Assembly (NCBI RefSeq): GCF_017901135.1
Contig: NZ_CP072801.1
Span: 2,849,501-2,913,500 of the forward strand
Length of the DNA: 64,000 nt
From: Thiothrix litoralis
GTDB taxonomy: Bacteria; Pseudomonadota; Gammaproteobacteria; Thiotrichales; Thiotrichaceae
Direction of reading: 5' to 3'
The first letter of the stretch is position 1, and each line of letters begins with the position of its first letter. Made by a program: the position numbers and the translations under genes. Below, piece by piece: positions 1 through 64,000 of the stretch. Below the pieces are notes generated by a model that worked only from the letters and a program-made list of their open reading frames with translations, did no database searches and was not told where the DNA came from.

Positions 1-17
1 CCCACCTTTTACCAACC
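1..17. promoter_or_regulatory. CCAACC direct-repeat element, copy 1 (window edge)
   Basis: The window opens with CCCACC-TTTTA-CCAACC. This is the same direct repeat, with half-sites 11 bp apart, that precedes three PQQ-system transcription units further right. The first half-site has one mismatch and may be cut by the window edge. By position it would serve a leftward gene outside the window, possibly the ATPase partner of the ABC permease; that is inference. Confidence 0.45.
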
Positions 18-91
18 TGCGGGGATCCAGAACAATTGTGGAATGGCTTTATTTGATTTGAGGAAAATGGTTATTGTGCATATCCCCATCT

Positions 92-532
92 TCAGGGATG
101 CTTTGTTCCTCTGACCCGCAGTGCACCACTATCAAAGCTGTAAACAGCCTCAATTGGCTCACCCCATTGCTTGGCAGTCTGTTTGGCTTTGTAAATGATC
201 AAGGTGTCAGGAAAATCGGGCAGTTTGAGCTTCTTGCCTGTTTCATCTTGGGTAGGGCGTTCTGTGCGGAATTCACTTAAAGCTGCCCACACAGCTTGTG
301 GATTTTCAAACACGATATTGGGTTCACTCAGCAAGTCACTGATCAGTTTGATAATATCGTCACGGCTGGCTTGGTACTTTTTACCACTCAATGTCCAGAC
401 CGTTTCGATCAACACAACATCTGTCACCAATACCTTGGCGTGTCGCTCAATTAACTGGGTTGCTAATGGAGATTGTTGTTCATCATCCTGTAACACATGG
501 CGCAATAACACATTGGTATCAATGGCAATCAT
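92..532 (-). CDS. PIN-domain toxin (VapC-like ribonuclease)
   Basis: A 146-residue PIN-domain protein, probably the RNase toxin of a type II toxin-antitoxin pair. The N-terminus MIAIDTNVLLR carries the first catalytic Asp, with further acidic residues in the middle (VLIETVW) and near the end (FDSGA). The start at 532 is chosen because the PIN fold begins there; an upstream in-frame ATG would add ten unrelated residues. The start lies inside the end of the upstream antitoxin gene, so the two are translationally coupled. The pair interrupts an otherwise PQQ-related neighbourhood and is probably an acquired module. The RNA target cannot be told from sequence. Confidence 0.85.
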   Translation of the reverse strand: MIAIDTNVLLRHVLQDDEQQSPLATQLIERHAKVLVTDVVLIETVWTLSGKKYQASRDDIIKLISDLLSEPNIVFENPQAVWAALSEFRTERPTQDETGKKLKLPDFPDTLIIYKAKQTAKQWGEPIEAVYSFDSGALRVRGTKHP

Positions 533-743
533 GCAGCGCATCCTGTAAGGATTCATTATCACGAATAGCTATGCGGGGCTTGAGGTGTTGCAGGCTGCCA
601 GCACTGCTACCCACAACCTTTTTAATCACGGTTAGCTTGCCGTTGAATTCAAAGATTTCCACGTAATCACCGGGAAAAATACCGGTTTGATCACACAAGT
701 CTTTGGGTAAGGTGACTTGGCGTTTACTGCTTACTTTGTGCAT
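519..743 (-). CDS. AbrB/MazE-family antitoxin
   Basis: A 74-residue protein with an N-terminal swapped-hairpin AbrB DNA-binding domain (MHKVSSKRQVTLPKDLC, then GDYVEIFEFNGKLTVIKK). It probably neutralises the adjacent PIN toxin through its C-terminal tail and represses its own promoter. Its last codons overlap the toxin start by 14 bp. A perfect 10-bp inverted repeat lies about 20 bp upstream of its start and fits an autoregulatory operator. Assignment to the AbrB fold is confident; the toxin partnership is inferred from overlap and family precedent. Confidence 0.85.
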   Translation of the reverse strand: MHKVSSKRQVTLPKDLCDQTGIFPGDYVEIFEFNGKLTVIKKVVGSSAGSLQHLKPRIAIRDNESLQDALHDCH

Positions 744-763
744 GATCGGTAGCCTCTAATAAA

Positions 764-789
764 GTTTTACTATTCGATTATAGTAAAAC
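764..789. promoter_or_regulatory. Inverted repeat upstream of the antitoxin
   Basis: Perfect arms GTTTTACTAT and ATAGTAAAAC are separated by 6 bp. The repeat lies just upstream of the antitoxin start at 743 and overlaps where its promoter should be. It is a likely operator for the AbrB-type antitoxin. Confidence 0.6.
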
Positions 790-837
790 CAAGTGGCTCA
801 GCAAGCAAATGAAAGATATTGCTGGTGAGCATCGGCC

Positions 838-1644
838 TCAAGCCTGCCGCGCTTTCTTCACCAACCCATGCTGCGGGTCATACCCCCACACCGCCAGCAG
901 GAAAAACAGGATCAAAGCGCCCAATACGACCAGAGAGGAGAGGAGGTTGAATTGGCCGTAAAGGGCAAAACGGATCATTTCCACCGCATGGGTGAACGGG
1001 TTGAAGCGTGTCAGCGTATACACAATGACTGCCCCCGACTCCTGCAATTTCCATAACGGATACAGTGCGGTGGAAAGAAAAAACATCGGGAAAATCACGA
1101 AATTCATCGTCCCCGCGAAGTTTTCCAATTGGCGCACGGATACCGACAGCAGCAGCCCCAACGCACCCAACATCAAACCGCCCAGCACCAGCGCAGGCAA
1201 GGCATACAGCCACCCCGACCACGGAATATCCACCTTGAACACCGCGCACAAGGCCAAGAAAGCATAGGCTTGCAACACCGACAACACTGTTCCCGCGACC
1301 AGCTTGCTCAACAGCAAAAACCAGCGCGGTTGCGGCGCAATCAGCAACAAACGCATCAAGCCCATTTCGCGGTCATACACCATGGCCAGCGACGACTGCA
1401 TCCCATTAAACAGCAACACCATTCCCAGCAACCCGGGTACGACGTAGACCTGATATTCAATATACGTGTCGTAAGGTGGGATAATCGACACCCCGAAAAT
1501 ATTCTGGAATCCGGCAGCGAACACCATCAACCATAAGGCCGGGCGTACCAGTGCCGACAACAAGCGTCCGCGCTGATGCCAGAATTTGATGGTTTCGCGC
1601 TGACTGATTGCCAGCATTGCAGGCCAATGCCTTGTGGTTGCCAT
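838..1644 (-). CDS. ABC-2 type permease of the PQQ alcohol-dehydrogenase system (PedC-like)
   Basis: A 268-residue inner-membrane permease with six or so hydrophobic segments and the ABC-2 pattern. It resembles the PedC-type permeases that occur with PQQ alcohol dehydrogenases. The ATG at 1644 is preferred over the adjacent GTG at 1647 because a GGGAG ribosome site lies at 1651-1655. No ATP-binding subunit is present in the window; it may lie to the left. The CCAACC direct repeat at 1701-1717 is 57-73 bp upstream and suggests co-regulation with the dehydrogenase. The exported substrate is unknown. The family assignment is good; the role in alcohol oxidation is inferred. Confidence 0.82.
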   Translation of the reverse strand: MATTRHWPAMLAISQRETIKFWHQRGRLLSALVRPALWLMVFAAGFQNIFGVSIIPPYDTYIEYQVYVVPGLLGMVLLFNGMQSSLAMVYDREMGLMRLLLIAPQPRWFLLLSKLVAGTVLSVLQAYAFLALCAVFKVDIPWSGWLYALPALVLGGLMLGALGLLLSVSVRQLENFAGTMNFVIFPMFFLSTALYPLWKLQESGAVIVYTLTRFNPFTHAVEMIRFALYGQFNLLSSLVVLGALILFFLLAVWGYDPQHGLVKKARQA

Positions 1645-1700
1645 CACCGCCTCCCGTTGATTTGCTTATCCTTGATACCGCAAAGCGGGCGGTTTATCTA

Positions 1701-1717
1701 CCAACCTTTTACCAACC
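1701..1717. promoter_or_regulatory. CCAACC direct-repeat element, copy 2
   Basis: CCAACC-TTTTA-CCAACC, two identical half-sites 11 bp apart. It lies upstream of the leftward permease gene and touches the stop codon of the ATPase gene at 1717. The same element recurs at 3102-3122 and 10895-10911. Confidence 0.65.
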
Positions 1718-3024
1718 TAAGCCTCTAAATCCGCCAGCGAAAACCCCCGATAGGTGATCGCATAACCTGACAAACGTTGTTCCAGCCGCTGCGCTTTGGC
1801 TTTGAGATGGCTCAAACGTAAGTTATCGGGGTTACGTTTCACTTCGGCAATCAGCGCGGTTTTGCTGAAGTCGTTGACCGCCACAATGTCGATTTCGTTT
1901 TTGTTGCCCGCTTCCCAGTAATTGCCAATCAGGTTGTACTCGCCCGTGGCGGCAAGCTGGGCGCGGAACAGTTGCTCCAGCCATGCGCCGCTGTAGGTGG
2001 CAAAATCCCGCGTAATCGCTTGGCGGAGGAAGGCGAAGTTTTCGATTTCCACCGCGCTGCGATAACGATAGATAAAGCGAAACCAGAAGCTCAGGAACGC
2101 ATCCTGGATACGGTATTTGATCTGTCGGCTGTTGGGGGTGGCGAATACCGGCGTAACGCGCTGGATAATGGCGAAGTCTTCCTCCAGCCGTTTCAGGTAA
2201 GGGCCGATGGACATTTCCAGCACCGATTCAATTTCGCTGCGGCTGGTTTTGCCGCTGGCTAAAGTGGCAAGAATGGAAAAGTAAGTGCTTTGTTCTGCGC
2301 CGAATTCTTCCGCGAGCCGATAACGGCCTTCTTCGATCACCAGACTGAACTCATTGATCAGGCTTTCCCACAAGTCGCGTTGCGGGTCGGTTTGTGCCAG
2401 CCATTCGAGGTATTTCGGCACACCGCCGCTCAAGGTATACCACGTCAGCAGGTTATCCGCGCTGTAACGCCCGCTGTCATGCAGCAATTCGGCAAGGTAG
2501 GCGGGCTTGAGCGGTTGCAGGTTAATACGGTGATCGGCACGCCCGAACAGCGGTTCTTTGCTGTCCTGAAACAGTTTGGTCATCAGCGAATACAGCGAAC
2601 CGCAACAAATCAGGTGCAGTTTGCAACGCGGGCGGTACTGATCCCAAAGGTTTTGCAGTTCGGAAAATACCGCCGGGTTTACCCGCGCAATGTCCTGAAA
2701 CTCATCCAGAATCAGTGTTAGCGGCTGGGTTTGCGCGTACTGGAACAGGATTTCCAGTACTTCACGCAAGCTGCGGGGTTGCCCGAAAATCGGCAGATTT
2801 AATTGCGTGCGGATTTGCTCGGTGAATTCTGCGCACAACAGCGGCTCGGCTTTGCGGGAAATGAACAGGTAGAGGGCTGAACCTTGGTAGGTGTGAGCCA
2901 ATAAGCCCGTTTTGCCGACACGCCGCCGCCCCACCATCAGGGTCAGGCTGGATTTGCCTTCTGCTGCTTGCTGTGACCACAGGCGCAATTGCTGCTGTTC
3001 GCTGTCACGGTTGTAGAATTTCAT
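1717..3024 (-). CDS. AAA ATPase with C-terminal DUF234-type nuclease-like domain
   Basis: A 435-residue protein of the archaeal-ATPase/DUF234 class. Walker A is GRRRVGKT at residues 32-39 and Walker B is LTLILDEFQD near 102-111. A winged-helix stretch follows. The C-terminus has a PD-(D/E)xK-like pattern, NEIDIVAVN then LIAEVKR. Members of this class are common, often mobile and poorly characterised. It sits between the permease and the propeller operon and has no obvious link to alcohol oxidation. A 14-bp palindrome just upstream of its start (3036-3049) is a possible operator. The biochemical role is unknown. Confidence 0.8.
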   Translation of the reverse strand: MKFYNRDSEQQQLRLWSQQAAEGKSSLTLMVGRRRVGKTGLLAHTYQGSALYLFISRKAEPLLCAEFTEQIRTQLNLPIFGQPRSLREVLEILFQYAQTQPLTLILDEFQDIARVNPAVFSELQNLWDQYRPRCKLHLICCGSLYSLMTKLFQDSKEPLFGRADHRINLQPLKPAYLAELLHDSGRYSADNLLTWYTLSGGVPKYLEWLAQTDPQRDLWESLINEFSLVIEEGRYRLAEEFGAEQSTYFSILATLASGKTSRSEIESVLEMSIGPYLKRLEEDFAIIQRVTPVFATPNSRQIKYRIQDAFLSFWFRFIYRYRSAVEIENFAFLRQAITRDFATYSGAWLEQLFRAQLAATGEYNLIGNYWEAGNKNEIDIVAVNDFSKTALIAEVKRNPDNLRLSHLKAKAQRLEQRLSGYAITYRGFSLADLEA

Positions 3025-3035
3025 TTGGATTTACC

Positions 3036-3049
3036 GTAATAATTATTAC
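3036..3049. promoter_or_regulatory. 14-bp palindrome upstream of the ATPase gene
   Basis: GTAATAATTATTAC is a perfect palindrome 12 bp before the start codon of the leftward ATPase gene, with another GTAAT half-site right after it. It is a candidate autoregulatory operator. Confidence 0.4.
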
Positions 3050-3091
3050 AGTAATTTATCTTACGCTAGCTGGGTAGGGATAGGTAGTGTA

Positions 3092-3122
3092 GCAACTTTT
3101 TCCAACCAACCTTTTTCCAACC
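3092..3122. promoter_or_regulatory. CCAACC direct-repeat element, copy 3 (double)
   Basis: Two overlapping copies are present. GCAAC-TTTTT-CCAACC spans 3092-3107 and CCAACC-TTTTT-CCAACC spans 3106-3122. Within each copy the half-sites are about 11 bp apart. The cluster lies 49-79 bp before the GTG start of the propeller gene at 3171, where an activator or repressor site would be expected. Confidence 0.65.
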
Positions 3123-3170
3123 ACCTTCCCACTACAGTGACCCGCAAGTGCCATTGATGAGGAGGACATC

Positions 3171-4154
3171 GTGAAACACCTGCACCCGCTATTCACCCTG
3201 CCACTGCTGTCGATCAGTCTGCTGGCCACCCCCACTTTCGCCAAAGATACCGGCTACGCTTTCGTCAGCAGCGAAAACGACCACATTGTCACCGTGTTGG
3301 ATGGCAAAACCTTTGCAAAAGTTAAAGACATCAAAACCTCCAAACGCCCACGCCATTTGCAATTCAACCCCGATAAAACCTTGCTGTACGCCGCCTGCGG
3401 TGAAGGTGCCAGCATCGACGTGATCGACGTTGCCACGCTTGAAGTCATCGACAAGATTGAGGATGTCGAAGACCCCGAAGCCTTCGATTTCAGTCAGGAT
3501 GGCAAACAAATGTTCATCTCCCTCGAAGATGACGGTGCATTAGGAATTCTCGACGTTGCCAGCAAAAAAATGCTCAAGGAAGTCGAAATCGGTGAAGAAC
3601 CTGAAGGTGTCCTGACCAGTCATGACGGCAAAAGTGTGTATGTCACCTCCGAAGTCGCCAATACCGTGCATGTGGTCGACATTGCCAGCCAAGCGGTGAA
3701 AGCCAATATTGTGGTGGGCGAACGTCCGCGCCGCTTTGCCACCACGCCTGACAATCAGGAACTGTGGGTGACAAGCGAACTGGATGCTTCCATCAGCATC
3801 ATCAACCTCGCCGACAATACCCTCAAAGAAAAAATCACCTTTGCTCCCGAAGGTTTCCGCAAGGAAGACATTACCCCCGTCGGCATTAGCATGACCCGTG
3901 ATGGCAAAACCGCCTTCGTCACCATCGGGCGGGCGAATCGCGTGGCGGTGGTGGATGTGGTTTCCCGCAAGGTCACGGATTACATTCTGGTCGGCGAACG
4001 TGCGTGGAATGCGGCATTGAACAAGGATGAGTCGCTGTTGTTCGTGGCGAATGGCTTGAGCGATGACGTATCCATCGTCAATGTGGCAGACCGTAAAGTG
4101 ACCAAATCCGTTCCGGTTGGGCGTGTGCCCTACATGGTGGTGGTCGATGATTAA
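3171..4154 (+). CDS. PQQ-system-associated YVTN-type beta-propeller protein
   Basis: A 327-residue secreted protein of seven-bladed propeller type, matching the beta-propeller family that accompanies PQQ-dependent alcohol catabolism. A signal peptide of about 24 residues ends in TPTFA. It is followed by repeated blades containing GKTVFVT- and VVDxxS-like strands about 42 residues apart. The GTG start has an AGGAGG site 5-10 bp upstream. The 3' end overlaps the next gene by 8 bp, giving an operon of two. Function is unproven; a scaffold or ligand-binding role in the periplasm is likely. Confidence 0.85.
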   Translation: MKHLHPLFTLPLLSISLLATPTFAKDTGYAFVSSENDHIVTVLDGKTFAKVKDIKTSKRPRHLQFNPDKTLLYAACGEGASIDVIDVATLEVIDKIEDVEDPEAFDFSQDGKQMFISLEDDGALGILDVASKKMLKEVEIGEEPEGVLTSHDGKSVYVTSEVANTVHVVDIASQAVKANIVVGERPRRFATTPDNQELWVTSELDASISIINLADNTLKEKITFAPEGFRKEDITPVGISMTRDGKTAFVTIGRANRVAVVDVVSRKVTDYILVGERAWNAALNKDESLLFVANGLSDDVSIVNVADRKVTKSVPVGRVPYMVVVDD

Positions 4155-5325
4155 GCGTTGCGGCACTTGGCTGGTGTGTTTGTGGGTCGGTTGCGCCAGC
4201 TTGCCCGTGTTTGCCGCGCAAACCCTCAGCATCGGGTATGTGCAGCAAAGCGCTGACCCGCGTTACGACGACAAGCACATGACTGCGCAATTTCTGGGGC
4301 AAGCCTTGGGTCGCCCATCTGTGGGGGCAGAAGTGGCACTCAAGGAAGTGAAATTCCACGGGCAAAACGCCGGTATCGACTTTGTGCTGGAACAAGCTGA
4401 AGCGGCAACAGCGGCAGAGCTGGTCAAACAAGTGGAAACCCTGCAAGCCAAAGGGGTGCGCTTTATCCTCAGCGATTTGCCTGCACCCACCTTGAGCGAA
4501 GTTGCCAGCGCCTTCAAAGGCAAAGACGTAGTGTTTTTCAATGTCTCCGCCCCCGATGACAGTTTGCGTCAGGCACAGTGTCAAGCGGTCGTGTTTCACA
4601 CCTTGCCCAATCACGCCATGCAAGCCGATGCCTTGGTGCAATACTTGGTCGCACACAAGTGGAAAGAAGTGTTGGTGTTGGAAGGCGCAGCGCCAGAAGA
4701 CCAGTTGCTGACCGCTGCCTTCGAGCGGGCTGCCAAGCGTTACGGCGCAGAAATCGTTGCCAAACGCCCGTTTGTGTTGGGCAATGACCCACGTGAGCGC
4801 GACAAGAACAATATTGCGCTGCTGACCGGAGATGAAGATTACGATGTGGTTTATATTGCCGACAGTCACGGCGAATTTGCCCGCAATGCCGCTTACCAAA
4901 CGCTGTTGCCGCGTCCGGTGATTGGTGCGGAGGGCTTGAATGCGCTGGCATGGAACTGGGCGTGGGAACGCCACGGCGCACCGCAAGTCGAGAAGCGTTT
5001 CGAGAAAAAAGCCGCCCGCCGCATGAGTGACCCCGATTGGGCAGCTTGGATGGCAGTCAAAGCGATTGCCACAGCGGTACAACAAACCAATGGGGCTGAT
5101 TTTGCCAAGTTGCGGGATTTTCTGACCGCGCCCGATACCACGCTGGATGGCGCAAAAGGCAATGCCAGCAGCTTCCGCCCGTGGGATCATCAGTTACGTC
5201 AGCCGCTGCTACTGTCGACGCATAACTGGGTGGTAGATCGCGCCCCGCTGGAAGGTTTCTTACATCAAACCAATAATCTCGACACGCTAGGCTTCGACGA
5301 GCGCGACAGCCAGTGTAAGTTTTAA
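4147..5325 (+). CDS. Periplasmic substrate-binding protein of the PQQ-linked ABC system (type 1 fold)
   Basis: A 392-residue type 1 periplasmic-binding-protein fold of the branched-chain amino-acid receptor class. It resembles the binding proteins found with PQQ alcohol dehydrogenases. A signal peptide ends near PVFAA. Start 4147 is chosen because the signal peptide MIKRCGTWLVCLW begins there and the ATG overlaps the stop of the propeller gene. Its stop overlaps the stop of the convergent C-x3-C-W gene by 4 bp. It is probably the partner of the permease at 838, though the type 1 fold is unusual for an ABC-2 exporter. The ligand is unknown. Confidence 0.82.
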   Translation: MIKRCGTWLVCLWVGCASLPVFAAQTLSIGYVQQSADPRYDDKHMTAQFLGQALGRPSVGAEVALKEVKFHGQNAGIDFVLEQAEAATAAELVKQVETLQAKGVRFILSDLPAPTLSEVASAFKGKDVVFFNVSAPDDSLRQAQCQAVVFHTLPNHAMQADALVQYLVAHKWKEVLVLEGAAPEDQLLTAAFERAAKRYGAEIVAKRPFVLGNDPRERDKNNIALLTGDEDYDVVYIADSHGEFARNAAYQTLLPRPVIGAEGLNALAWNWAWERHGAPQVEKRFEKKAARRMSDPDWAAWMAVKAIATAVQQTNGADFAKLRDFLTAPDTTLDGAKGNASSFRPWDHQLRQPLLLSTHNWVVDRAPLEGFLHQTNNLDTLGFDERDSQCKF

Positions 5326-5894
5326 TCCATATCCACAGGACTGACCGTGACCAAGGGTAGTCCTGCTTCTGCCCACCCATCCGTGCCATCCTTGAACCAA
5401 TACACCTGCGTGTAACCGTACTGGCGTACCCGTTGCACGGCATTCCACGACATCCAACAATCCGCTACGCAAAAGAATACCAGCGGTTTGTGTTTGTCGC
5501 CGCCGCTCAAACGTTGCAGGTTGGTTTGCAAATACGTGTCGATTTCCGGCGCTAACTCCCCGTAACCGACGTTCGGCAACCACACCGCGTTCGGCAAACT
5601 TTCATGCACGTCATTGGGCAGCCAGACGCTGGGGAAGCCTGCTTCCTGACGCAACAGAATCGCCCACACATCAATCAGCACGGGGGATTCAGGGCGTTGT
5701 AGCAAGGTTTGCAAGGCTGTCACATTCAGCGTGATGCTATTGGGAACACACGCCGGGGTTGCCCCCCGGTAATGTGCCATTTTTAACCCCGCTGGCATAT
5801 CCGGGGTACGTTCACAGTCAGCTAAACCCAAATCCGGCTGACAAGCAGGTAAGCAAAGGCAATAGAGTGGGAGGAGGAGATTGCCCCATTTCAT
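5322..5894 (-). CDS. PQQ-associated rhodanese-like lipoprotein (C-x3-C-W motif)
   Basis: A 190-residue rhodanese-like protein of the family associated with PQQ-dependent catabolism. A lipobox LCLPAC puts the lipidated Cys at residue 18. The hallmark motif CVADCW has Cys142, Cys146 and Trp147, followed by MSWNA. Family names call it a CXXCW protein, but the spacing here is C-x3-C-W. It starts in a 3-bp overlap (ATGA) with the stop of the metallohydrolase gene, so it ends the dehydrogenase operon. A redox or sulfur-relay role in the periplasm is likely but unproven. Confidence 0.85.
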   Translation of the reverse strand: MKWGNLLLPLYCLCLPACQPDLGLADCERTPDMPAGLKMAHYRGATPACVPNSITLNVTALQTLLQRPESPVLIDVWAILLRQEAGFPSVWLPNDVHESLPNAVWLPNVGYGELAPEIDTYLQTNLQRLSGGDKHKPLVFFCVADCWMSWNAVQRVRQYGYTQVYWFKDGTDGWAEAGLPLVTVSPVDMD

Positions 5895-6823
5895 TCTGCT
5901 GGCTTCGCCGGTTTCAGGTGTGCTTGTTCCAGCGCCGGGTACAGATGGCTGACCGAGCGCCGTAATTCATGTTGCACCAACGCGACGTGTTGGAAGTCGG
6001 CTGGAATCGGTGTTTGCATCACCTCCAACATATCCAGCCCGTGTGCGGCGGCATCTTCAAGCGTGGTTTGCAGCCATTGCAAATACGCACGGGTTTGTTG
6101 AATCGGGGCGGTGTCGCTGGCGACGTTGCCATGCCCCGGCACGAGCGTTTTAAAGGGCAAGGCTTGCAAGCTATCCAACGTTGTTAACCACATCGCCAGC
6201 GTTGCGTGTGGGGTCGTCGCCGCACGGTTATTGAACACTAGGTCGCCGGAAAACAAGACACCGGTGGTGTGATCAAACAGCACTAAATCGCCAGCGGTAT
6301 GCCCTTGTAGGGCAATCACTTCCAGTTCATGCCCACCGACGGTTTCCTTGCCTGCTTTGGCATCTTGGGTGGGCGGGGTGACGCGGGTATCGCGCATCCA
6401 ATCACCGACCATGCGGTACATATTGCCGTTGAAGGTTTCGCCTTCCGCCTTGATGCCGTCACGGGTCGCGGGTAGGGCGTAAATCGGTACATCGGTATAC
6501 GTTTGATTGCCCAGAAAGTGGTCGGGGTGGTGGTGGGTAATGTACACACGCACCACTTTTTTGCCAGTAAGCTTTTCAATCACCGCGCGTTGTTGTTCGC
6601 CAAAACGCCGCGATACGCCGGTATCAATGACTACCACGCCCGCCGTGGTGACAATAAAGCCGGTGTTGACGATGAAACCGCCATTCTGTTTGGAAAAATC
6701 CTCGGTTTTGCCTTCGATGACGTAGGTGTCGGTGGCCACTGGCTGTGGTTGTAGTGGGTACTCGAAACTCTCCGCCACTGCCGTAGCGTTTACCAGTAAC
6801 AGCATGAGTAACCAGCGTTTCAT
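5891..6823 (-). CDS. Quinoprotein relay system zinc metallohydrolase (SoxH-like)
   Basis: A 310-residue metallo-beta-lactamase-fold protein with a signal peptide (MKRWLLMLLLVNATAVAES). Zinc ligands are HHHPDH at residues 97-102, GHTAGD further on and VPGHG. It matches the SoxH-related hydrolases encoded with quinoprotein dehydrogenases. Both ends overlap neighbours by 3-4 bp, so it is tightly coupled to the SoxYZ-like carrier upstream. In the Sox paradigm such enzymes may act on a carrier-bound thioester or thiol; a similar reaction on the adjacent carrier is a reasonable inference. The substrate is not known. Confidence 0.87.
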   Translation of the reverse strand: MKRWLLMLLLVNATAVAESFEYPLQPQPVATDTYVIEGKTEDFSKQNGGFIVNTGFIVTTAGVVVIDTGVSRRFGEQQRAVIEKLTGKKVVRVYITHHHPDHFLGNQTYTDVPIYALPATRDGIKAEGETFNGNMYRMVGDWMRDTRVTPPTQDAKAGKETVGGHELEVIALQGHTAGDLVLFDHTTGVLFSGDLVFNNRAATTPHATLAMWLTTLDSLQALPFKTLVPGHGNVASDTAPIQQTRAYLQWLQTTLEDAAAHGLDMLEVMQTPIPADFQHVALVQHELRRSVSHLYPALEQAHLKPAKPAE

Positions 6824-7566
6824 GGGGTCACCTCCGCTGCAATCTTGTTGCCGTTGTTGTCGCGTCCTTCCAGTGTGAAGGTGGTGTTTTTGCCGACATC
6901 CAGGCTCAGCATGGGGTTTTCACTGATCGGCTCGTACAGGTCGAGTTCGGCCAGTACCTGACCTTGCGCGTCTTTGACGTTGAGGTTTTCAATGTGGAAG
7001 GTGGGAATGCCGCTGGCTAAGCCAGTATCCATCGGGTGCATGACGCGGATGCGCAAGCGATTGTTGTCGGGGTGTTTCCATACATTTGCCGAGACTTGCC
7101 CCAGCGTTTTGCTCCAGTCACCGCTGGATGTGCCGAGACTGGGTAAGGTGCAACCGCCGCCTGCCGCTTCGACATACGTGCCGCCAACATGCCATAGCCC
7201 GTCAGCGGTTTTCACGGCGACCCGCACCGGGCTGCCTTGTTGCAACTTCATGCGGAAGGCAAGGTTCGGGGCGATGGTTTTGGGGCGAAAGTTCAGCACG
7301 TGTGGCAGCGGGTTGAGATCCGCAAACACGCGCATTTCCTGTATTCCCTGCAAGTCCGTCACCCGTAAGGCGATGGGAACATTGAGTGAATCTTCCGCCT
7401 CTGGTGGGGCTTCTACCGTTACCTTGCTGTCGAAGGTGTACGGCTCGCCGTTGAGGAAACGCGTGTGCATCGCCTCCCATTGCGGGGAGTTGAGGGGGTC
7501 AGGTTCTGCCGCTACTGCCGTTTGACAGAGCAGGCAGAACACCAGCCATCGACCATGCCTGATCAT
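6820..7566 (-). CDS. Quinoprotein dehydrogenase-associated SoxYZ-like carrier
   Basis: A 248-residue exported fusion resembling SoxY followed by SoxZ. The signal peptide ends near TAVAA (residue 20). The SoxY-like half ends in GGGCT with Cys139, matching the swinging-arm cysteine of SoxY, except that GGGCT continues into the SoxZ-like half instead of ending the protein. The SoxZ-like half covers roughly residues 155-248. It is probably a covalent carrier for an intermediate of alcohol or aldehyde metabolism rather than of thiosulfate. It overlaps the metallohydrolase start and follows the binding-protein gene with a 6-bp gap. Confidence 0.85.
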   Translation of the reverse strand: MIRHGRWLVFCLLCQTAVAAEPDPLNSPQWEAMHTRFLNGEPYTFDSKVTVEAPPEAEDSLNVPIALRVTDLQGIQEMRVFADLNPLPHVLNFRPKTIAPNLAFRMKLQQGSPVRVAVKTADGLWHVGGTYVEAAGGGCTLPSLGTSSGDWSKTLGQVSANVWKHPDNNRLRIRVMHPMDTGLASGIPTFHIENLNVKDAQGQVLAELDLYEPISENPMLSLDVGKNTTFTLEGRDNNGNKIAAEVTP

Positions 7567-7572
7567 AAAGCC

Positions 7573-8436
7573 TCACTTCTGGGCGGTTGCCACAGGGGGT
7601 TCTGCTGCTGGGTTGTACGTCAGTTTGTATTGCTCGAAAATCTTTTTCACGGAGCCGTCTTTAACCAACTCTGCCATCCCGCCATCCACGGCGCTGGCGA
7701 GGTCGGCATTATCGGCTTTCACCGCCACGCCCATCGCCCAACTGCCACGGCCTAAACCGGGGGTAATCAAACCTTGAATTTGGATATTGTCCGGGCGTGC
7801 GCTTAACACGCCTTCGAGTTCACCGCGTGGCCCCATAATGCCTGCAATTTCACCTTTTTTCAGGGCATCGGCGGCTTGCGTAAGGTTGGGGAAATGCCGG
7901 ATATTTTTGCTGATTTGCCCTTGTAAGGCTTCTAGCAAGTAAAAGTCGCTGAGGGTGTCGATTTCAACCCCGATGGGGGCGCTGGTGAAATTCGCTAGCG
8001 TCGGTTGCTTACCCACTTTGCTGGTATCAAAGGCAAACGTGACTTGCTCCATCTGATACGGGGCGACGAATTTGACCTTATCCACTTTGTCGGAAAAAGC
8101 ATTGTCGTAGGGCATGTGTAACATCATATCGGTAACACCACCGCCGAGGTAATGGCCTTTCCAAACGTTATTGCGTAGGTCGTCTTCGACGTTTTCATCG
8201 GCACTGACCAGCCGAATTTCGCTTTTTACACCCAATTTTTGGGCGAGGGCTTCGGCAATGGCGACGTCTACGCCTTGTTGTTTGCCATCAATCACGGATG
8301 AATACGGGGGGAATTCTTTGTACAGGGAAATGCTTAACACGCCTTTGGCTTTGACTTCCTCCAGCGTACCAGCGTAGAGCGGGGCAGCGAATAATAGGGC
8401 GCTTAACCCGAGTGTGCTTAATGTGGTCAATTTCAT
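7573..8436 (-). CDS. Quinoprotein dehydrogenase-associated periplasmic binding protein (MoxJ/XoxJ-like)
   Basis: A 287-residue amino-acid-binding-type periplasmic protein with a signal peptide ending in PLYAG. Its SLYKEFPPYSS and GVDVAIAEALAQKLG segments are typical of the binding proteins linked to quinoprotein dehydrogenases, the MoxJ/XoxJ class. XoxJ is thought to help activate or mature lanthanide methanol dehydrogenases, which would fit here. It lies downstream of the cytochrome gene with a short hairpin between (8464-8480), which may lower its expression relative to the dehydrogenase and cytochrome. Confidence 0.85.
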   Translation of the reverse strand: MKLTTLSTLGLSALLFAAPLYAGTLEEVKAKGVLSISLYKEFPPYSSVIDGKQQGVDVAIAEALAQKLGVKSEIRLVSADENVEDDLRNNVWKGHYLGGGVTDMMLHMPYDNAFSDKVDKVKFVAPYQMEQVTFAFDTSKVGKQPTLANFTSAPIGVEIDTLSDFYLLEALQGQISKNIRHFPNLTQAADALKKGEIAGIMGPRGELEGVLSARPDNIQIQGLITPGLGRGSWAMGVAVKADNADLASAVDGGMAELVKDGSVKKIFEQYKLTYNPAAEPPVATAQK

Positions 8437-8463
8437 GGTGTATCCTCCTCTGCATGAGAAAAC

Positions 8464-8480
8464 CCCTCTTGGGGAGGGGC
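8464..8480 (-). terminator. Hairpin between cytochrome and binding-protein genes
   Basis: On the minus strand CCCCTC and GAGGGG form a 6-bp stem with a 5-nt loop, followed by TTTTC. It lies after the cytochrome stop and before the binding-protein start. It is a weak intrinsic terminator or attenuator. Confidence 0.45.
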
Positions 8481-8487
8481 ATAACGA

Positions 8488-8961
8488 CTATTTTTTTTCT
8501 TCTGGTTTGGCGGCGTCTTTGGGGGGCGCATCGACCGAAACGGTTTCCAGCCATGAGCGGATTGCCCATAAACCTTCCTGAGCCACAATGCCGTCAAATT
8601 TGGGCATGTAGGTGACGCCGTTACGGATTGCGCCATTGATCATGCGTTCCCGGAAAATTTCATCGCCTTCTGTACCCAACGGAAGGGTTTCGCGTAAGTC
8701 GGGGGCAATGCCACCCGAAATGGCATCAATGCCGTGGCAACGGGCGCAGTTTTGGGCGAATGCGTGATGCCCGATTTCAGCCGCCCTTTCGTTACCGGAA
8801 TACGGGTTGGTTTCCTCCCATGTCGCGCTGTCCTTGAGTGGATCAAGCCCTGAAATATTAATGGCTTGTGGGGTGACATCACCGTGGGCAAACGCATTGG
8901 TGGCAGCAACCAATGCTAAAGCTGCCAGTGCAGCGGAAACAGAACGTGTTGCGATTTGCAT
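8488..8961 (-). CDS. pedF: Cytochrome c-550 PedF
   Basis: A 157-residue periplasmic monohaem cytochrome c. The signal peptide ends NAFA-HG. The haem motif is CARCH (Cys72, Cys75, His76), and a Met ligand is available in the YMPKF segment. It matches the PedF-type c-550 that accepts electrons from PQQ alcohol dehydrogenases. Its position directly after the dehydrogenase gene supports that partnership. The C-terminus ends in a charged Lys/Glu tail. Confidence 0.9.
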   Translation of the reverse strand: MQIATRSVSAALAALALVAATNAFAHGDVTPQAINISGLDPLKDSATWEETNPYSGNERAAEIGHHAFAQNCARCHGIDAISGGIAPDLRETLPLGTEGDEIFRERMINGAIRNGVTYMPKFDGIVAQEGLWAIRSWLETVSVDAPPKDAAKPEEKK

Positions 8962-9002
8962 AGTACATACCTTCGATCAAAGAAAAGCCCATTCCGCGTT
9001 GT

Positions 9003-9024
9003 GGCGGGGTGGTTGCACCCCGCC
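9003..9024 (-). terminator. Strong hairpin between dehydrogenase and cytochrome genes
   Basis: A 9-bp GC-rich stem, GGCGGGGTG with CACCCCGCC, has a 4-nt loop. It lies after the dehydrogenase stop at 9038 in the minus-strand transcript. No U-run directly follows. It may protect the 3' end of the dehydrogenase mRNA or act as a partial terminator that gives dehydrogenase in excess of downstream proteins. Confidence 0.5.
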
Positions 9025-9037
9025 CGCGTTGTCGGGG

Positions 9038-10795
9038 TTAAGAGGTTGTTTTAGGCAGTTTGAATACCCACAGACTGCCACCTTGATTGAGGTGTTTGAT
9101 GGTCTTGGCGACTTCCCCCCCCCACAGTGGTACCGCGCCACCCCAGCCGGAAGGCACGGCGACGAACTGTTCGCCATCCTGTTCCCACGTGGTTGGGCAG
9201 CCAACGACACCGGAACCTGTTTGGAATTTCCACAGTTCTGCGCCTGTTTTGGCATCAAAGGCTTTCAGGTAGCCTTCGGGTGTGCCGGTGAAGACCAGAT
9301 TGCCAGCGGTGGTCAGTACGCCGCCCCAAAGTGGCGCTTTGTTTTTGGCTTCCCAGACGATTTTGCCGGTTTTCGGATCCATCGCCCGCAGTGAGCCGAT
9401 GTAGTCTTCGTTCAACGGTTTGATGGTGAAACCTGCACCAAGGTAAGCCGCGCCTTTTTTGTAGCTGATCGGCTCGTTCCAAATGTCCATGCCCCATTCG
9501 TTGGCGGGGATGTAGAACAGGTCAGTGCCGGGGTTGTAGGCCATTGGCATCCAGTTTTTGCCCCCGAGGAAGGAGGGTGCGGAGAACACAGATGTGCCTT
9601 TGGCTTCGCTGCCCGGTGCGCCGGGGCGGTTGGTGTCGTCGTATTCAGGGCGACCGGTTTCTAGATTAATGCCTTTTGCCCACGTGATTTTATTCACGAA
9701 TGGGGTGGCGTTGATCAGCTTGCCGTTGGTGCGATCCAAGACATAGAAGAAGCCGTTGCGGTCAGCGTGACCACCGGCTTTGACAATCGTGCCATCGTCT
9801 TTTTTCAGGTCAAATGATACGAATTCGTTGACGCCGTCAAAGTCCCAACCATCATGCGGTGTCCATTGGTAATGCCATTTGATCTTGCCGTCCGCCGGGT
9901 TGATGGCAAGTACGGAAGAGGAGTACAGGTTGTCGCCGGGGCGTAAATGCGAGTTCCACGGTGAAGGGTTGCCCGTGCCGAAGAACAGGCTGTCGGTTTC
10001 AACGTCGTAAGTGCCACCTAACCATGTCGCCGCACCGCCTGTTTTCCACAGGTCGCCCGGCCAAGATTTGTTGGTTTCGCCGGTAATGCCGTTGTCTTGG
10101 CCGTTGAGTGTACCCATGTGGCCTTCCACGGTGGGGCGTGACCAGATCAGTTTGCCGGTTTTGGCATCCCGCGCTTCGACTTTACCCACCACGCCGAATT
10201 CACCGCCGGAGACGCCCGTAATGACCATGCCTTTCACCACGATAGGCGCGGCTGTGTTGGAATAACCGGCTTTGAAGTCTTCCATTTTTTCTTTCCAGAC
10301 GACTTTGCCGGTGTCCTGATCGAGGGCAACCAGTTGTGCGTCGAGGGTGGAGAAAATGAACAAGTTGTCGTACAACGCGCCGCCACGGTTTACCACGTCG
10401 CAGCACGGCATAATGCCTTCGGGTAAGCGGTGGTCGTATTGCCAGATTTCTTCGCCGGTTTTGGCATCGGCGGCGAATACGCGGGAATAAGAGGCGGTGA
10501 CGAAGATTTTACCGTTATGCACCAAGGGTTGCGCTTCCTGACCGCGTTGCTTTTCATCGCCGTAAGACAGCACGAAGGCGGGAGTGAGGTTTTTCACCGT
10601 CTCGGTATTCAGCTTGTCCAGCGTGCTGAAACGTTGGCCTTGCAAGCCCATGCCGTAACTCACGACATCATTGGTGGTTTTGGCATCGTCAGCAATGTCT
10701 TGGTCGGTCACGGTGGCATGGGCTAGCGGGCTACTAAAGGCACAACTGACGGTCAGTACCAGCAACAGTCTACGGAAGGTACGCTCTTGTTTCAT
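9038..10795 (-). CDS. PQQ-dependent alcohol dehydrogenase, lanthanide-type (PedH/ExaF-like)
   Basis: A 585-residue secreted eight-bladed quinoprotein that oxidises primary alcohols in the periplasm. The signal peptide ends in LAHA (near residue 27). Visible PQQ-site features are the vicinal Cys131-Cys132, metal-ligand candidates Glu199 (GGEFG) and Asn276 (GTGNPSPWN), and catalytic Asp318 in WDFD. The second Asp (Asp320) two residues later is the mark of lanthanide-dependent enzymes; calcium enzymes usually have Ala, Ser or Thr there. The overall pattern, including [15 protein letters not shown], is closer to ethanol dehydrogenases (ExaA/PedE/PedH) than to XoxF methanol dehydrogenases. It heads a six-gene operon. 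The CCAACC element lies 100-126 bp upstream. Confidence 0.88.
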
Positions 10796-10894
10796 GGGGG
10801 GATTCTCCTCTCCAGCTAAAGCAAATATCTAGGTTGACCCCGTAACAGCCTCCTATGCCACTACAGGTACTGGAAAGCAGCTTAATGAAGAGCA

Positions 10895-10920
10895 GGTTGG
10901 AAAAAGGTTGGGCAAGTTGG
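10895..10920. promoter_or_regulatory. CCAACC direct-repeat element, copy 4
   Basis: On the plus strand GGTTGG-AAAAA-GGTTGG, followed by AGTTGG about 9 bp further. On the minus strand this reads as CCAACC-TTTTT-CCAACC. It lies 100-126 bp upstream of the dehydrogenase start at 10795. Confidence 0.65.
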
Positions 10921-10993
10921 GCAGATGAGGGGACTAACGGTGTCAACCACAACTATACTGAGTCATGGCATCGTTGAAGGGAGTTGACTGACC

Positions 10994-11788
10994 ATGACTA
11001 TTTCTGTTTTTCACCATTCTATGCGCATCAGTTGCGCACTGCTGCTACTGGCTTCTGGTGGCAGTGCTTATGCCGACAGTAGTACGCATACTGGCCAAGG
11101 CACTTTCTATGATTATAGTGGCGGGGGCAATTGCAGCCTGCCGGTTCCCACTACCACCCTGACGGCGGCGATGAATGCAAGCGACTACGCCAATTCGGCA
11201 GCCTGCGGTGGGCTTATCAAGATAACCAACAACGCTACGGGGCTGAGCGTCACGGTGCGGGTTGATGATCAGTGCCCTGAATGTGCGCCCGGCAATGTCG
11301 ATCTTGATCAGGATGCCTTTGCGCAGATTGCTAATCTTGACACGGGTATTATTCCGATCAGTTGGCATTATGTCGCCAATGATCAAGTGGGTAATCTCAA
11401 ACTCTATGTGGAGGAAAGTTCCAGTCAATGGTGGATGGCGGTGCAGGTGCGCGACCATCTCTATCCGATTGCAAAACTGGAAGCACGCACTGCTGGTTCT
11501 GGCAATGCCTACACGACCATCGCGCGGGAATCACACAATTACTTTGTTGCGCCCAGTGGTTTGGGGATTGGGCCTTACGATTTTCGGATCACGGATTTCT
11601 GGGGGCAAACCATCGACGTTCCCAGCATTCCGCTAATGCCGGGAGTGGAACTCGATACGGGTACACAATTTGATGTGTACGATGAATCTGCTGCCACTAG
11701 CACTAGCAGTGGAGCTGGCGCTACAGATTGGCCGATATTGCTTCTGTTGGGAGGATTGTTGACGCGGCGTTTGCAGTGGGGTAGGTAG
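10994..11788 (+). CDS. Expansin-like secreted protein with sorting-tail-like C-terminus
   Basis: A 264-residue protein with the two-domain layout of bacterial expansins. A signal peptide ends near SAYA (residue 27). The first domain is a double-psi beta-barrel (GQGTFYDY, then AMNASDYAN and CGGLIKITN, then VRVDDQCPECAPGNVDLDQDAF). The second resembles a cellulose-binding module (SSQWWMAVQVRDHLYPIAKLE). Expansins loosen polysaccharide networks without hydrolysis. The last 35 residues are a Ser/Thr/Gly linker, a hydrophobic WPILLLLGGLL segment and an Arg-rich end, like GlyGly-CTERM sorting tails. The first ATG (10994) is used; an internal Met at residue 10 is an alternative start. Confidence 0.8.
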   Translation: MTISVFHHSMRISCALLLLASGGSAYADSSTHTGQGTFYDYSGGGNCSLPVPTTTLTAAMNASDYANSAACGGLIKITNNATGLSVTVRVDDQCPECAPGNVDLDQDAFAQIANLDTGIIPISWHYVANDQVGNLKLYVEESSSQWWMAVQVRDHLYPIAKLEARTAGSGNAYTTIARESHNYFVAPSGLGIGPYDFRITDFWGQTIDVPSIPLMPGVELDTGTQFDVYDESAATSTSSGAGATDWPILLLLGGLLTRRLQWGR

Positions 11789-11799
11789 ATAGTGTCTGA

Positions 11800-12190
11800 C
11801 CGAAAAAGCGCGTGAAAGCCATCCATGCCAAGATCAAAAACAAGCGTAAAGATGCGCTACAACAGTTCACCACCAAGCTGGTGTGTGAGAATGAACTCAT
11901 CGTTGTCGGCAACGTCAGCAGTTCCGCCTTAGCCAAAACCACGATGGCAAAAAGCGGCTTGGATGCAGGCCGGTTCATGCTGAAAACCCAACTGAAATAC
12001 AAAGCGATCGCGCGGTCAGTGGTGTTTGAGGAAGTCGACGAAGCGTACACTACCCAAGCCTGTTCGTGTTGCGGCAGTATTTCTGCCAGCAGTCCGAAAG
12101 GTAAAGCAGGGCTTGGAATAAGAGAATGGATGTGTGCCGAGTGTGGCACGCTGCACGACAGAGATGTCAATGCAGCTCGGAACATTCTCG
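11800..12190 (+). pseudogene. IS200/IS605-type TnpB (OrfB) fragment
   Basis: Only the C-terminal part of a TnpB-family RNA-guided nuclease remains. It includes the central RuvC segment (IVVGNVSSS), the four-Cys zinc finger (TTQACSCCGSIS and MCAECGTLH) and the last RuvC motif DRDVNAARNIL. The N-terminal two thirds, including the first RuvC Asp, are absent and the frame is closed by a stop at 11797. The usual tail is replaced after position 12190 by the probable left end of the IS66 element. An open frame starting GTG at 11812 continues to 12237, but the protein cannot be functional. Confidence 0.8.
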
Positions 12191-13755
12191 GTAACTGTTC
12201 ACGGGCTTGCAACTGCCAGAGTCTGAGCTATGCTTGAAAGATGAACGAGCTAACGATCACCACCGATTTTACTGATATTGCGTTGCCAACCGATTTGGCA
12301 GCTTCTCAGCAGCTTAACCGTGATCTGCTGACGTTGGTGGTTGCGTTGCAGGCACGGGTAAAACAACTGGAAGCGGAACTGACAGAACTGAAAGAACGCC
12401 TGAATGACTCCTCCGCGAACTCCTCTAACCCACCGTCACGTGACACGCCCGAACAACGCGCCCAACGCGAGCGCAAACCGAAAAGCCCGTTAAAACGCGG
12501 CGGTCAGCCAGGACACAGCAAACATGAACGCGCCTTGGTGGAGGAATCACGCCTGGATGCTATCCAGCATTACTATCCCGAAGGCTGTTGCCGTTGTGGT
12601 GGTCATCTGGTGCTGGAAAACACGCCGAGCCAGCGTCATCAGGTATTTGACCTACCGGAAGTTGCTTATCAAGTAACGGAACACCGCCTGTATGCGGGTA
12701 CGTGTAGTTGCTGCGGGAAACGTCAGGTAGCCGAGTTACCCGAAGACATCCCCAGCGGGCAGATGGGTGCTGGCTTGATCAGTTGGATCACCCTGATGAA
12801 CGGGGCGTGCCGCCTGTCCACGCGGCAAATCCAGTTACTGCTGGAAGAACAATGGCAGTTATCCTTCAGTAGCGGTGCGATCAGTGAGGCTACTGCCCCC
12901 GTCAGCCGTTGGTTAGCACCCTTATATGCTCAGGCGGGTGATGCGGTGCGTAGCAGCCCGGTGGTAAACGCGGATGAAACCAGTCACTACCGTGGGCGCG
13001 AACGTGAATGGTTATGGGTGATGTGTTCGCCACAGGTGGTGTACTTCATGACGCATTACTCACGCGGCAAAGGTGCAGCGGACGAATTGCTGGGAAAATT
13101 CAATGGCGTACTCGTGACCGACCAGCACGGCGGCTATAATCACCACCCCAATGAACGACGGCAACTGTGCTGGGCGCACATTATCCGTAAGTTCAAAAAA
13201 ATAGCACAACGTTACGGGCGTGCAGGCATCTTAGGGAAGCGTTTGCTGCGTCTGGCACGCCTGATTGTCCACTTGCATAACCGCAAGCTCGCAGGTGCTT
13301 ACTCGGACAGGTTGTACCGGCAACGCATGGATAAACTCCGCGAAGCCTTCCGCCAGACATTGGTAGCAGGTAGCGGCTTACGTCAAGCACAACATCCTGA
13401 TAAGCCGACTAAAACCGCCAACCAGTGCCAACGCTTACGGGATGATGACCTGATGTTATGGACATTTTTGCGTCATTCCGGTGTTCCTCTGACCAACAAT
13501 GCTGCCGAACGGGCTATCCGCCCCTATGTCATCTGGCGTAAGACCAGCTTTTTTAGCCAATCTTTCCGAGGTGATCAATTCCGCCCGTTAATACTGACTA
13601 TCGTGGAAACCTGCAAACGCCTAGGTATCAGCGCTTACCGAATTATCCGCCAAGCGTGCCAGCAGGCATTGGCTAAAAAGCCGGTGACGGTGCGTTTGCC
13701 TATTCCCCCTCCGCGAGTATTGAATCCGGTGACTGGATTTGTTGCCGCTTAAGGT
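12191..13755 (+). mobile_element. IS66-family element (single transposase gene), right end missing
   Basis: The IS66 transposase is preceded by GTAACTGTTCACGGG at 12191, which is similar to IS66-type ends and coincides with the point where TnpB homology stops. No inverted copy is found before the IS4 element at 13756 or just after it. The right end therefore seems lost or cut by the IS4 insertion. The left boundary is an inference. Confidence 0.5.
12241..13752 (+). CDS. IS66-family transposase (TnpC)
   Basis: A 503-residue DDE transposase. The N-terminal coiled coil has a Leu/Glu-rich region near residues 45-70 followed by NDSSANSSNPPSRD. A zinc-binding region follows (CCRCGG, CSCCGK). The catalytic core has VNADET, VTDQHGGY and NNAAERAIR, covering the three acidic residues. 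The length is normal for TnpC, and no TnpA or TnpB accessory gene lies beside it, as in single-gene IS66 relatives. The start lies 3 bp after the end of the TnpB remnant frame. Confidence 0.92.
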   Translation: MNELTITTDFTDIALPTDLAASQQLNRDLLTLVVALQARVKQLEAELTELKERLNDSSANSSNPPSRDTPEQRAQRERKPKSPLKRGGQPGHSKHERALVEESRLDAIQHYYPEGCCRCGGHLVLENTPSQRHQVFDLPEVAYQVTEHRLYAGTCSCCGKRQVAELPEDIPSGQMGAGLISWITLMNGACRLSTRQIQLLLEEQWQLSFSSGAISEATAPVSRWLAPLYAQAGDAVRSSPVVNADETSHYRGREREWLWVMCSPQVVYFMTHYSRGKGAADELLGKFNGVLVTDQHGGYNHHPNERRQLCWAHIIRKFKKIAQRYGRAGILGKRLLRLARLIVHLHNRKLAGAYSDRLYRQRMDKLREAFRQTLVAGSGLRQAQHPDKPTKTANQCQRLRDDDLMLWTFLRHSGVPLTNNAAERAIRPYVIWRKTSFFSQSFRGDQFRPLILTIVETCKRLGISAYRIIRQACQQALAKKPVTVRLPIPPPRVLNPVTGFVAA

Positions 13756-15161
13756 CATCTCCTTATACACAAGTCCCAAGCTGATGTAAGATAAGCAATT
13801 TTCACCTATGAACTGGTCATCTAGCGAACTCACCGATCTTGATTTGGGAGACAAGCGCCTCGAAACACGCGCCGCCCATATTCTCAATGCCATGCTGAAA
13901 GCGCCCCAATCCAGCCTCCCCAAGGCTTGCCAGAGTTGGTCAAGTACCTTGGCGACGTACCGTTTCTTCTGGAATGAGGCGGTGAGCCATGATGCTTTGA
14001 TGGCATCCCACTTTGAAGCGACAGAGTGCCGAATCCGTCAACAAGACTCGAAGATTATCCTGTGCATTCAAGACACCACCGAATTGGACTTCAATGGACA
14101 GGAAACCGAGGGCTTGGGGCGGTTATCCTACGATAAGCAACGCGGGATGTACCTGCATCCGACCTTGTGTATCACCCCGGAACGCCTGCCGTTGGGCATC
14201 ACCGATACGTGGATGTGGTCACGGGGCTTGAGCAAAGCCGCCGACCAAGCGAACCCCAGCATCAAAGAAAGCCGTCGCTGGATCGAAGGGTATGAACGGG
14301 TAGCCGAACTGGCGGCACGCTGCCCCGGACACCGGCTCATCTATACGGGCGACCGGGAAAGCGACTTTTACGACTTGCTCAAACGGGCACAAGTCTTGGA
14401 TTACCCGGCTGACCTGCTGATACGGGCGCAACATAACCGTGCCTTAGGAGATGACCTAAAACTGTGGGATGCCATTGAGCAACAACAGGCGTTGACCCGC
14501 ATCACCTTTACCAAACCGCGCAAGCAGGGTGAAAAAGCCCGCAAAGTGGTACAGGAAATCAAGGTGTTACGTTATACCCTGCGTCCCAAGAGCAAGCACC
14601 CGATGTTATTGACCTTGGTTCAAGCCAAAGAAATCAACCCACCCGCCGGAAAATCGCCCCTCATTTGGCGTTTAGTCACCAACCGTTGTGTAGAGACCGC
14701 CGATGCCGCCGGTGAACTCATCGACTGGTATCGGGCGCGTTGGGAAATCGAAATGTTTTTTGATGTCCTGAAAGTTGGCTGTCGCGTCGAAAAACTGCAA
14801 CTGGACACTAAAGAGCGCATCGAAAAAGCCCTCGCGCTCTACATCATGGTGGCCTGGCGGATTATGTTTCTGATGCGGTTGGGGCGTACCTGCCCAGAAC
14901 TTCCGGCTGAGCTGGTGTTTGACCCGCTGGAATGGAAAGTATCCTTCCGGCTCGGCAAAAAAGCACTGCCCGATGGCATACCTACCCTCAATCAAGTGAT
15001 CCGCAATCTGGCAGAACTGGGGGGCTTTCTGGGCAGAAAATGCGATGGCGAACCGGGAGCCAAAAGTATCTGGTTGGGCTACTCAAGGGTGCTGGACTGT
15101 ATTTATGGGATTCAGATGGCTAGTGAATTGGGGGAAGGACTGATTTGTGTATAAAGAGATG
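13756..15161 (+). mobile_element. IS4-family, IS50-like insertion sequence
   Basis: The transposase gene is flanked by near-perfect inverted repeats. The left end is CATCTCCTTATACACAAGTC (13756-13775) and the right end, read inward, is CATCTCTTTATACACAAATC (ending at 15161); 18 of 20 bases match. The ends resemble the Tn5/IS50 mosaic end, especially the CTTATACACA core. Flanking 9-mers (GCTTAAGGT and, 1 bp out, GCTAAAGGA) are similar but not identical, so a clean target duplication is not shown. Confidence 0.8.
13808..15154 (+). CDS. IS4-family (IS50-like) transposase
   Basis: A 448-residue DDE transposase of the Tn5/IS50 type. The N-terminus WSSSELTDLDLGDKRLETRAAHIL is the family's DNA-binding domain. 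Catalytic positions are Asp in QDTTELDF, Asp in YTGDRESDFYDLL, and Glu in the YREK-like motif WYRARWEIEMFFDVLK. The length fits an intact enzyme. The stop lies 7 bp inside the right inverted repeat region, as in compact IS4 elements. Confidence 0.92.
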   Translation: MNWSSSELTDLDLGDKRLETRAAHILNAMLKAPQSSLPKACQSWSSTLATYRFFWNEAVSHDALMASHFEATECRIRQQDSKIILCIQDTTELDFNGQETEGLGRLSYDKQRGMYLHPTLCITPERLPLGITDTWMWSRGLSKAADQANPSIKESRRWIEGYERVAELAARCPGHRLIYTGDRESDFYDLLKRAQVLDYPADLLIRAQHNRALGDDLKLWDAIEQQQALTRITFTKPRKQGEKARKVVQEIKVLRYTLRPKSKHPMLLTLVQAKEINPPAGKSPLIWRLVTNRCVETADAAGELIDWYRARWEIEMFFDVLKVGCRVEKLQLDTKERIEKALALYIMVAWRIMFLMRLGRTCPELPAELVFDPLEWKVSFRLGKKALPDGIPTLNQVIRNLAELGGFLGRKCDGEPGAKSIWLGYSRVLDCIYGIQMASELGEGLICV

Positions 15162-15162
15162 G

Positions 15163-15300
15163 GCTAAAGGACAGCACGAGAAAGCTCTACCATTGTTTGA
15201 ACGTGCCCTAGAGATTTTTGAAAAAGGACTCGGAAAAGATCACGAGAAGGTTGCCACTGTACTTAATAATATTGCTGGCTTATATGAGGCTACTCTGTAG
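15163..15300 (+). pseudogene. Inverted TPR gene fragment
   Basis: 46 sense codons on the plus strand with no start codon encode one Kinesin-light-chain-type TPR unit (GQHEKALPLFERALEIFEKG, then VATVLNNIAGLYEAT). It closely resembles the last TPR of the gene on the opposite strand. The two meet head-on at 15290-15300. The fragment is probably the missing 3' part of that gene, turned round next to the IS4 element. Confidence 0.7.
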
Positions 15301-16453
15301 ATAGGTACAAAAGTGCGATATTATTAAGATTCCGAGCCACATCAGGGTGGTCGTTGCCAAGATTTTTTTCCAAAAGCTCCAGAGATCGTTTAAACAATGG
15401 CAACGCTTTTTCGTATTGCCCTTTTGTGTAGTACAAAAAGGCAAGATTGTTGAGGCTAGTGGCAACAGCGGATGGGTCTTTATCAACTGCGTTTTCTCTG
15501 ATGTTTAACGCACGTTCATGTAGTGGAATTGCTTCTTCGTATTGCCCCATCTTTCGGTAGAGTTCTGCAAAATTATTGAGACTAGTAGCAACATCCGGGT
15601 GGTTAACAGGTAGATGTTTTTCCCGCAGTATTAGTGCTTTATCATACAATGGCAGTGCTTGTTGATATTGTCCCGCATCATGGAAAGCTCGACCAGCCGA
15701 ATCTAGGTAATGACTCCACGTCACGTAGTGCTTATCACCTAGCGCCCCTATTTTGTTGGCAGCATCTTCGTAATTTTCGCCCGCAAGTTGGTATTGCAAC
15801 TGAAAATATGCCAATGCACCTTTAGAAGCGGAAATATCAGCAGCCGTAATCAGTCTATTTTCGACATGGCTATCCATTGCTAATGTTTCAGCTTTATCCA
15901 ACAAGGTTTTAGCTTCGTTGAGCTGACCTTTATCAATGGCGGTTTCCGCTTGTTTCTTCAGATTAGCAATGGCTTGGTCGTCGGTCTGGATGTCGGCAAT
16001 TTGCGTTTTCAAACGTTGGTAGTTTTCGGCGATTTCTTCGAGTTTCTTATCCCAGTCTTGCAACGGCACGTCTTCGACTTGCAGGATGGCGAAGAACGAA
16101 GCCAGCGATTTTTCCGCGACACCCAGTTTCTTGACGGCTTCTTTATTGGCTTGGTAAACGATAGTGCCGTTGCCCGTTTGGACAATGACCACGCCTTTGC
16201 CCGTTGCCTTTATGGTCAGGTTTTCTCCCGCAGAAATGCTGCTGTTACGGTTGCCACCCGATTTTGAGGGGCGCAGTTCCTTGATGAAGTCGCCCGTTTT
16301 GCCAATGATCTTGCCGTCACCTGTCTGGATGATGGCAGTCGCTTCTTCCTCAGCCGTCATTTCGACTTTTTTGGCACGGATGCTGGAATCCTGATCCGCC
16401 AAAACCAGCGAACTGCTGAGTAACAGAGGGAGGAAAAAGGCTGCTGCTTTCAT
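15290..16453 (-). CDS. Secreted beta-repeat and TPR protein, C-terminally truncated
   Basis: A 387-residue exported protein with a signal peptide ending SLVLA (residue 19). Residues 20-105 hold two copies of a roughly 40-residue motif (DSSI or NSSIS, then a strand, then TGDGKII or TGNGTIV). A coiled-coil region follows (about 120-175), then TPR units with LNNLAxLY and KALPLF signatures. The open frame stops 4 residues after a TPR helix, at the head-on junction with the inverted TPR fragment. The original protein was therefore longer. It starts 3 bp after the stop of the upstream repeat gene, so the two form an operon. Function unknown; a protein-binding surface in the periplasm is likely. Confidence 0.7.
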   Translation of the reverse strand: MKAAAFFLPLLLSSSLVLADQDSSIRAKKVEMTAEEEATAIIQTGDGKIIGKTGDFIKELRPSKSGGNRNSSISAGENLTIKATGKGVVIVQTGNGTIVYQANKEAVKKLGVAEKSLASFFAILQVEDVPLQDWDKKLEEIAENYQRLKTQIADIQTDDQAIANLKKQAETAIDKGQLNEAKTLLDKAETLAMDSHVENRLITAADISASKGALAYFQLQYQLAGENYEDAANKIGALGDKHYVTWSHYLDSAGRAFHDAGQYQQALPLYDKALILREKHLPVNHPDVATSLNNFAELYRKMGQYEEAIPLHERALNIRENAVDKDPSAVATSLNNLAFLYYTKGQYEKALPLFKRSLELLEKNLGNDHPDVARNLNNIALLYLSTE

Positions 16454-16842
16454 GGCTTACTCCGCTTGCTGGATTTGTCCGTTGCCCGTCACGACATTAA
16501 CCTTACCGTTGCCCGTGGCTTCGATCACCAGATTACCGTCACTGCTAATGCTGGAATTGCTGGGTGTCGCAGGTTGTTCCTTGAATTCGCCAGCCGTTTG
16601 CTTGCCTTGCACCACCTGCCCATTGCCCATGATGACACTGACCTCACCCTCATTTGCAGCACGAATTTTGGCATCTTTGTTGGAATGAATGCTGCTATCA
16701 CGCTGGGTTTCAGCGGCTTTAGGTGCTTGCGTTTGTGTAGGCGTAACGGATTGGCTTGGTTTGGGTGCTACCGCTTTTTCAACCGATTTAGCCGCTTGCG
16801 GTGCTTCCGCTGCAATGACCGGCGCAGCCGACGACTGCCACC

Positions 16843-16858
16843 ACGCCAGCACGCCAGC
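16843..16858. repeat. 8-bp tandem duplication causing a frameshift
   Basis: ACGCCAGC occurs twice in a row (16843-16850, 16851-16858). With one copy the leftward reading frame is continuous; with two, the membrane part and the repeat part of the protein are in different frames. Confidence 0.75.
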
Positions 16859-17087
16859 ACCAACACAAACAACGCAATCCCACCCGCCGCTTTCAACGAA
16901 GTACTGGACTCCTTATGCTGCATCGCCAGCGTCATATCCCCCGTCAGGAAAAAGCCAAACAAACCCGCCAGCAATGCCATCGAAAATGCCAGAATCTGTT
17001 GTTTGAAAGACGGCAAAGCATCCGGTGCAAGCCAGAAAACAGCGAAGACAAAAATCAGCAGGATTGCGCCGAAAATCCAGCTACCGT

Positions 17088-17096
17088 AAGCGCGGT
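17088..17096. repeat. Target-site duplication, left copy
   Basis: AAGCGCGGT directly abuts the left end of the insertion sequence; the identical right copy is at 18562-18570. Confidence 0.88.
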
Positions 17097-18561
17097 CAGC
17101 AATTCTCATTTTACCACCCACTGCTCAATCTCATCCGCTTGATGCCGCCGCTCTAAGCCGACGAGCATAAAATCCAGCAGAGCCGTCCAACTTTTGAAGC
17201 ACAAAAAGGTCGTGAGCGTATTGATGTCATCGAACAAGCGTTCGCGTGACCCCATTTTCTGAAGTAACGTTCGGAAACGCTCATCCATCAAGTCAATCAC
17301 GGTATGGACGAGATAAGCCAATAACACTAATGCGGCCAACAAGTTGGCGAGGTGTTGCTGCCCATGCCCGAAGTTGTGTTCAAAGTGGTAGCCTTTGGTT
17401 TTCAGGGTGTTGTTGTTTTCGTTCTCAATCTTCCAGCGACACCTCCCAGCCTTCACAAGATCGACGACCTTGCCGGTGGTGATAGGGTGAGAGGTGGCGA
17501 AATCGTTATGGTATAAGCACTTACCATCATCACGCACACTCGTGAGACTGAACCAGTTGACACGCAGGGCATCGTCCCCATCACGTAAGGGCATCTGCGT
17601 CGCAAAACGGTAGGTATCCGTGACAGAATGCTTTCCCATCCGCCGCTGTACAAGATGGGTGCGTATCGCGCCGATTTTCTCTAGCCCTTCCAACTCTTCA
17701 TATAAGGTCGTGTGGGACGTGGGTTTGCAGTTGAAAATGAACTGTGCGCCAGCGTCCAGGACTGCTTGGCAAAAGGGCTGGTGACAATACAAATCATCCC
17801 CCAGAAACGTGATGCCCAGCGGGATGTAATCCGCGCCCCACTGAGCCAGCCAGCGTTTAGCGGCGTTGATTTCACAATCTTGCTTGGTTTGCCCATCTTG
17901 GCGGCTGATGAACTCTGGCGGTAACGGGATCACCTGCGGTTTATCGGGTGCTGTTAAAATCGGGGTCAGCACTTGGTGTGAGTAGGTGACTGTCCCGTTG
18001 TGATGCGTCTTCGTCAAACACTGCTCACAATGGATGTGGGATGACGAAAAATGCTGTGTCCCATCCAGTGCCAACAAATAACCGTAGTCATGCACCCGCC
18101 ACTTATCCAAATAACCATTCTGTTGCAACCCATTGAAAAGATAACGGTAAGCAGGCGCAACGGCTGACGGCGGCACGCTATCCAGCAAATGGCGAATTTG
18201 ATTGTCGCAGGGAATGGCATGAACACCGAACAACGTCTGTGCATTACTCCGCTCTTGGTTCTCCACCATGCGCCGCTGGTACTCCAGAAAGGACGCACAC
18301 TGCATGAAAAACACCGAAAAGGCACTCAAACCCGCATCCTCCAAGGTATAGCGGGTATTATTGCCGGGTTTGCGGCAGTCGGGGAAGGCGCGGAATGTAT
18401 CGCGCAATTGCTCCACGATACCCGCAAAGGTGAGCGGTGCGGTTAGCGCAGCAGCAGTAACGGTTGGGTAGCTCATCGACTTCACCTCCCGGAACAGATC
18501 TCAATGGGATAGGTTTAGTTTACGCCATTTTATTGGGTGAGGGGCAAAATGAGAATTGCTG
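17097..18561 (-). mobile_element. Insertion sequence, probable ISNCY family, with 9-bp target duplication
   Basis: A 1,465-bp element. The ends are CAGCAATTCTCATTTTACC (17097 onward) and, from the right end inward, CAGCAATTCTCATTTTGCC, which differ at one base. The target duplication AAGCGCGGT is exact at 17088-17096 and 18562-18570. The complete ends and perfect duplication show a simple and probably recent insertion. Confidence 0.88.
17106..18485 (-). CDS. DDE transposase, probable ISNCY family
   Basis: A 459-residue transposase. The pattern NTRYTLEDAGLSAFSVFFMQC, NAQTLFGVHAIPCDNQIRHLLD, LLALDGTQHFSSSHIHCEQC and the late GRCRWKIENENNNTLKTKGYHFEH is that of DDE transposases usually filed under ISNCY. 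Likely catalytic residues are Asp in ALDGTQ, Asp in FLGDDLYC and Glu in WKIENE. The stop TGA overlaps the ATG (17107-17109) that now opens the downstream broken membrane gene. The family name is given with moderate certainty. Confidence 0.8.
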   Translation of the reverse strand: MKSMSYPTVTAAALTAPLTFAGIVEQLRDTFRAFPDCRKPGNNTRYTLEDAGLSAFSVFFMQCASFLEYQRRMVENQERSNAQTLFGVHAIPCDNQIRHLLDSVPPSAVAPAYRYLFNGLQQNGYLDKWRVHDYGYLLALDGTQHFSSSHIHCEQCLTKTHHNGTVTYSHQVLTPILTAPDKPQVIPLPPEFISRQDGQTKQDCEINAAKRWLAQWGADYIPLGITFLGDDLYCHQPFCQAVLDAGAQFIFNCKPTSHTTLYEELEGLEKIGAIRTHLVQRRMGKHSVTDTYRFATQMPLRDGDDALRVNWFSLTSVRDDGKCLYHNDFATSHPITTGKVVDLVKAGRCRWKIENENNNTLKTKGYHFEHNFGHGQQHLANLLAALVLLAYLVHTVIDLMDERFRTLLQKMGSRERLFDDINTLTTFLCFKSWTALLDFMLVGLERRHQADEIEQWVVK

Positions 18562-18570
18562 AAGCGCGGT
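18562..18570. repeat. Target-site duplication, right copy
   Basis: AAGCGCGGT directly abuts the right end of the insertion sequence and matches 17088-17096 exactly. Confidence 0.88.
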
Positions 18571-18746
18571 GGTTTGTATGAGTCATGCGGAAGCCCCTGA
18601 GACTGAAGTTCGGTAAAGCTTATCTGATAAACGGTAGTAATGTAGGTGTTTGCCATCACAAATAGCTCAAAAATTCGTGATATGGCTTTTCCACCGCGAT
18701 AACCCTACAATCAAGCACATATCCATCACTCCTCAGAGGGCAAAAC

Positions 18747-19010
18747 ATGCAAATAACGCTTGAAATACCCGATCACGTCCTGCTGCCACAACAGGATAAA
18801 ACCAGTCTCGCGCAGCTACTCAAGCTACATACCGCTTTGTTGCTGTTCCAGTCCGGTCAATTATCGCGTGGCGCAGCCTGCGAATTTGCAGGTGTAGACA
18901 TTTACACCTTCCTTGCCGCCTGCAAGCAGTACCACATCGAAACCATCAGCACCGATATGGATGAAATCGAAGCCGAAGTCATTCGTTTCAAACAGCTTCG
19001 CGCCGCATGA
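18747..19010 (+). CDS. UPF0175-family antitoxin
   Basis: An 87-residue UPF0175 protein (MQITLEIPDHVL, then LHTALLLFQSGQLSRGAACEFAGVDIYTFLAACKQYHIE). The central segment is a predicted helix-turn-helix. Members are usually antitoxins of DUF3368/PIN toxins. The stop overlaps the start of the remains of such a toxin. An AGAGGG-like ribosome site lies about 6 bp upstream. Since the toxin is reduced to a stub, this antitoxin is now an orphan. Confidence 0.85.
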   Translation: MQITLEIPDHVLLPQQDKTSLAQLLKLHTALLLFQSGQLSRGAACEFAGVDIYTFLAACKQYHIETISTDMDEIEAEVIRFKQLRAA

Positions 19011-19060
19011 TTGTCATTGCAGATAGTTCGGCACTCGTCGCCGTCTCAACTTATCGCTGA
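19007..19060 (+). pseudogene. DUF3368/PIN toxin stub (17 codons)
   Basis: The ATG overlaps the antitoxin stop (ATGA). The reading MIVIADSSALVAVSTYR followed by TGA is the start of a PIN toxin, with the catalytic Asp in ADSSAL. After 17 codons the homology ends, and the convergent ATPase gene finishes 13 bp further on. The rest of the toxin is missing. Confidence 0.75.
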
Positions 19061-19072
19061 TGCAGGCTTCAC

Positions 19073-20263
19073 TCAATACAAAAACCCAAACAACCACAAC
19101 GGAATCTTCCCCTCTGCACCAATTTCCAGCCCATCCGCCACTACCCACGCCGCCGTTTCATCCTTAATCTGCTTCTTCGATTTGGACTTACCGCCGACCT
19201 CAAACACATACTGCCCATCCACAAGAAAATCCCCGCTTTTGGGATAATTCAACGTATGGTGATAAGACAGCATCGAGGCGAAAAATGTCTCACGCAACGT
19301 CCCCGCTTTGGGCTGGTTACAAAAGACAGCGAACAGGTTGGTATTATCCAGATACAGCTTTTCCGGCTTGGAAATAATGCTGACCCCGCTGGATTTCGCC
19401 CCCAACAGGCGCAACAACCCGCCCGCCTGTAACAACCCAAGGTATTTGTAGAGGGTTTTCTGGTTCAGCTCCACCGCGCCGCACAGCTTGGACACATTGA
19501 TGTCGTAAGGCTCGCTTTGGCACAACATCACCATCAGCTTTTTCAGCGCATTCACCTTGTCGTAGTCAATCGGGTGAAGCGCGGGGATGTCCGTCTCGAT
19601 CACCTGCATCGCAGCATTCAACAAGCGCAGCAAATAGGTTGAACCTGCCTCGCGGTAAAACGGGTAAGCACCGTGTTCCAGATACGCGGGCAAATACGCC
19701 AGCGGTTTGATCCGGCTGACCGTTTCCAGCGCGAGTTGCGGATGCTGCTGGAGCAGGGCATCCAGCGTCACCGCCTCAAAGGTTTCGCCCGTTTCCAATT
19801 CCAGAAATTCGCGGAATGACAGCACGGGCAACGGGTACAGCATTGCCCGACGGCTCAAATCCGCCTTGGCATTGTCAATGGCGGTTGCCGATGAACCCGT
19901 AAAAATGACTTTGAGGTTAAAAAAGCTGTCGAAAATCAGCTTCAGGTCGCGCTCGAAGTGTTGGCATTTGTGGATTTCGTCGATGATGAGCAGTTCACCG
20001 CCGATTTTCTGGAATTCATCGGCAATGGTAAACAGCCCGTGCTGCCCGACCAAAGGGTGGTCAGCAATGACATACAGCACCTTGGTTTCCCGCGTCACAG
20101 ACTTGAGGTATTGCAACAGCAGCGTGGTTTTACCCGCCCCGCGTGCGCCCATGATACCGATCAAGCGTTGCGAAAAGTCGATTTGCCGGAACAGGAATCG
20201 CTGGTAGTCCGGCAGCTTTTGCGTCCTGATTTGACTGGAAAGGTGCTGTAGTGGCTCAATCAT
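19073..20263 (-). CDS. AAA_14/DUF4143 ATPase
   Basis: A 396-residue ATPase. Walker A is GARGAGKT at residues 39-46 and Walker B is LLIIDEIHK at about 91-99. A sensor-like TGSSA segment follows. The C-terminal DUF4143 region ends with LVDGQYVFEVGGKSKSKKQ, a degenerate nuclease-like motif. These genes are frequent accessory cargo. This one seems to have replaced the toxin gene next to UPF0175, since the toxin frame is cut 13 bp before its stop. Cellular function unknown. Confidence 0.82.
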   Translation of the reverse strand: MIEPLQHLSSQIRTQKLPDYQRFLFRQIDFSQRLIGIMGARGAGKTTLLLQYLKSVTRETKVLYVIADHPLVGQHGLFTIADEFQKIGGELLIIDEIHKCQHFERDLKLIFDSFFNLKVIFTGSSATAIDNAKADLSRRAMLYPLPVLSFREFLELETGETFEAVTLDALLQQHPQLALETVSRIKPLAYLPAYLEHGAYPFYREAGSTYLLRLLNAAMQVIETDIPALHPIDYDKVNALKKLMVMLCQSEPYDINVSKLCGAVELNQKTLYKYLGLLQAGGLLRLLGAKSSGVSIISKPEKLYLDNTNLFAVFCNQPKAGTLRETFFASMLSYHHTLNYPKSGDFLVDGQYVFEVGGKSKSKKQIKDETAAWVVADGLEIGAEGKIPLWLFGFLY

Positions 20264-20375
20264 CTTACTACGATACCTGTTTTTTGGTGGATTTTTTGTA
20301 TTGTAGTACTAAATATTGCTGGCTTTAAACATTGCAATACACGTCTTGCACCAAGATTTTACTTGTCGTATGCGA

Positions 20376-20624
20376 CTAAAGTGCTGAAGCGTTACGGTTA
20401 ACCCCGCTCACCAAAGCTTTGATGGGGGCGGTAATAATATTGCCGTCGATCCCGACGCCATAGTGTTCGGCGCTGCCATTCACTGGCCGCAACTCGATGA
20501 AAGCACAGGCTTGGGCATTGCCCGCCTCGTCGCTGGCACCGATGGAACGTTCCTCGTAACTGCGCACGTGCACGCGGATTCCCACCCCTTGCCTCGACCT
20601 GCAAGCGGCGCAGCATGACGATGC
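20376..20624 (-). pseudogene. leuA: 2-isopropylmalate synthase C-terminal fragment
   Basis: About 60-80 codons match the LeuA regulatory (allosteric) domain end: AFIELRPVNGS, HYGVGIDGNIITAPIKALVSGVNRNA. The catalytic TIM barrel is absent, and upstream sequence belongs to the ABC exporter on the same strand. It is a remnant of leucine biosynthesis gene sequence left by rearrangement. Whether a frame starting within it is translated is doubtful. Confidence 0.6.
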
Positions 20625-20630
20625 CATAAA

Positions 20631-22415
20631 TTAACGCGTATCATCCCTAAGCTGCAATTCCCACATCCGCTGGTACTGCCCACGCAGTGCCAGCAATTCC
20701 GCATGAGTCCCCTGCTCCACCACCTTACCGCCATCCATCACCAGAATCCGGTCGGCATCGACAATCGTCGACAGCCGGTGTGCAATCATCAGCGTGGTGT
20801 AACGCCCGGCGACTTCGTGCAAGGTCTGCTGGATCGCCTGTTCGGTCGCACTATCCAGTGACGAGGTAGCTTCGTCGAAAATCAGGATCGGGGGTTTCTT
20901 CAAAATGGCACGGGCAATCGCCACCCGCTGTTTTTCGCCGCCGGACAGTTTCAAGCCACGTTCACCCACCATCGTATCCCACCCGTCTGGCAGGCTGTCG
21001 ATGAAACGGCGGATGTGTGCCATGTCGGCGGCTTTTTCCAACTCGGCCTGCGTCGCTTGCGGATTGCCGTATTGCAGGTTGTAGCGAATGCTGTCGTTGA
21101 ACAGCACCGTATCCTGCGGCACGATACCAATCGCTTTGCGCAAACTGGCCTGACTCACCCCCGCAATATCTTGCCCATCAATCAGAATGCGTCCGCCCGT
21201 CACGTCATAGAAACGGTACAGCAAGCGTGAAAGCGTCGATTTTCCCGCGCCGCTATGCCCAACCACGGCAAGTTTCGCCCCGGCCGGTACGCTAAACGAC
21301 ACACCCTGCAAAATCGGGCGTTCCGGCTGATAGGCAAAATTCACGTCTTCAAAGCGGATTTCACCCTGTGTCACCTGCAATTCGCCCACACCCGGCCTGT
21401 CTTGCACTTCCTGCGGGGTTTCGAGCAAGCGGAATACCATGTCCATATCCGCCAGCGTGTATTTTACTTGCCGATACACAATGCCCAGCGCCCCCAGCGG
21501 CAAAAACAATTGCAGCATAAAGGCATTCACCATCACCAGATCGCCGATGCTCATGCTGCCCGTCGCCACACCATTCGCCGCAAAAAACATAATGATCGTG
21601 ACACCGATGCCGATGATCGACGACTGCCCAAAATTCAGCAAGGACATCGAAGTCTGGCTCTTGACCGCCGATTCTTCCCACTGTCCCAACGTGCTGTCGT
21701 AACGCCCCAACTCCAGCTTTTCGTTATTGAAGTATTTGACCGTCTCGTAATTGATCAGACTATCAATCGCCTGATTGCTGGATTGCGAATCCAGCCGGTT
21801 CATTTCGTGGCGATGATCCATGCGCCACTCGGTAATTTTGACGGTGAAAAACACATAAACCGCCACCGTCGCGAACGTCACCAGCGCAAACACGGGCGCG
21901 TAGTTCTTCAACATGATCACCGCCACCAAGGTGAATTCCACCGCAATCGGGATAATGCTGAACACCATGAAATTCATCAGGGTGCTAACCGAGCTAGTGC
22001 CACGCTCAAGGTCGCGGCTGATCGCGCCGGTCTTGCGTTCCAAATGGAAGCGTAACGACAAATTGTGCAAATGTTCCAGCACCCGCACCGACAGCTTGCG
22101 CATTGCGTGGTAGCGTACCCGCGCAAACACCGTGTCGCGTAACTCATTGAACAAGGCACTCGCCAACCGCAATGCGCCGTAACCCAGCAGCAAAATGACA
22201 GGCAACACCAACACCTGCTCAGGCTTGCCTTGCAACGCATCCACGATGTCCTTGAGAATGACCGGCACACCCACGTTCGCCACTTTGGAAAGGATCAGGC
22301 AAACCAGCGCAAACAGCGCCCGCCCCCGGTATTCCCACAAAAAGGGCAGCATGGATTGCAGATTATGCCAGTCACGGCGGCTGCCCACAGGGCGTTCAGT
22401 ACGGTTAGGAACCAT
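20631..22415 (-). CDS. Atm1/HMT1-type ABC exporter
   Basis: A half-transporter of about 594 residues with an N-terminal six-helix domain (from about residue 20) and a C-terminal ATPase. Walker A is GHSGAGKST, the signature LSGGEKQRVAIARA and Walker B ILIFDEATSSLD. The transmembrane part has the heavy-metal/Atm1 pattern (FHLERKTGAISRDLERGTSSVSTLMNF), a class that exports glutathione-linked metals or sulfur species. The ATG at 22415 is chosen as conventional; a GTG at 22466 would add 17 residues and reach into a putative regulatory repeat. It is divergent from the copper receptor operon. Confidence 0.88.
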   Translation of the reverse strand: MVPNRTERPVGSRRDWHNLQSMLPFLWEYRGRALFALVCLILSKVANVGVPVILKDIVDALQGKPEQVLVLPVILLLGYGALRLASALFNELRDTVFARVRYHAMRKLSVRVLEHLHNLSLRFHLERKTGAISRDLERGTSSVSTLMNFMVFSIIPIAVEFTLVAVIMLKNYAPVFALVTFATVAVYVFFTVKITEWRMDHRHEMNRLDSQSSNQAIDSLINYETVKYFNNEKLELGRYDSTLGQWEESAVKSQTSMSLLNFGQSSIIGIGVTIIMFFAANGVATGSMSIGDLVMVNAFMLQLFLPLGALGIVYRQVKYTLADMDMVFRLLETPQEVQDRPGVGELQVTQGEIRFEDVNFAYQPERPILQGVSFSVPAGAKLAVVGHSGAGKSTLSRLLYRFYDVTGGRILIDGQDIAGVSQASLRKAIGIVPQDTVLFNDSIRYNLQYGNPQATQAELEKAADMAHIRRFIDSLPDGWDTMVGERGLKLSGGEKQRVAIARAILKKPPILIFDEATSSLDSATEQAIQQTLHEVAGRYTTLMIAHRLSTIVDADRILVMDGGKVVEQGTHAELLALRGQYQRMWELQLRDDTR

Positions 22416-22456
22416 GGCGTTGCTGTATCCGGTTACAAGATGGCGAGGATAATAGC

Positions 22457-22487
22457 GTGAAATCACACAGCAATCGCGTTATTTCAC
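22457..22487. promoter_or_regulatory. Inverted repeat, possible enhancer site of the copper operon
   Basis: GTGAAAT and ATTTCAC are separated by 17 bp. The repeat lies about 57-87 bp upstream of the sigma-54 promoter, a usual place for an activator binding site. It also overlaps the possible extended start of the divergent ABC gene. Confidence 0.35.
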
Positions 22488-22543
22488 ACGTCTGCATTAG
22501 TACATTATCCATTAATAAACTTGTAAATCAGCAATTTAAGCAT

Positions 22544-22560
22544 TGGCACTTTACTTGCTA
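22544..22560 (+). promoter_or_regulatory. Sigma-54 promoter of the copper receptor operon
   Basis: TGGCAC-TTTAC-TTGCTA matches the -24/-12 consensus (TGGCAC, 5 bp, TTGC) at every conserved base. The receptor start codon is at 22598, leaving a leader of about 30 nt after the expected start of transcription. A sigma-54 activator gene is located 3.4 kb to the right. Confidence 0.75.
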
Positions 22561-22597
22561 TCCGTTAACCAAGTAACAGATTTTGAAAGGTTTAGCC

Positions 22598-24634
22598 ATG
22601 CAACACACCCTTGCCCGTTTGACACTCCTGAGTTCCCTACTGATGTTAAGCGCGGTGGCGAATGCCGAAGACACCTTGGTCATTGACATCAAATCCACCA
22701 AAAAAGCCCCCTCCCCCAACGAAGCCGCGCCATTGTCAGCGGAACGCAGCGCGGTGTTACCTGCGGATGGTGGCGATTTCCTCAAGCAATTGAACGGCGT
22801 ATCCGCTAGCCGGTTTGGCGGGCGCGGGCTGGAACCGATTATTCGCGGGCAATCCCAAACCCAGTTGAATGTGTTGCTGGACGGTGCTTACGTCCACGGC
22901 GGCTGCCCCAATCGCATGGACCCACCCGCGAGTTGGGCAGCACTGGAAACCTACGAAAAAGTCACTGTGGAAAAAGGCGTGCAAACCCTGCAACACGGTT
23001 CTGGCGGCAGTGGCGGCACGGTACTGTTCGAGCGCGATACCCGCAGCATCCTTGACCCGGACGGCGGCTGGAGTGGCAAAGCCTCCGCCACCACCATGAG
23101 TAATGGTGTCAAACACGACGTTTCCGCCGATGTCACCAAAGCCTTCACGAAAGGCTATGCGCGTGTTTTCACACAGGATCGCGAAGCAAGCAATTACGAA
23201 GACGGCGATGGCAACGAAGTACGCTCCTCCTACAAACACCAGCAACAAGGCATCGTACTCGGCGCAACCCCCACCCCCGAGCGCCTGCTGGAATACAGCT
23301 ACGAAAACAATGACTTTTCCGACGCCCTTTACCCCGGCGCCAGCATGGACAGCCCGGAAGAATCCGGCTCCATCCAGCGCCTCAAATATCAGGACAAGCT
23401 CGACGGCAAGATCAACAGCGTGGAGGCGGAAGTTTACCTCAGCGAAATTGACCACCTGATGGACAATTACAGCCTGCGCACCCAAACCGGCACAAAAATG
23501 GCCGTTCCCACCACCTCCGACACCACCGGCGGCAAACTAGCGCTAAAATCAACCCTCGGCAAAACCGACGTTACCTATGGCGTGAACGTGCAAAACCGCG
23601 ACCGTAATGCCACGATGAAAAACATGTCGATGGGCGGCACAGTAACTGGCCTGATGTGGCCGGGCGCAACCACCGACCAGACCGGCGTTTTCGCCGAAGC
23701 GGAAACCCCGCTTGGCACTGCGGACAAACTAAAATACGGTGTGCGGGTTGATCAGGTAAAAGCAGCAGCCTCCAAAGCCAGCACCGTCGCAGGTGGGCGC
23801 ACCGCCAACCAGAATTACACCGCCATTTACGGCTACGGCGCGACGGACAAGGAAGAAACCCATGTGGGTGGCTTGCTGCGTTACGAAAAATCCCTCAATG
23901 CCACCACCACCGCGTTTGCCGGGGCAAGCCGCAGCATGCGCACGGCCGATGAAACCGAACGCTTCATCAACAAATGGGGCGCAACCGCCGCCGATCGCTG
24001 GGTCGGCAACCCTGACATCAAACCGGAAAAGCACAACCAGCTTGACCTTGGCCTCAGCCAGCAACGCGGCAATATCCGCTGGACAGGCACGGTTTTCGCC
24101 GACAAGGTAGACGATTACATCTTGCGTGACAAAGTAACCAGCGGCGCACAAACGGGCGCACAGATTTACCGTAACGTTGATGCCGAACTGCTCGGCGCGG
24201 AATGGGGGGCAGAAACCAAGTTGACCCAGAAACTACGGCTTTCCGGCGATGTCGCCTACGTCAAGCGCACCAATACCACGGATGACCGCCCGATTGCGCA
24301 AACGCCTCCTGTCAACGGCAAACTGCAACTGGATTACAACGGCGGCAAATGGAGCGGCGGCACACGGGTACGCTTCGCGGCCGGGCAAGACCGCATTGAT
24401 ACCGCCATGATCGGCGCCACCGAAGTCGGCGACAGCGCGGGTTACGGCGTGGTGGATGCTTACGGGCGTTATAGCCTCAACAAATCGACGAAAGCACGCT
24501 TTGGAGTGGATAATCTGCTCGATAAAACCTATTCCGAGCACGTCAGTCGCCGTAATCTGGACTTGGGTGGTACGATTGAGCGTGTCAACGAAGCGGGGCG
24601 CAGCGCCTGGCTGAAACTCGAAACCGAATTCTGA
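22598..24634 (+). CDS. TonB-dependent copper receptor (OprC/NosA-like)
   Basis: A 678-residue outer-membrane receptor. The signal peptide ends SAVANA. The plug domain includes FGGRGLEPIIRGQ and the copper-receptor hallmark GGCPNRMDPPASWAALETYEKVTVEKGVQTLQHG. The barrel ends with a terminal Phe (LKLETEF). ATG 22598 is chosen over an upstream TTG because a GAAAGG ribosome site precedes it at normal spacing. The chaperone gene follows 30 bp downstream. Family knowledge indicates copper import; a consensus sigma-54 promoter lies upstream. Confidence 0.88.
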   Translation: MQHTLARLTLLSSLLMLSAVANAEDTLVIDIKSTKKAPSPNEAAPLSAERSAVLPADGGDFLKQLNGVSASRFGGRGLEPIIRGQSQTQLNVLLDGAYVHGGCPNRMDPPASWAALETYEKVTVEKGVQTLQHGSGGSGGTVLFERDTRSILDPDGGWSGKASATTMSNGVKHDVSADVTKAFTKGYARVFTQDREASNYEDGDGNEVRSSYKHQQQGIVLGATPTPERLLEYSYENNDFSDALYPGASMDSPEESGSIQRLKYQDKLDGKINSVEAEVYLSEIDHLMDNYSLRTQTGTKMAVPTTSDTTGGKLALKSTLGKTDVTYGVNVQNRDRNATMKNMSMGGTVTGLMWPGATTDQTGVFAEAETPLGTADKLKYGVRVDQVKAAASKASTVAGGRTANQNYTAIYGYGATDKEETHVGGLLRYEKSLNATTTAFAGASRSMRTADETERFINKWGATAADRWVGNPDIKPEKHNQLDLGLSQQRGNIRWTGTVFADKVDDYILRDKVTSGAQTGAQIYRNVDAELLGAEWGAETKLTQKLRLSGDVAYVKRTNTTDDRPIAQTPPVNGKLQLDYNGGKWSGGTRVRFAAGQDRIDTAMIGATEVGDSAGYGVVDAYGRYSLNKSTKARFGVDNLLDKTYSEHVSRRNLDLGGTIERVNEAGRSAWLKLETEF

Positions 24635-24664
24635 TTAAGATTTGCTTCAAGAAAGGATATAACC

Positions 24665-25198
24665 ATGAAACCTGTTTACCGTATCGCGGTGTTAAGCGCC
24701 CTGATTTCCCTGTTGGTCGCTTGCGGCGAAAAAACTGCCGAGAACAAAGCCCCAGAAGCAGCCAGCCCAACCCCCGCCGCCAGCACGGAAGCCAAGCCAG
24801 CCAGTGCCAGCAAAGCAGCGGACGGCATCACCGTTGAAAACCCGTTTGCTCGCGCCGTGCCGCCGGGTCAGCCTAACAGCGCCTCGTTCATGACGCTGGT
24901 GAATAGCTCTGACGTTGATCATAGCGTCAAATCGGCTGCCAGCCCGGTCGCTGCCACGGTAGAGTTACACACTCACACCAACAACAACGGCGTGATGGAA
25001 ATGCGTCAGGTTGAGCAGATCGACATTCCTGCCAAAGGTCGAGTGGAATTGAAACCGGGTGGCCTGCACATCATGCTGATTGGCTTGAAACAAGATATGA
25101 AGGTGGGTGAAAACGCACCGATTACCCTAACCTTTGAAGACGGCAGCACGACTACGACCGATGCCCCGATTCAGGAAATCACCCCACAAATGCACTAA
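24665..25198 (+). CDS. PCuAC-type periplasmic copper chaperone (lipoprotein)
   Basis: A 177-residue lipoprotein with lipobox LLVAC at about residue 20, an Ala/Pro/Glu-rich linker and a C-terminal PCuAC domain. Copper ligands follow the usual H-M-H-M plan (VELHTHTNNNGVMEMRQV, then GGLHIMLIGL). Such chaperones deliver Cu(I) to cytochrome oxidase in the periplasm. It sits directly behind the copper receptor, forming an uptake-and-delivery pair. The lipid anchor and long linker would let it reach between membranes, which is inference. Confidence 0.9.
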   Translation: MKPVYRIAVLSALISLLVACGEKTAENKAPEAASPTPAASTEAKPASASKAADGITVENPFARAVPPGQPNSASFMTLVNSSDVDHSVKSAASPVAATVELHTHTNNNGVMEMRQVEQIDIPAKGRVELKPGGLHIMLIGLKQDMKVGENAPITLTFEDGSTTTTDAPIQEITPQMH

Positions 25199-25201
25199 AT
25201 C

Positions 25202-25897
25202 TTACACGACGCTGCGCGGCAGCAAGGGTTGGCGTGCACCCGGAATGCGTCCGAAGCCGACCAAACGGTGTTGCCAGTAACCGCTCAGTTTACTGACCAT
25301 AATGGGTTTTCCGGTGCGGGGGGCGTGGACGAATTTGTCCGCGCCCAGATAAATCCCCACATGGCTGACCCGTGAACCGCGTGTTTTGAAGAAGACTAGA
25401 TCGCCGCGCCCGGCCTCTTTTTTAGAGACTTTCTCGGCAACCTTGTACTGGGCTGCTGCTGTGCGTGGAATCTCCACACTTGCGCCCTGCCCAAAGGAAT
25501 ACTGGGTCAGGCCGCTGCAATCAAAGCCTTTCATCGGGGTATTGCCGCCCCAGCAGTAACCTTTGCCACATTGCTTGAGCGCACAAAACGCCACTTTATC
25601 AAGCGTGGTACTGGCTACGGCTTTGGTAGGTAATGGTGCTGGCACTGGCGCAGTGATTGAGGCGGAGACGGGAGCGGGGGCTTTCTGCAAGGTGGTGGGC
25701 TGTGGCTTGGCAGGGACAGGCACTTGCTTGACGCGAGCGGCTTGTTTGATCGGGGCTGGTGCAGCTTTGGCTGGCTGGATGGTTTGCATAGGCAATATAT
25801 CTGCCACACGAGGCGGGTTCAAACCACACCCCGTCAAGGTCAACATCGCGGAACCCAACACGGAATATTTCAACACTGACACATCACTAACGGACAT
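25202..25897 (-). CDS. NlpC/P60 peptidoglycan endopeptidase lipoprotein
   Basis: A 231-residue protein with lipobox TLTGC near residue 24, a long Pro/Ala/Lys/Val linker (about 30-105) and a C-terminal NlpC/P60 domain. The catalytic Cys is in FDCSGL, with His in SHVGIYLG and a further polar residue in FVHAPRTG. Predicted to cleave peptide stems of peptidoglycan. Two extra Cys flank GYCWGG. ATG 25897 is preferred because GAGGAGG lies about 8 bp upstream; GTG 25900 adds one residue. It converges on the copper chaperone gene with 3 bp between stops. Confidence 0.87.
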   Translation of the reverse strand: MSVSDVSVLKYSVLGSAMLTLTGCGLNPPRVADILPMQTIQPAKAAPAPIKQAARVKQVPVPAKPQPTTLQKAPAPVSASITAPVPAPLPTKAVASTTLDKVAFCALKQCGKGYCWGGNTPMKGFDCSGLTQYSFGQGASVEIPRTAAAQYKVAEKVSKKEAGRGDLVFFKTRGSRVSHVGIYLGADKFVHAPRTGKPIMVSKLSGYWQHRLVGFGRIPGARQPLLPRSVV

Positions 25898-25992
25898 CAC
25901 TCACTCCTCCTCAGCTTGTGGCTTACCTACAAGGTGTGGCAGAGAAAGGGTGAGTGTGCCGAGCGTTTCCGACCTGAGGTCTAAAAGTGACG

Positions 25993-26952
25993 CTAGACTG
26001 CTTGCTTCTTCATGCGGTAATTGAGCGCATCGCGGCTGATGCCAAGTAAGCGGGCAGCGTGGGTTTTATTGTTCTGGGTACGTTCCAACGCCTGATTCAG
26101 CAAGTCACGTTCCAAATCTTCCAGATTGATGCCTGTTTCAGGCAGGCTGAAGGGTGCTGCGCTAAATTGTGGCGCGGCGGAACGGATTTCCAACGGCAGA
26201 TTGGTTAGACCGATGTCGCGACCTGCCAGCAGGATGCTGAGGCGTTCACACAGATTGCGTAGTTCACGCACATTGCCTTTCCACGCATGGCGCAACAGGT
26301 GTTGGCGGGCTTCTTTGGCCAGACTCGCGACAGGCAGTTTGTGCTGTGCTGCGAATTGCGTGAGGAAATGCTTACCCAGCAGCTCAATGTCTTCCTTACG
26401 CTCACGCAACGCGGGCAATTCGACCGGAATGATATTGAGGCGGTAAAACAAATCCTGACGGAATGCGCCCGTTTGCGCCAGCGCGTACAGGTCGCGGTGG
26501 GTGGCGGCGAAAACCCGTACATTCAGGCGTTTCGGTTGGGTTTCACCCAAGGGGAGGATTTCGCCGGATTCGAGGAAACGCAGCAGTTTGGCTTGCAGCG
26601 TCAAGGGCAATTCGCCGATTTCATCGAGGAACAGCGTACCGCCCTCTGCCGCACCAATCAGGCCGAGGTGCTGGCTATCCGCGCCGGTGAAAGCGCCTTT
26701 ACGATGCCCAAACAGCAGCGACTCTGCCAACGTTTCTGGTAGTGCGGCACAATTGACGGTAATGAAGGCTTGTTTGCAGCGCGGGCTGGTCGCGTGCATG
26801 GCGCGGGCAACCAATTCCTTGCCCGTGCCGGACTCGCCGGTAATCAGCACGCTGGCGTCGGTCTGGGCAATCAAGTGTGCGGAACGCAACACGGCCTCCA
26901 TCAGCGGGGAACGGGTGAGAATGTCGTCAAATTGCATAGTAACGCCTGCCAT
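25993..26952 (-). CDS. Sigma-54-dependent activator without receiver domain
   Basis: A 319-residue enhancer-binding protein made of an AAA+ core and a Fis-type helix-turn-helix. Walker A is GESGTGKE (39-46), the sigma-54 contact loop GAFTGA is intact (86-91), and Walker B is GGTLFLDEIGELP. The C-terminus NNKTHAARLLGISRDALNYRMKK binds DNA. It has no N-terminal sensory domain, as in PspF, so control may come from a protein partner or expression level. An internal ATG at 26937 is an alternative start. It is the only such gene in view and could act on the sigma-54 promoter at 22544. Confidence 0.88.
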   Translation of the reverse strand: MAGVTMQFDDILTRSPLMEAVLRSAHLIAQTDASVLITGESGTGKELVARAMHATSPRCKQAFITVNCAALPETLAESLLFGHRKGAFTGADSQHLGLIGAAEGGTLFLDEIGELPLTLQAKLLRFLESGEILPLGETQPKRLNVRVFAATHRDLYALAQTGAFRQDLFYRLNIIPVELPALRERKEDIELLGKHFLTQFAAQHKLPVASLAKEARQHLLRHAWKGNVRELRNLCERLSILLAGRDIGLTNLPLEIRSAAPQFSAAPFSLPETGINLEDLERDLLNQALERTQNNKTHAARLLGISRDALNYRMKKQAV

Positions 26953-27049
26953 TTTCGTCTATGTTCAAGGTAATCTCGGGTAATTTAGCATTATTTTGCC
27001 AGAGTTCATCATGACTTAGCGCAGGTTTTTTGAAATTAGGAGGTAACGC

Positions 27050-27970
27050 GTGTTAATTGGCATTGACCTTGGTGGAACCAAAATCGAAGTATTATTGCTG
27101 GATGAGACAGGCCATGAGGTTTTCCGTAAACGCTTACCCACGCCACAAGGCCAATACGCCGCGATTTTGCAGACCATCAAACAACTGGTGGATGAAGCGG
27201 AACAGCACGCCGGACAAACCTGCACCGTGGGTATCGGCACACCCGGTGCGATTTCACCCGCCACGGGTTTGATAAAAAACGCCAATTCGGTGGTGTTGAA
27301 TGGCAAACCCTTGCCGACGGATCTGGAGAACCTGCTGCAACGCCCAATAAAAACCGAAAATGATGCCAACTGTTTAGCCCTGTCCGAAGCTACCGACGGC
27401 GCGGGTGCTGGGGCGGCGGTCGTCTTCGCGGTGATTGTGGGAACAGGCACAGGCGCGGGTATCGTGGTACACGGCAAGGTGTTGACGGGCGCGAACGCCA
27501 TTGCCGGGGAGTGGGGGCATAACCCATTACCGTGGCCTACTGCGAGCGAGTTACCCGGCAAACCGTGCTATTGCGGCCAACAGGGCTGTATCGAAACTTG
27601 GCTTTCTGGGGTAGGTTTTGAGGCGGAATACCGCTTGGCAACGGGTAGTAAACGCGCATCGGCTGACATTGTGAGGCTTGCGGAACAGGGTGATACGCAG
27701 GCTGAAGCCCTGATGCAGGCTTACGAGGAACGCATGGCAAAAAGCCTTGCCCACGTCATCAATATCCTCGACCCGGATGTCATCGTGCTGGGCGGGGGCA
27801 TGTCGAATATCCAGCGGCTATATACCAATGTACCGCAACGCTGGGGGAAATACGTGTTTTCTGATCAGGTGAGCACCCGGCTGGTTGCGCCCCAGTTTGG
27901 GGATTCGAGCGGCGTGCGTGGTGCAGCTTGGCTAGGTGCTAGCTCCCCCCCCGGTAAAAGTGGTTATTAA
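27050..27970 (+). CDS. mak: ROK-family sugar kinase (fructokinase/mannokinase)
   Basis: A 306-residue ROK kinase phosphorylating hexoses, most like fructokinase Mak. Features are the phosphate loop IDLGGTKIE (residues 4-12), catalytic END AN segment (KTENDANCLAL), GTGTGAGIVV and the ROK zinc motif CYCGQQGCIETW. The GTG start has AGGAGG 6 bp upstream. The 3' end overlaps the end of the convergent DUF4388-like gene by 32 bp. Confidence 0.87.
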   Translation: MLIGIDLGGTKIEVLLLDETGHEVFRKRLPTPQGQYAAILQTIKQLVDEAEQHAGQTCTVGIGTPGAISPATGLIKNANSVVLNGKPLPTDLENLLQRPIKTENDANCLALSEATDGAGAGAAVVFAVIVGTGTGAGIVVHGKVLTGANAIAGEWGHNPLPWPTASELPGKPCYCGQQGCIETWLSGVGFEAEYRLATGSKRASADIVRLAEQGDTQAEALMQAYEERMAKSLAHVINILDPDVIVLGGGMSNIQRLYTNVPQRWGKYVFSDQVSTRLVAPQFGDSSGVRGAAWLGASSPPGKSGY

Positions 27971-28361
27971 CTCCTGTCACAACGGGTGCGGCGGCGACCG
28001 CTTGGGGGCGGGGCGTATTCACAGGCAAACGTAACACTTTTGGTCTAACAGGCATGATTGGCTGAATACCCAAACGTCCCAGACTCGCCTGATGCTCAAT
28101 CGCTGCTTCGGCACGAAACCGAATCAACTGATTTTCTGAAAACGAACAAGAACCGCCCTGCGTCTCCAGCAAGCTACGCAGGGCAGCTTCCCCCTGATCT
28201 CGATGATGGGTGCAATGGGTAAGTTTGCCAGCATTAACCGCAAAGCGGCAGGACGTATTATTATCCGTGGCGATATAAAACGTGCCGGTTTGTTTGTGCC
28301 CAAGCACGCTAGCCAACTGGGTCAGGATCTGATCCAAGGTGAGTGGTGAATGCCTTTCCAT
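27939..28361 (-). CDS. DUF4388/PatA-N-like small protein
   Basis: A 140-residue protein with a domain like the N-terminal part of PatA-type regulators: KQTGTFYIATDNNTSCRFAVNAGKLTHC followed by GEAALRSLLETQGG. The C-terminal 50 residues are Pro/Val-rich and probably unstructured. Such domains occur in gliding, twitching and polarity proteins. Its tail overlaps the end of mak by 32 bp. No partner is adjacent, so the role is unknown. Confidence 0.6.
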   Translation of the reverse strand: MERHSPLTLDQILTQLASVLGHKQTGTFYIATDNNTSCRFAVNAGKLTHCTHHRDQGEAALRSLLETQGGSCSFSENQLIRFRAEAAIEHQASLGRLGIQPIMPVRPKVLRLPVNTPRPQAVAAAPVVTGVNNHFYRGGS

Positions 28362-28397
28362 AGAACTCTCTCGTAGTAATCCGCTAATTATTGGTGG

Positions 28398-29120
28398 TTA
28401 CTGGAGAGGTAGCAATAACCGTACCACATCACCAAAATCTTCTGGCGGAATTGCTTCAAGCATCAAAGCTTCATGGGTATGAGGGTGAGTCAAGTGCAGG
28501 CTGGACGCGTGCAACAACAGGCGCTGGCAGGCAAATTGCTCACGGAACAAGCTATTGTGCTTGCCATCACCGTGGGTAGTATCACCAACAATCGGGTGAA
28601 AAATATGCTTCATGTGGCGGCGCAACTGGTGCTTACGCCCGGTTTTGGGTTGTAATTCCAGCAATGAATAGCGGGCGCTAGCATAACGCCCTACAGGATA
28701 AGGCAGTTCCGTCGTTGCTAGCCGTCGGTAATGGGTAATAGCTTCCTGCGCGAGCTTGTCCTGATTCGCATGGGCATCAGAAAGCTTATCCAACTCTTCT
28801 TTCAGCGGGTAATCAATGATGCCACTGGCATCAGTATGCCCGCGCACCACCGCAAGGTAAGTTTTTTGCACCAACCCGGCAATGAATTGTGCATTCAACA
28901 AACGGGCGGTGTTGCTGTCGAGTGCAAACAGCAACACCCCGGAGGTGGGCTTATCGAGACGATGTACCGGGTAAACTTTCTGCCCGATCTGGTCACGGGT
29001 AAGCTGAATGGCAAACCGGGTTTCGTGGCGGTCAATCAGGCTGCGGTGAACCAGCAGCCCGGACGGTTTGTTAATGGCAACAAGGTATTCGTCACGGTAG
29101 AGGATTTCTAAAATATCCAT
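28398..29120 (-). CDS. truC: tRNA pseudouridine(65) synthase TruC
   Basis: A 240-residue RluA-family pseudouridine synthase. The catalytic motif is VHRLDKPTSGVLLFA with Asp in HRLD, and the C-terminal block is PKTGRKHQLRRHMKHIFHPIVGD. It has no S4 domain and matches TruC in length and detail (HPIVGDTTHGDGKHN). It modifies U65 of tRNA. Confidence 0.92.
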   Translation of the reverse strand: MDILEILYRDEYLVAINKPSGLLVHRSLIDRHETRFAIQLTRDQIGQKVYPVHRLDKPTSGVLLFALDSNTARLLNAQFIAGLVQKTYLAVVRGHTDASGIIDYPLKEELDKLSDAHANQDKLAQEAITHYRRLATTELPYPVGRYASARYSLLELQPKTGRKHQLRRHMKHIFHPIVGDTTHGDGKHNSLFREQFACQRLLLHASSLHLTHPHTHEALMLEAIPPEDFGDVVRLLLPLQ

Positions 29121-29141
29121 ATTGCCACACCACCTGAAACC

Positions 29142-31112
29142 TTAGGCATAACCAAACAAGTTAATGGCAACAATCAGCACCACTAGGAACAACAAGGTCA
29201 TAATCCCGCCCGCCCGGATGAAGTCCGGCACGCGATACCCCGCAGGCCCCATGATCAAGGCATTCACCTGATGGGTAGGGATAATGAAGGAGTTGGAAGT
29301 CGCCAGCGCCACAATCAGCGCAAATACCGAAGGGTTCGCCCCTACCCCAAGCGCAATGTTCACCGCCAGCGGCACCAGCAATACGGTTGCGCCCACATTC
29401 GACATTACCAGCGAAAACAGGGTAGCGAGGACAGCGACTGCCGCCTGTATCACCCAGATGGGCATGTGCCCGACCACCATCAGGACGCTTTCCGCAATCC
29501 ATTTGGCTGTGCCGGTCGATTCCACCGCATAACCCAGCGGGATCAGGCTAGCCAACAGGAAAACCGTTTTCCACGATACCGCTTTATAGGCTTCATCAAT
29601 GTTCAACACCCCTGCGAGCACCATGCCAATCGCGCCCGTCATCAGGGCAACCGACAGTTTCAGATCAGTAAACAGCACCAACGTCAGGGCAATCGTAAAA
29701 AAGGTCAGTGCCCAACCCACTTTGGAAGGACGCATTTCTTCGGCACGCGGAAAATCATTGGTCACAACGATAAAATCACGGTCTTTTTCCAAACGTTCCA
29801 GCGCAGGCCAAGTGGTATACACCAGCAGCATGTCGCCCGCCTGAAAAGGAATTGCGCGAATTTCCTCGACCTTTTCATCTTCTGCATTCAGCACTTCGCC
29901 ATTACGCAAAATACCCATCAGGGAAATGCCATAGCGCTTACGCAGCCACACATCAATCGCGGATTTGCCAATCAGGTTGGAGCTGGCAGGAATCACGACT
30001 TCGGCAATACCGCCACTTTTATCGGAAAGCAGATCACCAAAAGTCCGGGTACGGGAGTGTTTTTGCAACCCGGCCTTTTCGACAAAAGTCTCTTCCCGTT
30101 GTGGCAAGGTCAGCAAGCCAAGGGTCTGGCCTTTACGAAACTCAATGTCACGATCCAGCGCATCCACGCCAGTACGGATTTGCGTGCCGTCTTTCAGGGC
30201 AATAACCCGGACATGGAATTCTTTTTCGACATCCAGTAGTTTGCGCCCCAGCAGTGGGCTGTTGTTTTTCAATTCCATTTCCGAGAGCGTGAGGGAAATA
30301 CCGTAATTGCGCTTGAGGTAGTCCAGCGTGCTTTCTTTCTCAGTGGTGCGTGCCGCGACATTGGGCAATACAAAGCGCCCCGCCACCACGAAATACAGGA
30401 TACCCACCACCACCAGCGTCAGGCCGATAGGTGTCACATCAAAAATTTGCCAAGTATGTAATTGTGAGGCTTCCGGCAAATGCTTGTTGGAAGTCAGAAT
30501 CAAATCATTCAGCAAAATCAACGGGCTGGAGCCAATCATGGTAACAGTACCGCCCAAAATCGCACAGAAGCCCATCGGCATCAGCAAACGCGACATCGGG
30601 ATGCCGGAACGGTTAGAAATACGGTTCACCACCGGCAAAAACAGCGCTGCCGCCCCCACGTTCTGCATGAAGGATGAAATGAACGCCACCGTCCCGGAAA
30701 TAATCGGGATAATGCTTTTTTCTCTGGTTCCGCCAATCCGCAGGATGAAAGCAGCAACCTTGGTCATCAGGCCAGTTTTATCCAGCCCTGCGCCAATGAT
30801 CATGACCGCAATGATCGACATGACCGCATTACTGGAAAAGCCCGCAAACAGGTGATCATAGGGAACCAACGCTTTACTCAACCCCATAATCGGTGCCAGC
30901 AGTGTGGTCAACCCTAGCAGCACCATGATGACGATCGCAGCCACATCCACACTGACGACTTCAAACGCAAACAGGTAAACCGTCAGCATCAGGATGGTAA
31001 CCACCCAGGCAACCCCGGCTGACGGTGCAATATAAGCAAGCAACACCGCCGCCAGCGGAAACAGTAAGGCTGCAAGCGTTTTGGTTCTCGACGATTTGGT
31101 TGTATTTGGCAT
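29142..31112 (-). CDS. SLC13-family transporter with two TrkA-C domains
   Basis: A 656-residue inner-membrane protein with about twelve hydrophobic segments split by a cytoplasmic insert (about 220-420) containing two RCK/TrkA-C regulatory domains (LGRKLLDVEKEFHVRVIALK, SNLIGKSAIDVWLRKRYGISLMGI). The family transports dicarboxylates, sulfate or similar anions with sodium. The ATG at 31112 is chosen because GGGAGGG lies 4 bp upstream. It is divergent from the CBS gene. The substrate is not resolvable; sulfate or a dicarboxylate fits best. Confidence 0.87.
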   Translation of the reverse strand: MPNTTKSSRTKTLAALLFPLAAVLLAYIAPSAGVAWVVTILMLTVYLFAFEVVSVDVAAIVIMVLLGLTTLLAPIMGLSKALVPYDHLFAGFSSNAVMSIIAVMIIGAGLDKTGLMTKVAAFILRIGGTREKSIIPIISGTVAFISSFMQNVGAAALFLPVVNRISNRSGIPMSRLLMPMGFCAILGGTVTMIGSSPLILLNDLILTSNKHLPEASQLHTWQIFDVTPIGLTLVVVGILYFVVAGRFVLPNVAARTTEKESTLDYLKRNYGISLTLSEMELKNNSPLLGRKLLDVEKEFHVRVIALKDGTQIRTGVDALDRDIEFRKGQTLGLLTLPQREETFVEKAGLQKHSRTRTFGDLLSDKSGGIAEVVIPASSNLIGKSAIDVWLRKRYGISLMGILRNGEVLNAEDEKVEEIRAIPFQAGDMLLVYTTWPALERLEKDRDFIVVTNDFPRAEEMRPSKVGWALTFFTIALTLVLFTDLKLSVALMTGAIGMVLAGVLNIDEAYKAVSWKTVFLLASLIPLGYAVESTGTAKWIAESVLMVVGHMPIWVIQAAVAVLATLFSLVMSNVGATVLLVPLAVNIALGVGANPSVFALIVALATSNSFIIPTHQVNALIMGPAGYRVPDFIRAGGIMTLLFLVVLIVAINLFGYA

Positions 31113-31233
31113 GGTCCCTCCCCAGAGCACATAAAATGAGGAGCCATACTACGCTAATTAGCAAGGTATTTCAGGTTAAAAACACACCTAGGGACTAACA
31201 TTAATAAGAACAAGCAAACTGAGGAGGAACACC

Positions 31234-31662
31234 ATGAAAACCATAAAACAGGTACTGGTCAAGAAAGGCCATGACATTTACAGCACCGACCCCAGTGTGT
31301 CAGTCATTGATGCGGTCAAGGTAATGGCTGAGAAAAAAGTCGGCGCGTTACTGGTATTGGAAGGTGGCAAGCTCAAAGGCATTATTTCAGAGCAGGATTA
31401 CACCCGCAAAGTGATCCTGACCTGTCTTGATGCCGATCAAATGTGCGTCGGGGACATTATGACCACGCAAATCATCGTCACCAAGCCTGACCAGCCGATT
31501 CAGGAAGTCATGGCCATCATGACCGACCGCCGCATCCGCCACCTGCCGGTGATGCAGGATGGCGAACTGGTCGGGCTGATTTCCATTGGCGATCTGGTCA
31601 AGGAAGTAATTTCCGAGCAACAGTTTATTATCGCCCAACTGGAAAACTACATTCAGGGGTGA
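31234..31662 (+). CDS. Stand-alone CBS-domain-pair protein
   Basis: A 142-residue protein consisting of two CBS domains (YSTDPSVSVIDAVKVMAEKKVGALLVLE and TKPDQPIQEVMAIMTDRRIRHLPVM). Such modules sense adenine nucleotides or related ligands. A GAGGAGG ribosome site lies 6 bp before the start. It is divergent from the SLC13 transporter. The target is unknown. Confidence 0.88.
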   Translation: MKTIKQVLVKKGHDIYSTDPSVSVIDAVKVMAEKKVGALLVLEGGKLKGIISEQDYTRKVILTCLDADQMCVGDIMTTQIIVTKPDQPIQEVMAIMTDRRIRHLPVMQDGELVGLISIGDLVKEVISEQQFIIAQLENYIQG

Positions 31663-31675
31663 AAGCCGCCTGAAT

Positions 31676-33436
31676 TCAGTCGTTTGCCAAGGTCAAACCG
31701 GGGTGTACCTTGCGGTATGCCGCCAGCAGGCTTTGGTGCGTCTCACAACCCTGCAACTCCAGCGTTGGCGCAGCAATACCCCAGAAGCGCAAGCTGCCAT
31801 CCAGCAAACCCTGTGCCTGTTGCAGCGCGGTTGCACCATACAGCAAGCCGATATTGGGCGAATATCCTTCCACATCATCCATATCCAGCAAGGCTTCGAT
31901 GCAACGGTAAGCCCGGCGGCGCTCGTCGCTGATCTGCTCGAAATGGCGAATCCATTGGCAACCTTCACGGATAGCATCTTCATCATGCATCGCCAGCGCC
32001 AACAGGGTTTTCAACTCGCCTACCCGCAAATCAGCCCACAAGGAACCCGCATCCGGTGCCAGCCCGATCAATGCCGCCACCGGCTGATGGTCATCCAGCC
32101 CCAGTTCCTCGATGGTATCGTACAGCTCGGTGCATTCCTCATCGTCCAGATCTGGCAAGTGCAGAATCGCTTCACGCACCGCATTGCCCGTGCTGTTGTT
32201 ATCCCACTCCAGATCTTCAATCTGATAAATCTCGGACATTTCCGGCACAATAATCCGGCAGGCGTACACCCCCAGATGTTCGTAATCCATGATGTAAACG
32301 TCGAAATCTTCAGCATGGAGACGCTCCAGCAAGTACTGGCATTCCGCTTCGGTCGTGCCGCTGAAATCCCAGTCGACGAATTCATGGTCAGGCTCACTCC
32401 ACAGAAAATCCCAATGGATCGGCCCGCTGGAATCAATGAAATGGGTTTCCAGATTTTGCGGGCTGGCCACATCTTCCAGCTCGAAACTGGGTTCGGAAAA
32501 ACCTGCCAAACGATCCAGCGCCCTGCCCTGCAATAACTCGGTCAAGGCACGCTCCAGCGCCACTTCAAAACGCGGATGCGCCCCGAAACTGGCGTAACAA
32601 CCTTGATCATCCGGGTTCAGCAAAGTCACACACATGACCGGGTATGCCCCACCCAGTGATGCATCTTTCACCAGAATGCCAAAACCAGCCTCGCGCAATG
32701 CCTGAATACCTGCCTGAATCGAGGAATAACGGGCAATAACGTCCTCCGGTACATCCGGCAGACAGATTCCCTCAGCAATAATACGGAACTTGATGTGGCG
32801 CTCGAAAATTTCTGACAATGCTTGAGTACGCGCTTCCGTTTTGGTATTGCCCGCCGACATACCGTTGCTGACGTACAGGTTGCCGATGACATTGACCGGG
32901 AACCACACGGTTTTGCCATCCTGTTGACGCACGAAAGGTAATGTGCAAATGCCACGCTCTTCGTTACCAGAATTTAGATCCACCAACTTACTGGCATCCA
33001 GCGCGGTTTCGGGGTCGTAAAAACTCAAGGTATCGTCGTCCAGCAAGCCTTCCGGCAGGTTACCGCTGTCATCCAATGCAAACCATTTTTCCTGGGGGTG
33101 GTGCACAAAATTGCTGGCGGCGATGGTTTTGCCCAGATAAAAATCAGCCCAGAAATAGTTGGTGCTGAGGCGCTCGAAGTATTCGCCCAAAGCACTCGCC
33201 AAGGCAGCCTTGGCTGACGAGCCTTTGCCATTGGTGAACAACATCGGGCAGTCACGGTCACGGATATGCACCGACCAGACATTGGCAACGGGGTTCAGCC
33301 ACGAGGCTTCTTCGATAGTAAAGCCCAGCTTTTGTAACTTTTCCTGCATCAGTGCTGTCGAAGTTTCCAGAGCGGCGTCTTTTCCCGGAATAAAGGTTTG
33401 TGCTTGCATGGGGGAACTCGGTTGGTAGTGGGTCAT
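31676..33436 (-). CDS. ycaO: YcaO, ribosomal protein S12 methylthiolation accessory factor
   Basis: A 586-residue protein matching E. coli YcaO throughout (TFIPGKDAALE, EEASWLNPVANVWSVHIRDRDCPMLFTNGKG, ALASALGEYFERLSTNYFWADF). The ATP-binding YcaO core is intact and a TPR-like C-terminus follows. It assists RimO-dependent beta-methylthiolation of S12. By comparison with E. coli the start may be the Met at 33409. No azole-peptide precursor or dehydrogenase is adjacent, so a natural-product role is unlikely. Confidence 0.9.
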   Translation of the reverse strand: MTHYQPSSPMQAQTFIPGKDAALETSTALMQEKLQKLGFTIEEASWLNPVANVWSVHIRDRDCPMLFTNGKGSSAKAALASALGEYFERLSTNYFWADFYLGKTIAASNFVHHPQEKWFALDDSGNLPEGLLDDDTLSFYDPETALDASKLVDLNSGNEERGICTLPFVRQQDGKTVWFPVNVIGNLYVSNGMSAGNTKTEARTQALSEIFERHIKFRIIAEGICLPDVPEDVIARYSSIQAGIQALREAGFGILVKDASLGGAYPVMCVTLLNPDDQGCYASFGAHPRFEVALERALTELLQGRALDRLAGFSEPSFELEDVASPQNLETHFIDSSGPIHWDFLWSEPDHEFVDWDFSGTTEAECQYLLERLHAEDFDVYIMDYEHLGVYACRIIVPEMSEIYQIEDLEWDNNSTGNAVREAILHLPDLDDEECTELYDTIEELGLDDHQPVAALIGLAPDAGSLWADLRVGELKTLLALAMHDEDAIREGCQWIRHFEQISDERRRAYRCIEALLDMDDVEGYSPNIGLLYGATALQQAQGLLDGSLRFWGIAAPTLELQGCETHQSLLAAYRKVHPGLTLAND

Positions 33437-33563
33437 GAAACTTTAGGTGAACTATTTTAGCGCACTGCACAAACAGGCGTCTTGTTATTCGTTATAATCA
33501 GAGGATATTGTTATGGCAACTTGTTGCAGCCCCGATATAAAAATAGGCGGAAAGGGAGTTTGT

Positions 33564-34070
33564 ATGTCACGGAATGACTATTCCATCAAAAATTGGTTAA
33601 TTATTATACTACTGGTAATGTTACTCATCGCAGGTTTGGCACTATTTGCCCATCAGTTACGCGGGGCACAGGCCGATACCCCCCCCGACGGTCTGCGGGA
33701 ATTACGTGCCAGCTTATTGACCGACCCTGGCAGTGTGGGGGGTAGCTGGCTGCGCACGCTCAACCCCACTGTCAAAAATGTGCAAGGTGATTTGGTCTGG
33801 AATAGTACACAACAGCAAGGCGTCATGCGGCTGCTGGACTTGCCCAAGCCCAAGGCAGGCACGTTTTATCAGTTGTGGTTATATGATGCACTGGGGGAAA
33901 ATCAGGAGCCAGTATCAGGCGGTATCCTGCAACAAGGCTCAGGCAAAACAGAACTGTTTGCCCCAATCAAGACCACCGTGACGGTACAAGAGCCTTATAA
34001 GTTTGAGTTAAAGCTGCAAACCAGCAATGATGCAGCCAATGGAAACATTCTATTGATGGTACAACCCTAA
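33564..34070 (+). CDS. Membrane-anchored RskA C-terminal-domain protein
   Basis: A 168-residue protein with one N-terminal membrane helix (NWLIIILLVMLLIAGLALFA) and a periplasmic domain like the C-terminal half of anti-sigma-K factor RskA (VQGDLVWNSTQQQGVMRLLDLP, TFYQLWLYDALG). The cytoplasmic sigma-binding part is missing and no sigma-factor gene is adjacent. The ATG at 33564 follows GGGAG. Its stop overlaps the convergent small membrane gene by 4 bp. It may be a free-standing sensor module; function unknown. Confidence 0.7.
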   Translation: MSRNDYSIKNWLIIILLVMLLIAGLALFAHQLRGAQADTPPDGLRELRASLLTDPGSVGGSWLRTLNPTVKNVQGDLVWNSTQQQGVMRLLDLPKPKAGTFYQLWLYDALGENQEPVSGGILQQGSGKTELFAPIKTTVTVQEPYKFELKLQTSNDAANGNILLMVQP

Positions 34071-34297
34071 AACTTCTGCACCAAAGCTTGAGGTTGGACT
34101 GGCGAATGCTGGCTGGAAGACAAAATAGTATTCATACCCAGCGAAAATATCGCCAAAATGCCGAACATTTGAACAATTTCAGGCACAGGTAACTGCAAAA
34201 CACTTAAGCCATAAAAAAAAGCGACCATTACAAACGCTAATGCATCAATCCAGTTTTCGCGTGTTGACTGTATTATTTTATAAAAATCGTTAATCAT
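34067..34297 (-). CDS. Small two-helix membrane protein
   Basis: A 76-residue protein with two hydrophobic segments (ALAFVMVAFFYGLSVLQL and FGILAIFSLGMNTIL). Convergent with the RskA-like gene, overlapping by 4 bp. A TGAACTCCCTCTAG stretch upstream gives GGGAG on the coding strand before the start. Not recognised; the small size makes the call moderate. Confidence 0.5.
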   Translation of the reverse strand: MINDFYKIIQSTRENWIDALAFVMVAFFYGLSVLQLPVPEIVQMFGILAIFSLGMNTILSSSQHSPVQPQALVQKF

Positions 34298-34466
34298 TGT
34301 TGAACTCCCTCTAGCATCTCCGTGCTAATAAAATATCCATGATAGTATAAACTATAACCAGACTACCCAACGATGCTTTAACCTTACCTTAATGTTTCAA
34401 TGAATTATTGTATACCCCCCATTAGGTGATTATGCTTAAGGCATTTTAGCTAGACAGGCATGACCC

Positions 34467-35162
34467 ATGAGCGAGAACACCCCGGTTGAATTCACCGCGA
34501 GCGACGATTCGCGTCAACTCCTCAAAAATGAATTGGCACAACGCCAGGCACAGTTAATGCAACTGACCCCCGCCAGCAACCCGCTGGAACGCGCCAGTGT
34601 GCAATACGCCATTGCCGAAGTCATGCTGGAACTGGAAGAGCCGGGAATGCGCGAAGCCGCGTGGGGCATGACCCGCGAATCGTTTGAAATATTCCGTGAC
34701 CATGAACAATGGGAAGATGCAGTGCGTTGCTGTGATGTGCTGTTCCGCTGCGACCTGCCAGCGTCTATCCCCGCTTTGGGTAACGGTTTGTGGTTGGCGG
34801 TCACTTACCCGATTGACCCTCAAGTAACCATTATGATGCTCAATAACCTGATTGACGCGACTCCACCGCAAGCCGATGGCGCAGCCGTAGCCGCTACCGT
34901 CGCGCACTACATCGCCGATTTACGGCTGGAAGGTGAACAACGCGACAGTGTCATGTTCCTCACCAGCGCCATGCTGGCCAAAGTGGCAGAACGCCACAGC
35001 AACGTCAATTCACAGGAAGCCATGAATTTGTGGCTGAACAAGCTGGATCTGCTCAACCCCAAAGTATTCCTGCCGCGTCTGGGGCAAGTGATTGATGCCA
35101 TTACGGAAGGTCAATGGTGGTACGACCGGGATGCATTACGTGCCCGCCTACCTGTGCATTAA
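34467..35162 (+). CDS. Conserved hypothetical helical protein
   Basis: A 231-residue cytoplasmic protein rich in amphipathic helices and Leu/Ala, with a TPR-like character (ASVQYAIAEVMLELEEPGMREAAWGM, WEDAVRCCDVLFR). It has two conserved-looking Cys (CCDVLFRC). No signal peptide or known catalytic motif is visible. It is followed by a hairpin terminator. Not recognised. Confidence 0.6.
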   Translation: MSENTPVEFTASDDSRQLLKNELAQRQAQLMQLTPASNPLERASVQYAIAEVMLELEEPGMREAAWGMTRESFEIFRDHEQWEDAVRCCDVLFRCDLPASIPALGNGLWLAVTYPIDPQVTIMMLNNLIDATPPQADGAAVAATVAHYIADLRLEGEQRDSVMFLTSAMLAKVAERHSNVNSQEAMNLWLNKLDLLNPKVFLPRLGQVIDAITEGQWWYDRDALRARLPVH

Positions 35163-35176
35163 AACGTTATAAAAGA

Positions 35177-35212
35177 AAACGACTGTTCGATTAAATAACG
35201 GACAGTCGTTTC
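35177..35212. terminator. Bidirectional hairpin terminator
   Basis: Arms AAACGACTGTTCG and CGGACAGTCGTTT form a 13-bp stem (one G-U pair in one orientation) with a 9-nt AT-rich loop. It lies between two convergent genes ending at 35162 and 35222, with A/T runs at both sides. Confidence 0.7.
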
Positions 35213-35221
35213 CATGATGGC

Positions 35222-36136
35222 TTATTGCTTGTTGCCAATAAAAAACAACACATCATTAACTGAACTATTCAAGGTAACACTGAACAGTCGATTATTAGCT
35301 GGGTTTAAATAAGCCGAGCCTTTACTATTGGTACTTCTGCCACTATTTCTTTCACTGCAATTAACGCCATAATCAATGGAAACGTTATAAGCATTGCCCC
35401 GTACTGTCGGCGAAACATTGCCGGTAAAAGTACACCCATCAGTGCGGCTGCCGCTCAGTTGCCCAGCTTCGTAAATAACCAATGTTGTATCCCGACTACC
35501 ATTTGCCAGACTGGTGCTTGTCCCGCTGTATGTTCCACGGATGGCGGCAAGGCTGGGCGTCAAATTATAACGGCCGTCATGCGTCGTATTCAGGGCAATG
35601 ATGCCACTGGGAATATCGGTATACGTCAACGAAGCCTGCAAGCTGGACTGGGCGGTATAACTGCCAGTCCAGGTGAGGGGCATTAATGCGCTTGTTTCAA
35701 AGTTGAAATCCTTGCCATTGCTGGAGGTGATTTTCCCGTTGCTTGACAGGCTATTCCCCACCACTACACCCGCCACGCTGGCATTACTACCTGCGGGTGA
35801 ATACAACATCCAGTAAAAACCACTACTCAGAAGCAGAACAGTCACCGACCTGCCGTTATCCGTGCTCCCCTGCCACAAACCCTCGGCATTCAGTACGCTA
35901 TTAGCCGTGGCCGTACTGCTACCAGCGCCAGCACCTGTCAGCACCGTAGCGGTACTACCAGCATTGGTGATGCCAGACGTGTTAGCGCTGTTGGTAGTAC
36001 TGGTCGTGCTAACAACATAGGGTGTCAAGCTATTGCTGGCAGTGGAACCGCTCAGCGTTGAGCCACTTCCGCCGCCACCACAAGCGGAAACACCCAGAGC
36101 CGCCAATAAGGAAAGTACTAAAATACGAATTTTCAT
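35222..36136 (-). CDS. Putative lipoprotein with Ser/Thr-rich linker
   Basis: A 304-residue lipoprotein. The lipobox is LGVSAC in the first 20 residues and GGGGSGS follows. Residues to about 85 are a low-complexity Ser/Thr/Gly/Asn linker. The folded part begins GLWQGSTDNGRSVTVLLLSSGFYWMLYSPAG and alternates strands, giving a lipocalin-like or small barrel character, with two Cys (DGCTF, GVNCSE) that may pair. The start at 36136 is the Met directly before the signal sequence; 36178 is the first possible start. Such GLWxG lipoproteins recur in beta- and gammaproteobacteria but have no known function. Confidence 0.65.
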   Translation of the reverse strand: MKIRILVLSLLAALGVSACGGGGSGSTLSGSTASNSLTPYVVSTTSTTNSANTSGITNAGSTATVLTGAGAGSSTATANSVLNAEGLWQGSTDNGRSVTVLLLSSGFYWMLYSPAGSNASVAGVVVGNSLSSNGKITSSNGKDFNFETSALMPLTWTGSYTAQSSLQASLTYTDIPSGIIALNTTHDGRYNLTPSLAAIRGTYSGTSTSLANGSRDTTLVIYEAGQLSGSRTDGCTFTGNVSPTVRGNAYNVSIDYGVNCSERNSGRSTNSKGSAYLNPANNRLFSVTLNSSVNDVLFFIGNKQ

Positions 36137-36211
36137 GAAGCAAGCCATCCTGAAACTGTGTGAGTTACCTGACATCACACAGTAGTACGGCTGCCCGTTT
36201 AGCGGCGGGGA

Positions 36212-36907
36212 TTACTGGCTAAAGTAGCGATAGTGTCCGATGATCGGCCAAAAAAACAAAGCATCCTCGACATTCGTGCCGTAAGCGATATTGTGCCCCA
36301 TTAGCGGACGTCCATCTGAGGTGACGTAATGCGTGACCAGACCAATATGCGCCTGCCCTTTACCCAAATCCCACGCCACCACATCGCCCGGCTGGTAATC
36401 TGCCGGATTTTGGGTAATCGGCAACGACTTGCCTTGGCGCTCGAAAAACCGCATCAGGTTGTATACCCGGCGATGGTCGATATTCGTATCGGGGTTTTTC
36501 AAACCCCACTTGCTCGGATACGCACCAAAATTCCGGCGCATGTCTTCGTGCAATGCCTGCTGCAAGTCAACGCCTTGAGCACGGAATGCCCGCACAATCA
36601 CATCCGCGCATACCCCGGTTGATTCCGGCACATCGCCACCGGGGTATTTGAGATTAACGTAAGCGGGGTCATACCCACGAGTTACCTCTACTTGTTGGTA
36701 CACCGACTCCAGCAATTTTCTCACCGGCTCAGGCGGCTTCGGCTCCAGCACAGGCGGCGGTTCCGGCGGCTTGATAACGGGTGGCGGTATAATAATCTGC
36801 GGCGGCACGACGGGCGGCAACATAAAGCGCCGATACGCATCCCAGCCCAGATACAGGATCAACAGCAGCAAAAACAACCAGACGAAATACCGCATAAAAC
36901 GCCGCAC
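36212..36907 (-). CDS. DUF1287-family protein
   Basis: A 231-residue membrane-anchored protein. One N-terminal helix (FVWLFLLLLILYLGW) is followed by a Pro-rich spacer (about 30-62) and a DUF1287 domain with the NlpC-like pattern: GVCADVIVRAFRAQGVDLQ supplies Cys, and KGQAHIGLVTHY supplies His. Family members are thought to be cysteine amidases or peptidases. The GTG at 36907 lies 4 bp after the Rieske stop; an ATG at 36895 is an alternative. Confidence 0.78.
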   Translation of the reverse strand: MRRFMRYFVWLFLLLLILYLGWDAYRRFMLPPVVPPQIIIPPPVIKPPEPPPVLEPKPPEPVRKLLESVYQQVEVTRGYDPAYVNLKYPGGDVPESTGVCADVIVRAFRAQGVDLQQALHEDMRRNFGAYPSKWGLKNPDTNIDHRRVYNLMRFFERQGKSLPITQNPADYQPGDVVAWDLGKGQAHIGLVTHYVTSDGRPLMGHNIAYGTNVEDALFFWPIIGHYRYFSQ

Positions 36908-36911
36908 CTGT

Positions 36912-37226
36912 TTATACCGTCACGAAAATGTGACCGTCTTCGACACTGACCGGGTAAGTTTTCAGGGGAATTTCGGCAGGTTCGGCCATGGGTGCGCCGG
37001 TTTTAACGCTGAATTCTGCGCCATGCAGGGAACATTGCACCCGATCACCGTGCAAGCAACCGAGGTACAGCGAAGCATCTTCGTGGGTACACATATCGTC
37101 TACCGCGTAAAATTCACCATCCACATGGCAGACGAGGATGCGTTTGCCATTGCCTACGTCGACCCGTTTCATCTTTCCGGGTTTGATTTCGTTTATACTG
37201 CCAGCATCGAGTCGGGAGTTGTTCAT
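36912..37226 (-). CDS. Rieske [2Fe-2S] ferredoxin-like protein
   Basis: A 104-residue Rieske protein without membrane anchor. The cluster ligands are Cys46 and His48 (CTHED) and Cys65 and His68 (CSLHG). It resembles ferredoxin components of oxygenases or the NirD-like small subunits. The start ATG at 37224-37226 overlaps the ATG of the divergent epimerase gene. A longer frame upstream would run back through the epimerase gene and is rejected. The electron-transfer partner is unknown. Confidence 0.85.
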   Translation of the reverse strand: MNNSRLDAGSINEIKPGKMKRVDVGNGKRILVCHVDGEFYAVDDMCTHEDASLYLGCLHGDRVQCSLHGAEFSVKTGAPMAEPAEIPLKTYPVSVEDGHIFVTV

Positions 37227-38100
37227 GAGTGCATCTAACCAAAATGTGTGGATTATGGGGTGTGGTGACATTGGTCGCCGTGTCGGACGGTTATACCAAA
37301 ACGAGGGAACCAAGGCTATAGGCTGGGTGCGCGGTGAGGAATCCTTGCGGCTGGGTCTGGAACAAGGTTTAGCCATGCGTCAGGGCGATGTGGATCGCGG
37401 CAGCTTCTTCCCAATTTTCGCGTTGGATGAAGCGCCAGTCTACTGGTTCATGCCGCCACAACCCCGTGGGGAAACCGATGACCGGATACGGCGTTTCCTC
37501 AAAGCGGTCGATGCAGCCCCCAAACGGGTGGTATTAATCAGCACTACCGGCGTCTACGGTGATTGCGCAGGCCGCTGGATCGACGAAACCGAACCGCTGA
37601 AACCCGTGGCTGACCGCGCCAAACGCCGTGTCGATGCTGAAAACACCGTGCAGGAATGGGCAGCACGTTTTGGCGGTGACATCGTGATTTTGCGCGTCCC
37701 CGGTATTTACGCCCCCGACCGCTTACCGCTGGAGCGCCTTAAACGCGGCGAACCCGTGCTGCATGAGGCCGAAGCGCCGTGGACCAACCGCATCCACGCC
37801 GATGACTTGGCAATGGTGTGTAAATGGGCAATGGAAACTGCCCCCGCCGGAGCGATTTACAACGCCACCGACGGCCACCCTTCCACCATGACCGATTATT
37901 TCAACCAAGTGGCGGATTACGCCGGGTTGTCGCGCCCCCCGCAAATCCGCATGGCAGAAGCGCAAGCTGCCATGAGCGCCGGAATGCTCTCGTATTTGCA
38001 GGAATCACGGCGTATTCGTAACGATAAACTGTTGACTGAATTAGGTATCCCGTTAAAGTACCCGTCCCTGACCGCTGGTCTGGGCATGTTGAAAGGATAG
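37225..38100 (+). CDS. NAD-dependent epimerase/dehydratase-like protein (YeeZ-like)
   Basis: A 291-residue atypical short-chain dehydrogenase. The dinucleotide loop is MGCGDIGRRVG (residues 11-21), shorter than the classic GxxGxxG, and STTGVYGD appears with YGD in place of the full catalytic triad. Close to YeeZ-type proteins. The start has GGGAG 7 bp upstream. It is followed 4 bp later by darP, with which it may be cotranscribed. Substrate unknown. Confidence 0.8.
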   Translation: MSASNQNVWIMGCGDIGRRVGRLYQNEGTKAIGWVRGEESLRLGLEQGLAMRQGDVDRGSFFPIFALDEAPVYWFMPPQPRGETDDRIRRFLKAVDAAPKRVVLISTTGVYGDCAGRWIDETEPLKPVADRAKRRVDAENTVQEWAARFGGDIVILRVPGIYAPDRLPLERLKRGEPVLHEAEAPWTNRIHADDLAMVCKWAMETAPAGAIYNATDGHPSTMTDYFNQVADYAGLSRPPQIRMAEAQAAMSAGMLSYLQESRRIRNDKLLTELGIPLKYPSLTAGLGMLKG

Positions 38101-38104
38101 AACC

Positions 38105-38623
38105 ATGATTGATTACGCAAACGACGACGAAGAAGACGATTACATCAGCCGCAGCCACTTCAAGCGCGAAGCCGAAGCGATGCAAGCCTTGGGCGAGCGC
38201 CTGATTACCCTGCGCAAAGAGCAGCTTGACCAACTGGATTTATCCGAAAAGCTCTATGATTCGATTTTGCTGGCACAACGCCTGACCGCTAACGGAGCCA
38301 TCCGCCGCCAGCGCCAGTTCATCGGCAAGTTGATGCGTACTGAAATTCTCGAACCCATCGAAGCCAAACTGGCGGAATGGGATCGCGGTAGCAAAGCCGA
38401 AATTGCCCGCTTGCACCGCTTGGAACGCTGGCGTGATCGCTTGATTAGCGATGACAAGATGCTGAATACTTGGCTACAAGAGTATCCAGACACCGACGTG
38501 CAACGGATGCGCAGCCTGATCCGCAACGCACAGAAGGAAAGCGAGCTGAAAAAGCCACCGAAAAGCAGCCGTGAATTATTCAAGCTGCTCCGGGAAATCA
38601 CCGACCACGAATCGTTACGCTAA
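38105..38623 (+). CDS. darP: Ribosome-associated assembly factor DarP (YjgA)
   Basis: A 172-residue helical protein matching DarP/YjgA (SRSHFKREAEAMQALGERLITL, RRQRQFIGKLMR, LHRLERWRDRLI). It takes part in late maturation of the 50S subunit. It starts 4 bp after the epimerase gene. Confidence 0.9.
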   Translation: MIDYANDDEEDDYISRSHFKREAEAMQALGERLITLRKEQLDQLDLSEKLYDSILLAQRLTANGAIRRQRQFIGKLMRTEILEPIEAKLAEWDRGSKAEIARLHRLERWRDRLISDDKMLNTWLQEYPDTDVQRMRSLIRNAQKESELKKPPKSSRELFKLLREITDHESLR

Positions 38624-38630
38624 GCAGATT

Positions 38631-39410
38631 TTAATCGTACTCGGTATCTTTCCAAATACGTAACACCGCGAATACGTCTTCCGGGGTATGGGTTTCACGC
38701 CCCGCGATTTCTTCGGCTTGGGCAATGACTTCGGGAATGTGGGTACGCAAAAACGGGTTGGTTTCAAACTCGCGCCCCAGCTCAAACGGCACGGTTGGGT
38801 AGCCTGCATCCAATAGCGCCCAACATTCTTCCATACGGACATCCAGCGCGGCATTATCAGGCTCGACCCATTTGGCGAAACCGATATTGTCCACGGTGTA
38901 TTCGTGGGTGCAATACACCTGCGTATCGGCTGGCAGCGTGGCAATGCGTTGCAGCGAATGGAACAAGTCATCCAGCGTGCCATCGAACACCCGCCCGCAA
39001 CCGTTGGCAAACAGGGTATCGCCACAGAACAGGCTACCTTCCCCGTAATACACAATGTGTCCGGCGGTATGCCCCGGCAATTCCATCACGCTGAAACTCA
39101 GCCCCAACGACTCAAGGTTAAGCTGCTCGCCTTCCGCCAATGGATGACTGACGAGCGGAATACGTTCATTCACCGGGCCATACACGGGTAAGCCGGGGTA
39201 GGCTTGCAGCAATTTTTCAATGCCACCCACATGATCGCGATGATGATGTGTGATCAGGATAGCGACCGGCTGCATGTTCAAGCGCTGAAGTGCCTCAAGC
39301 ACCGGAGCAGCATCACCGGGGTCGACAATCGCGGCTTGCTGGGCGGCCTCATTGCTGATCAGCCAGATGTAATTATCAGTAAAAGCGGGTATTGGGGTTA
39401 CTTGCATCAT
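38631..39410 (-). CDS. gloB: Hydroxyacylglutathione hydrolase (glyoxalase II)
   Basis: A 259-residue metallo-beta-lactamase-fold enzyme. The metal-binding motif THHHRDHVGG (residues 54-63), GHTAGHIVYY, GDTLFANGCGR and YCTHEYT are typical of GloB. It hydrolyses S-lactoylglutathione. The start has two adjacent ATGs (39410 and 39407). Convergent with darP. Confidence 0.93.
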   Translation of the reverse strand: MMQVTPIPAFTDNYIWLISNEAAQQAAIVDPGDAAPVLEALQRLNMQPVAILITHHHRDHVGGIEKLLQAYPGLPVYGPVNERIPLVSHPLAEGEQLNLESLGLSFSVMELPGHTAGHIVYYGEGSLFCGDTLFANGCGRVFDGTLDDLFHSLQRIATLPADTQVYCTHEYTVDNIGFAKWVEPDNAALDVRMEECWALLDAGYPTVPFELGREFETNPFLRTHIPEVIAQAEEIAGRETHTPEDVFAVLRIWKDTEYD

Positions 39411-39503
39411 AAAAAGACACCTTATTCAGGGTTTCAGCAGTTAGACTATAATGCTCACTGCCTTATAATCGCATATTTACCAGCACATCGGGCGGATTTT
39501 CAG

Positions 39504-40121
39504 ATGAATACACGCACAGGCCAGCTTTACATTGTTTCAGCACCTTCCGGCGCAGGCAAATCCAGTCTGCTCAACGCTTTGCGCGAGCGCGTCGACCATC
39601 TGGCGGTATCGGTTTCACACACCACCCGCCAGCCGCGCCCCGGCGAACAAGATGGCATACACTACCATTTCACCCCAGTAGACGTATTCCGCCAACAAGT
39701 GGCAGACGGCAATTTCCTCGAATACGCGCAAGTGTTTGATAACTACTACGGCACTTCACGCCTGTCGGTGGATGCCTTACGCGAAACCGGCAAGGATGTG
39801 ATCCTCGAAATTGACTGGCAAGGAGCACAGCAAGTCCGCGAACGCGCGGATGTCACCAGCATTTTCATCCTGCCCCCTAGCATTGCGGCCTTGAGCGAAC
39901 GCCTGCACGGGCGCGGGCAAGACAGTGCCGAAACCATCCAACGGCGGATGCGTGATGCACAAGCTGAAATGTCGCACTACCCCGAATACGATTACCTGAT
40001 CATCAACGACGATTTTGAAACGGCACTGGCGCAACTGGCCTGCATCTTCCAGAGCGAACGCCTGAAACTCACCTCGCAAATCCAACAGCATCAGGCATTG
40101 CTGACTGATTTGGTCGGCTGA
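39504..40121 (+). CDS. gmk: Guanylate kinase
   Basis: A 205-residue kinase phosphorylating GMP to GDP. P-loop APSGAGKSSL (residues 13-22), substrate motifs SHTTRQPRPGEQDG and the lid EIDWQGAQQVR are intact. A long upstream frame lacks homology, so the Met at 39504 is used. Its stop shares one base with the start of the next gene. Confidence 0.95.
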   Translation: MNTRTGQLYIVSAPSGAGKSSLLNALRERVDHLAVSVSHTTRQPRPGEQDGIHYHFTPVDVFRQQVADGNFLEYAQVFDNYYGTSRLSVDALRETGKDVILEIDWQGAQQVRERADVTSIFILPPSIAALSERLHGRGQDSAETIQRRMRDAQAEMSHYPEYDYLIINDDFETALAQLACIFQSERLKLTSQIQQHQALLTDLVG

Positions 40122-40624
40122 TGGCTTTCAACGTTGTTAAATTCTCGCGGCGCTGGCTGGCTTTTCTGCCGGATAGTCGGCGGCTGGAACTCTACCCACC
40201 TTGGTGGATGATGCGTATCAAGGTGTTGAAGCTGGACAATGACTGGCGACACATCCGCATTCGCCTACCGCTGACGTGGATTTCGCGCAATATGGGCGGC
40301 AGCATGTTTGGTGGCTTTCAGGCATCGTTGGCTGACCCGATTGCACCGCTGGCGTGCTCGAAAGTCTTCCCGGAATACCATGTGTGGACACGGCATTTGA
40401 GTGTGGATTTCGTGCGCCCCGGCATTACCGATATGGAATTGCGCTTTGATTTTCCGCCCGACACCGAAGTGGCTATTCGGGCAGAACTGGAAAGGCGTGG
40501 GCGTAGCACACCGAGCTTTGAATATGGCTTATACGACAACCAAGGGCGGCTATGCACCAAGGTTGTGTGTGTAGTCGCCATCCGCCCAGCAGGGTATCTG
40601 GCGCAAATCGGCTCAGCCGCGTAA
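40121..40624 (+). CDS. DUF4442 hotdog-fold thioesterase-like protein
   Basis: A 167-residue protein with a hotdog-type pattern (NMGGSMFGGFQASLADPIAPLA, then VDFVRPGITDMELRF and VVCVVAIR). Family members are putative acyl-thioesterases. The start overlaps the gmk stop by one base (TGATG), implying coupling. Confidence 0.78.
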   Translation: MAFNVVKFSRRWLAFLPDSRRLELYPPWWMMRIKVLKLDNDWRHIRIRLPLTWISRNMGGSMFGGFQASLADPIAPLACSKVFPEYHVWTRHLSVDFVRPGITDMELRFDFPPDTEVAIRAELERRGRSTPSFEYGLYDNQGRLCTKVVCVVAIRPAGYLAQIGSAA

Positions 40625-40634
40625 TGGTGCAGGA

Positions 40635-41603
40635 CTAGCGTGAGCGACCACGGGGTGAGGGTGGACGTTTACCACCACCCGCACCCGCAGGGCTGGCTGG
40701 ACGCGCCAAACTCGCTCGCCGTGAGGAAGGATGGCTTCCGCCAATCACGCCACGACGACCAGATTCAGCCGGTTTCGCCGCAGCTCCCGGTCTTGGCCCG
40801 CCGGATGAGCGTGATGGACGCGAGGAACGTTCTGGACGCTCTGCATTGAAATCAGAACCATCTTCAAACTGCATATCGACCAAACCGTAGAGCTTGCGTA
40901 ATTCGCGCACTTCCAGCTCTTTGTAATGCCCGCTGCGTAAGTAACGCGGCAGCATCAGGTTGCCGTAACGCACCCGAATCAGGCGACTGATTTTCACGCC
41001 TTGGGATTCCCACAAACGGCGCACTTCGCGGTTGCGGCCTTCTGCCAGCACCACGTGATACCAATGGTTCAAGCCTTCGCCGCCAGCATCCTTGATGCGG
41101 ATGAAGTTGGCTTTGCCGTCTTCCAACTCCACGCCTTCCTGCAAGCGGATCAGCATTTCATTGTCAACCTGACCCATGACCCGGCAAGCGTATTCGCGCT
41201 CAATTTCCGAGGAAGGATGCATCAGTTTGTTGGCCAGTTCGCCGTCGGTAGTGAACAGCAGCAAACCGTCGGTATTGATGTCGAGACGCCCGATCATAAT
41301 CCAGCGCCCGGCGCGGATTTTCGGCAAGTTATCAAACACCGTGGGGCGGCCTTCCGGGTCACTGAGGGTACACATTTCGCCCGCAGGCTTGTGGTACATC
41401 AGCACTTTATGGGTGGCATGGATGCGCGAACTCAAGTGCAGGCGCTGACCGCGCAAGGTGACTTGATCGTTTTCGTCAATCGCCTGCCCGGATTCGGCAC
41501 GATTACCGTTCACCAGAATTTCGCCAGCGTTGACCATGCGCTCGATTTCACGGCGTGAGCCATAACCAGCGCGGGAGAGGAGTTTTTGGATGCGTTCTTT
41601 CAT
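40635..41603 (-). CDS. rluB: 23S rRNA pseudouridine(2605) synthase RluB
   Basis: A 322-residue enzyme. An N-terminal S4 domain (ERIQKLLSRAGYGSRREIERMV) is followed by the catalytic block GRLDINTDGLLLFTTDGELANKLMHPSS with Asp in RLD, and GRNREVRRLWES. The last 80 residues are a disordered Arg/Pro/Ser/Gly tail, commonly seen in RluB. Modifies helix 89 of 23S rRNA. Start 41603 is set by the S4 domain; the longer frame has no homology. Confidence 0.92.
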   Translation of the reverse strand: MKERIQKLLSRAGYGSRREIERMVNAGEILVNGNRAESGQAIDENDQVTLRGQRLHLSSRIHATHKVLMYHKPAGEMCTLSDPEGRPTVFDNLPKIRAGRWIMIGRLDINTDGLLLFTTDGELANKLMHPSSEIEREYACRVMGQVDNEMLIRLQEGVELEDGKANFIRIKDAGGEGLNHWYHVVLAEGRNREVRRLWESQGVKISRLIRVRYGNLMLPRYLRSGHYKELEVRELRKLYGLVDMQFEDGSDFNAERPERSSRPSRSSGGPRPGAAAKPAESGRRGVIGGSHPSSRRASLARPASPAGAGGGKRPPSPRGRSR

Positions 41604-41705
41604 GCGGGGAATATTACGCCTATTTCCCCCAGTAGTCTTGCAGGAGATTATGGCATTGCACAAGCTGAGCTACACTCGCGCGATTCGACTACCCTGAGAG
41701 TATCC

Positions 41706-43817
41706 ATGACTGCTGTTGCCCACACTGATACGCTTGTTAAAAGCACCACTTGCTACGAATGCGATGCCAATTGCCTGTTCGATGTCACCATCGACGCGAG
41801 CGGACGCGCCATCAAGGTGGAAGGCTTACCCAACTGTCCACGCGGACAGCTACAACTGGAACGCCAATACCACCCCGATCGCCTGCTCTACCCGTTGAAA
41901 CGGGTCGGCGCGAAAGGCTCTGGCGAATTCGAGCGCATCAGTTGGGAGGAAGCGCTCGACACCATCGCCGCCCACTTGCAGCAAACCAAAGCCGCACACG
42001 GCGCACCCGCTGTCGGTTTCTTCGCCGGATACACCAAGGAAGCCCGCCCGCAATTGCAGCGCCTCGCGCACGCTTTCGGCAGCCCCAATTACCTCACCGA
42101 ATCCGGCTGCTGTTTTTCGGCAACGATGGTGGCGGAAAAACTCACTTACGGTTACAAGCTCAAAACCACCTCCACGGTTGAATCGCCCAAAACCCGTTGT
42201 GTGTTGGTGTGGTCAACCAACGCTTCCGGCTCGATTCCACCGTTTGAAAACCACCACCTTGCCAGCCGCAAAAAAGGCCGCAAGATGATCGTGGTCGACC
42301 CGCGCCGCACCGAAACCGCTGAACTGGCCGACATTCACCTGCAAATCCGCCCCGGCACGGATGGCGCACTCGCGCTCGGTTTCCACCACCTGATATTCAA
42401 AAACGGCTGGCAAGATCAGGCGTTTCTGGATGAATGGGCGAATGGGCTGGATGCTTTCCGTGATTATATTCAAGCATTCCCGCCGGAACGGGTTGCGGCG
42501 ATTTGTGGGATTAGTGAGGCGGATTTATGTGCAGCGGTTGAACTGTTTGCCACCACCCACCCGGCGCAAATTGCCATGTCGCCGACCTCCACCGTGCAGC
42601 ACAGCAACGGTTTCCAGAACCACCGCGCGATGATTTTGCTGTCGGCAGTCACGGGCAATATCGACCGGGAAGGCGGCAACCGCTTCTTCAACGACAAAGT
42701 ATTGCCCAAGCCAATTGAGCTGTTCGACGTGTGCAAAAACGAACTGCCACCACGCATTGGCGACGAAGTGTTCCCGATCTGGACAAAATACTGGCCTGCC
42801 GCGCAAAGCATGTTGATGCCGGATTGCATCCTCGAAGGCAAGCCGCAGCCGCTCAAAACCTTGCTGGCAATGGGCATTAATACTGCGATGTGGGCAAACT
42901 CCAAACGCATGGAACAGGCACTCGGCGCACTCGACTTTTTCGCCGTCTCTGATTTTTTCCACAACCCGGCCACCTTGCAAGCCGATATTGTGCTGCCTGC
43001 CGCCACCAGTCTGGAACGCACCGCGCTGATTGCTTACCCCGGCTGTGCGTATCAAGGGGAGGTCAAATACCGCCACCAAGCCCTGCCGCCACGCGGTGAA
43101 GCCAAACCGGATGGACAAATCTTCCTCGAACTCGGCGTCAAACTCGGCATGGCGGAACAGTTCTGGCACGGCAATCTCGCCGCGTCGTGGGAAGAAATGG
43201 GCGAAGGTTTACCCGACGACATCCGTAAAGAAGCGTGGGAAAACCCGGCGGGTGTGACCGTTTACAGCCCGGTCATCGAGGAGTTGGTGGACATGGGCTT
43301 TCTGGATGCTGACCGCCAATGGCGCATCAACGGCTTCCGCACCGCGACCGGCAAAATCGAATTCGATTCGGTAGAGTTGAAAGCGCACGGCTACGATGGC
43401 TTGCCGACGTATCGCGAACCGATGGAAAGCCCGCTGTCGACCCCAGAATTGCTGGCGGATTATCCGTTAGTGCTGACGTCTGGTGGGCGGCAAAAGTTTT
43501 TCACCCATTCGCAGCAGCACAATGTCGCGGCGATGCTGGCGTATGACCCGCATCCACGGGTACAGCTTCACCCGGATGATGCGGCTGCACGCGGCATAAG
43601 TACGGGCGATGCAGTGGAAGTACGTTCCGCGCGGGGGATGGTGCAATTTCGCGCCGATGTGACCGACATTATGAAACCGGGCGTGGCGCATTGCTTCCAC
43701 GGCTGGAATGAGGCGAATGTGAATGAGCTGACCGACGATCAACACCTTGACCCGATTAGTGGATTTCCGCCGTTTAAATCGTTGTTGTGTGAGGTGCGCA
43801 AGGTGGCGGAAGGTTAA
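41706..43817 (+). CDS. Cytoplasmic molybdopterin oxidoreductase (DMSO reductase family)
   Basis: A 703-residue catalytic subunit. The N-terminal iron-sulfur motif is Cys16, Cys19, Cys23 and Cys44 (CYECDANC then NCPRG). The molybdenum-ligand region is SPNYLTESGCCFSA, most likely with a Cys ligand. The C-terminal molydopterin dinucleotide domain starts near SGGRQKFFTHSQQHN. There is no Tat signal, so it should be cytoplasmic. No electron-transfer or membrane subunit is adjacent. Substrate unresolved; sulfur compounds, formate or an organic oxide are possible. Confidence 0.87.
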   Translation: MTAVAHTDTLVKSTTCYECDANCLFDVTIDASGRAIKVEGLPNCPRGQLQLERQYHPDRLLYPLKRVGAKGSGEFERISWEEALDTIAAHLQQTKAAHGAPAVGFFAGYTKEARPQLQRLAHAFGSPNYLTESGCCFSATMVAEKLTYGYKLKTTSTVESPKTRCVLVWSTNASGSIPPFENHHLASRKKGRKMIVVDPRRTETAELADIHLQIRPGTDGALALGFHHLIFKNGWQDQAFLDEWANGLDAFRDYIQAFPPERVAAICGISEADLCAAVELFATTHPAQIAMSPTSTVQHSNGFQNHRAMILLSAVTGNIDREGGNRFFNDKVLPKPIELFDVCKNELPPRIGDEVFPIWTKYWPAAQSMLMPDCILEGKPQPLKTLLAMGINTAMWANSKRMEQALGALDFFAVSDFFHNPATLQADIVLPAATSLERTALIAYPGCAYQGEVKYRHQALPPRGEAKPDGQIFLELGVKLGMAEQFWHGNLAASWEEMGEGLPDDIRKEAWENPAGVTVYSPVIEELVDMGFLDADRQWRINGFRTATGKIEFDSVELKAHGYDGLPTYREPMESPLSTPELLADYPLVLTSGGRQKFFTHSQQHNVAAMLAYDPHPRVQLHPDDAAARGISTGDAVEVRSARGMVQFRADVTDIMKPGVAHCFHGWNEANVNELTDDQHLDPISGFPPFKSLLCEVRKVAEG

Positions 43818-43871
43818 AAAATTTCTGATAATATCACGTATAATCATATTATTAGAGAATATTCGACGACC

Positions 43872-43892
43872 ATCTGGAGTTCAACTCCAGAT
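43872..43892. promoter_or_regulatory. 21-bp perfect inverted repeat
   Basis: Arms ATCTGGAGTT and AACTCCAGAT surround a single central base. It lies 55 bp after the oxidoreductase stop and about 130 bp before the next gene. No T-run follows, so it is either a weak terminator or, more likely, an operator for the downstream cluster. Confidence 0.45.
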
Positions 43893-43940
43893 AGTCCAAA
43901 ACACCTCATTACTGCCCCAGCATAGCCAGAAAACAAAAAC

Positions 43941-43992
43941 CCCACAATCATGACGACCATCTGCTATCCGCTGCAAAACGTATTACAAAGCA
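43941..43992 (+). promoter_or_regulatory. Duplicated leader element, copy 1
   Basis: CCCACAATCATGACG (43941-43955) and AAACGTATTACAAAGCA (43976-43992) recur with the same 35-bp offset at 44890-44941 before egtB. The middle 20 bp differ apart from a CTGC. It ends 28 bp before the start of the first gene of the cluster. Confidence 0.65.
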
Positions 43993-44020
43993 GGGACACA
44001 GACTATGACAAGGATACCCG

Positions 44021-44869
44021 ATGCCCTTCCACGGCGTTTTACCCCACCGCCACCACCTGTTTCAGCCGGAACCGCTGCATGATATTGGCGTTAATGATAC
44101 CCATGCGTGGCGGCTTAACCCCCAACATCGCCACGTTTACGACAAATTGCAACTGGCACTCACCCAAGGCTTGCTGGCTGCACCGTGTGGCATTGATCCA
44201 CTCAGCATGGGAATAAACGCCGCCACGCCACTACTCGTCAAACCCATGACCAACTTGCTGGGTATGTCGCTGGAGGCGCAAGCCACCACCGCAGGTGATT
44301 TATCAACGGGACAGACTCAGTGCGCCCCCGGCTGTTTCTGGGGTGAATATTTAGTAGGCGACCACACCAGCACCGATTGCTTGGTCTTGGCAGGCAAGGC
44401 GCTATGGTTTGCGCATACCCAAGGTGCTGCCGAAAAAGACCAGCAACGCCCGATATATTGGCATATCGGCGTAGACTTGCCGCATCTAGAACCCACGATT
44501 AGCGACATTATCCACACCCAACTCCCCGGCTACACTGGCCTATGCAATGTAGAAATGATCGGCGGTAAAGTCATCGAAATGCACTTACGCGGCTCGAACG
44601 GCTTTTTCGATTTTTACGGCAAGCACTTCGTCCCCGCATGGGTAGCACTGGCGGATAAACGCCTCTGGCAAGCGCTGGAACGGATACGCACAGGCTACGT
44701 TTACTCCTTGTTTGGCACGGCCCCCTTGCCAGCCAACTACGCCGAACGGGCAGCAACGCAAGGCGTGACGGTTGTGCCGGATACGGCAACCTTTGACCGC
44801 CGCGCCATCCTCTACGCCGATACCCTCGCAGCCGCGCAACACGTCGCCGCAATCCTGCGCCACCCGTAA
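44021..44869 (+). CDS. Uncharacterised protein of the ergothioneine cluster, ATP-grasp-like C-terminus
   Basis: A 282-residue cytoplasmic protein. It is not recognised as a named family. It begins MPFHGVLPHRHHLFQPEPLHD, and a later segment, GYTGLCNVEMIGGKVIEMHLR, resembles the metal-binding core of ATP-grasp ligases; the rest of that fold is not obvious. Cys are present in QCAPGCFWGEY. An AAGGA site precedes the start. It shares a duplicated leader with egtB and lies 95 bp upstream of it, so a part in ergothioneine or related thiol metabolism is inferred. It is not EgtA by sequence. Confidence 0.6.
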   Translation: MPFHGVLPHRHHLFQPEPLHDIGVNDTHAWRLNPQHRHVYDKLQLALTQGLLAAPCGIDPLSMGINAATPLLVKPMTNLLGMSLEAQATTAGDLSTGQTQCAPGCFWGEYLVGDHTSTDCLVLAGKALWFAHTQGAAEKDQQRPIYWHIGVDLPHLEPTISDIIHTQLPGYTGLCNVEMIGGKVIEMHLRGSNGFFDFYGKHFVPAWVALADKRLWQALERIRTGYVYSLFGTAPLPANYAERAATQGVTVVPDTATFDRRAILYADTLAAAQHVAAILRHP

Positions 44870-44889
44870 CCAGACCATCACATAAATAC

Positions 44890-44941
44890 CCCACAATCAT
44901 GGCGTACAACTGCCTTCAAGCCCGAAACGTATTACAAAGCA
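44890..44941 (+). promoter_or_regulatory. Duplicated leader element, copy 2 (before egtB)
   Basis: CCCACAATCATGGCG (44890-44904) and AAACGTATTACAAAGCA (44925-44941) match copy 1 with identical spacing. It ends 22 bp before the egtB start. The second block is identical at all 17 positions in the two copies. Confidence 0.65.
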
Positions 44942-44963
44942 CCAAACGATCAAGGAATATCGA

Positions 44964-46190
44964 ATGACTGCTGCATTACTGCAAGAATACCAACGCATCC
45001 GCCACACCAGTGCCGCCATTTGTGCACCGCTGGCGCGTGACGATTACCAACTGCAAAGCATTGTCGAAACCAGCCCACCGAAATGGCATCTGGGGCATGT
45101 GACATGGTTTTTTGAAACCTTCCTGTTGCAAGCCTTTGTGAAGGATTACCAAACCTTCCACCCGGATTACAACTACCTGTTCAACTCGTATTATCAAACG
45201 GTTGGCTCGATGCAGCCTCGTGGCGAACGTGGCTTGATGTCACGCCCCACCGTGGAAGAAGTCTACGCCTACCGCACCGCCATTGATGAACGCATCGCCG
45301 ATCTAATCACCCACGCCGATGCCAGCCAGTGGCCTGAGATTGCCGCACGGATCACGCTAGGCTTGCACCACGAACAGCAACATCAAGAATTGCTGTACAT
45401 GGACATTAAGCACAATTTCTGGCGTAACCCACTACGCCCGATTTACCTGCCCAAACCCTTACCCGAACAAGACGCTATCCCGCTGACATGGGAAACACGC
45501 GAAGGCGGCTTAATCGACAGCGGCTTCGACGCCGCCAGTTTCGCCTACGACAACGAACGCCCCCAGCACAAAGTCTGGCTGGAAGCGCACCGCCTTGCCT
45601 CACGCCTAAGCACCAATGCCGAATACCGCGCCTTCATCGAAGACGGTGGCTACCAACGTGCTGATTTATGGCTCGCAGATGGCTGGTATTACATCAAGCA
45701 GCACGGCTGGCAAGCACCGCTGTATTGGGAAAAACGCGATGGCGTGTGGCACGAATTTACCCTACACGGTTTCGCGCCACTCAACCCCAACGCACCCGTC
45801 GCGCACACCAGCTATTACGAAGCCGATGCCTTCGCACGCTGGGCGGGCAAACGTTTGCCACTGGAAGCGGAACTCGAACACAAACTGCGTGAATTGCCCC
45901 CTCAGGGGCATTTCACCGACAGCAACACCTTCCACCCCCAAGCAGGCAGCGGGCAACACTACGGCTCACTGTGGGAATGGACAGCCTCGCCCTACACCGC
46001 CTACCCACGTTTCCAGCCGCTGGAAGGCAGCATGGGCGAATACAACGGCAAATTCATGTGCAACCAATGGGTGCTGCGCGGCGGCGCGTGCATTACCCCG
46101 CCCGACCATATTCGCCCCACCTACCGAAACTTTTTTTACCCCCATGACCGCTGGCAGTTCAGCGGCATTCGTCTTGCGGAGGACGCATGA
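44964..46190 (+). CDS. egtB: Ergothioneine sulfoxide synthase EgtB
   Basis: A 408-residue enzyme with a DinB-like N-terminal domain and a C-terminal formylglycine-generating-enzyme fold. Iron ligands fit His45 (WHLGHV) and His136 and His140 (HHEQQHQE). The C-terminal domain has WEWTASPYTAYPRF and VLRGGACITPPDHIRPTYRNFF. It joins trimethylhistidine and a cysteine-derived thiol using oxygen. AAGGA lies 8 bp upstream. The stop overlaps the egtD start. Confidence 0.9.
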   Translation: MTAALLQEYQRIRHTSAAICAPLARDDYQLQSIVETSPPKWHLGHVTWFFETFLLQAFVKDYQTFHPDYNYLFNSYYQTVGSMQPRGERGLMSRPTVEEVYAYRTAIDERIADLITHADASQWPEIAARITLGLHHEQQHQELLYMDIKHNFWRNPLRPIYLPKPLPEQDAIPLTWETREGGLIDSGFDAASFAYDNERPQHKVWLEAHRLASRLSTNAEYRAFIEDGGYQRADLWLADGWYYIKQHGWQAPLYWEKRDGVWHEFTLHGFAPLNPNAPVAHTSYYEADAFARWAGKRLPLEAELEHKLRELPPQGHFTDSNTFHPQAGSGQHYGSLWEWTASPYTAYPRFQPLEGSMGEYNGKFMCNQWVLRGGACITPPDHIRPTYRNFFYPHDRWQFSGIRLAEDA

Positions 46191-47164
46191 ACGCTACTTG
46201 CCCCAACACCACCAACGTGAGTTTTCACGATTATCAGCCGGAACTGGAAAGTTTCCGCCACGCCGTGTTGCACGGGCTGGCTCATGAACACAAGCAGATT
46301 CCGCCTAAATTCTTCTACGACGAACGCGGTTCGCAGTTGTTTGAAGCCATTCTGGAACAACCCGAATATTACGTGCCACACGTAGAAAAGCAGTTATACC
46401 GCGACTATGCGCCCGAAATTGCCACCCTGATCGGCGCAGAGTCCGTGTTGATCGAGCCGGGCAGCGGCAGTTGTGAAAAAGTGCAATTGCTGCTGGATGC
46501 ACTGCGCCCGGCAGCCTATGTACCGATGGATATTTCCGGCGATTTCTTGCGCCAGTCAAGCGCAGCGCTGGGTGAAACGTTTCCGTGGTTACATATCCAT
46601 GCCGCTTGCCTCGACTTTACCCGTGAACTCAAGTTGCCGCAGCACGTGCCGCAAGGCCGCCGGGTGGTGTTCATTCCTGGTTCCAGTCTGGGCAATTTTG
46701 ATCTGCCGGAAGCGCAACATTTCCTGTTCCACATTGCGCAACTGGTTGGCAAAGGCGGCGGCTTGCTGATCGGTGTTGACCGCAAAAAGGACAAGGCCGT
46801 GCTGGAAACGGCTTACAACGATGCGGCTGGCGTCACCGCTGACTTCAACCTCAACCTGTTGGTACGCATCAATAACGAGCTGGGCGGCAACTTTGACCTA
46901 GCCCAGTTTGCACATTACGCCTGCTATAACGAAGCCATGGGTCGGATTGAAATGCACCTCACCAGCCTGACCGCGCAACGGGTGCAAATCGCTGGCAAAA
47001 CCTTCTCTTTTCGTGAAGGCGAGCGCATCCACACCGAAAACTCCTACAAATACCATCCAGCAGAATTCATCGCGCTAGCAAGCGCCGCCGGGTTTACGTG
47101 CGAGCAACATTGGACAGATCCTGCTAATCTGTTCGGACTTTACTACTGCACCGTGCGAGCCTGA
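46187..47164 (+). CDS. egtD: L-histidine N-alpha-methyltransferase EgtD
   Basis: A 325-residue SAM-dependent methyltransferase converting histidine to trimethylhistidine (hercynine). Typical features are PPKFFYDERGSQLFEAILEQPEYYVPHVE, the SAM site VLIEPGSGSCEKVQLLLDAL, VFIPGSSLGNFD, and the end LFGLYYCTVRA. It overlaps the egtB stop (ATGA), indicating an operon. Confidence 0.93.
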   Translation: MNATCPNTTNVSFHDYQPELESFRHAVLHGLAHEHKQIPPKFFYDERGSQLFEAILEQPEYYVPHVEKQLYRDYAPEIATLIGAESVLIEPGSGSCEKVQLLLDALRPAAYVPMDISGDFLRQSSAALGETFPWLHIHAACLDFTRELKLPQHVPQGRRVVFIPGSSLGNFDLPEAQHFLFHIAQLVGKGGGLLIGVDRKKDKAVLETAYNDAAGVTADFNLNLLVRINNELGGNFDLAQFAHYACYNEAMGRIEMHLTSLTAQRVQIAGKTFSFREGERIHTENSYKYHPAEFIALASAAGFTCEQHWTDPANLFGLYYCTVRA

Positions 47165-47168
47165 ACCT

Positions 47169-48305
47169 ATGCCAAGCCCTGACAGCCTCTTCAGCCAATT
47201 CCCAGCCCTACATGATTGCCTGTACTTCAACCACGCGGCAGTCGCCCCTTGGCCGCAAGTAACGGCGGATGCAGTGCAAGCCTTTGCCGCAGAAAATGCC
47301 CGCCAGGGTACGCTCAATTACCCACACTGGCTGACGGTGGAACAAGCCCTGCGCGAACAAGCCCGCCAATTGCTCAACGCCCCCGCAGCAGGCGACATTG
47401 CCTTGGTAAAAAACACCTCGGAAGGCTTGTCGTTCGTCGCCTACGGGCTGGACTGGCAAGCCGGGGATAATGTGGTCGGCATTCGTCAGGAATTCCCCTC
47501 CAACCGTTTTGTGTGGCAATCGCTGGCCAGTAAAGGCGTGGAATTTCGCCAACTGGATTTGACCGAACACGCCGCTGACCCTGAACAAGCCTTGCTAGCA
47601 CTGTGCGACTCACGCACCCGTTTGCTCAGCATTAGCGCGGTGCAATACACCAACGGCTTGCGCATGGATTTGCAGAAAGTCGGTGAATTTTGCCGCGCCA
47701 ATGGCATCCTGTTTTGCGTGGATGCGATCCAGCAACTCGGTGCCATCCCGTTTGATGCGCAACACGTGCAAGCCGATTTCGTCGTCGCAGACGGGCATAA
47801 ATGGATGCTGGGGGCGGAAGGCTTGGCGCTGTTCTACGTGCGCCGCGAGGTGCAAGCGCAACTCAACCTGACCCAATATGGCTGGCACATGGCCGAAGGG
47901 CTCAGTGATTACAGCATGGAAACCTTCCAACCAGCGGTTGATGCGCGGCGCTTTGAGTGCGGCAGCCCGAACATGCTAGGGATTCACGCCCTGCACGCCA
48001 GCCTTGGGGTCTTGTTGGAAGCAGGAATGGATGAAGTGTGGGCGCAACTTTCCGCACGCATACAGTACCTGCTGGATGGGCTGGCGACGCTACCCGACAT
48101 TGAAATCCTCAGTGATACCCGCCCGGAAAGGCGCTCAGGGATGCTGACCTTCCGTTCACGTACCCTGACGAATGAAGCACTATTCAAACACTTACAAGAT
48201 CACGGGGTATTCTGCGCATCACGTGGCGGTGGCGTGCGGCTGTCACCGCATTTTTACACACCATTTACGCATCTGGACAAGGTTTTGCGGGTACTGGAAT
48301 CATAA
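47169..48305 (+). CDS. Class V aminotransferase / C-S lyase-like enzyme (EgtE candidate)
   Basis: A 378-residue PLP enzyme of the cysteine-desulfurase superfamily. The PLP lysine is in VVADGHKWMLGAEG, and other motifs are YFNHAAVAPWP, VKNTSEGLSFVA and SRGGGVRLSPHFYT. It starts 4 bp after egtD. By position it is the likely C-S lyase (EgtE) that cleaves the sulfoxide to ergothioneine, but sequence alone does not separate EgtE from other class V enzymes. Confidence 0.8.
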   Translation: MPSPDSLFSQFPALHDCLYFNHAAVAPWPQVTADAVQAFAAENARQGTLNYPHWLTVEQALREQARQLLNAPAAGDIALVKNTSEGLSFVAYGLDWQAGDNVVGIRQEFPSNRFVWQSLASKGVEFRQLDLTEHAADPEQALLALCDSRTRLLSISAVQYTNGLRMDLQKVGEFCRANGILFCVDAIQQLGAIPFDAQHVQADFVVADGHKWMLGAEGLALFYVRREVQAQLNLTQYGWHMAEGLSDYSMETFQPAVDARRFECGSPNMLGIHALHASLGVLLEAGMDEVWAQLSARIQYLLDGLATLPDIEILSDTRPERRSGMLTFRSRTLTNEALFKHLQDHGVFCASRGGGVRLSPHFYTPFTHLDKVLRVLES

Positions 48306-48477
48306 GGCTGTTTTTTGAGCTTGCTATTTATTATAAATAAAATCTATTATTGCCCGATATAAAATCAACCTAGCTAGCGCAATCCTCAACAGGATGCACT
48401 ATATTTAGACTTGGCCTCGACAGGGGCGTCACGCCAAGGCACAGTAATTTGATGGTTGCAACCAAGATAAAGACGCA
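48306..48477 (+). other. Intergenic leader of the diguanylate cyclase gene
   Basis: Contains an AT-rich stretch followed by two inverted repeats: GGCGTCACGCC (48425-48435) and GGTTGCAACC (48454-48463), the latter ending 14 bp before the start codon. TTGGC (48411-48415) could also pair with GCCAA (48433-48437), which excludes the first hairpin. A regulated leader or operator is possible but not shown. Confidence 0.3.
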
Positions 48478-49695
48478 ATGAATAAGAAAAAGACCAACTC
48501 ATCCTTATACACTTCACCAATGGTCCTGCATGGGCAGATTACTTTTTTATCTCGCCACGGCTCTACTTGGTTCTGGGGGAATTTGTTTGCTGCCAGCCTG
48601 TTTATCCTGCTGCGCTGGACTGAACAGGATCATAACATGCCGTTACTGCTGGTTTGGTTTGGTGCGATCCTCACCATGAACGTCACCCGCTGGTTATTCG
48701 GGCAAGGCTTCTTGCCATCACAGCATTATTCACCCGAAGAGTTGCAGGCATTCGGGCATCGTTACCTGATTTATTCCACCCTAATCAGCGCATTATGGGG
48801 CGTCTCCGGCTTTATTTTATTTTCGCAGGACACGACTATCCAAGCCGTACACGTACTGCTGCTGGCGGGGGCAATTGTTGCCGCCATGCCGGTATTGGCG
48901 CTGTCCAGTTTCGCTTTATATGTGCAAATCGGTGCCATCCTGTTGCCCATTACCCTGAACCTGCTATTGCTGGGGGAAACGGCGCAACAATCATTAGCGT
49001 TGGCAACTGTGTTGCTGGGTGTGTTGCTAGCGATGGCTTCACGTTCCATTACCAGTCTGCTGAATGACTTACACGCCGTACAAATACAGGTGCAGGAACA
49101 GGCACATACCGACCCGGTAACACAAATCTCCAATCGGCGCTATTTCGACAGCACCTTCAAAACCGAATGGCGACGCGCCGCCCGTGAAGGCAAGCCCTTG
49201 TCACTACTGATGATTGATGTGGATCATTTCAAACGTTACAACGACCGTCATGGGCATCAGGCAGGCGACCAATGCCTACAAATTATTGCCCAGTGCATCA
49301 AAGCGGTAGCACGACGGGCTTCTGACGTAGTCGCTCGCCACGGCGGTGAAGAGTTCGTTATCCTGCTACCCGACACTCACCCGGAAGATGCCGCATTACT
49401 GGCAGAACGGGTGCGTAAAAGTGTGGAAGATCAACGCGTGCCGCACTCCGACGGGGCTATCCCACGCATTGTCACCGTCAGCATTGGGGTATCGAGTTGC
49501 ACACCGAATCCACCGCACGACCCGCAGGCATTGCACGAAGCGGAAGTGATTTATCCTGCCATGTTACTCAATGCAGCCGATCGCGCTTTGTACCGCGCCA
49601 AGCGTAACGGACGTAACCAGATCGCCAAGGAAAACTGTGGCGAGGGCATGATCCAACTGGCAATGCCACCCGCCATTAGCACCCATGCAGCCTAA
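48478..49695 (+). CDS. Membrane-bound diguanylate cyclase (GGDEF)
   Basis: A 405-residue protein with about six membrane helices in the first 200 residues and a C-terminal GGDEF domain. The active site is RHGGEEFVILL, and the inhibitory RxxD site lies just before it (RASDVVARHGGEEF). MIDVDHFKRYNDRHGHQAGD supplies metal and nucleotide contacts. It should make cyclic di-GMP with product inhibition. No sensory family is recognised in the membrane part. Confidence 0.9.
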   Translation: MNKKKTNSSLYTSPMVLHGQITFLSRHGSTWFWGNLFAASLFILLRWTEQDHNMPLLLVWFGAILTMNVTRWLFGQGFLPSQHYSPEELQAFGHRYLIYSTLISALWGVSGFILFSQDTTIQAVHVLLLAGAIVAAMPVLALSSFALYVQIGAILLPITLNLLLLGETAQQSLALATVLLGVLLAMASRSITSLLNDLHAVQIQVQEQAHTDPVTQISNRRYFDSTFKTEWRRAAREGKPLSLLMIDVDHFKRYNDRHGHQAGDQCLQIIAQCIKAVARRASDVVARHGGEEFVILLPDTHPEDAALLAERVRKSVEDQRVPHSDGAIPRIVTVSIGVSSCTPNPPHDPQALHEAEVIYPAMLLNAADRALYRAKRNGRNQIAKENCGEGMIQLAMPPAISTHAA

Positions 49696-49859
49696 GCAGT
49701 AGGCCAAGTCTGCTGAATGTGACCGTTGCTGTTACAGTTTGTGACAAAAAATTTACGCCGTGTTTATCCAAATAGCATTTCTATCCACGAATAACATGCT
49801 ATAAGGTGTTAGTCTGCTTTTTAAAAGAAACATAAAAATGGGGGGAAGCACAAGCTCGT

Positions 49860-51383
49860 ATGGATATAGATAAAAAATTGGTTATTGCTGAACTGGATGC
49901 CATCCTTGCCAGTCCGCGCTTCCGCGCCCGGAAGGTCATTAAAACCTTTTTACGATATGCTGTGCAAGAAACGCTCGCTGGTCGAGGCAGCAGTCTGAAC
50001 CAGCAGAGCATTGCCATCGAAGCACTGGGCAAACCCTCTGATTTTTCCCCCACTTACAACCCCTTGGTACGTATCGAGGCTGGGCGATTACGCAAATTGT
50101 TGCAAGAACATTATGCAGATGCCAGTAACACCAGCGCGGTGATAATCACCATGCCCAAAGGTAGGTATCAAGTCAGTTTCCGGCCGGGCACCCCCCCATT
50201 GACCATAACACCACCAGTGGCCGACGATCTGGTGCTCTCTCTCACCGAAGGTCCCAAATTATTTTTATCATGCCAGTTACTTGATCCGCATAGCCCCACA
50301 ACCGTCCCGATGTGTAACCGGCTACGGGGTGAGCTATTACTGATACTGAGCCGTTTCCGCAATATCCGTCTGGTAACGCAACAGCACAGCAGCGATTACA
50401 CTATCACCTGTGACATCCAATCAACAGCGGCTGAGATTGAACTATTTTTCGTGCTGACCCATACGCTCAGCGATGCGTTAGTGTGTGCCAATACCCTGCG
50501 CCTGCCAACCAACCCCAGTCAAGCCGATCTGGATGCGCTGTGTTTACAAGTCGCCGCCAATACCGTTGCCCTACATTCCGGCAAAATCATGTACCACTGG
50601 GCGCAATACCAGCTAAGCCTGACGATGCCCCTCCCCCCCCAGCACGAAGCGTTGGTACATTACCTCGCCTTCCTGCGCAACATTACCCCTGACAGTTTCA
50701 GCATTGCGCTGAATGCTTGTCGGCAACGCCTGAAACACTTCCCGAATGACAGCAAAGCCTTGGTCATCTTGGCGCGTTTATGTGGTTATGATCATGTATT
50801 GCAATACCATCTTATTGAAAACCTGGAAGCAACCTGGACACACGCAGCCCGCACCGCCATGAGACTTGATCCTGGCAATGCAGAAGCGCATTCCATTTTT
50901 GCCCATAACCGCTATTTTCTGGGTGATGACAAACTGTGCCGGGCAGAACTGGAAATCGCACGGCAAACTAACCCTTTCGATACCTCCATTGAGTACCTCT
51001 ACGGCTTCGGGCTATACATGCTTGGCGATCAGGAAACCGGGATACAAGCCATCTACTCCCTCATGGCCATTCCTTTCCCACAACCGGACTGGTATCACGT
51101 GCTACCTTTCCTGCACGCCTTCAACCAAGGTGACTATCAGGTAGCCCTCGCACGGGCGGAACGCATCCAGCGTTTTGGCTTCTGGGGAGAAATGGCACGT
51201 TGCGTCAGTTATTTTCATCTAGGCCAACAAGAACGCAGCTTGCAAGAGCTTAAAGAATTATTACACTATAATTCAAAGCTCTTAAACACCCAAAATCCTG
51301 ATAATCGGTCTATTTTTTCCCATGAGGCATTAAAAAAAGTGTTATCCAGCTTGCAAGAAATCAAGAAACTTATCGTTCGATAG
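49860..51383 (+). CDS. Winged-helix-like N-domain plus TPR protein
   Basis: A 507-residue cytoplasmic protein. Residues 15-85 match a domain found at the N-terminus of many proteobacterial cyclases and TPR proteins (FRARKVIKTFLRYAVQETLAG, SIAIEALGKPSDFSPTYNPLVRIEAGRLRKLLQEHY). It is presumed to be DNA- or effector-binding. The remainder forms TPR-like helices (TAMRLDPGNAEAHSIFAHNRYFLGD). Probably regulatory. It lies between the cyclase and a protease gene without close linkage. Function unknown. Confidence 0.7.
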   Translation: MDIDKKLVIAELDAILASPRFRARKVIKTFLRYAVQETLAGRGSSLNQQSIAIEALGKPSDFSPTYNPLVRIEAGRLRKLLQEHYADASNTSAVIITMPKGRYQVSFRPGTPPLTITPPVADDLVLSLTEGPKLFLSCQLLDPHSPTTVPMCNRLRGELLLILSRFRNIRLVTQQHSSDYTITCDIQSTAAEIELFFVLTHTLSDALVCANTLRLPTNPSQADLDALCLQVAANTVALHSGKIMYHWAQYQLSLTMPLPPQHEALVHYLAFLRNITPDSFSIALNACRQRLKHFPNDSKALVILARLCGYDHVLQYHLIENLEATWTHAARTAMRLDPGNAEAHSIFAHNRYFLGDDKLCRAELEIARQTNPFDTSIEYLYGFGLYMLGDQETGIQAIYSLMAIPFPQPDWYHVLPFLHAFNQGDYQVALARAERIQRFGFWGEMARCVSYFHLGQQERSLQELKELLHYNSKLLNTQNPDNRSIFSHEALKKVLSSLQEIKKLIVR

Positions 51384-51550
51384 TAATATTAAAATTTAAT
51401 GGCCAGCTTAAAATACAATCAATAATTATTGAAGCAAAACACATTAGTTATTTCTATATTAATTTAAAAAAATTGATTTAATTAATTGTCTCAACCAGCC
51501 TATAAATCAACGTAGCTTATCTAAACGCTGAATGGCAGGGACTTTTTCTT
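51384..51550. other. AT-rich intergenic region upstream of the protease gene
   Basis: This 167-bp stretch is markedly AT-rich compared with its neighbours and includes the palindrome CAATAATTATTG (51420-51431). It probably holds the protease promoter, but no clear -35/-10 pair could be assigned. Confidence 0.35.
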
Positions 51551-52732
51551 ATGAACATGATTTCACAAACCCATCTGCGGTGGGTACGGGCAATGGCAGT
51601 AATCGTAGCGCTAACGCCTTATCTTACCGGCTGTAATAGTAGCGATGCTAGCGCACTACAGGACAGTCCGGCGACCACCGTAGCTGCGGCAACTACCAGC
51701 ACCGCAGCCGCCATCAGCACCGCAGCCGCCATCAGCACCGCAGCCGCCATCAGCACCGCAGCAGCAACCCCCAGCACCGCAGCCGCCATCAGCAGCACCA
51801 CAGACAACGCCCCACCTTCCGCTGCCCCCGCCAGTACCAACAGTACGACGTCGGTCACCACCAGCAGACGCTACAGTCTGGTATCCAGCAGTGGTCAAGT
51901 GGTTGATGCCAGTGACATCAACCAGAACAGCTCACTGTCTTTCGGCTCAACGGGCGCAGCAGGTCGTCCAGAAGCCGATGGTGCAGACATGACACCACTG
52001 AGCACTGCCGAACTGGAAGCCATGAAAACCACTACCACCCCGGCAGCACGTATTATTCAGGAATCAGTGCTGGGCTTCGACAGCCGTTTTCAGGTAAACC
52101 CTTACACTTACCCACAACGTGCTGTTGCCCTGATTACCTATAACGGTGCTACCCACTGCACCGGCTGGCTGGTCAGCAAAGATACCTTGGTCACCGCTGG
52201 TCACTGTGTCCACGGCGGCGGAAGTACCGGTCGCTGGGGGACGCTCAGTGCCTTCAAAATCTATCCAGGATTCTCCGACGACTACGCACCTTACGGCTCT
52301 TGCACCCCTAAAGAAATCTATTCCTCTTCGGGCTGGATCACAGTAGCAGACACTGACTCAGACATTGGCATCATCAAGCTGGACTGTGAAGTAGGCAACT
52401 CAACTGGCTACTTCAGTTATTTCGTTGCCGATCCCGTAGAAAACGTTGCCATCACTATCAACGGCTACCCGGGTGACAAAGCCGAGGGACACCAGCAATG
52501 GGCCAGCACAGGCACAATTTCACACGCCACAGCAGCCAAACTGTACTACGACAATGACACCACGGGCGGCATGAGTGGCTCGCCCATCTGGGTTCAAAAC
52601 GCCAATGGAACGGCCTGGTCTTTCGGTATTCATACCAATGGGGAAAGTATATTGTTACCCAACACCAATGCCGGAACCCGTATTTCCCAAGATGTTTTTG
52701 ACCTGATCACAGCCGTCAAGGAATTACCGTAA
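51551..52732 (+). CDS. Trypsin/V8-like serine protease lipoprotein with repeat linker
   Basis: A 393-residue secreted protease. The lipobox LTGC puts a lipidated Cys at residue 28. Residues 40-105 are a Thr/Ala/Ser/Ile low-complexity linker from an 18-bp DNA repeat. The protease domain begins about residue 186. The catalytic residues are His218 (VTAGHC), Asp271 (DSDIGIIKLD) and Ser342 (GGMSGSPIW). Cys203 and Cys219 may pair. It resembles glutamyl endopeptidase/V8-type enzymes. An outer-membrane-anchored protease is likely. Confidence 0.83.
   Translation: MNMISQTHLRWVRAMAVIVALTPYLTGCNSSDASALQDSPATTVAAATTSTAAAISTAAAISTAAAISTAAATPSTAAAISSTTDNAPPSAAPASTNSTTSVTTSRRYSLVSSSGQVVDASDINQNSSLSFGSTGAAGRPEADGADMTPLSTAELEAMKTTTTPAARIIQESVLGFDSRFQVNPYTYPQRAVALITYNGATHCTGWLVSKDTLVTAGHCVHGGGSTGRWGTLSAFKIYPGFSDDYAPYGSCTPKEIYSSSGWITVADTDSDIGIIKLDCEVGNSTGYFSYFVADPVENVAITINGYPGDKAEGHQQWASTGTISHATAAKLYYDNDTTGGMSGSPIWVQNANGTAWSFGIHTNGESILLPNTNAGTRISQDVFDLITAVKELP
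51698..51790 (+). repeat. 18-bp in-frame tandem repeat
   Basis: AGCACCGCAGCCGCCATC occurs three times in tandem (51698-51751). A degenerate copy follows, then a perfect copy at 51773-51790. Each unit encodes six residues (STAAAI) of the protease linker. Copy-number change would keep the frame. Confidence 0.85.
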
Positions 52733-52826
52733 GCACGCCCCCACATCGGTAGGTGAATCCAGCAAGGCGGCGCGTTACAATGCCCGCCTTGCTTTTTAAT
52801 GTATAACGCTGGATTCCTACCTGATC

Positions 52827-55800
52827 GTGAGCAACCTTATTCAAAAACGCGCCCTGCGCCTGCAAAACCTCCCCAAGCCCGAATACCCGGAAGAACTTCC
52901 GGTAGCGGCGCGGCGTGCCGAAATCATCAAGGCCATTGCAGCACATCAAGTCGTCATCATTTGCGGCGAAACCGGCTCCGGCAAAACCACCCAAATCCCC
53001 AAAATGTGTCTGGAACTGGAACGCGGGGTCAACGGCTTCATCGGCCACACCCAACCACGCCGCATTGCCGCACGTAGCGTCGCCGCCCGCATTGCCGAAG
53101 AACTCAAGGTGCAACTAGGGCAACAGGTCGGCTACAAAGTCCGTTTCCACGACCGCTGTTCACCCGACAGTTACGTGAAACTGATGACGGATGGCATCCT
53201 GCTGGCAGAAATCCAGCAAGACCGTTACCTCAAACAATACGACACCCTGATCATTGATGAAGCGCACGAACGCAGCCTCAATATCGACTTCCTGCTCGGC
53301 TACCTGAAATGGCTGCTTCCCAAACGTCGCGACCTGAAGGTAATCATCACCTCGGCCACCATCGACCCGGAACGCTTTTCACAACACTTTGATAATGCAC
53401 CTATTATTAATGTATCCGGGCGTACCTACCCGGTAGACATCCGCTACCGCCCCTTGGTGGATGTGGATGCCGAAGAAGAATTCGAGCGTGACCAAACCCA
53501 AGCCATTCTGGATGCGGTGGATGAACTGGGGCGCGAAGCCCCCGGCGACATCCTGATATTCCTGCCGGGCGAACGCGAAATCCGCGAAACCGCCGAAGCC
53601 TTGCGTAAGCATCACCCACCCGCCACCGAAATTCTGCCGCTGTATGCCCGCCTCTCCAATGAGGAACAGCACCGTATTTTTGAGCCACACGGACGCCGCC
53701 GCATCGTGCTTTCCACCAACGTCGCGGAAACCTCCCTCACCGTGCCCGGCATCAAATACGTGGTGGACAGTGGTTACGCTCGCATCTCACGCTATTCGTG
53801 GCGCGCGGGTGTGCAACGCTTGCCGATTGAAAAAGTCTCGCAAGCCTCTGCCAACCAGCGTTCCGGGCGCTGCGGACGGGTCAGCAACGGCATCACCATC
53901 CGCCTCTACAGCGAAGACGATTTCAACAAACGTCCGGTGTTTACCGAGCCGGAAATCCTGCGCACCAACCTCGCTGCCGTCATCCTGCAACTTGCCACCA
54001 TGTGGACAGCGGATGTGGAAAATTTCCCGTTCGTCGAACCACCCGATACCCGGCTAATCCGCGACGGTTATAAACTGCTGTTTGAAATCGGCGCAGTGGA
54101 TGCCGATTACAACGTCACCCCCAGCGGACACCAACTCGCCAAACTGCCGCTCGATCCACGCTACGGGCGCATGTTACTGGCAGCGCAGGAAAACGGCGCA
54201 TTACGCGAAGCACTAATCATCGTCAGCGCCCTGACATTGCAAGACCCGCGTGAACGCCCTTTAGACAAACAACAAGCCTCCGACGAAAAACACAGCCGCT
54301 TCAAGGACGAGCACTCCGATTTCCTCGGTTTCCTAAAACTCTGGGATTACTACCACGAACAACGCAAACACTTGACCCAACGCAAGTTCCGCGAATTGTG
54401 CAAGAAAGAATTCCTGTCGTTTATGCGCCTGCGTGAATGGCATGACATTCACCAACAACTCCATCAAATGCTCGCCGAAATGGGTTGCAAGGAAAACGCG
54501 AGCGAAGCCAGCTACGACGCCATCCACCTCAGCCTGCTGACCGGCTTACTCGGCAATATCGGCATGAAGGATGAAGACCGCGAGTACATGGGCGCGGGCG
54601 GACGTAAATTCCACTTATTCCCCGCCTCCAGCTTGCGTAAAAAGCCCCCGCAATGGGTCATGGCTGCCGAGTTGGTGGAAACCTCACGCCTGTTCGGGCG
54701 CACCATCGCCAGAATCCAGCCAGAATGGATCGAAAAACTCGCCGCTCACCTATTACGCCACCATTACACCGAGCCACACTGGGAACAAAAACAGGCACAA
54801 GTAGCCGCGTTTGAACGCACCTCGCTGTACGGCATTACCATTACCCCGCGCCGCAAGGTCAACTATGGGCGCATTGACCCGGAAGTTTGCCGTGAAATTT
54901 TCATCCGCCACGCACTGGTCTACGGTGAATACCGCACCCCTGCCCCCTTCTTCCAGTACAACGCCGAACTGATCGCCGACATCGAAACGCTGGAAGCCAA
55001 AGGCCGCCGCCGCGACATCCTCGCCGATGAGCACCGGCTGTACGAATTTTATGAGCAACGCATTCCCGCCCATGTCGTCAACGGGCCTACCTTCGAGCGC
55101 TGGCGCAAAAAAGCCGAGCAAAAAGACAGTCAGTTACTGCACCTCAGCCGCGATTACCTGATGCAGCGCGAAGCCGGGCATGAAAAGAGCGGGCAATACC
55201 CCGATACCCTGTCCGTACAAGGCATGATTCTGCCGCTCCGTTATCACTTTGACCCCAAGGCCGAAGATGATGGCGTCACTGTGCGCGTACCCTTGCTCGG
55301 TTTGAACCAACTTGCCGTGATACGCTTCGATTATTTAGTGCCGGGAATGCTGGAAGAAAAAATCACTGCATTAATTCGCGCCCTCCCCAAGCCCATACGC
55401 AAACAGTTTGTGCCCGCACCCGATTACGCACGAGCCTGCCTCGAATCTATCCAGCCCAGCGACACCGTTCCCTTGCAAGCTGCTGTTGAGAAACACCTGT
55501 TGCGTATGACCGGCAGCCAGATTCCCCCCGAAGCTTGGGTAGACGTGGCATTGCCCAACCATTTACAAATGCGCTTTGAAGTGGCGGATGAAACCGGCAA
55601 AGTCATCCGCAGCGGGCGGGATCTGGAAACCCTGCGCGGTAAGGTTCGCCAGCAAACCCGTCAGGAACTGGCCTCCAAACCCGTGCAGTCCATCGAACGG
55701 GTTGGCATCACCGCGTGGGATTTCGGCGATTTGCCCGAACTTTATTGGTTAGAAGCAGGCGGAACAAAATTACGCACTTGGCCTGCCTTGGTCGATGCCA

Positions 55801-56546
55801 ACAACAGCGTCACCATCCGCCTATTTGACAATGAAGCCGACGCTACTCAAGCACACTGGCAAGGCGTCTTGCGCCTATTCCTGCTCACTTTGCCGGGTGA
55901 AGTGAAAGATGTACCCAAATACGTTCCGTCCATGCAGACCTTGTGCCTGCACTACGCCGCCACTGGCAAATGCGATGAATTGAAGGAAAGCATTACCCGT
56001 TACGTCTTCCGTCAGGTCTTTGCGGATTACCTGAATATCCGTAAACAAGCTAGTTTTGAACATGCCTTGGGTGAAGGCCGTCGCCAAATTTTCCCACAAA
56101 CGCAGGAAACAGCCCGGCTACTCGCTCCCATCCTTGCCCTGTACCACGAACTGCGCAAGCAACTGAAAGGTAAAATGCAACCAAGCTGGCTGGAAGCCCT
56201 GAATGACATCAGTGATCAATTGAATCATCTGGTGTATGTGGGTTTTCTGGACACAGTATCGCCCGAGGAATTACGGCACTTTCCGCGTTACCTCAAAGGC
56301 ATTCAAAGGCGATTGCAAAAATTGGCGGAGAATCCGACCAAAGACAGGGCATTACGGGTACAAGTGCAACCGTACTGGGATCAATGGAAAGCAAAAAAAC
56401 ACAGGGAGAGTAGCGAACATGCCAGCGAGTATCGCTGGATGCTGGAAGAATTCCGGGTATCGCTATTTGCGCAGGAGCTGGGAACCGCAAGGCCGGTATC
56501 GGCCAAGCGGCTGGATGAACTATGGAAGAAAGCGCTTACTGAGTAG
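52827..56546 (+). CDS. hrpA: ATP-dependent RNA helicase HrpA
   Basis: A 1,239-residue DEAH-box helicase. Walker A is GETGSGKTT (residues 47-55), DEAH is IIDEAHERSLN, motif III SAT is in ITSATIDPERF, and motif VI is QRSGRCGRV. The long C-terminal HrpA region is complete. It starts with GTG. It acts on RNA and on stalled or collided ribosomes. Its last 11 bp overlap the end of the convergent polysaccharide kinase gene. Confidence 0.95.
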   Translation: MSNLIQKRALRLQNLPKPEYPEELPVAARRAEIIKAIAAHQVVIICGETGSGKTTQIPKMCLELERGVNGFIGHTQPRRIAARSVAARIAEELKVQLGQQVGYKVRFHDRCSPDSYVKLMTDGILLAEIQQDRYLKQYDTLIIDEAHERSLNIDFLLGYLKWLLPKRRDLKVIITSATIDPERFSQHFDNAPIINVSGRTYPVDIRYRPLVDVDAEEEFERDQTQAILDAVDELGREAPGDILIFLPGEREIRETAEALRKHHPPATEILPLYARLSNEEQHRIFEPHGRRRIVLSTNVAETSLTVPGIKYVVDSGYARISRYSWRAGVQRLPIEKVSQASANQRSGRCGRVSNGITIRLYSEDDFNKRPVFTEPEILRTNLAAVILQLATMWTADVENFPFVEPPDTRLIRDGYKLLFEIGAVDADYNVTPSGHQLAKLPLDPRYGRMLLAAQENGALREALIIVSALTLQDPRERPLDKQQASDEKHSRFKDEHSDFLGFLKLWDYYHEQRKHLTQRKFRELCKKEFLSFMRLREWHDIHQQLHQMLAEMGCKENASEASYDAIHLSLLTGLLGNIGMKDEDREYMGAGGRKFHLFPASSLRKKPPQWVMAAELVETSRLFGRTIARIQPEWIEKLAAHLLRHHYTEPHWEQKQAQVAAFERTSLYGITITPRRKVNYGRIDPEVCREIFIRHALVYGEYRTPAPFFQYNAELIADIETLEAKGRRRDILADEHRLYEFYEQRIPAHVVNGPTFERWRKKAEQKDSQLLHLSRDYLMQREAGHEKSGQYPDTLSVQGMILPLRYHFDPKAEDDGVTVRVPLLGLNQLAVIRFDYLVPGMLEEKITALIRALPKPIRKQFVPAPDYARACLESIQPSDTVPLQAAVEKHLLRMTGSQIPPEAWVDVALPNHLQMRFEVADETGKVIRSGRDLETLRGKVRQQTRQELASKPVQSIERVGITAWDFGDLPELYWLEAGGTKLRTWPALVDANNSVTIRLFDNEADATQAHWQGVLRLFLLTLPGEVKDVPKYVPSMQTLCLHYAATGKCDELKESITRYVFRQVFADYLNIRKQASFEHALGEGRRQIFPQTQETARLLAPILALYHELRKQLKGKMQPSWLEALNDISDQLNHLVYVGFLDTVSPEELRHFPRYLKGIQRRLQKLAENPTKDRALRVQVQPYWDQWKAKKHRESSEHASEYRWMLEEFRVSLFAQELGTARPVSAKRLDELWKKALTE

Positions 56547-58794
56547 CCACCATCGCCGTCTGACTGCTACGTGGATAGCGGTTTGGATAGCCATAATACT
56601 TGTTGGACACTTCCGGCGACTTCATCTTGGTCAGCACAGAACCGATGATATTGCACTGTGCTTGATGCAAACGTCCCATTGCATCTTTCAAATTGCGCTT
56701 ACCGGTTTGGCCGTAAGCACTCACAAACACAGTATTGCCGGTACGGTTAGAAATAATCAAGGCATCCGCCAAGCCCATCACTGGTGGCCCATCAAGGATA
56801 ATGTGGTCAAACATACCTTCCACTTCGCTCAACAATTCAGTAAAGCGATCACTTGCCAACAATTCAGTCGGGTTAGGCACAGCGGAACCTGCTGAAATCG
56901 CGGAAAGGTTTTGCACGGTGGTTTCCTGAATCAGGTCGCTCACGTCCTTTTCGCCCAACAGGAAATCACTCACACCCACGCGATTTTCCAGACCCAGTTT
57001 GTTATGGGCTTCCGGGTGACGCATATCGCAATCAATCAACAGGACTCGTTTACCCGTGTAAGCAAATACCGTTGCTAGGTTCACGGCAGTAGTGGTTTTA
57101 CCTTCACTTGGCGCAGGGCTGGTGACATTCATGAGTAAAGCCAACCCCTGATGCGACGGCGCTTTCATCATGAGAATGTTTTCACGTAAGGAGCGGAAAG
57201 CTTCCAGCATGAAAGAGCTGCCAACCTGACCACGCAGTGCCAGCACATTCTTGTTCTTACGCCCGGAAATGTAGGGAACCACGCCCAACAAAGGAATGGA
57301 ACCCAATGCACGCCTCATATCCTCAACACTTCTGATGCGGTCATCCATGATTTCTGCCAGCACCGCAGCCAACAGCCCCAACAACAAACCGATGGCGGCA
57401 CCCATTGCCAGATTCAACGGGATATTGGGCGAATAAGGCTTGGAGGGCACACTGGCTACGTCAACTACTGCAACGTTGCTAGCACCACTGTCTTCCGCAC
57501 GACGCACTTCGCCCAAGCTAGTCAATAGGCTATCGTAGTTACGGCGGTCAGCTTCTACTTTGCGTTCCAGTGTATTATATTCAGGAGACTTATCACGCTG
57601 CCCAATCAATACGCCTTCCTGCTTTTTGACTTCAGCTTTCAGCTTGGCTTCGCGCTGCTTGGCAGCTTCAAACTCAGCTTGCAGCTTGCCGCGAGCCGTG
57701 CTGTCGATGCTTGCCGACTCTTTAGAAATTTCACTGCGCAATTCGCTAATGCGGCCTTGAAGTTGCTGCATTTCCGGGAAGCCCGGCTTGAACAAACGGG
57801 ACTTGTCACGGTATTCCGCCTGTGAGCGTGCCAACTCTTCTTTCAATGCCTGAATCGCTGGATTTTCCAAAGTACGATCAGCACCTGCAACATTCTTGGA
57901 GCGGTTAAAAGCGGCCTCCGCAGCAATTCTTGCCCCGGTTGCTTCCGTTAACGCCGCATTGAACCCATCCATTACTCCCGAGGCAGAAGAACGATCCCCG
58001 TCCAACGTAATAATGCCTTGTTTCTTGGCATAGGCAACCAGCTTGTTCTCCGAAGCCTCCAACTCACTTTTTGCTGCTGCCAGCTTATCACTCAGAATTT
58101 CTTTGGTATGGGCAACCCTCTCGTTACGCAAATCAAAATTCATCTGCTTGTAACTGTCCGCCAGCGTATTCACAACGTCCGCTGCCAATTTGGGGTCACG
58201 GTGGTCATAGCTAATCTTGAAAATTTGCGAGTTTTCTACTGGATAAATCGACAATGAACGCTTGAAGTTTTCTTCCATCACATGAGTCTTATCGTCTACC
58301 ACAACATCACCCGTCAGGTCACGCTTGACGGAAGCCAACCAATCATAAGCCCGTGATTTCAAGGAATCATCAGCCTCAAAACGGGAGGAGATCCCCAGCT
58401 TGTCCAAAGTATTTTTGGTCAAACGCTCACTGCGTAGCAGTTCGGTCTGAGTCTGGTAGAACTCCCGCTCGCTCATAGGAGCACGGGCAGCCCCTGTACC
58501 CTCCCCTAAATTTAGAGCTGGGCCATCTTCCGGTGTCACCTGCAAAGTCGTTGTCGCACGATAAACATTGGGAGAAGTCATGGTTAACACGATAGCAGCC
58601 AGGAAAGTAGTCAAGGCAATACCCAACAACAACCACTTACGCTGCATGAGCCGCCGCCACAGCTCACCAAAGCCGAATTCCTCAACCTGTGTTTTTGAGG
58701 CAATCTCCTCCACGGGAATATACTCGACGACCTGAGCATTACCTTGGGCTCTTACTTCGAGATTTTTCGACTGATTTGTATAGTAATTTTCCAT
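56536..58794 (-). CDS. Wzc-like polysaccharide co-polymerase / BY-kinase
   Basis: A 752-residue inner-membrane protein. The N-terminal Wzz domain has a first helix near residues 50-75 and the second (IPLNLAMGAAIGLLLGLLAAVLAEIMDDR) near 440. A long periplasmic coiled coil lies between. The cytoplasmic BY-kinase has Walker A PAPSEGKTT, Walker A' LLIDCDMRHP and Walker B HIILDGPPVMG. A short Tyr cluster (NKYYGYPNRYPR) near the end is the autophosphorylation site. ATG 58794 has AAGGAG 6 bp upstream. It controls chain length and export of the polymer made by this locus. Confidence 0.88.
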   Translation of the reverse strand: MENYYTNQSKNLEVRAQGNAQVVEYIPVEEIASKTQVEEFGFGELWRRLMQRKWLLLGIALTTFLAAIVLTMTSPNVYRATTTLQVTPEDGPALNLGEGTGAARAPMSEREFYQTQTELLRSERLTKNTLDKLGISSRFEADDSLKSRAYDWLASVKRDLTGDVVVDDKTHVMEENFKRSLSIYPVENSQIFKISYDHRDPKLAADVVNTLADSYKQMNFDLRNERVAHTKEILSDKLAAAKSELEASENKLVAYAKKQGIITLDGDRSSASGVMDGFNAALTEATGARIAAEAAFNRSKNVAGADRTLENPAIQALKEELARSQAEYRDKSRLFKPGFPEMQQLQGRISELRSEISKESASIDSTARGKLQAEFEAAKQREAKLKAEVKKQEGVLIGQRDKSPEYNTLERKVEADRRNYDSLLTSLGEVRRAEDSGASNVAVVDVASVPSKPYSPNIPLNLAMGAAIGLLLGLLAAVLAEIMDDRIRSVEDMRRALGSIPLLGVVPYISGRKNKNVLALRGQVGSSFMLEAFRSLRENILMMKAPSHQGLALLMNVTSPAPSEGKTTTAVNLATVFAYTGKRVLLIDCDMRHPEAHNKLGLENRVGVSDFLLGEKDVSDLIQETTVQNLSAISAGSAVPNPTELLASDRFTELLSEVEGMFDHIILDGPPVMGLADALIISNRTGNTVFVSAYGQTGKRNLKDAMGRLHQAQCNIIGSVLTKMKSPEVSNKYYGYPNRYPRSSQTAMVATQ

Positions 58795-58916
58795 CACTGC
58801 TCCTTGAGCATTGCCGCTACTGGCTATCTTTTGTTGCTGATATAAATTTATAAAATCCAATCAAGAATAGTACATGATGCAAAAAACATGCACCCGAAAA
58901 CAGCCCTACGATTCTA

Positions 58917-60353
58917 CTAGGCTTCATTGCGCCCATACTGATCTTCCAGACGAACGATGTCATCTTCCCCAAGATAACTACCTGACTGAACTTCAACCAA
59001 CTCAAGCGGCACTTTTCCCGGATTAGCGAGACGGTGGACGCTACCCAGCGGTATGTAAGTTGACTGGTTCTCGGTCAACAGAAAGATTTTGTCATCACAG
59101 GTCACTTCAGCCGTACCCTTCACCACAATCCAGTGCTCAGCACGATGATGGTGTTTTTGCAGGGACAATTTTGCACCGGGCTTAACTGTAATCCGCTTCA
59201 CTTGGAAACGCTCACCCGCATCCACCGAGTCGTAGCAACCCCATGGGCGATTGACCAAACGGTGAATAATCGCCTCGCTACGGCCTTCTGCTTCCAACGC
59301 TGTCACGATACGTTTCACATCCTGAGCCTTGCTTTTATGCGCGACCAAGGTAGCATCTTTGGTTTCGATGACAATCAAATCATCCACCCCTACCAACGTC
59401 ACCAGACGGTCTTCGGTAAAGACTAGGTTATTGCCCGCATCATGGGTCATGACATTGCCACGCAACACATTGTTGGCAGCATCCCGCTCGCTGACTTCCC
59501 ACACCGCAGACCATGCGCCCACGTCATTCCAACCGGCATTGAGCGGTACGGTAGCGGCATGGCGGGTATGTTCCATCACCGCATAGTCAATCGAATCAGA
59601 AGGACAGGCATGGAAAGACGCTGCATCCAGCCGGATAAAATCCATATCATGCTGGGCTTGCTTGAAGGACTTTTTGCAGGCTTCCAGAATCTCAGGTCTG
59701 TGGGTTTCGAGTTCATGCAGGAAGGTGCTGGCCTTGAACATGAAAATGCCGGAGTTCCATAAATGCTTGCCACCCGCCAGATACGCGCTCGCCGTTTCAA
59801 CAGTGGGCTTTTCGGCAAAGGTAGCCACCTGCCAAGCATTGTCAAAACCGGTAATCGGCGCACCTTGTTCAATGTAACCATACCCGGTTTCTGGCGACAG
59901 CGGCGTAATGCCAAACGTCACCAGATAGCCGTCTTCTGCCAGCGAGCACGCTTGAACAATGGCTTGCTGAAAAGCGGTCACATCAGAAATCACGTGGTCA
60001 GCAGGCAGCACCAACATCACCGGATCTTGCCCGGTTTTGTCCAACAGACACAAGGCCGCCACGGCAACTGCCGGAGCGGTATTGCGCCCGACAGGTTCCA
60101 GCAGGATGCCCTGATTGGCCTGATCAATGCCTTGCAATTGTTCAGCCACCATGAAACGGTGTTCTTCGTTACACACCACAATGGCTGGCTGTTTGTCCAC
60201 AAGCCCGTCAAGACGCTCCAGTGTCGACTGGAACAAGGTACGGTCTTCAGAAATCAGCGGCAAAAACTGCTTGGGACGCAATTTACGGGAAACAGGCCAC
60301 AAACGTGAGCCAGAGCCACCCGACAGGATGACGGGGGTTATCGGAGTTGCCAT
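58917..60353 (-). CDS. manC: Mannose-1-phosphate guanylyltransferase / mannose-6-phosphate isomerase
   Basis: A 478-residue bifunctional enzyme making GDP-mannose. The N-terminal pyrophosphorylase motif is ILSGGSGSRLWPVSRKLRPKQF. The C-terminal cupin isomerase has NRPWGCYDSVDAG and KPGAKLSLQKHHHRAEHWIVV. ATG 60353 follows GGAAGG, and upstream frame extension shows no homology. It feeds Gmd and Fcl, encoded next. Confidence 0.93.
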   Translation of the reverse strand: MATPITPVILSGGSGSRLWPVSRKLRPKQFLPLISEDRTLFQSTLERLDGLVDKQPAIVVCNEEHRFMVAEQLQGIDQANQGILLEPVGRNTAPAVAVAALCLLDKTGQDPVMLVLPADHVISDVTAFQQAIVQACSLAEDGYLVTFGITPLSPETGYGYIEQGAPITGFDNAWQVATFAEKPTVETASAYLAGGKHLWNSGIFMFKASTFLHELETHRPEILEACKKSFKQAQHDMDFIRLDAASFHACPSDSIDYAVMEHTRHAATVPLNAGWNDVGAWSAVWEVSERDAANNVLRGNVMTHDAGNNLVFTEDRLVTLVGVDDLIVIETKDATLVAHKSKAQDVKRIVTALEAEGRSEAIIHRLVNRPWGCYDSVDAGERFQVKRITVKPGAKLSLQKHHHRAEHWIVVKGTAEVTCDDKIFLLTENQSTYIPLGSVHRLANPGKVPLELVEVQSGSYLGEDDIVRLEDQYGRNEA

Positions 60354-60372
60354 CGCTACACCTTCCTTTCTA

Positions 60373-61341
60373 TTAGGATTGCCGAAAATCACGCTGGTGA
60401 TCGACGAACCATTCATACGTTGATTTAAGCCCTGCGGGTAAGGCAATCTGCGGTTGCCACCCCAAGCCCTTGAGGCGGGAAACATCCAGCAACTTGCGGG
60501 GCGTACCGTCTGGCTTGCTGGCATCAAAGACAATCTTGCCTTGGAAACCGACCACTTCCGCCATCAATTGCGCCAGTTGGGCGATACTGCAATCTGCCCC
60601 GGTACCGACATTGATATGCGACAAAGTTTGCGGAACCAGTGCTTGGTACGCTGCATCATCCATTTCCATGACATGAATGCTGGCAGCCGCCATATCATCC
60701 ACATGCAGGAACTCACGCAGGGGCGTCCCCGAACCCCACACCGTCACTTGTGGGTCTTTTGCCCGTTTCGCCTCATGGAAACGCCGCATCAACGCAGGAA
60801 TCACATGGGAGTTTTCCGGGTGAAAATTATCGTTGAAACCGTACAAATTGGTCGGCATGACACTGCGGTATTGCGTGCCATGTTGACGGTTGTAGGATTC
60901 ACATAATTTGATACCGGCGATTTTGGCAATAGCATAAGGCTCGTTAGTGGCTTCTAACTCACCTTGCAACAATTCAGACTCCGCCATTGGCTGCTGGGCA
61001 AACTTGGGGTAAATGCAGGATGACCCAAGGAACAGCAGGTGCTGAACACCTGCTTGCCAAGCTGAATGAATGATATTGCTTTCAATCATCAGGTTTTCAT
61101 AAATGAAATCCGCCGGATACGTGTTATTGGCATGAATCCCCCCGACTTTTGCCGCCGCCAGATAGACCTGATCAATAGATTCCGCCTGGAAAAACTGCTC
61201 AACTTCCTGTTGACGGCTCAGGTTCACCTCCTGCCGCGAACGCAGCACTAACTCAACGTTAGGCCGTTGCGCCAGTTGGCGAATCAGGGCGGAGCCAACC
61301 ATGCCACGATGGCCAGCGACATAAATACGGGTCTTTTTCAT
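60373..61341 (-). CDS. fcl: GDP-L-fucose synthase
   Basis: A 322-residue epimerase/reductase. The NAD(P) motif is [14 protein letters not shown] (residues 8-21). The catalytic Ser is in [14 protein letters not shown], and the YxxxK pair in [15 protein letters not shown]. It converts the Gmd product to GDP-L-fucose. It lies 5 bp after gmd. Confidence 0.94.
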
Positions 61342-61346
61342 GTGAA

Positions 61347-62495
61347 TTACTCGTGATAAGACATAATGCGGTGACCGTGGTCTTTCAGATGCTTTTCTTT
61401 CAACATCAGCTTCAGGTCAGATTCCATCATGTCATTCACCAGTGAATTCAGATCATGTTTAGGAACCCAGCCCAGTTTTTCCTTGGCCTTGGTTGGGTCG
61501 CCAATCAGCAACTCCACTTCGGTTGGACGGAAATAACGGGGGTCAACCGATACAATTTCACGGCCTACTGCCAAGCCATGCTGCTCGGGTTGCGCACCGG
61601 TGGCAGTCTCGTAAACAGCACGGTCAAAACCGGCGATCACGCCTTTTTCATCGACACCTTCACCGTTAAATTCCACCAAAATACCGGTGCGGGCAAACGC
61701 CATGCGCACAAACTCACGTACTTCAGTGGTAACGCCGGTTGCAATGGCAAAGTCTTCTGGCTCATCAGCTTGCAGAATCAACCACATCATTTCCACGTAA
61801 TCTTGCGCATGACCCCAGTCACGTTTCGCGGACAGGTTGCCCAAATGCAAATCTTGCTGTAAACCCAACGCAATACGGGACGCCGCACGGGTAATTTTAC
61901 GGGTTACGAAGGTTTCACCACGCAAGGGTGATTCATGGTTGAACAGGATGCCGTTACACGCAAACATGCCATAGGCTTCGCGGTAGTTAACGGTGATCCA
62001 GTAAGCGTATAACTTGGCAACGGCGTAAGGTGAGCGCGGGTAGAAGGGCGTGGTTTCCTTTTGCGGCACTTCTTGTACCAAGCCGTACAGCTCGGACGTG
62101 GATGCCTGATAAATACGGGTTTTTTTGGTCAGGTTCAGGAAACGTACCGCTTCAAGGATACGCAGTGTGCCGATACCATCCGCATTGGCGGTGTATTCAG
62201 GCATATCAAACGAGACGTGAACGTGGCTCATCGCCGCGAGGTTGTAAATTTCATCCGGTTGTACCTGACCGATAATCCGGGTCAGGTTCATACTGTCGGT
62301 CATGTCGCCGTAATGCAGCACAAATTTACCATCGGAGGTATGCGGATCTTGGTACAGATGGTCGATACGGTCAGTATTCAGCGATGAAGACCGACGTTTG
62401 ATCCCGTGTACGGTATAGCCCTTTTTCAACAAAAACTCAGCCAGGTAAGCACCGTCTTGACCCGTGATACCCGTAATTAAAGCCGTTTTGCTCAT
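61347..62495 (-). CDS. gmd: GDP-mannose 4,6-dehydratase
   Basis: A 382-residue short-chain dehydrogenase. The motif [19 protein letters not shown] is at residues 9-27, [17 protein letters not shown] follows, and the active site has [15 protein letters not shown] and [15 protein letters not shown]. It dehydrates GDP-mannose to the 4-keto-6-deoxy sugar. Together with Fcl it commits the locus to a fucose-containing (or deoxysugar) polymer. Confidence 0.95.
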
Positions 62496-62508
62496 GATTA
62501 TTCCTTAT

Positions 62509-63318
62509 TTAGATAACTTGATTGTTAGAGGTCGGTTTGCTGCGCATCAGCAAATACAACGGGTATGAAACACGCTTCAAACTCATCAGACCAATGGAAC
62601 GCACGGCATACAATGCCGAAGGTACAGATGAGCAAAGCTCGTTTTTCACCCTTAACTTAAAGTCTTCCTTAATGCCAGACATACGCTGACTATTGGAAAC
62701 ACCCGTCATGTCAAAGCGCGAAATGACCATATCGACCATCTGAATATCAGACGGATGCTGGAGTACTTTAACTGCCCTGACGATATAGTCATAATCTGCC
62801 GAGAGTTTGTACTCAAGATCATAGCGTAATTGGGCATAACGATGATGGAAAAACATGGACTGATGGTTACAAAACATCCCTTTTTCCAAGCTTATCGTGC
62901 TGCTCGCCGGTTTGATAACCTGCTGGTCGTTAGCAAACTCTTCACAGGCATGACCGTAAACAATCGCTGGCTGATTCTCAGCTAATGCCTTGATTTTAGC
63001 ATCCAATTGCACCAAGGTTTCCGGTGCAAATAGGGAGTCCCCGGAGTTCAGGAAGCAGAAATAGTCGCACGCCGGAATCTGGGTAATGCCCTTGTTCATT
63101 GCATCGTAAATGCCCCGGTCTGGCTCTGATACCACACGAATATTGGCTTGTTCATGAGACAGTTGCTCAAGGTATGCCTTCGTGCCATCTTGTGAGTTGC
63201 CATCAATAATGATGCATTCCCAGTGCGGGTACGACTGCTCCAGCATGGAGTTCACAGTACGCATCAAACCAGACAGGTTATTATAACAAATCGTTATAAA
63301 GAAAAATTTATTACTCAT
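62509..63318 (-). CDS. Family 2 glycosyltransferase
   Basis: A 269-residue GT-A fold transferase. The start FFFITICYNNLSGLMRTVNSML, the nucleotide-sugar region IIIDGNSQDGTKAYLEQL and the DxD-like ASP region YDAMNKGITQI plus CFLNSGDSLF are typical (WcaA/RfbN-type). Adds one sugar, possibly fucose or colitose-like. It overlaps the start of its upstream neighbour's end by 8 bp, so it is part of the same operon. Confidence 0.87.
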   Translation of the reverse strand: MSNKFFFITICYNNLSGLMRTVNSMLEQSYPHWECIIIDGNSQDGTKAYLEQLSHEQANIRVVSEPDRGIYDAMNKGITQIPACDYFCFLNSGDSLFAPETLVQLDAKIKALAENQPAIVYGHACEEFANDQQVIKPASSTISLEKGMFCNHQSMFFHHRYAQLRYDLEYKLSADYDYIVRAVKVLQHPSDIQMVDMVISRFDMTGVSNSQRMSGIKEDFKLRVKNELCSSVPSALYAVRSIGLMSLKRVSYPLYLLMRSKPTSNNQVI

Positions 63319-63802
63319 AAATATATCTCAGAACTTCCCGTACTGCATTAAATTCCACTTTTTCGTAAGGCTGCAAGTTTTGCGTACTGTTGTCGATAAC
63401 ACTGATCGCCTCCGCAACACCTTGTACATCCGGGCAGACCGCACACAAATTTTGCGACTTTACGTACTGAGCCAGTTCAGTTTGATGCTTGTCAGCCCGC
63501 TCGGTATTAGGCACAACCAAGACACGCTTTTTTTGCTCCAGCAACATAAAAATGGTGCCTGCACCTGCATGGGTAATAAAAAAGTCATACTCAGCCAGGC
63601 GATCTTTCAGACCTTTGTCAAAATCAAACGAGGCTTTGTACTGGGGTTTATAAGCCCCCTCACCGGTTTGCAAGGTAATGTCATACCTCTTTTCCAGCTC
63701 CCGACTCTCGTCAATTTTCCGCACCAAGGAATCAAAACCTGTTGTCCCGGTTATCACCAGAACACGCGTTTTTTTAGAGGCGTCCTGCAAATTCAGCGTC
63801 AC
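63311..63802 (-). CDS. Alg13-like glycosyltransferase subunit (PssE/EpsE-type)
   Basis: A 163-residue protein with the C-terminal GT28/Alg13 fold. Motifs are VLVITGTTGFDSLVRKID, DFFITHAGAGTIFMLLEQKKRVLVVPN and DKHQTELAQYV. It supplies the sugar-nucleotide binding half of a two-subunit transferase. The GTG start has AAGGAG 7 bp upstream and overlaps the end of the Alg14-like partner by 29 bp. Confidence 0.85.
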   Translation of the reverse strand: MTLNLQDASKKTRVLVITGTTGFDSLVRKIDESRELEKRYDITLQTGEGAYKPQYKASFDFDKGLKDRLAEYDFFITHAGAGTIFMLLEQKKRVLVVPNTERADKHQTELAQYVKSQNLCAVCPDVQGVAEAISVIDNSTQNLQPYEKVEFNAVREVLRYIYE

Positions 63803-64000
63803 GATACAACTCCTTCAATGATTCATTCTGCACAAAAAACTTGGTGCTGAATGGAGAACAGGCTTTTCCTGAAAGACTCTTACTGGTAAATCGGCACCAG
63901 TCTTCAAAAAAGATCCGCTTTTTAACGTTAAGCACCTTACAAACCATGAAAACCGGAATACAAATACCAGGACCAAAACCAATCACCGCACGGGGTTGAT
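63774..64000 (-). CDS. Alg14-like glycosyltransferase subunit (PssD/EpsD-type), partial
   Basis: The 3' end only; the gene continues past the right edge. The visible C-terminal 75 codons (NPVRAVIGFGPGICIPVF, RIFFEDWCRFTSKSLSG, FFVQNESLKELY) match the Alg14/PssD subunit, which anchors the Alg13-like partner to the membrane. The two genes overlap, as usual for split pairs. Confidence 0.8.
   Translation of the reverse strand, partial: QPRAVIGFGPGICIPVFMVCKVLNVKKRIFFEDWCRFTSKSLSGKACSPFSTKFFVQNESLKELYRDAEFAGRL

Follow-up and report, generated by a model that had tools for sequence, protein, structure and literature searches.

Which protein, if any, reads the direct repeat CCAACC-N5-CCAACC that recurs beside genes for PQQ-dependent alcohol oxidation in Thiothrix litoralis? 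A preliminary description of the stretch analysed here (64,000 nucleotides; hereafter, the window) had taken the repeat to mark a PQQ-system regulon and its 11-bp spacing to fit a dimeric response regulator. We conclude that the element is a genuine operator, one that very probably belongs to DhaR-SARP, a protein with a DhaR-type sensor and a SARP output. From the sequences and a structural model we estimate a probability of roughly 0.8 that CCAACC-N5-CCAACC is the operator of this cytoplasmic one-component regulator, which would activate genes of alcohol and aldehyde oxidation. The operator, its conservation, the -10 geometry, the predicted fold of the regulator, and the co-location and co-occurrence of regulator and operator were all computed.

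Scanning the window returned exact copies at three places, each shortly upstream of a PQQ-system gene as had been described (Table 1). The left-end copy, listed with them originally, carries one mismatch, and the supposed double site at 3092-3122 proved to be one exact copy overlapped by a weak one (at 3091-3107, with 4 mismatches to CCAACCTTTTTCCAACC); no second copy was present beside the orthologous sites of two relatives (G004 and G005; 15-25 bases upstream inspected). The substrate-binding-protein gene served by the left-end copy probably starts at about -61 on the minus strand, just outside the window. A window scan allowing two mismatches was uninformative (12 matches against 8.85 expected; 19 of 100 shuffles reached 12), so that only the exact form is informative here. 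Rfam at gathering thresholds gave no match in the window.

Table 1. Operators, -10-like elements and neighbouring genes, in window coordinates.
Feature	Position	Strand	Remark
Operator copy CCCACC-TTTTA-CCAACC, one mismatch	1..17	+	reverse-oriented; serves ABC substrate-binding-protein gene
ABC permease, PedC	838..1647	-	TIGR03861; 373 bits, cutoff 241
-10-like TATCAA	1672..1677	-	begins 24 bases past reverse-oriented operator 1701-1717
Operator CCAACC-TTTTA-CCAACC, exact	1701..1717	+	reverse-oriented; 54 bp upstream of PedC-type permease
Operator CCAACC-TTTTT-CCAACC, exact	3106..3122	+	forward; 49 bp upstream of propeller operon
-10-like TACAGT	3133..3138	+	begins 11 bases past operator 3106-3122
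PQQ-associated beta-propeller	3171..4154	+	TIGR03866
ABC substrate-binding protein of PQQ alcohol dehydrogenase systems	4150..5325	+	TIGR03863
PQQ-associated CXXCW protein	5322..5894	-	TIGR03865
Quinoprotein relay zinc metallohydrolase 1	5891..6823	-	TIGR04558
SoxYZ-like carrier	6820..7566	-	TIGR04557
Periplasmic substrate-binding protein	7573..8436	-	SBP_bac_3
Cytochrome c550 PedF	8488..8961	-	TIGR04494
PQQ-dependent alcohol dehydrogenase, methanol/ethanol type	9038..10795	-	TIGR03075; 783 bits, cutoff 480
-10-like TAAGCT	10879..10884	-	begins 11 bases past operator 10895-10911
Operator CCAACC-TTTTT-CCAACC, exact	10895..10911	-	forward; 100 bp upstream of dehydrogenase operon

The dehydrogenase contains WDFDG, the D-x-D of which we take to be the mark of lanthanide-dependent enzymes. 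A PQQ-associated ATP-binding subunit matched its NCBIfam profile at 299 bits, slightly below the cutoff of 302. The PedA1A2BC transporter of Pseudomonas putida is reported as a lanthanide carrier (PMC12997753). The operator at 1701-1717 abuts the stop codon of a DUF234 ATPase gene.

The proposed non-random distribution was borne out genome-wide. In the whole genome, a single contig of 4,284,843 bases in which the window spans positions 2,849,501-2,913,500, the exact repeat occurs four times. The fourth copy, which has a different spacer, falls within a stop-free frame of 487 codons, and no TA follows it at +10/+11. One-mismatch matches number 54, two of which (1-17 and the copy before ExaC) belong to the operator set; all 26 further ones inspected lie in stop-free frames of at least 168 codons. 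The form CCMACC-TTTTN-CCAACC has five zero-mismatch copies in the genome, and all five precede genes of one system, with starts at about -11,208 (ExaC), about -61 (substrate-binding protein), 1647 (PedC), 3171 (propeller) and 10795 (PQQ dehydrogenase). A reversed-pattern control for these genome scans is a weak one because the half-sites read identically backwards.

The sites share a promoter geometry. Among 89 sites with at most one mismatch, a TA begins at +10 in 22 and at +11 in 34, the other 37 offsets giving 0-14, which places 9-10 bp between the operator and the predicted -10. When the 22 sites with TA at +10 were aligned on it, the operator core and the -10 stood out and the flanks did not; the sixth base of the hexamer was T in 19. 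In the reverse direction TA occurs at +24 in 21 of the 89 sites (remaining offsets, 1-15). Fourteen of these 21 face PedC or substrate-binding genes, mostly with TATCAA, and the +24 offset of TATCAA seen in the window recurs upstream of the PedC and substrate-binding-protein genes of relatives. Plain class II activation does not account for such reverse-oriented sites, a point against our reading. Nine of the 89 sites show both features; 21 show neither, and these we count against assignment to DhaR-SARP.

Comparison with orthologous loci, which the preliminary description had proposed, places the element before the same genes in relatives. Among 16 genomes of the genus, each of the eight with a strong propeller match holds 4-10 zero-mismatch copies, and the other eight hold 0-1. 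Across 28 stretches drawn from 20 genomes and selected by strict-pattern or propeller matches, with sites within the genus not independent of one another, sites precede ExaC, pqqA, pqqC, PQQ dehydrogenases, the propeller, a porin, a 224-residue cytochrome-like protein, PedC and the substrate-binding protein. The pqqA-like peptides between site and pqqB share KW-KPAF-EMRYGFEINLYIMNR in all five genomes examined. For a small gene between two operators upstream of the porin, the peptides of five genomes were unlike one another, and none is claimed. In G003 a single operator separates PedC from the propeller, at distances of 66 and 57 bp, respectively; the window's two copies flanking the DUF234 ATPase gene look like the result of an insertion into a once shared promoter.

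The most conserved target is the NAD-type aldehyde dehydrogenase ExaC. The operator precedes it in 14 genus genomes, and ExaC, operator and an orthologue of the regulator occur together in 14 of the 16. Six genomes with the regulator and without the propeller retain the ExaC site, one of them (G002) having another at the regulator. The remaining two, G008 and G014, have neither ExaC nor a regulator orthologue. G014 has a 46% paralogue and three one-mismatch matches, of which the two inspected (L050, L064) fall within long open frames and have no TA at +10/+11. The DhaR-SARP gene lies in or near operator clusters of G007, G009 and G010; in G010 a site falls between a regulator paralogue and ferredoxin/AOR-like genes. 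In G004, G006, G007 and G009 the start of the regulator gene itself is preceded, at 48-54 bp, by a site that points away from it.

In T. litoralis the candidate regulator gene lies outside the window, to its left, at a distance of about 6.8-8.0 kb. The protein combines a DhaR-type sensor with a SARP output and has no receiver match. Its N-terminal half, with a SWQRS segment and a GAF module, would adopt the DhaR/AcoR sensor fold; the DhaR(N) structure matches the regulator model over 179 residues with an rmsd of 1.9. The C-terminal half is predicted to fold as an OmpR-type winged helix followed directly by a helical bacterial transcriptional activation domain, and this putative SARP module occupies residues 217-394, hence a C-terminal rather than an N-terminal position. 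As Foldseek and structure-neighbour lists consisted mostly of GAF-like folds, the C-terminal half was tested solely through the AfsR and EmbR rows. In 15 members of the regulator family there was no match to the AAA+ sigma-54 interaction domain (E up to 0.1), to a Fis-type HTH or to Response_reg, the last being absent also at the regulator's place in its own genome. Counting against our assignment, the regulator of this genome was missed by PF00486 at E 0.001 and matched GAF only, so that its SARP half rests on relatives and on the model; its own upstream site is also degenerate here (4 mismatches).

Does the operator accompany the regulator beyond the genus? A search with the regulator profile alone yielded 180 relatives, and in the best 80 loci of the 180 both halves were matched throughout (80/80), the C-terminal half being that of the T. 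lacustris protein. These loci come from Thiothrix, Thiolinea, Leucothrix, Granulosicoccus, Thiohalocapsa, Competibacteraceae, Zetaproteobacteria, Methyloversatilis and Actinobacteria (e.g. Nocardioides, Janibacter, Knoellia, Actinomadura). The exact operator is present in 31 of the 40 actinobacterial loci, accompanied in 29 by TA at +10/+11, and in 20 of 31 loci of a first group (neither actinobacterial nor Methyloversatilis-type), with such a TA in 20; several of these 31 share a genus, and some a genome or overlapping stretches, and they are not independent. The 11 first-group and 9 actinobacterial loci without an exact operator in the stretch examined count against the pairing. All nine Methyloversatilis-type loci carry a CC[AT]ACC form with TA at +11. 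A link of their CCTACC variant to one recognition-helix residue was dropped; Thiohalocapsa has the same residue yet CCAACC.

In the Actinobacteria no alternative half-site spacing from 0 to 15 was found, and each of 14 permuted half-sites occurred in at most two loci. In the first group alternative spacings reach four loci and the permutation CCCAAC reaches nine, all of them the same repeats shifted by one base. The DhaR-SARP gene adjoins ExaC or PQQ genes in many loci; the actinobacterial stretches examined yielded no PQQ gene of the reference set. We scored 28 promoters upstream of ExaC on 15 conserved bases. At least 12 was reached by 16 of 17 first-group promoters (L185 fell below; L172 and L179 are in reverse orientation) and by two of three actinobacterial ones (L205 fell below), against a background of 52 in 1600 pieces drawn at random from these loci, with the real sites left in. 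The eight Methyloversatilis-type promoters score 10 because of their variant half-site. Among 369 sampled genomes of the class, seven had a full-length regulator and 11 the strict operator. Five had both; four of these five have a copy within 3 kb of the regulator, and G000 has its copies from 8.5 kb on. The copy in G179 lacks TA at +10/+11. Against the pairing stand two regulator-bearing genomes (G329, G105) without an operator in the short loci inspected, and six genomes that have a strict operator copy among the 362 lacking the full-length regulator; one of these six has TA correctly placed, and one copy adjoins an ExaC-like gene.

The 11-bp period does indicate a DNA-binding domain of OmpR type, as the preliminary description implied, but the two-component response regulator it envisaged is not supported: our candidate has no receiver match. 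Direct repeats of this period beside the -10, as in pho boxes in place of the -35, also suit PhoB/OmpR regulators. AgmR (PedR1/ErbR) and PedS2-PedR2 of Pseudomonas ped clusters are two-component/LuxR-type proteins, unlike DhaR-SARP. An alternative is that the operator is bound by a classical response regulator, of OmpR or LuxR type, with lanthanide or alcohol as its signal. Profile matches in this genome number 14 for Trans_reg_C and 53 for Response_reg, and its 13 typical OmpR-type proteins elsewhere weigh against our assignment; an NtrC-like receiver gene, adjoined by a gene that looks kinase-like by sequence, lies to the left of the operator before ExaC, about 5 kb from it. The regulon is also similar in kind: in Pseudomonas, AgmR and PedS2-PedR2 govern the equivalent PQQ dehydrogenases, ped genes and pqq genes, according to PMC12997753, the parts consulted mentioning no GAF-SARP fusion. 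Neither Response_reg nor Trans_reg_C has a match in the window or from there to ExaC; the nearest receiver, in the NtrC-like gene, is some 16 kb away on the left side of the window, and the nearest Trans_reg_C match is about 90 kb to its right. Since the DhaR-SARP gene lies in or near operator clusters and the operator accompanies it into Actinobacteria, we regard a response regulator as unlikely.

We consider it similarly improbable that DhaR-SARP binds the operator mainly to repress, with an inducer relieving repression. The sites do overlap the promoter region, and those upstream of the regulator's own start face away from it, yet the operator sits at the -35 position and the fold matches are activators. 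That the element has no regulatory role, being a dispersed repeat or by-product of local duplication, would account for the clustering of copies in one region and for the two that flank the DUF234 gene like duplicated ends. This explanation is barely credible: only core and -10 are conserved in the aligned sites, the same element precedes ExaC across the genus and recurs in loci of two phyla, and a -10 spacing conserved between phyla is hard to reconcile with it.

DhaR-SARP resembles several known families in part. SARP activators (AfsR, ActII-ORF4, DnrI; EmbR) share with it the OmpR-type winged helix and helical activation domain. They use direct repeats 11 or 22 bp apart, directly upstream of the -10 at about 8 bp; here the period is 11 bp and the distance to the predicted -10 is 9-10 bp. 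Their SARP domain is normally N-terminal and their targets are antibiotic clusters, whereas in DhaR-SARP it is C-terminal, fused to the sensor, and the targets are alcohol/aldehyde oxidation genes in Proteobacteria as well as Actinobacteria. DhaR/AcoR-type sigma-54 activators share the SWQRS segment, GAF module and N-terminal sensor; in contrast to them, DhaR-SARP lacks AAA+ and Fis-type HTH matches, and its sites are -10-like rather than sigma-54 promoters. All its domains are already known; among the open-access PMC papers returned by our searches, no title or abstract described the fusion, the operator or the operator's spread.

We infer that DhaR-SARP binds the CCAACC operator and activates transcription in response to a carbonyl or alcohol. 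A head-to-tail dimer would occupy the two half-sites on one helix face, one turn apart. The downstream half-site, separated from the -10 by 9-10 bp, would stand in for the -35 box, so that the bound regulator could recruit RNA polymerase in a class II-like manner, as AfsR does. The signal would jointly turn on ExaC, the PedC-type ABC system and the PQQ alcohol dehydrogenase, accessory proteins included, and in relatives the regulon would also take in pqqAB, pqqC and the porin. Its nature is suggested solely by the target families, which oxidize alcohols or aldehydes or serve such enzymes.

If this is true, SARP-type activation extends beyond antibiotic control into Proteobacteria, with one operator kept in two phyla, and alcohol/aldehyde oxidation, including lanthanide-transport-type PQQ systems, gains a sequence-readable regulator and operator in bacteria for which we found no regulator description. 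Given the exactness of the operator and -10 geometry, a simple scan would suffice to list regulons across many genomes, and regulator and operator together might serve as an alcohol or aldehyde biosensor.

The element does mark a PQQ/alcohol regulon, but one confined neither to PQQ nor to lanthanides; elsewhere AOR-like and molybdenum-hydroxylase genes are among the targets. Chances seem even that DhaR-SARP and its operator form an old, mobile carbonyl-responsive module of Proteobacteria and Actinobacteria, with the aldehyde itself as signal. For a single chemical task, such a module would have brought enzymes unrelated to one another under its control: the NAD-dependent ExaC; the PQQ alcohol dehydrogenases together with their PedC-type transport; by way of a paralogue, an AOR-like aldehyde ferredoxin oxidoreductase; and aldehyde oxidoreductases of the molybdenum-hydroxylase type. 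In one Nocardioides locus (L238) the operator precedes molybdenum-hydroxylase-type genes adjoining the regulator, with NCBIfam matches below cutoff. Other Nocardioides loci resemble L238, as judged from the sequence heads alone.

The PQQ dehydrogenase system is retained in the genome of T. litoralis, and a search of this whole genome returned no match to PqqB or PqqC; PqqB is present in all seven other propeller-bearing genomes of the genus. The porin-pqq side adjoining the DhaR-SARP regulator, the candidate protein for the CCAACC-N5-CCAACC operator, seems to be gone from this genome when compared with the Thiothrix lacustris locus L165, and the organism may rely on an outside supply of PQQ.

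A divergent promoter that was once shared appears to have been split by insertion of the DUF234/ATPase_2 gene. In the Thiothrix genome G007, the neighbor of PedC, the ABC permease, is a gene whose start sequence is almost identical to that of this gene. A toxin-antitoxin-like pair (92-743), its members PIN-type and AbrB-type as judged by eye from the sequence, separates the permease from the substrate-binding protein gene.

Features around the operators and regulator relatives (window positions unless a genome or locus is named)
Feature	Position	Remark
DUF234/ATPase_2 gene	1717-3024	flanked by two operator copies
Expansin EXLX1-family gene	10994-11788	divergent from PQQ dehydrogenase
NtrC-like receiver gene and kinase-like gene	T. 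litoralis genome, about 2,829,844-2,833,228	left of window; by sequence look, receiver confirmed
Regulator paralogue (55%) and its ferredoxin, AOR-like and FAD reductase neighbors	L114:12217-17125	back to back

The operator of the dehydrogenase lies 83 bp from the expansin gene, and the same place in T. lacustris (G005) holds a gene with an almost identical start. To the right of the expansin gene are two genes (12241-15154) that look transposase-like by eye.

Outside the window, the ExaC operator is located about 5 kb to the right of the receiver/kinase-like pair, which is adjoined by apparent molybdopterin-type oxidoreductase genes (by sequence look). At locus L114, the near-operator CCAACCTTTTTGCAACC separates the paralogue from the ferredoxin, AOR-like and FAD reductase genes, names that reflect NCBIfam matches below cutoff. 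Compared on gene order, L194 from Thiolinea disciformis has the same arrangement.
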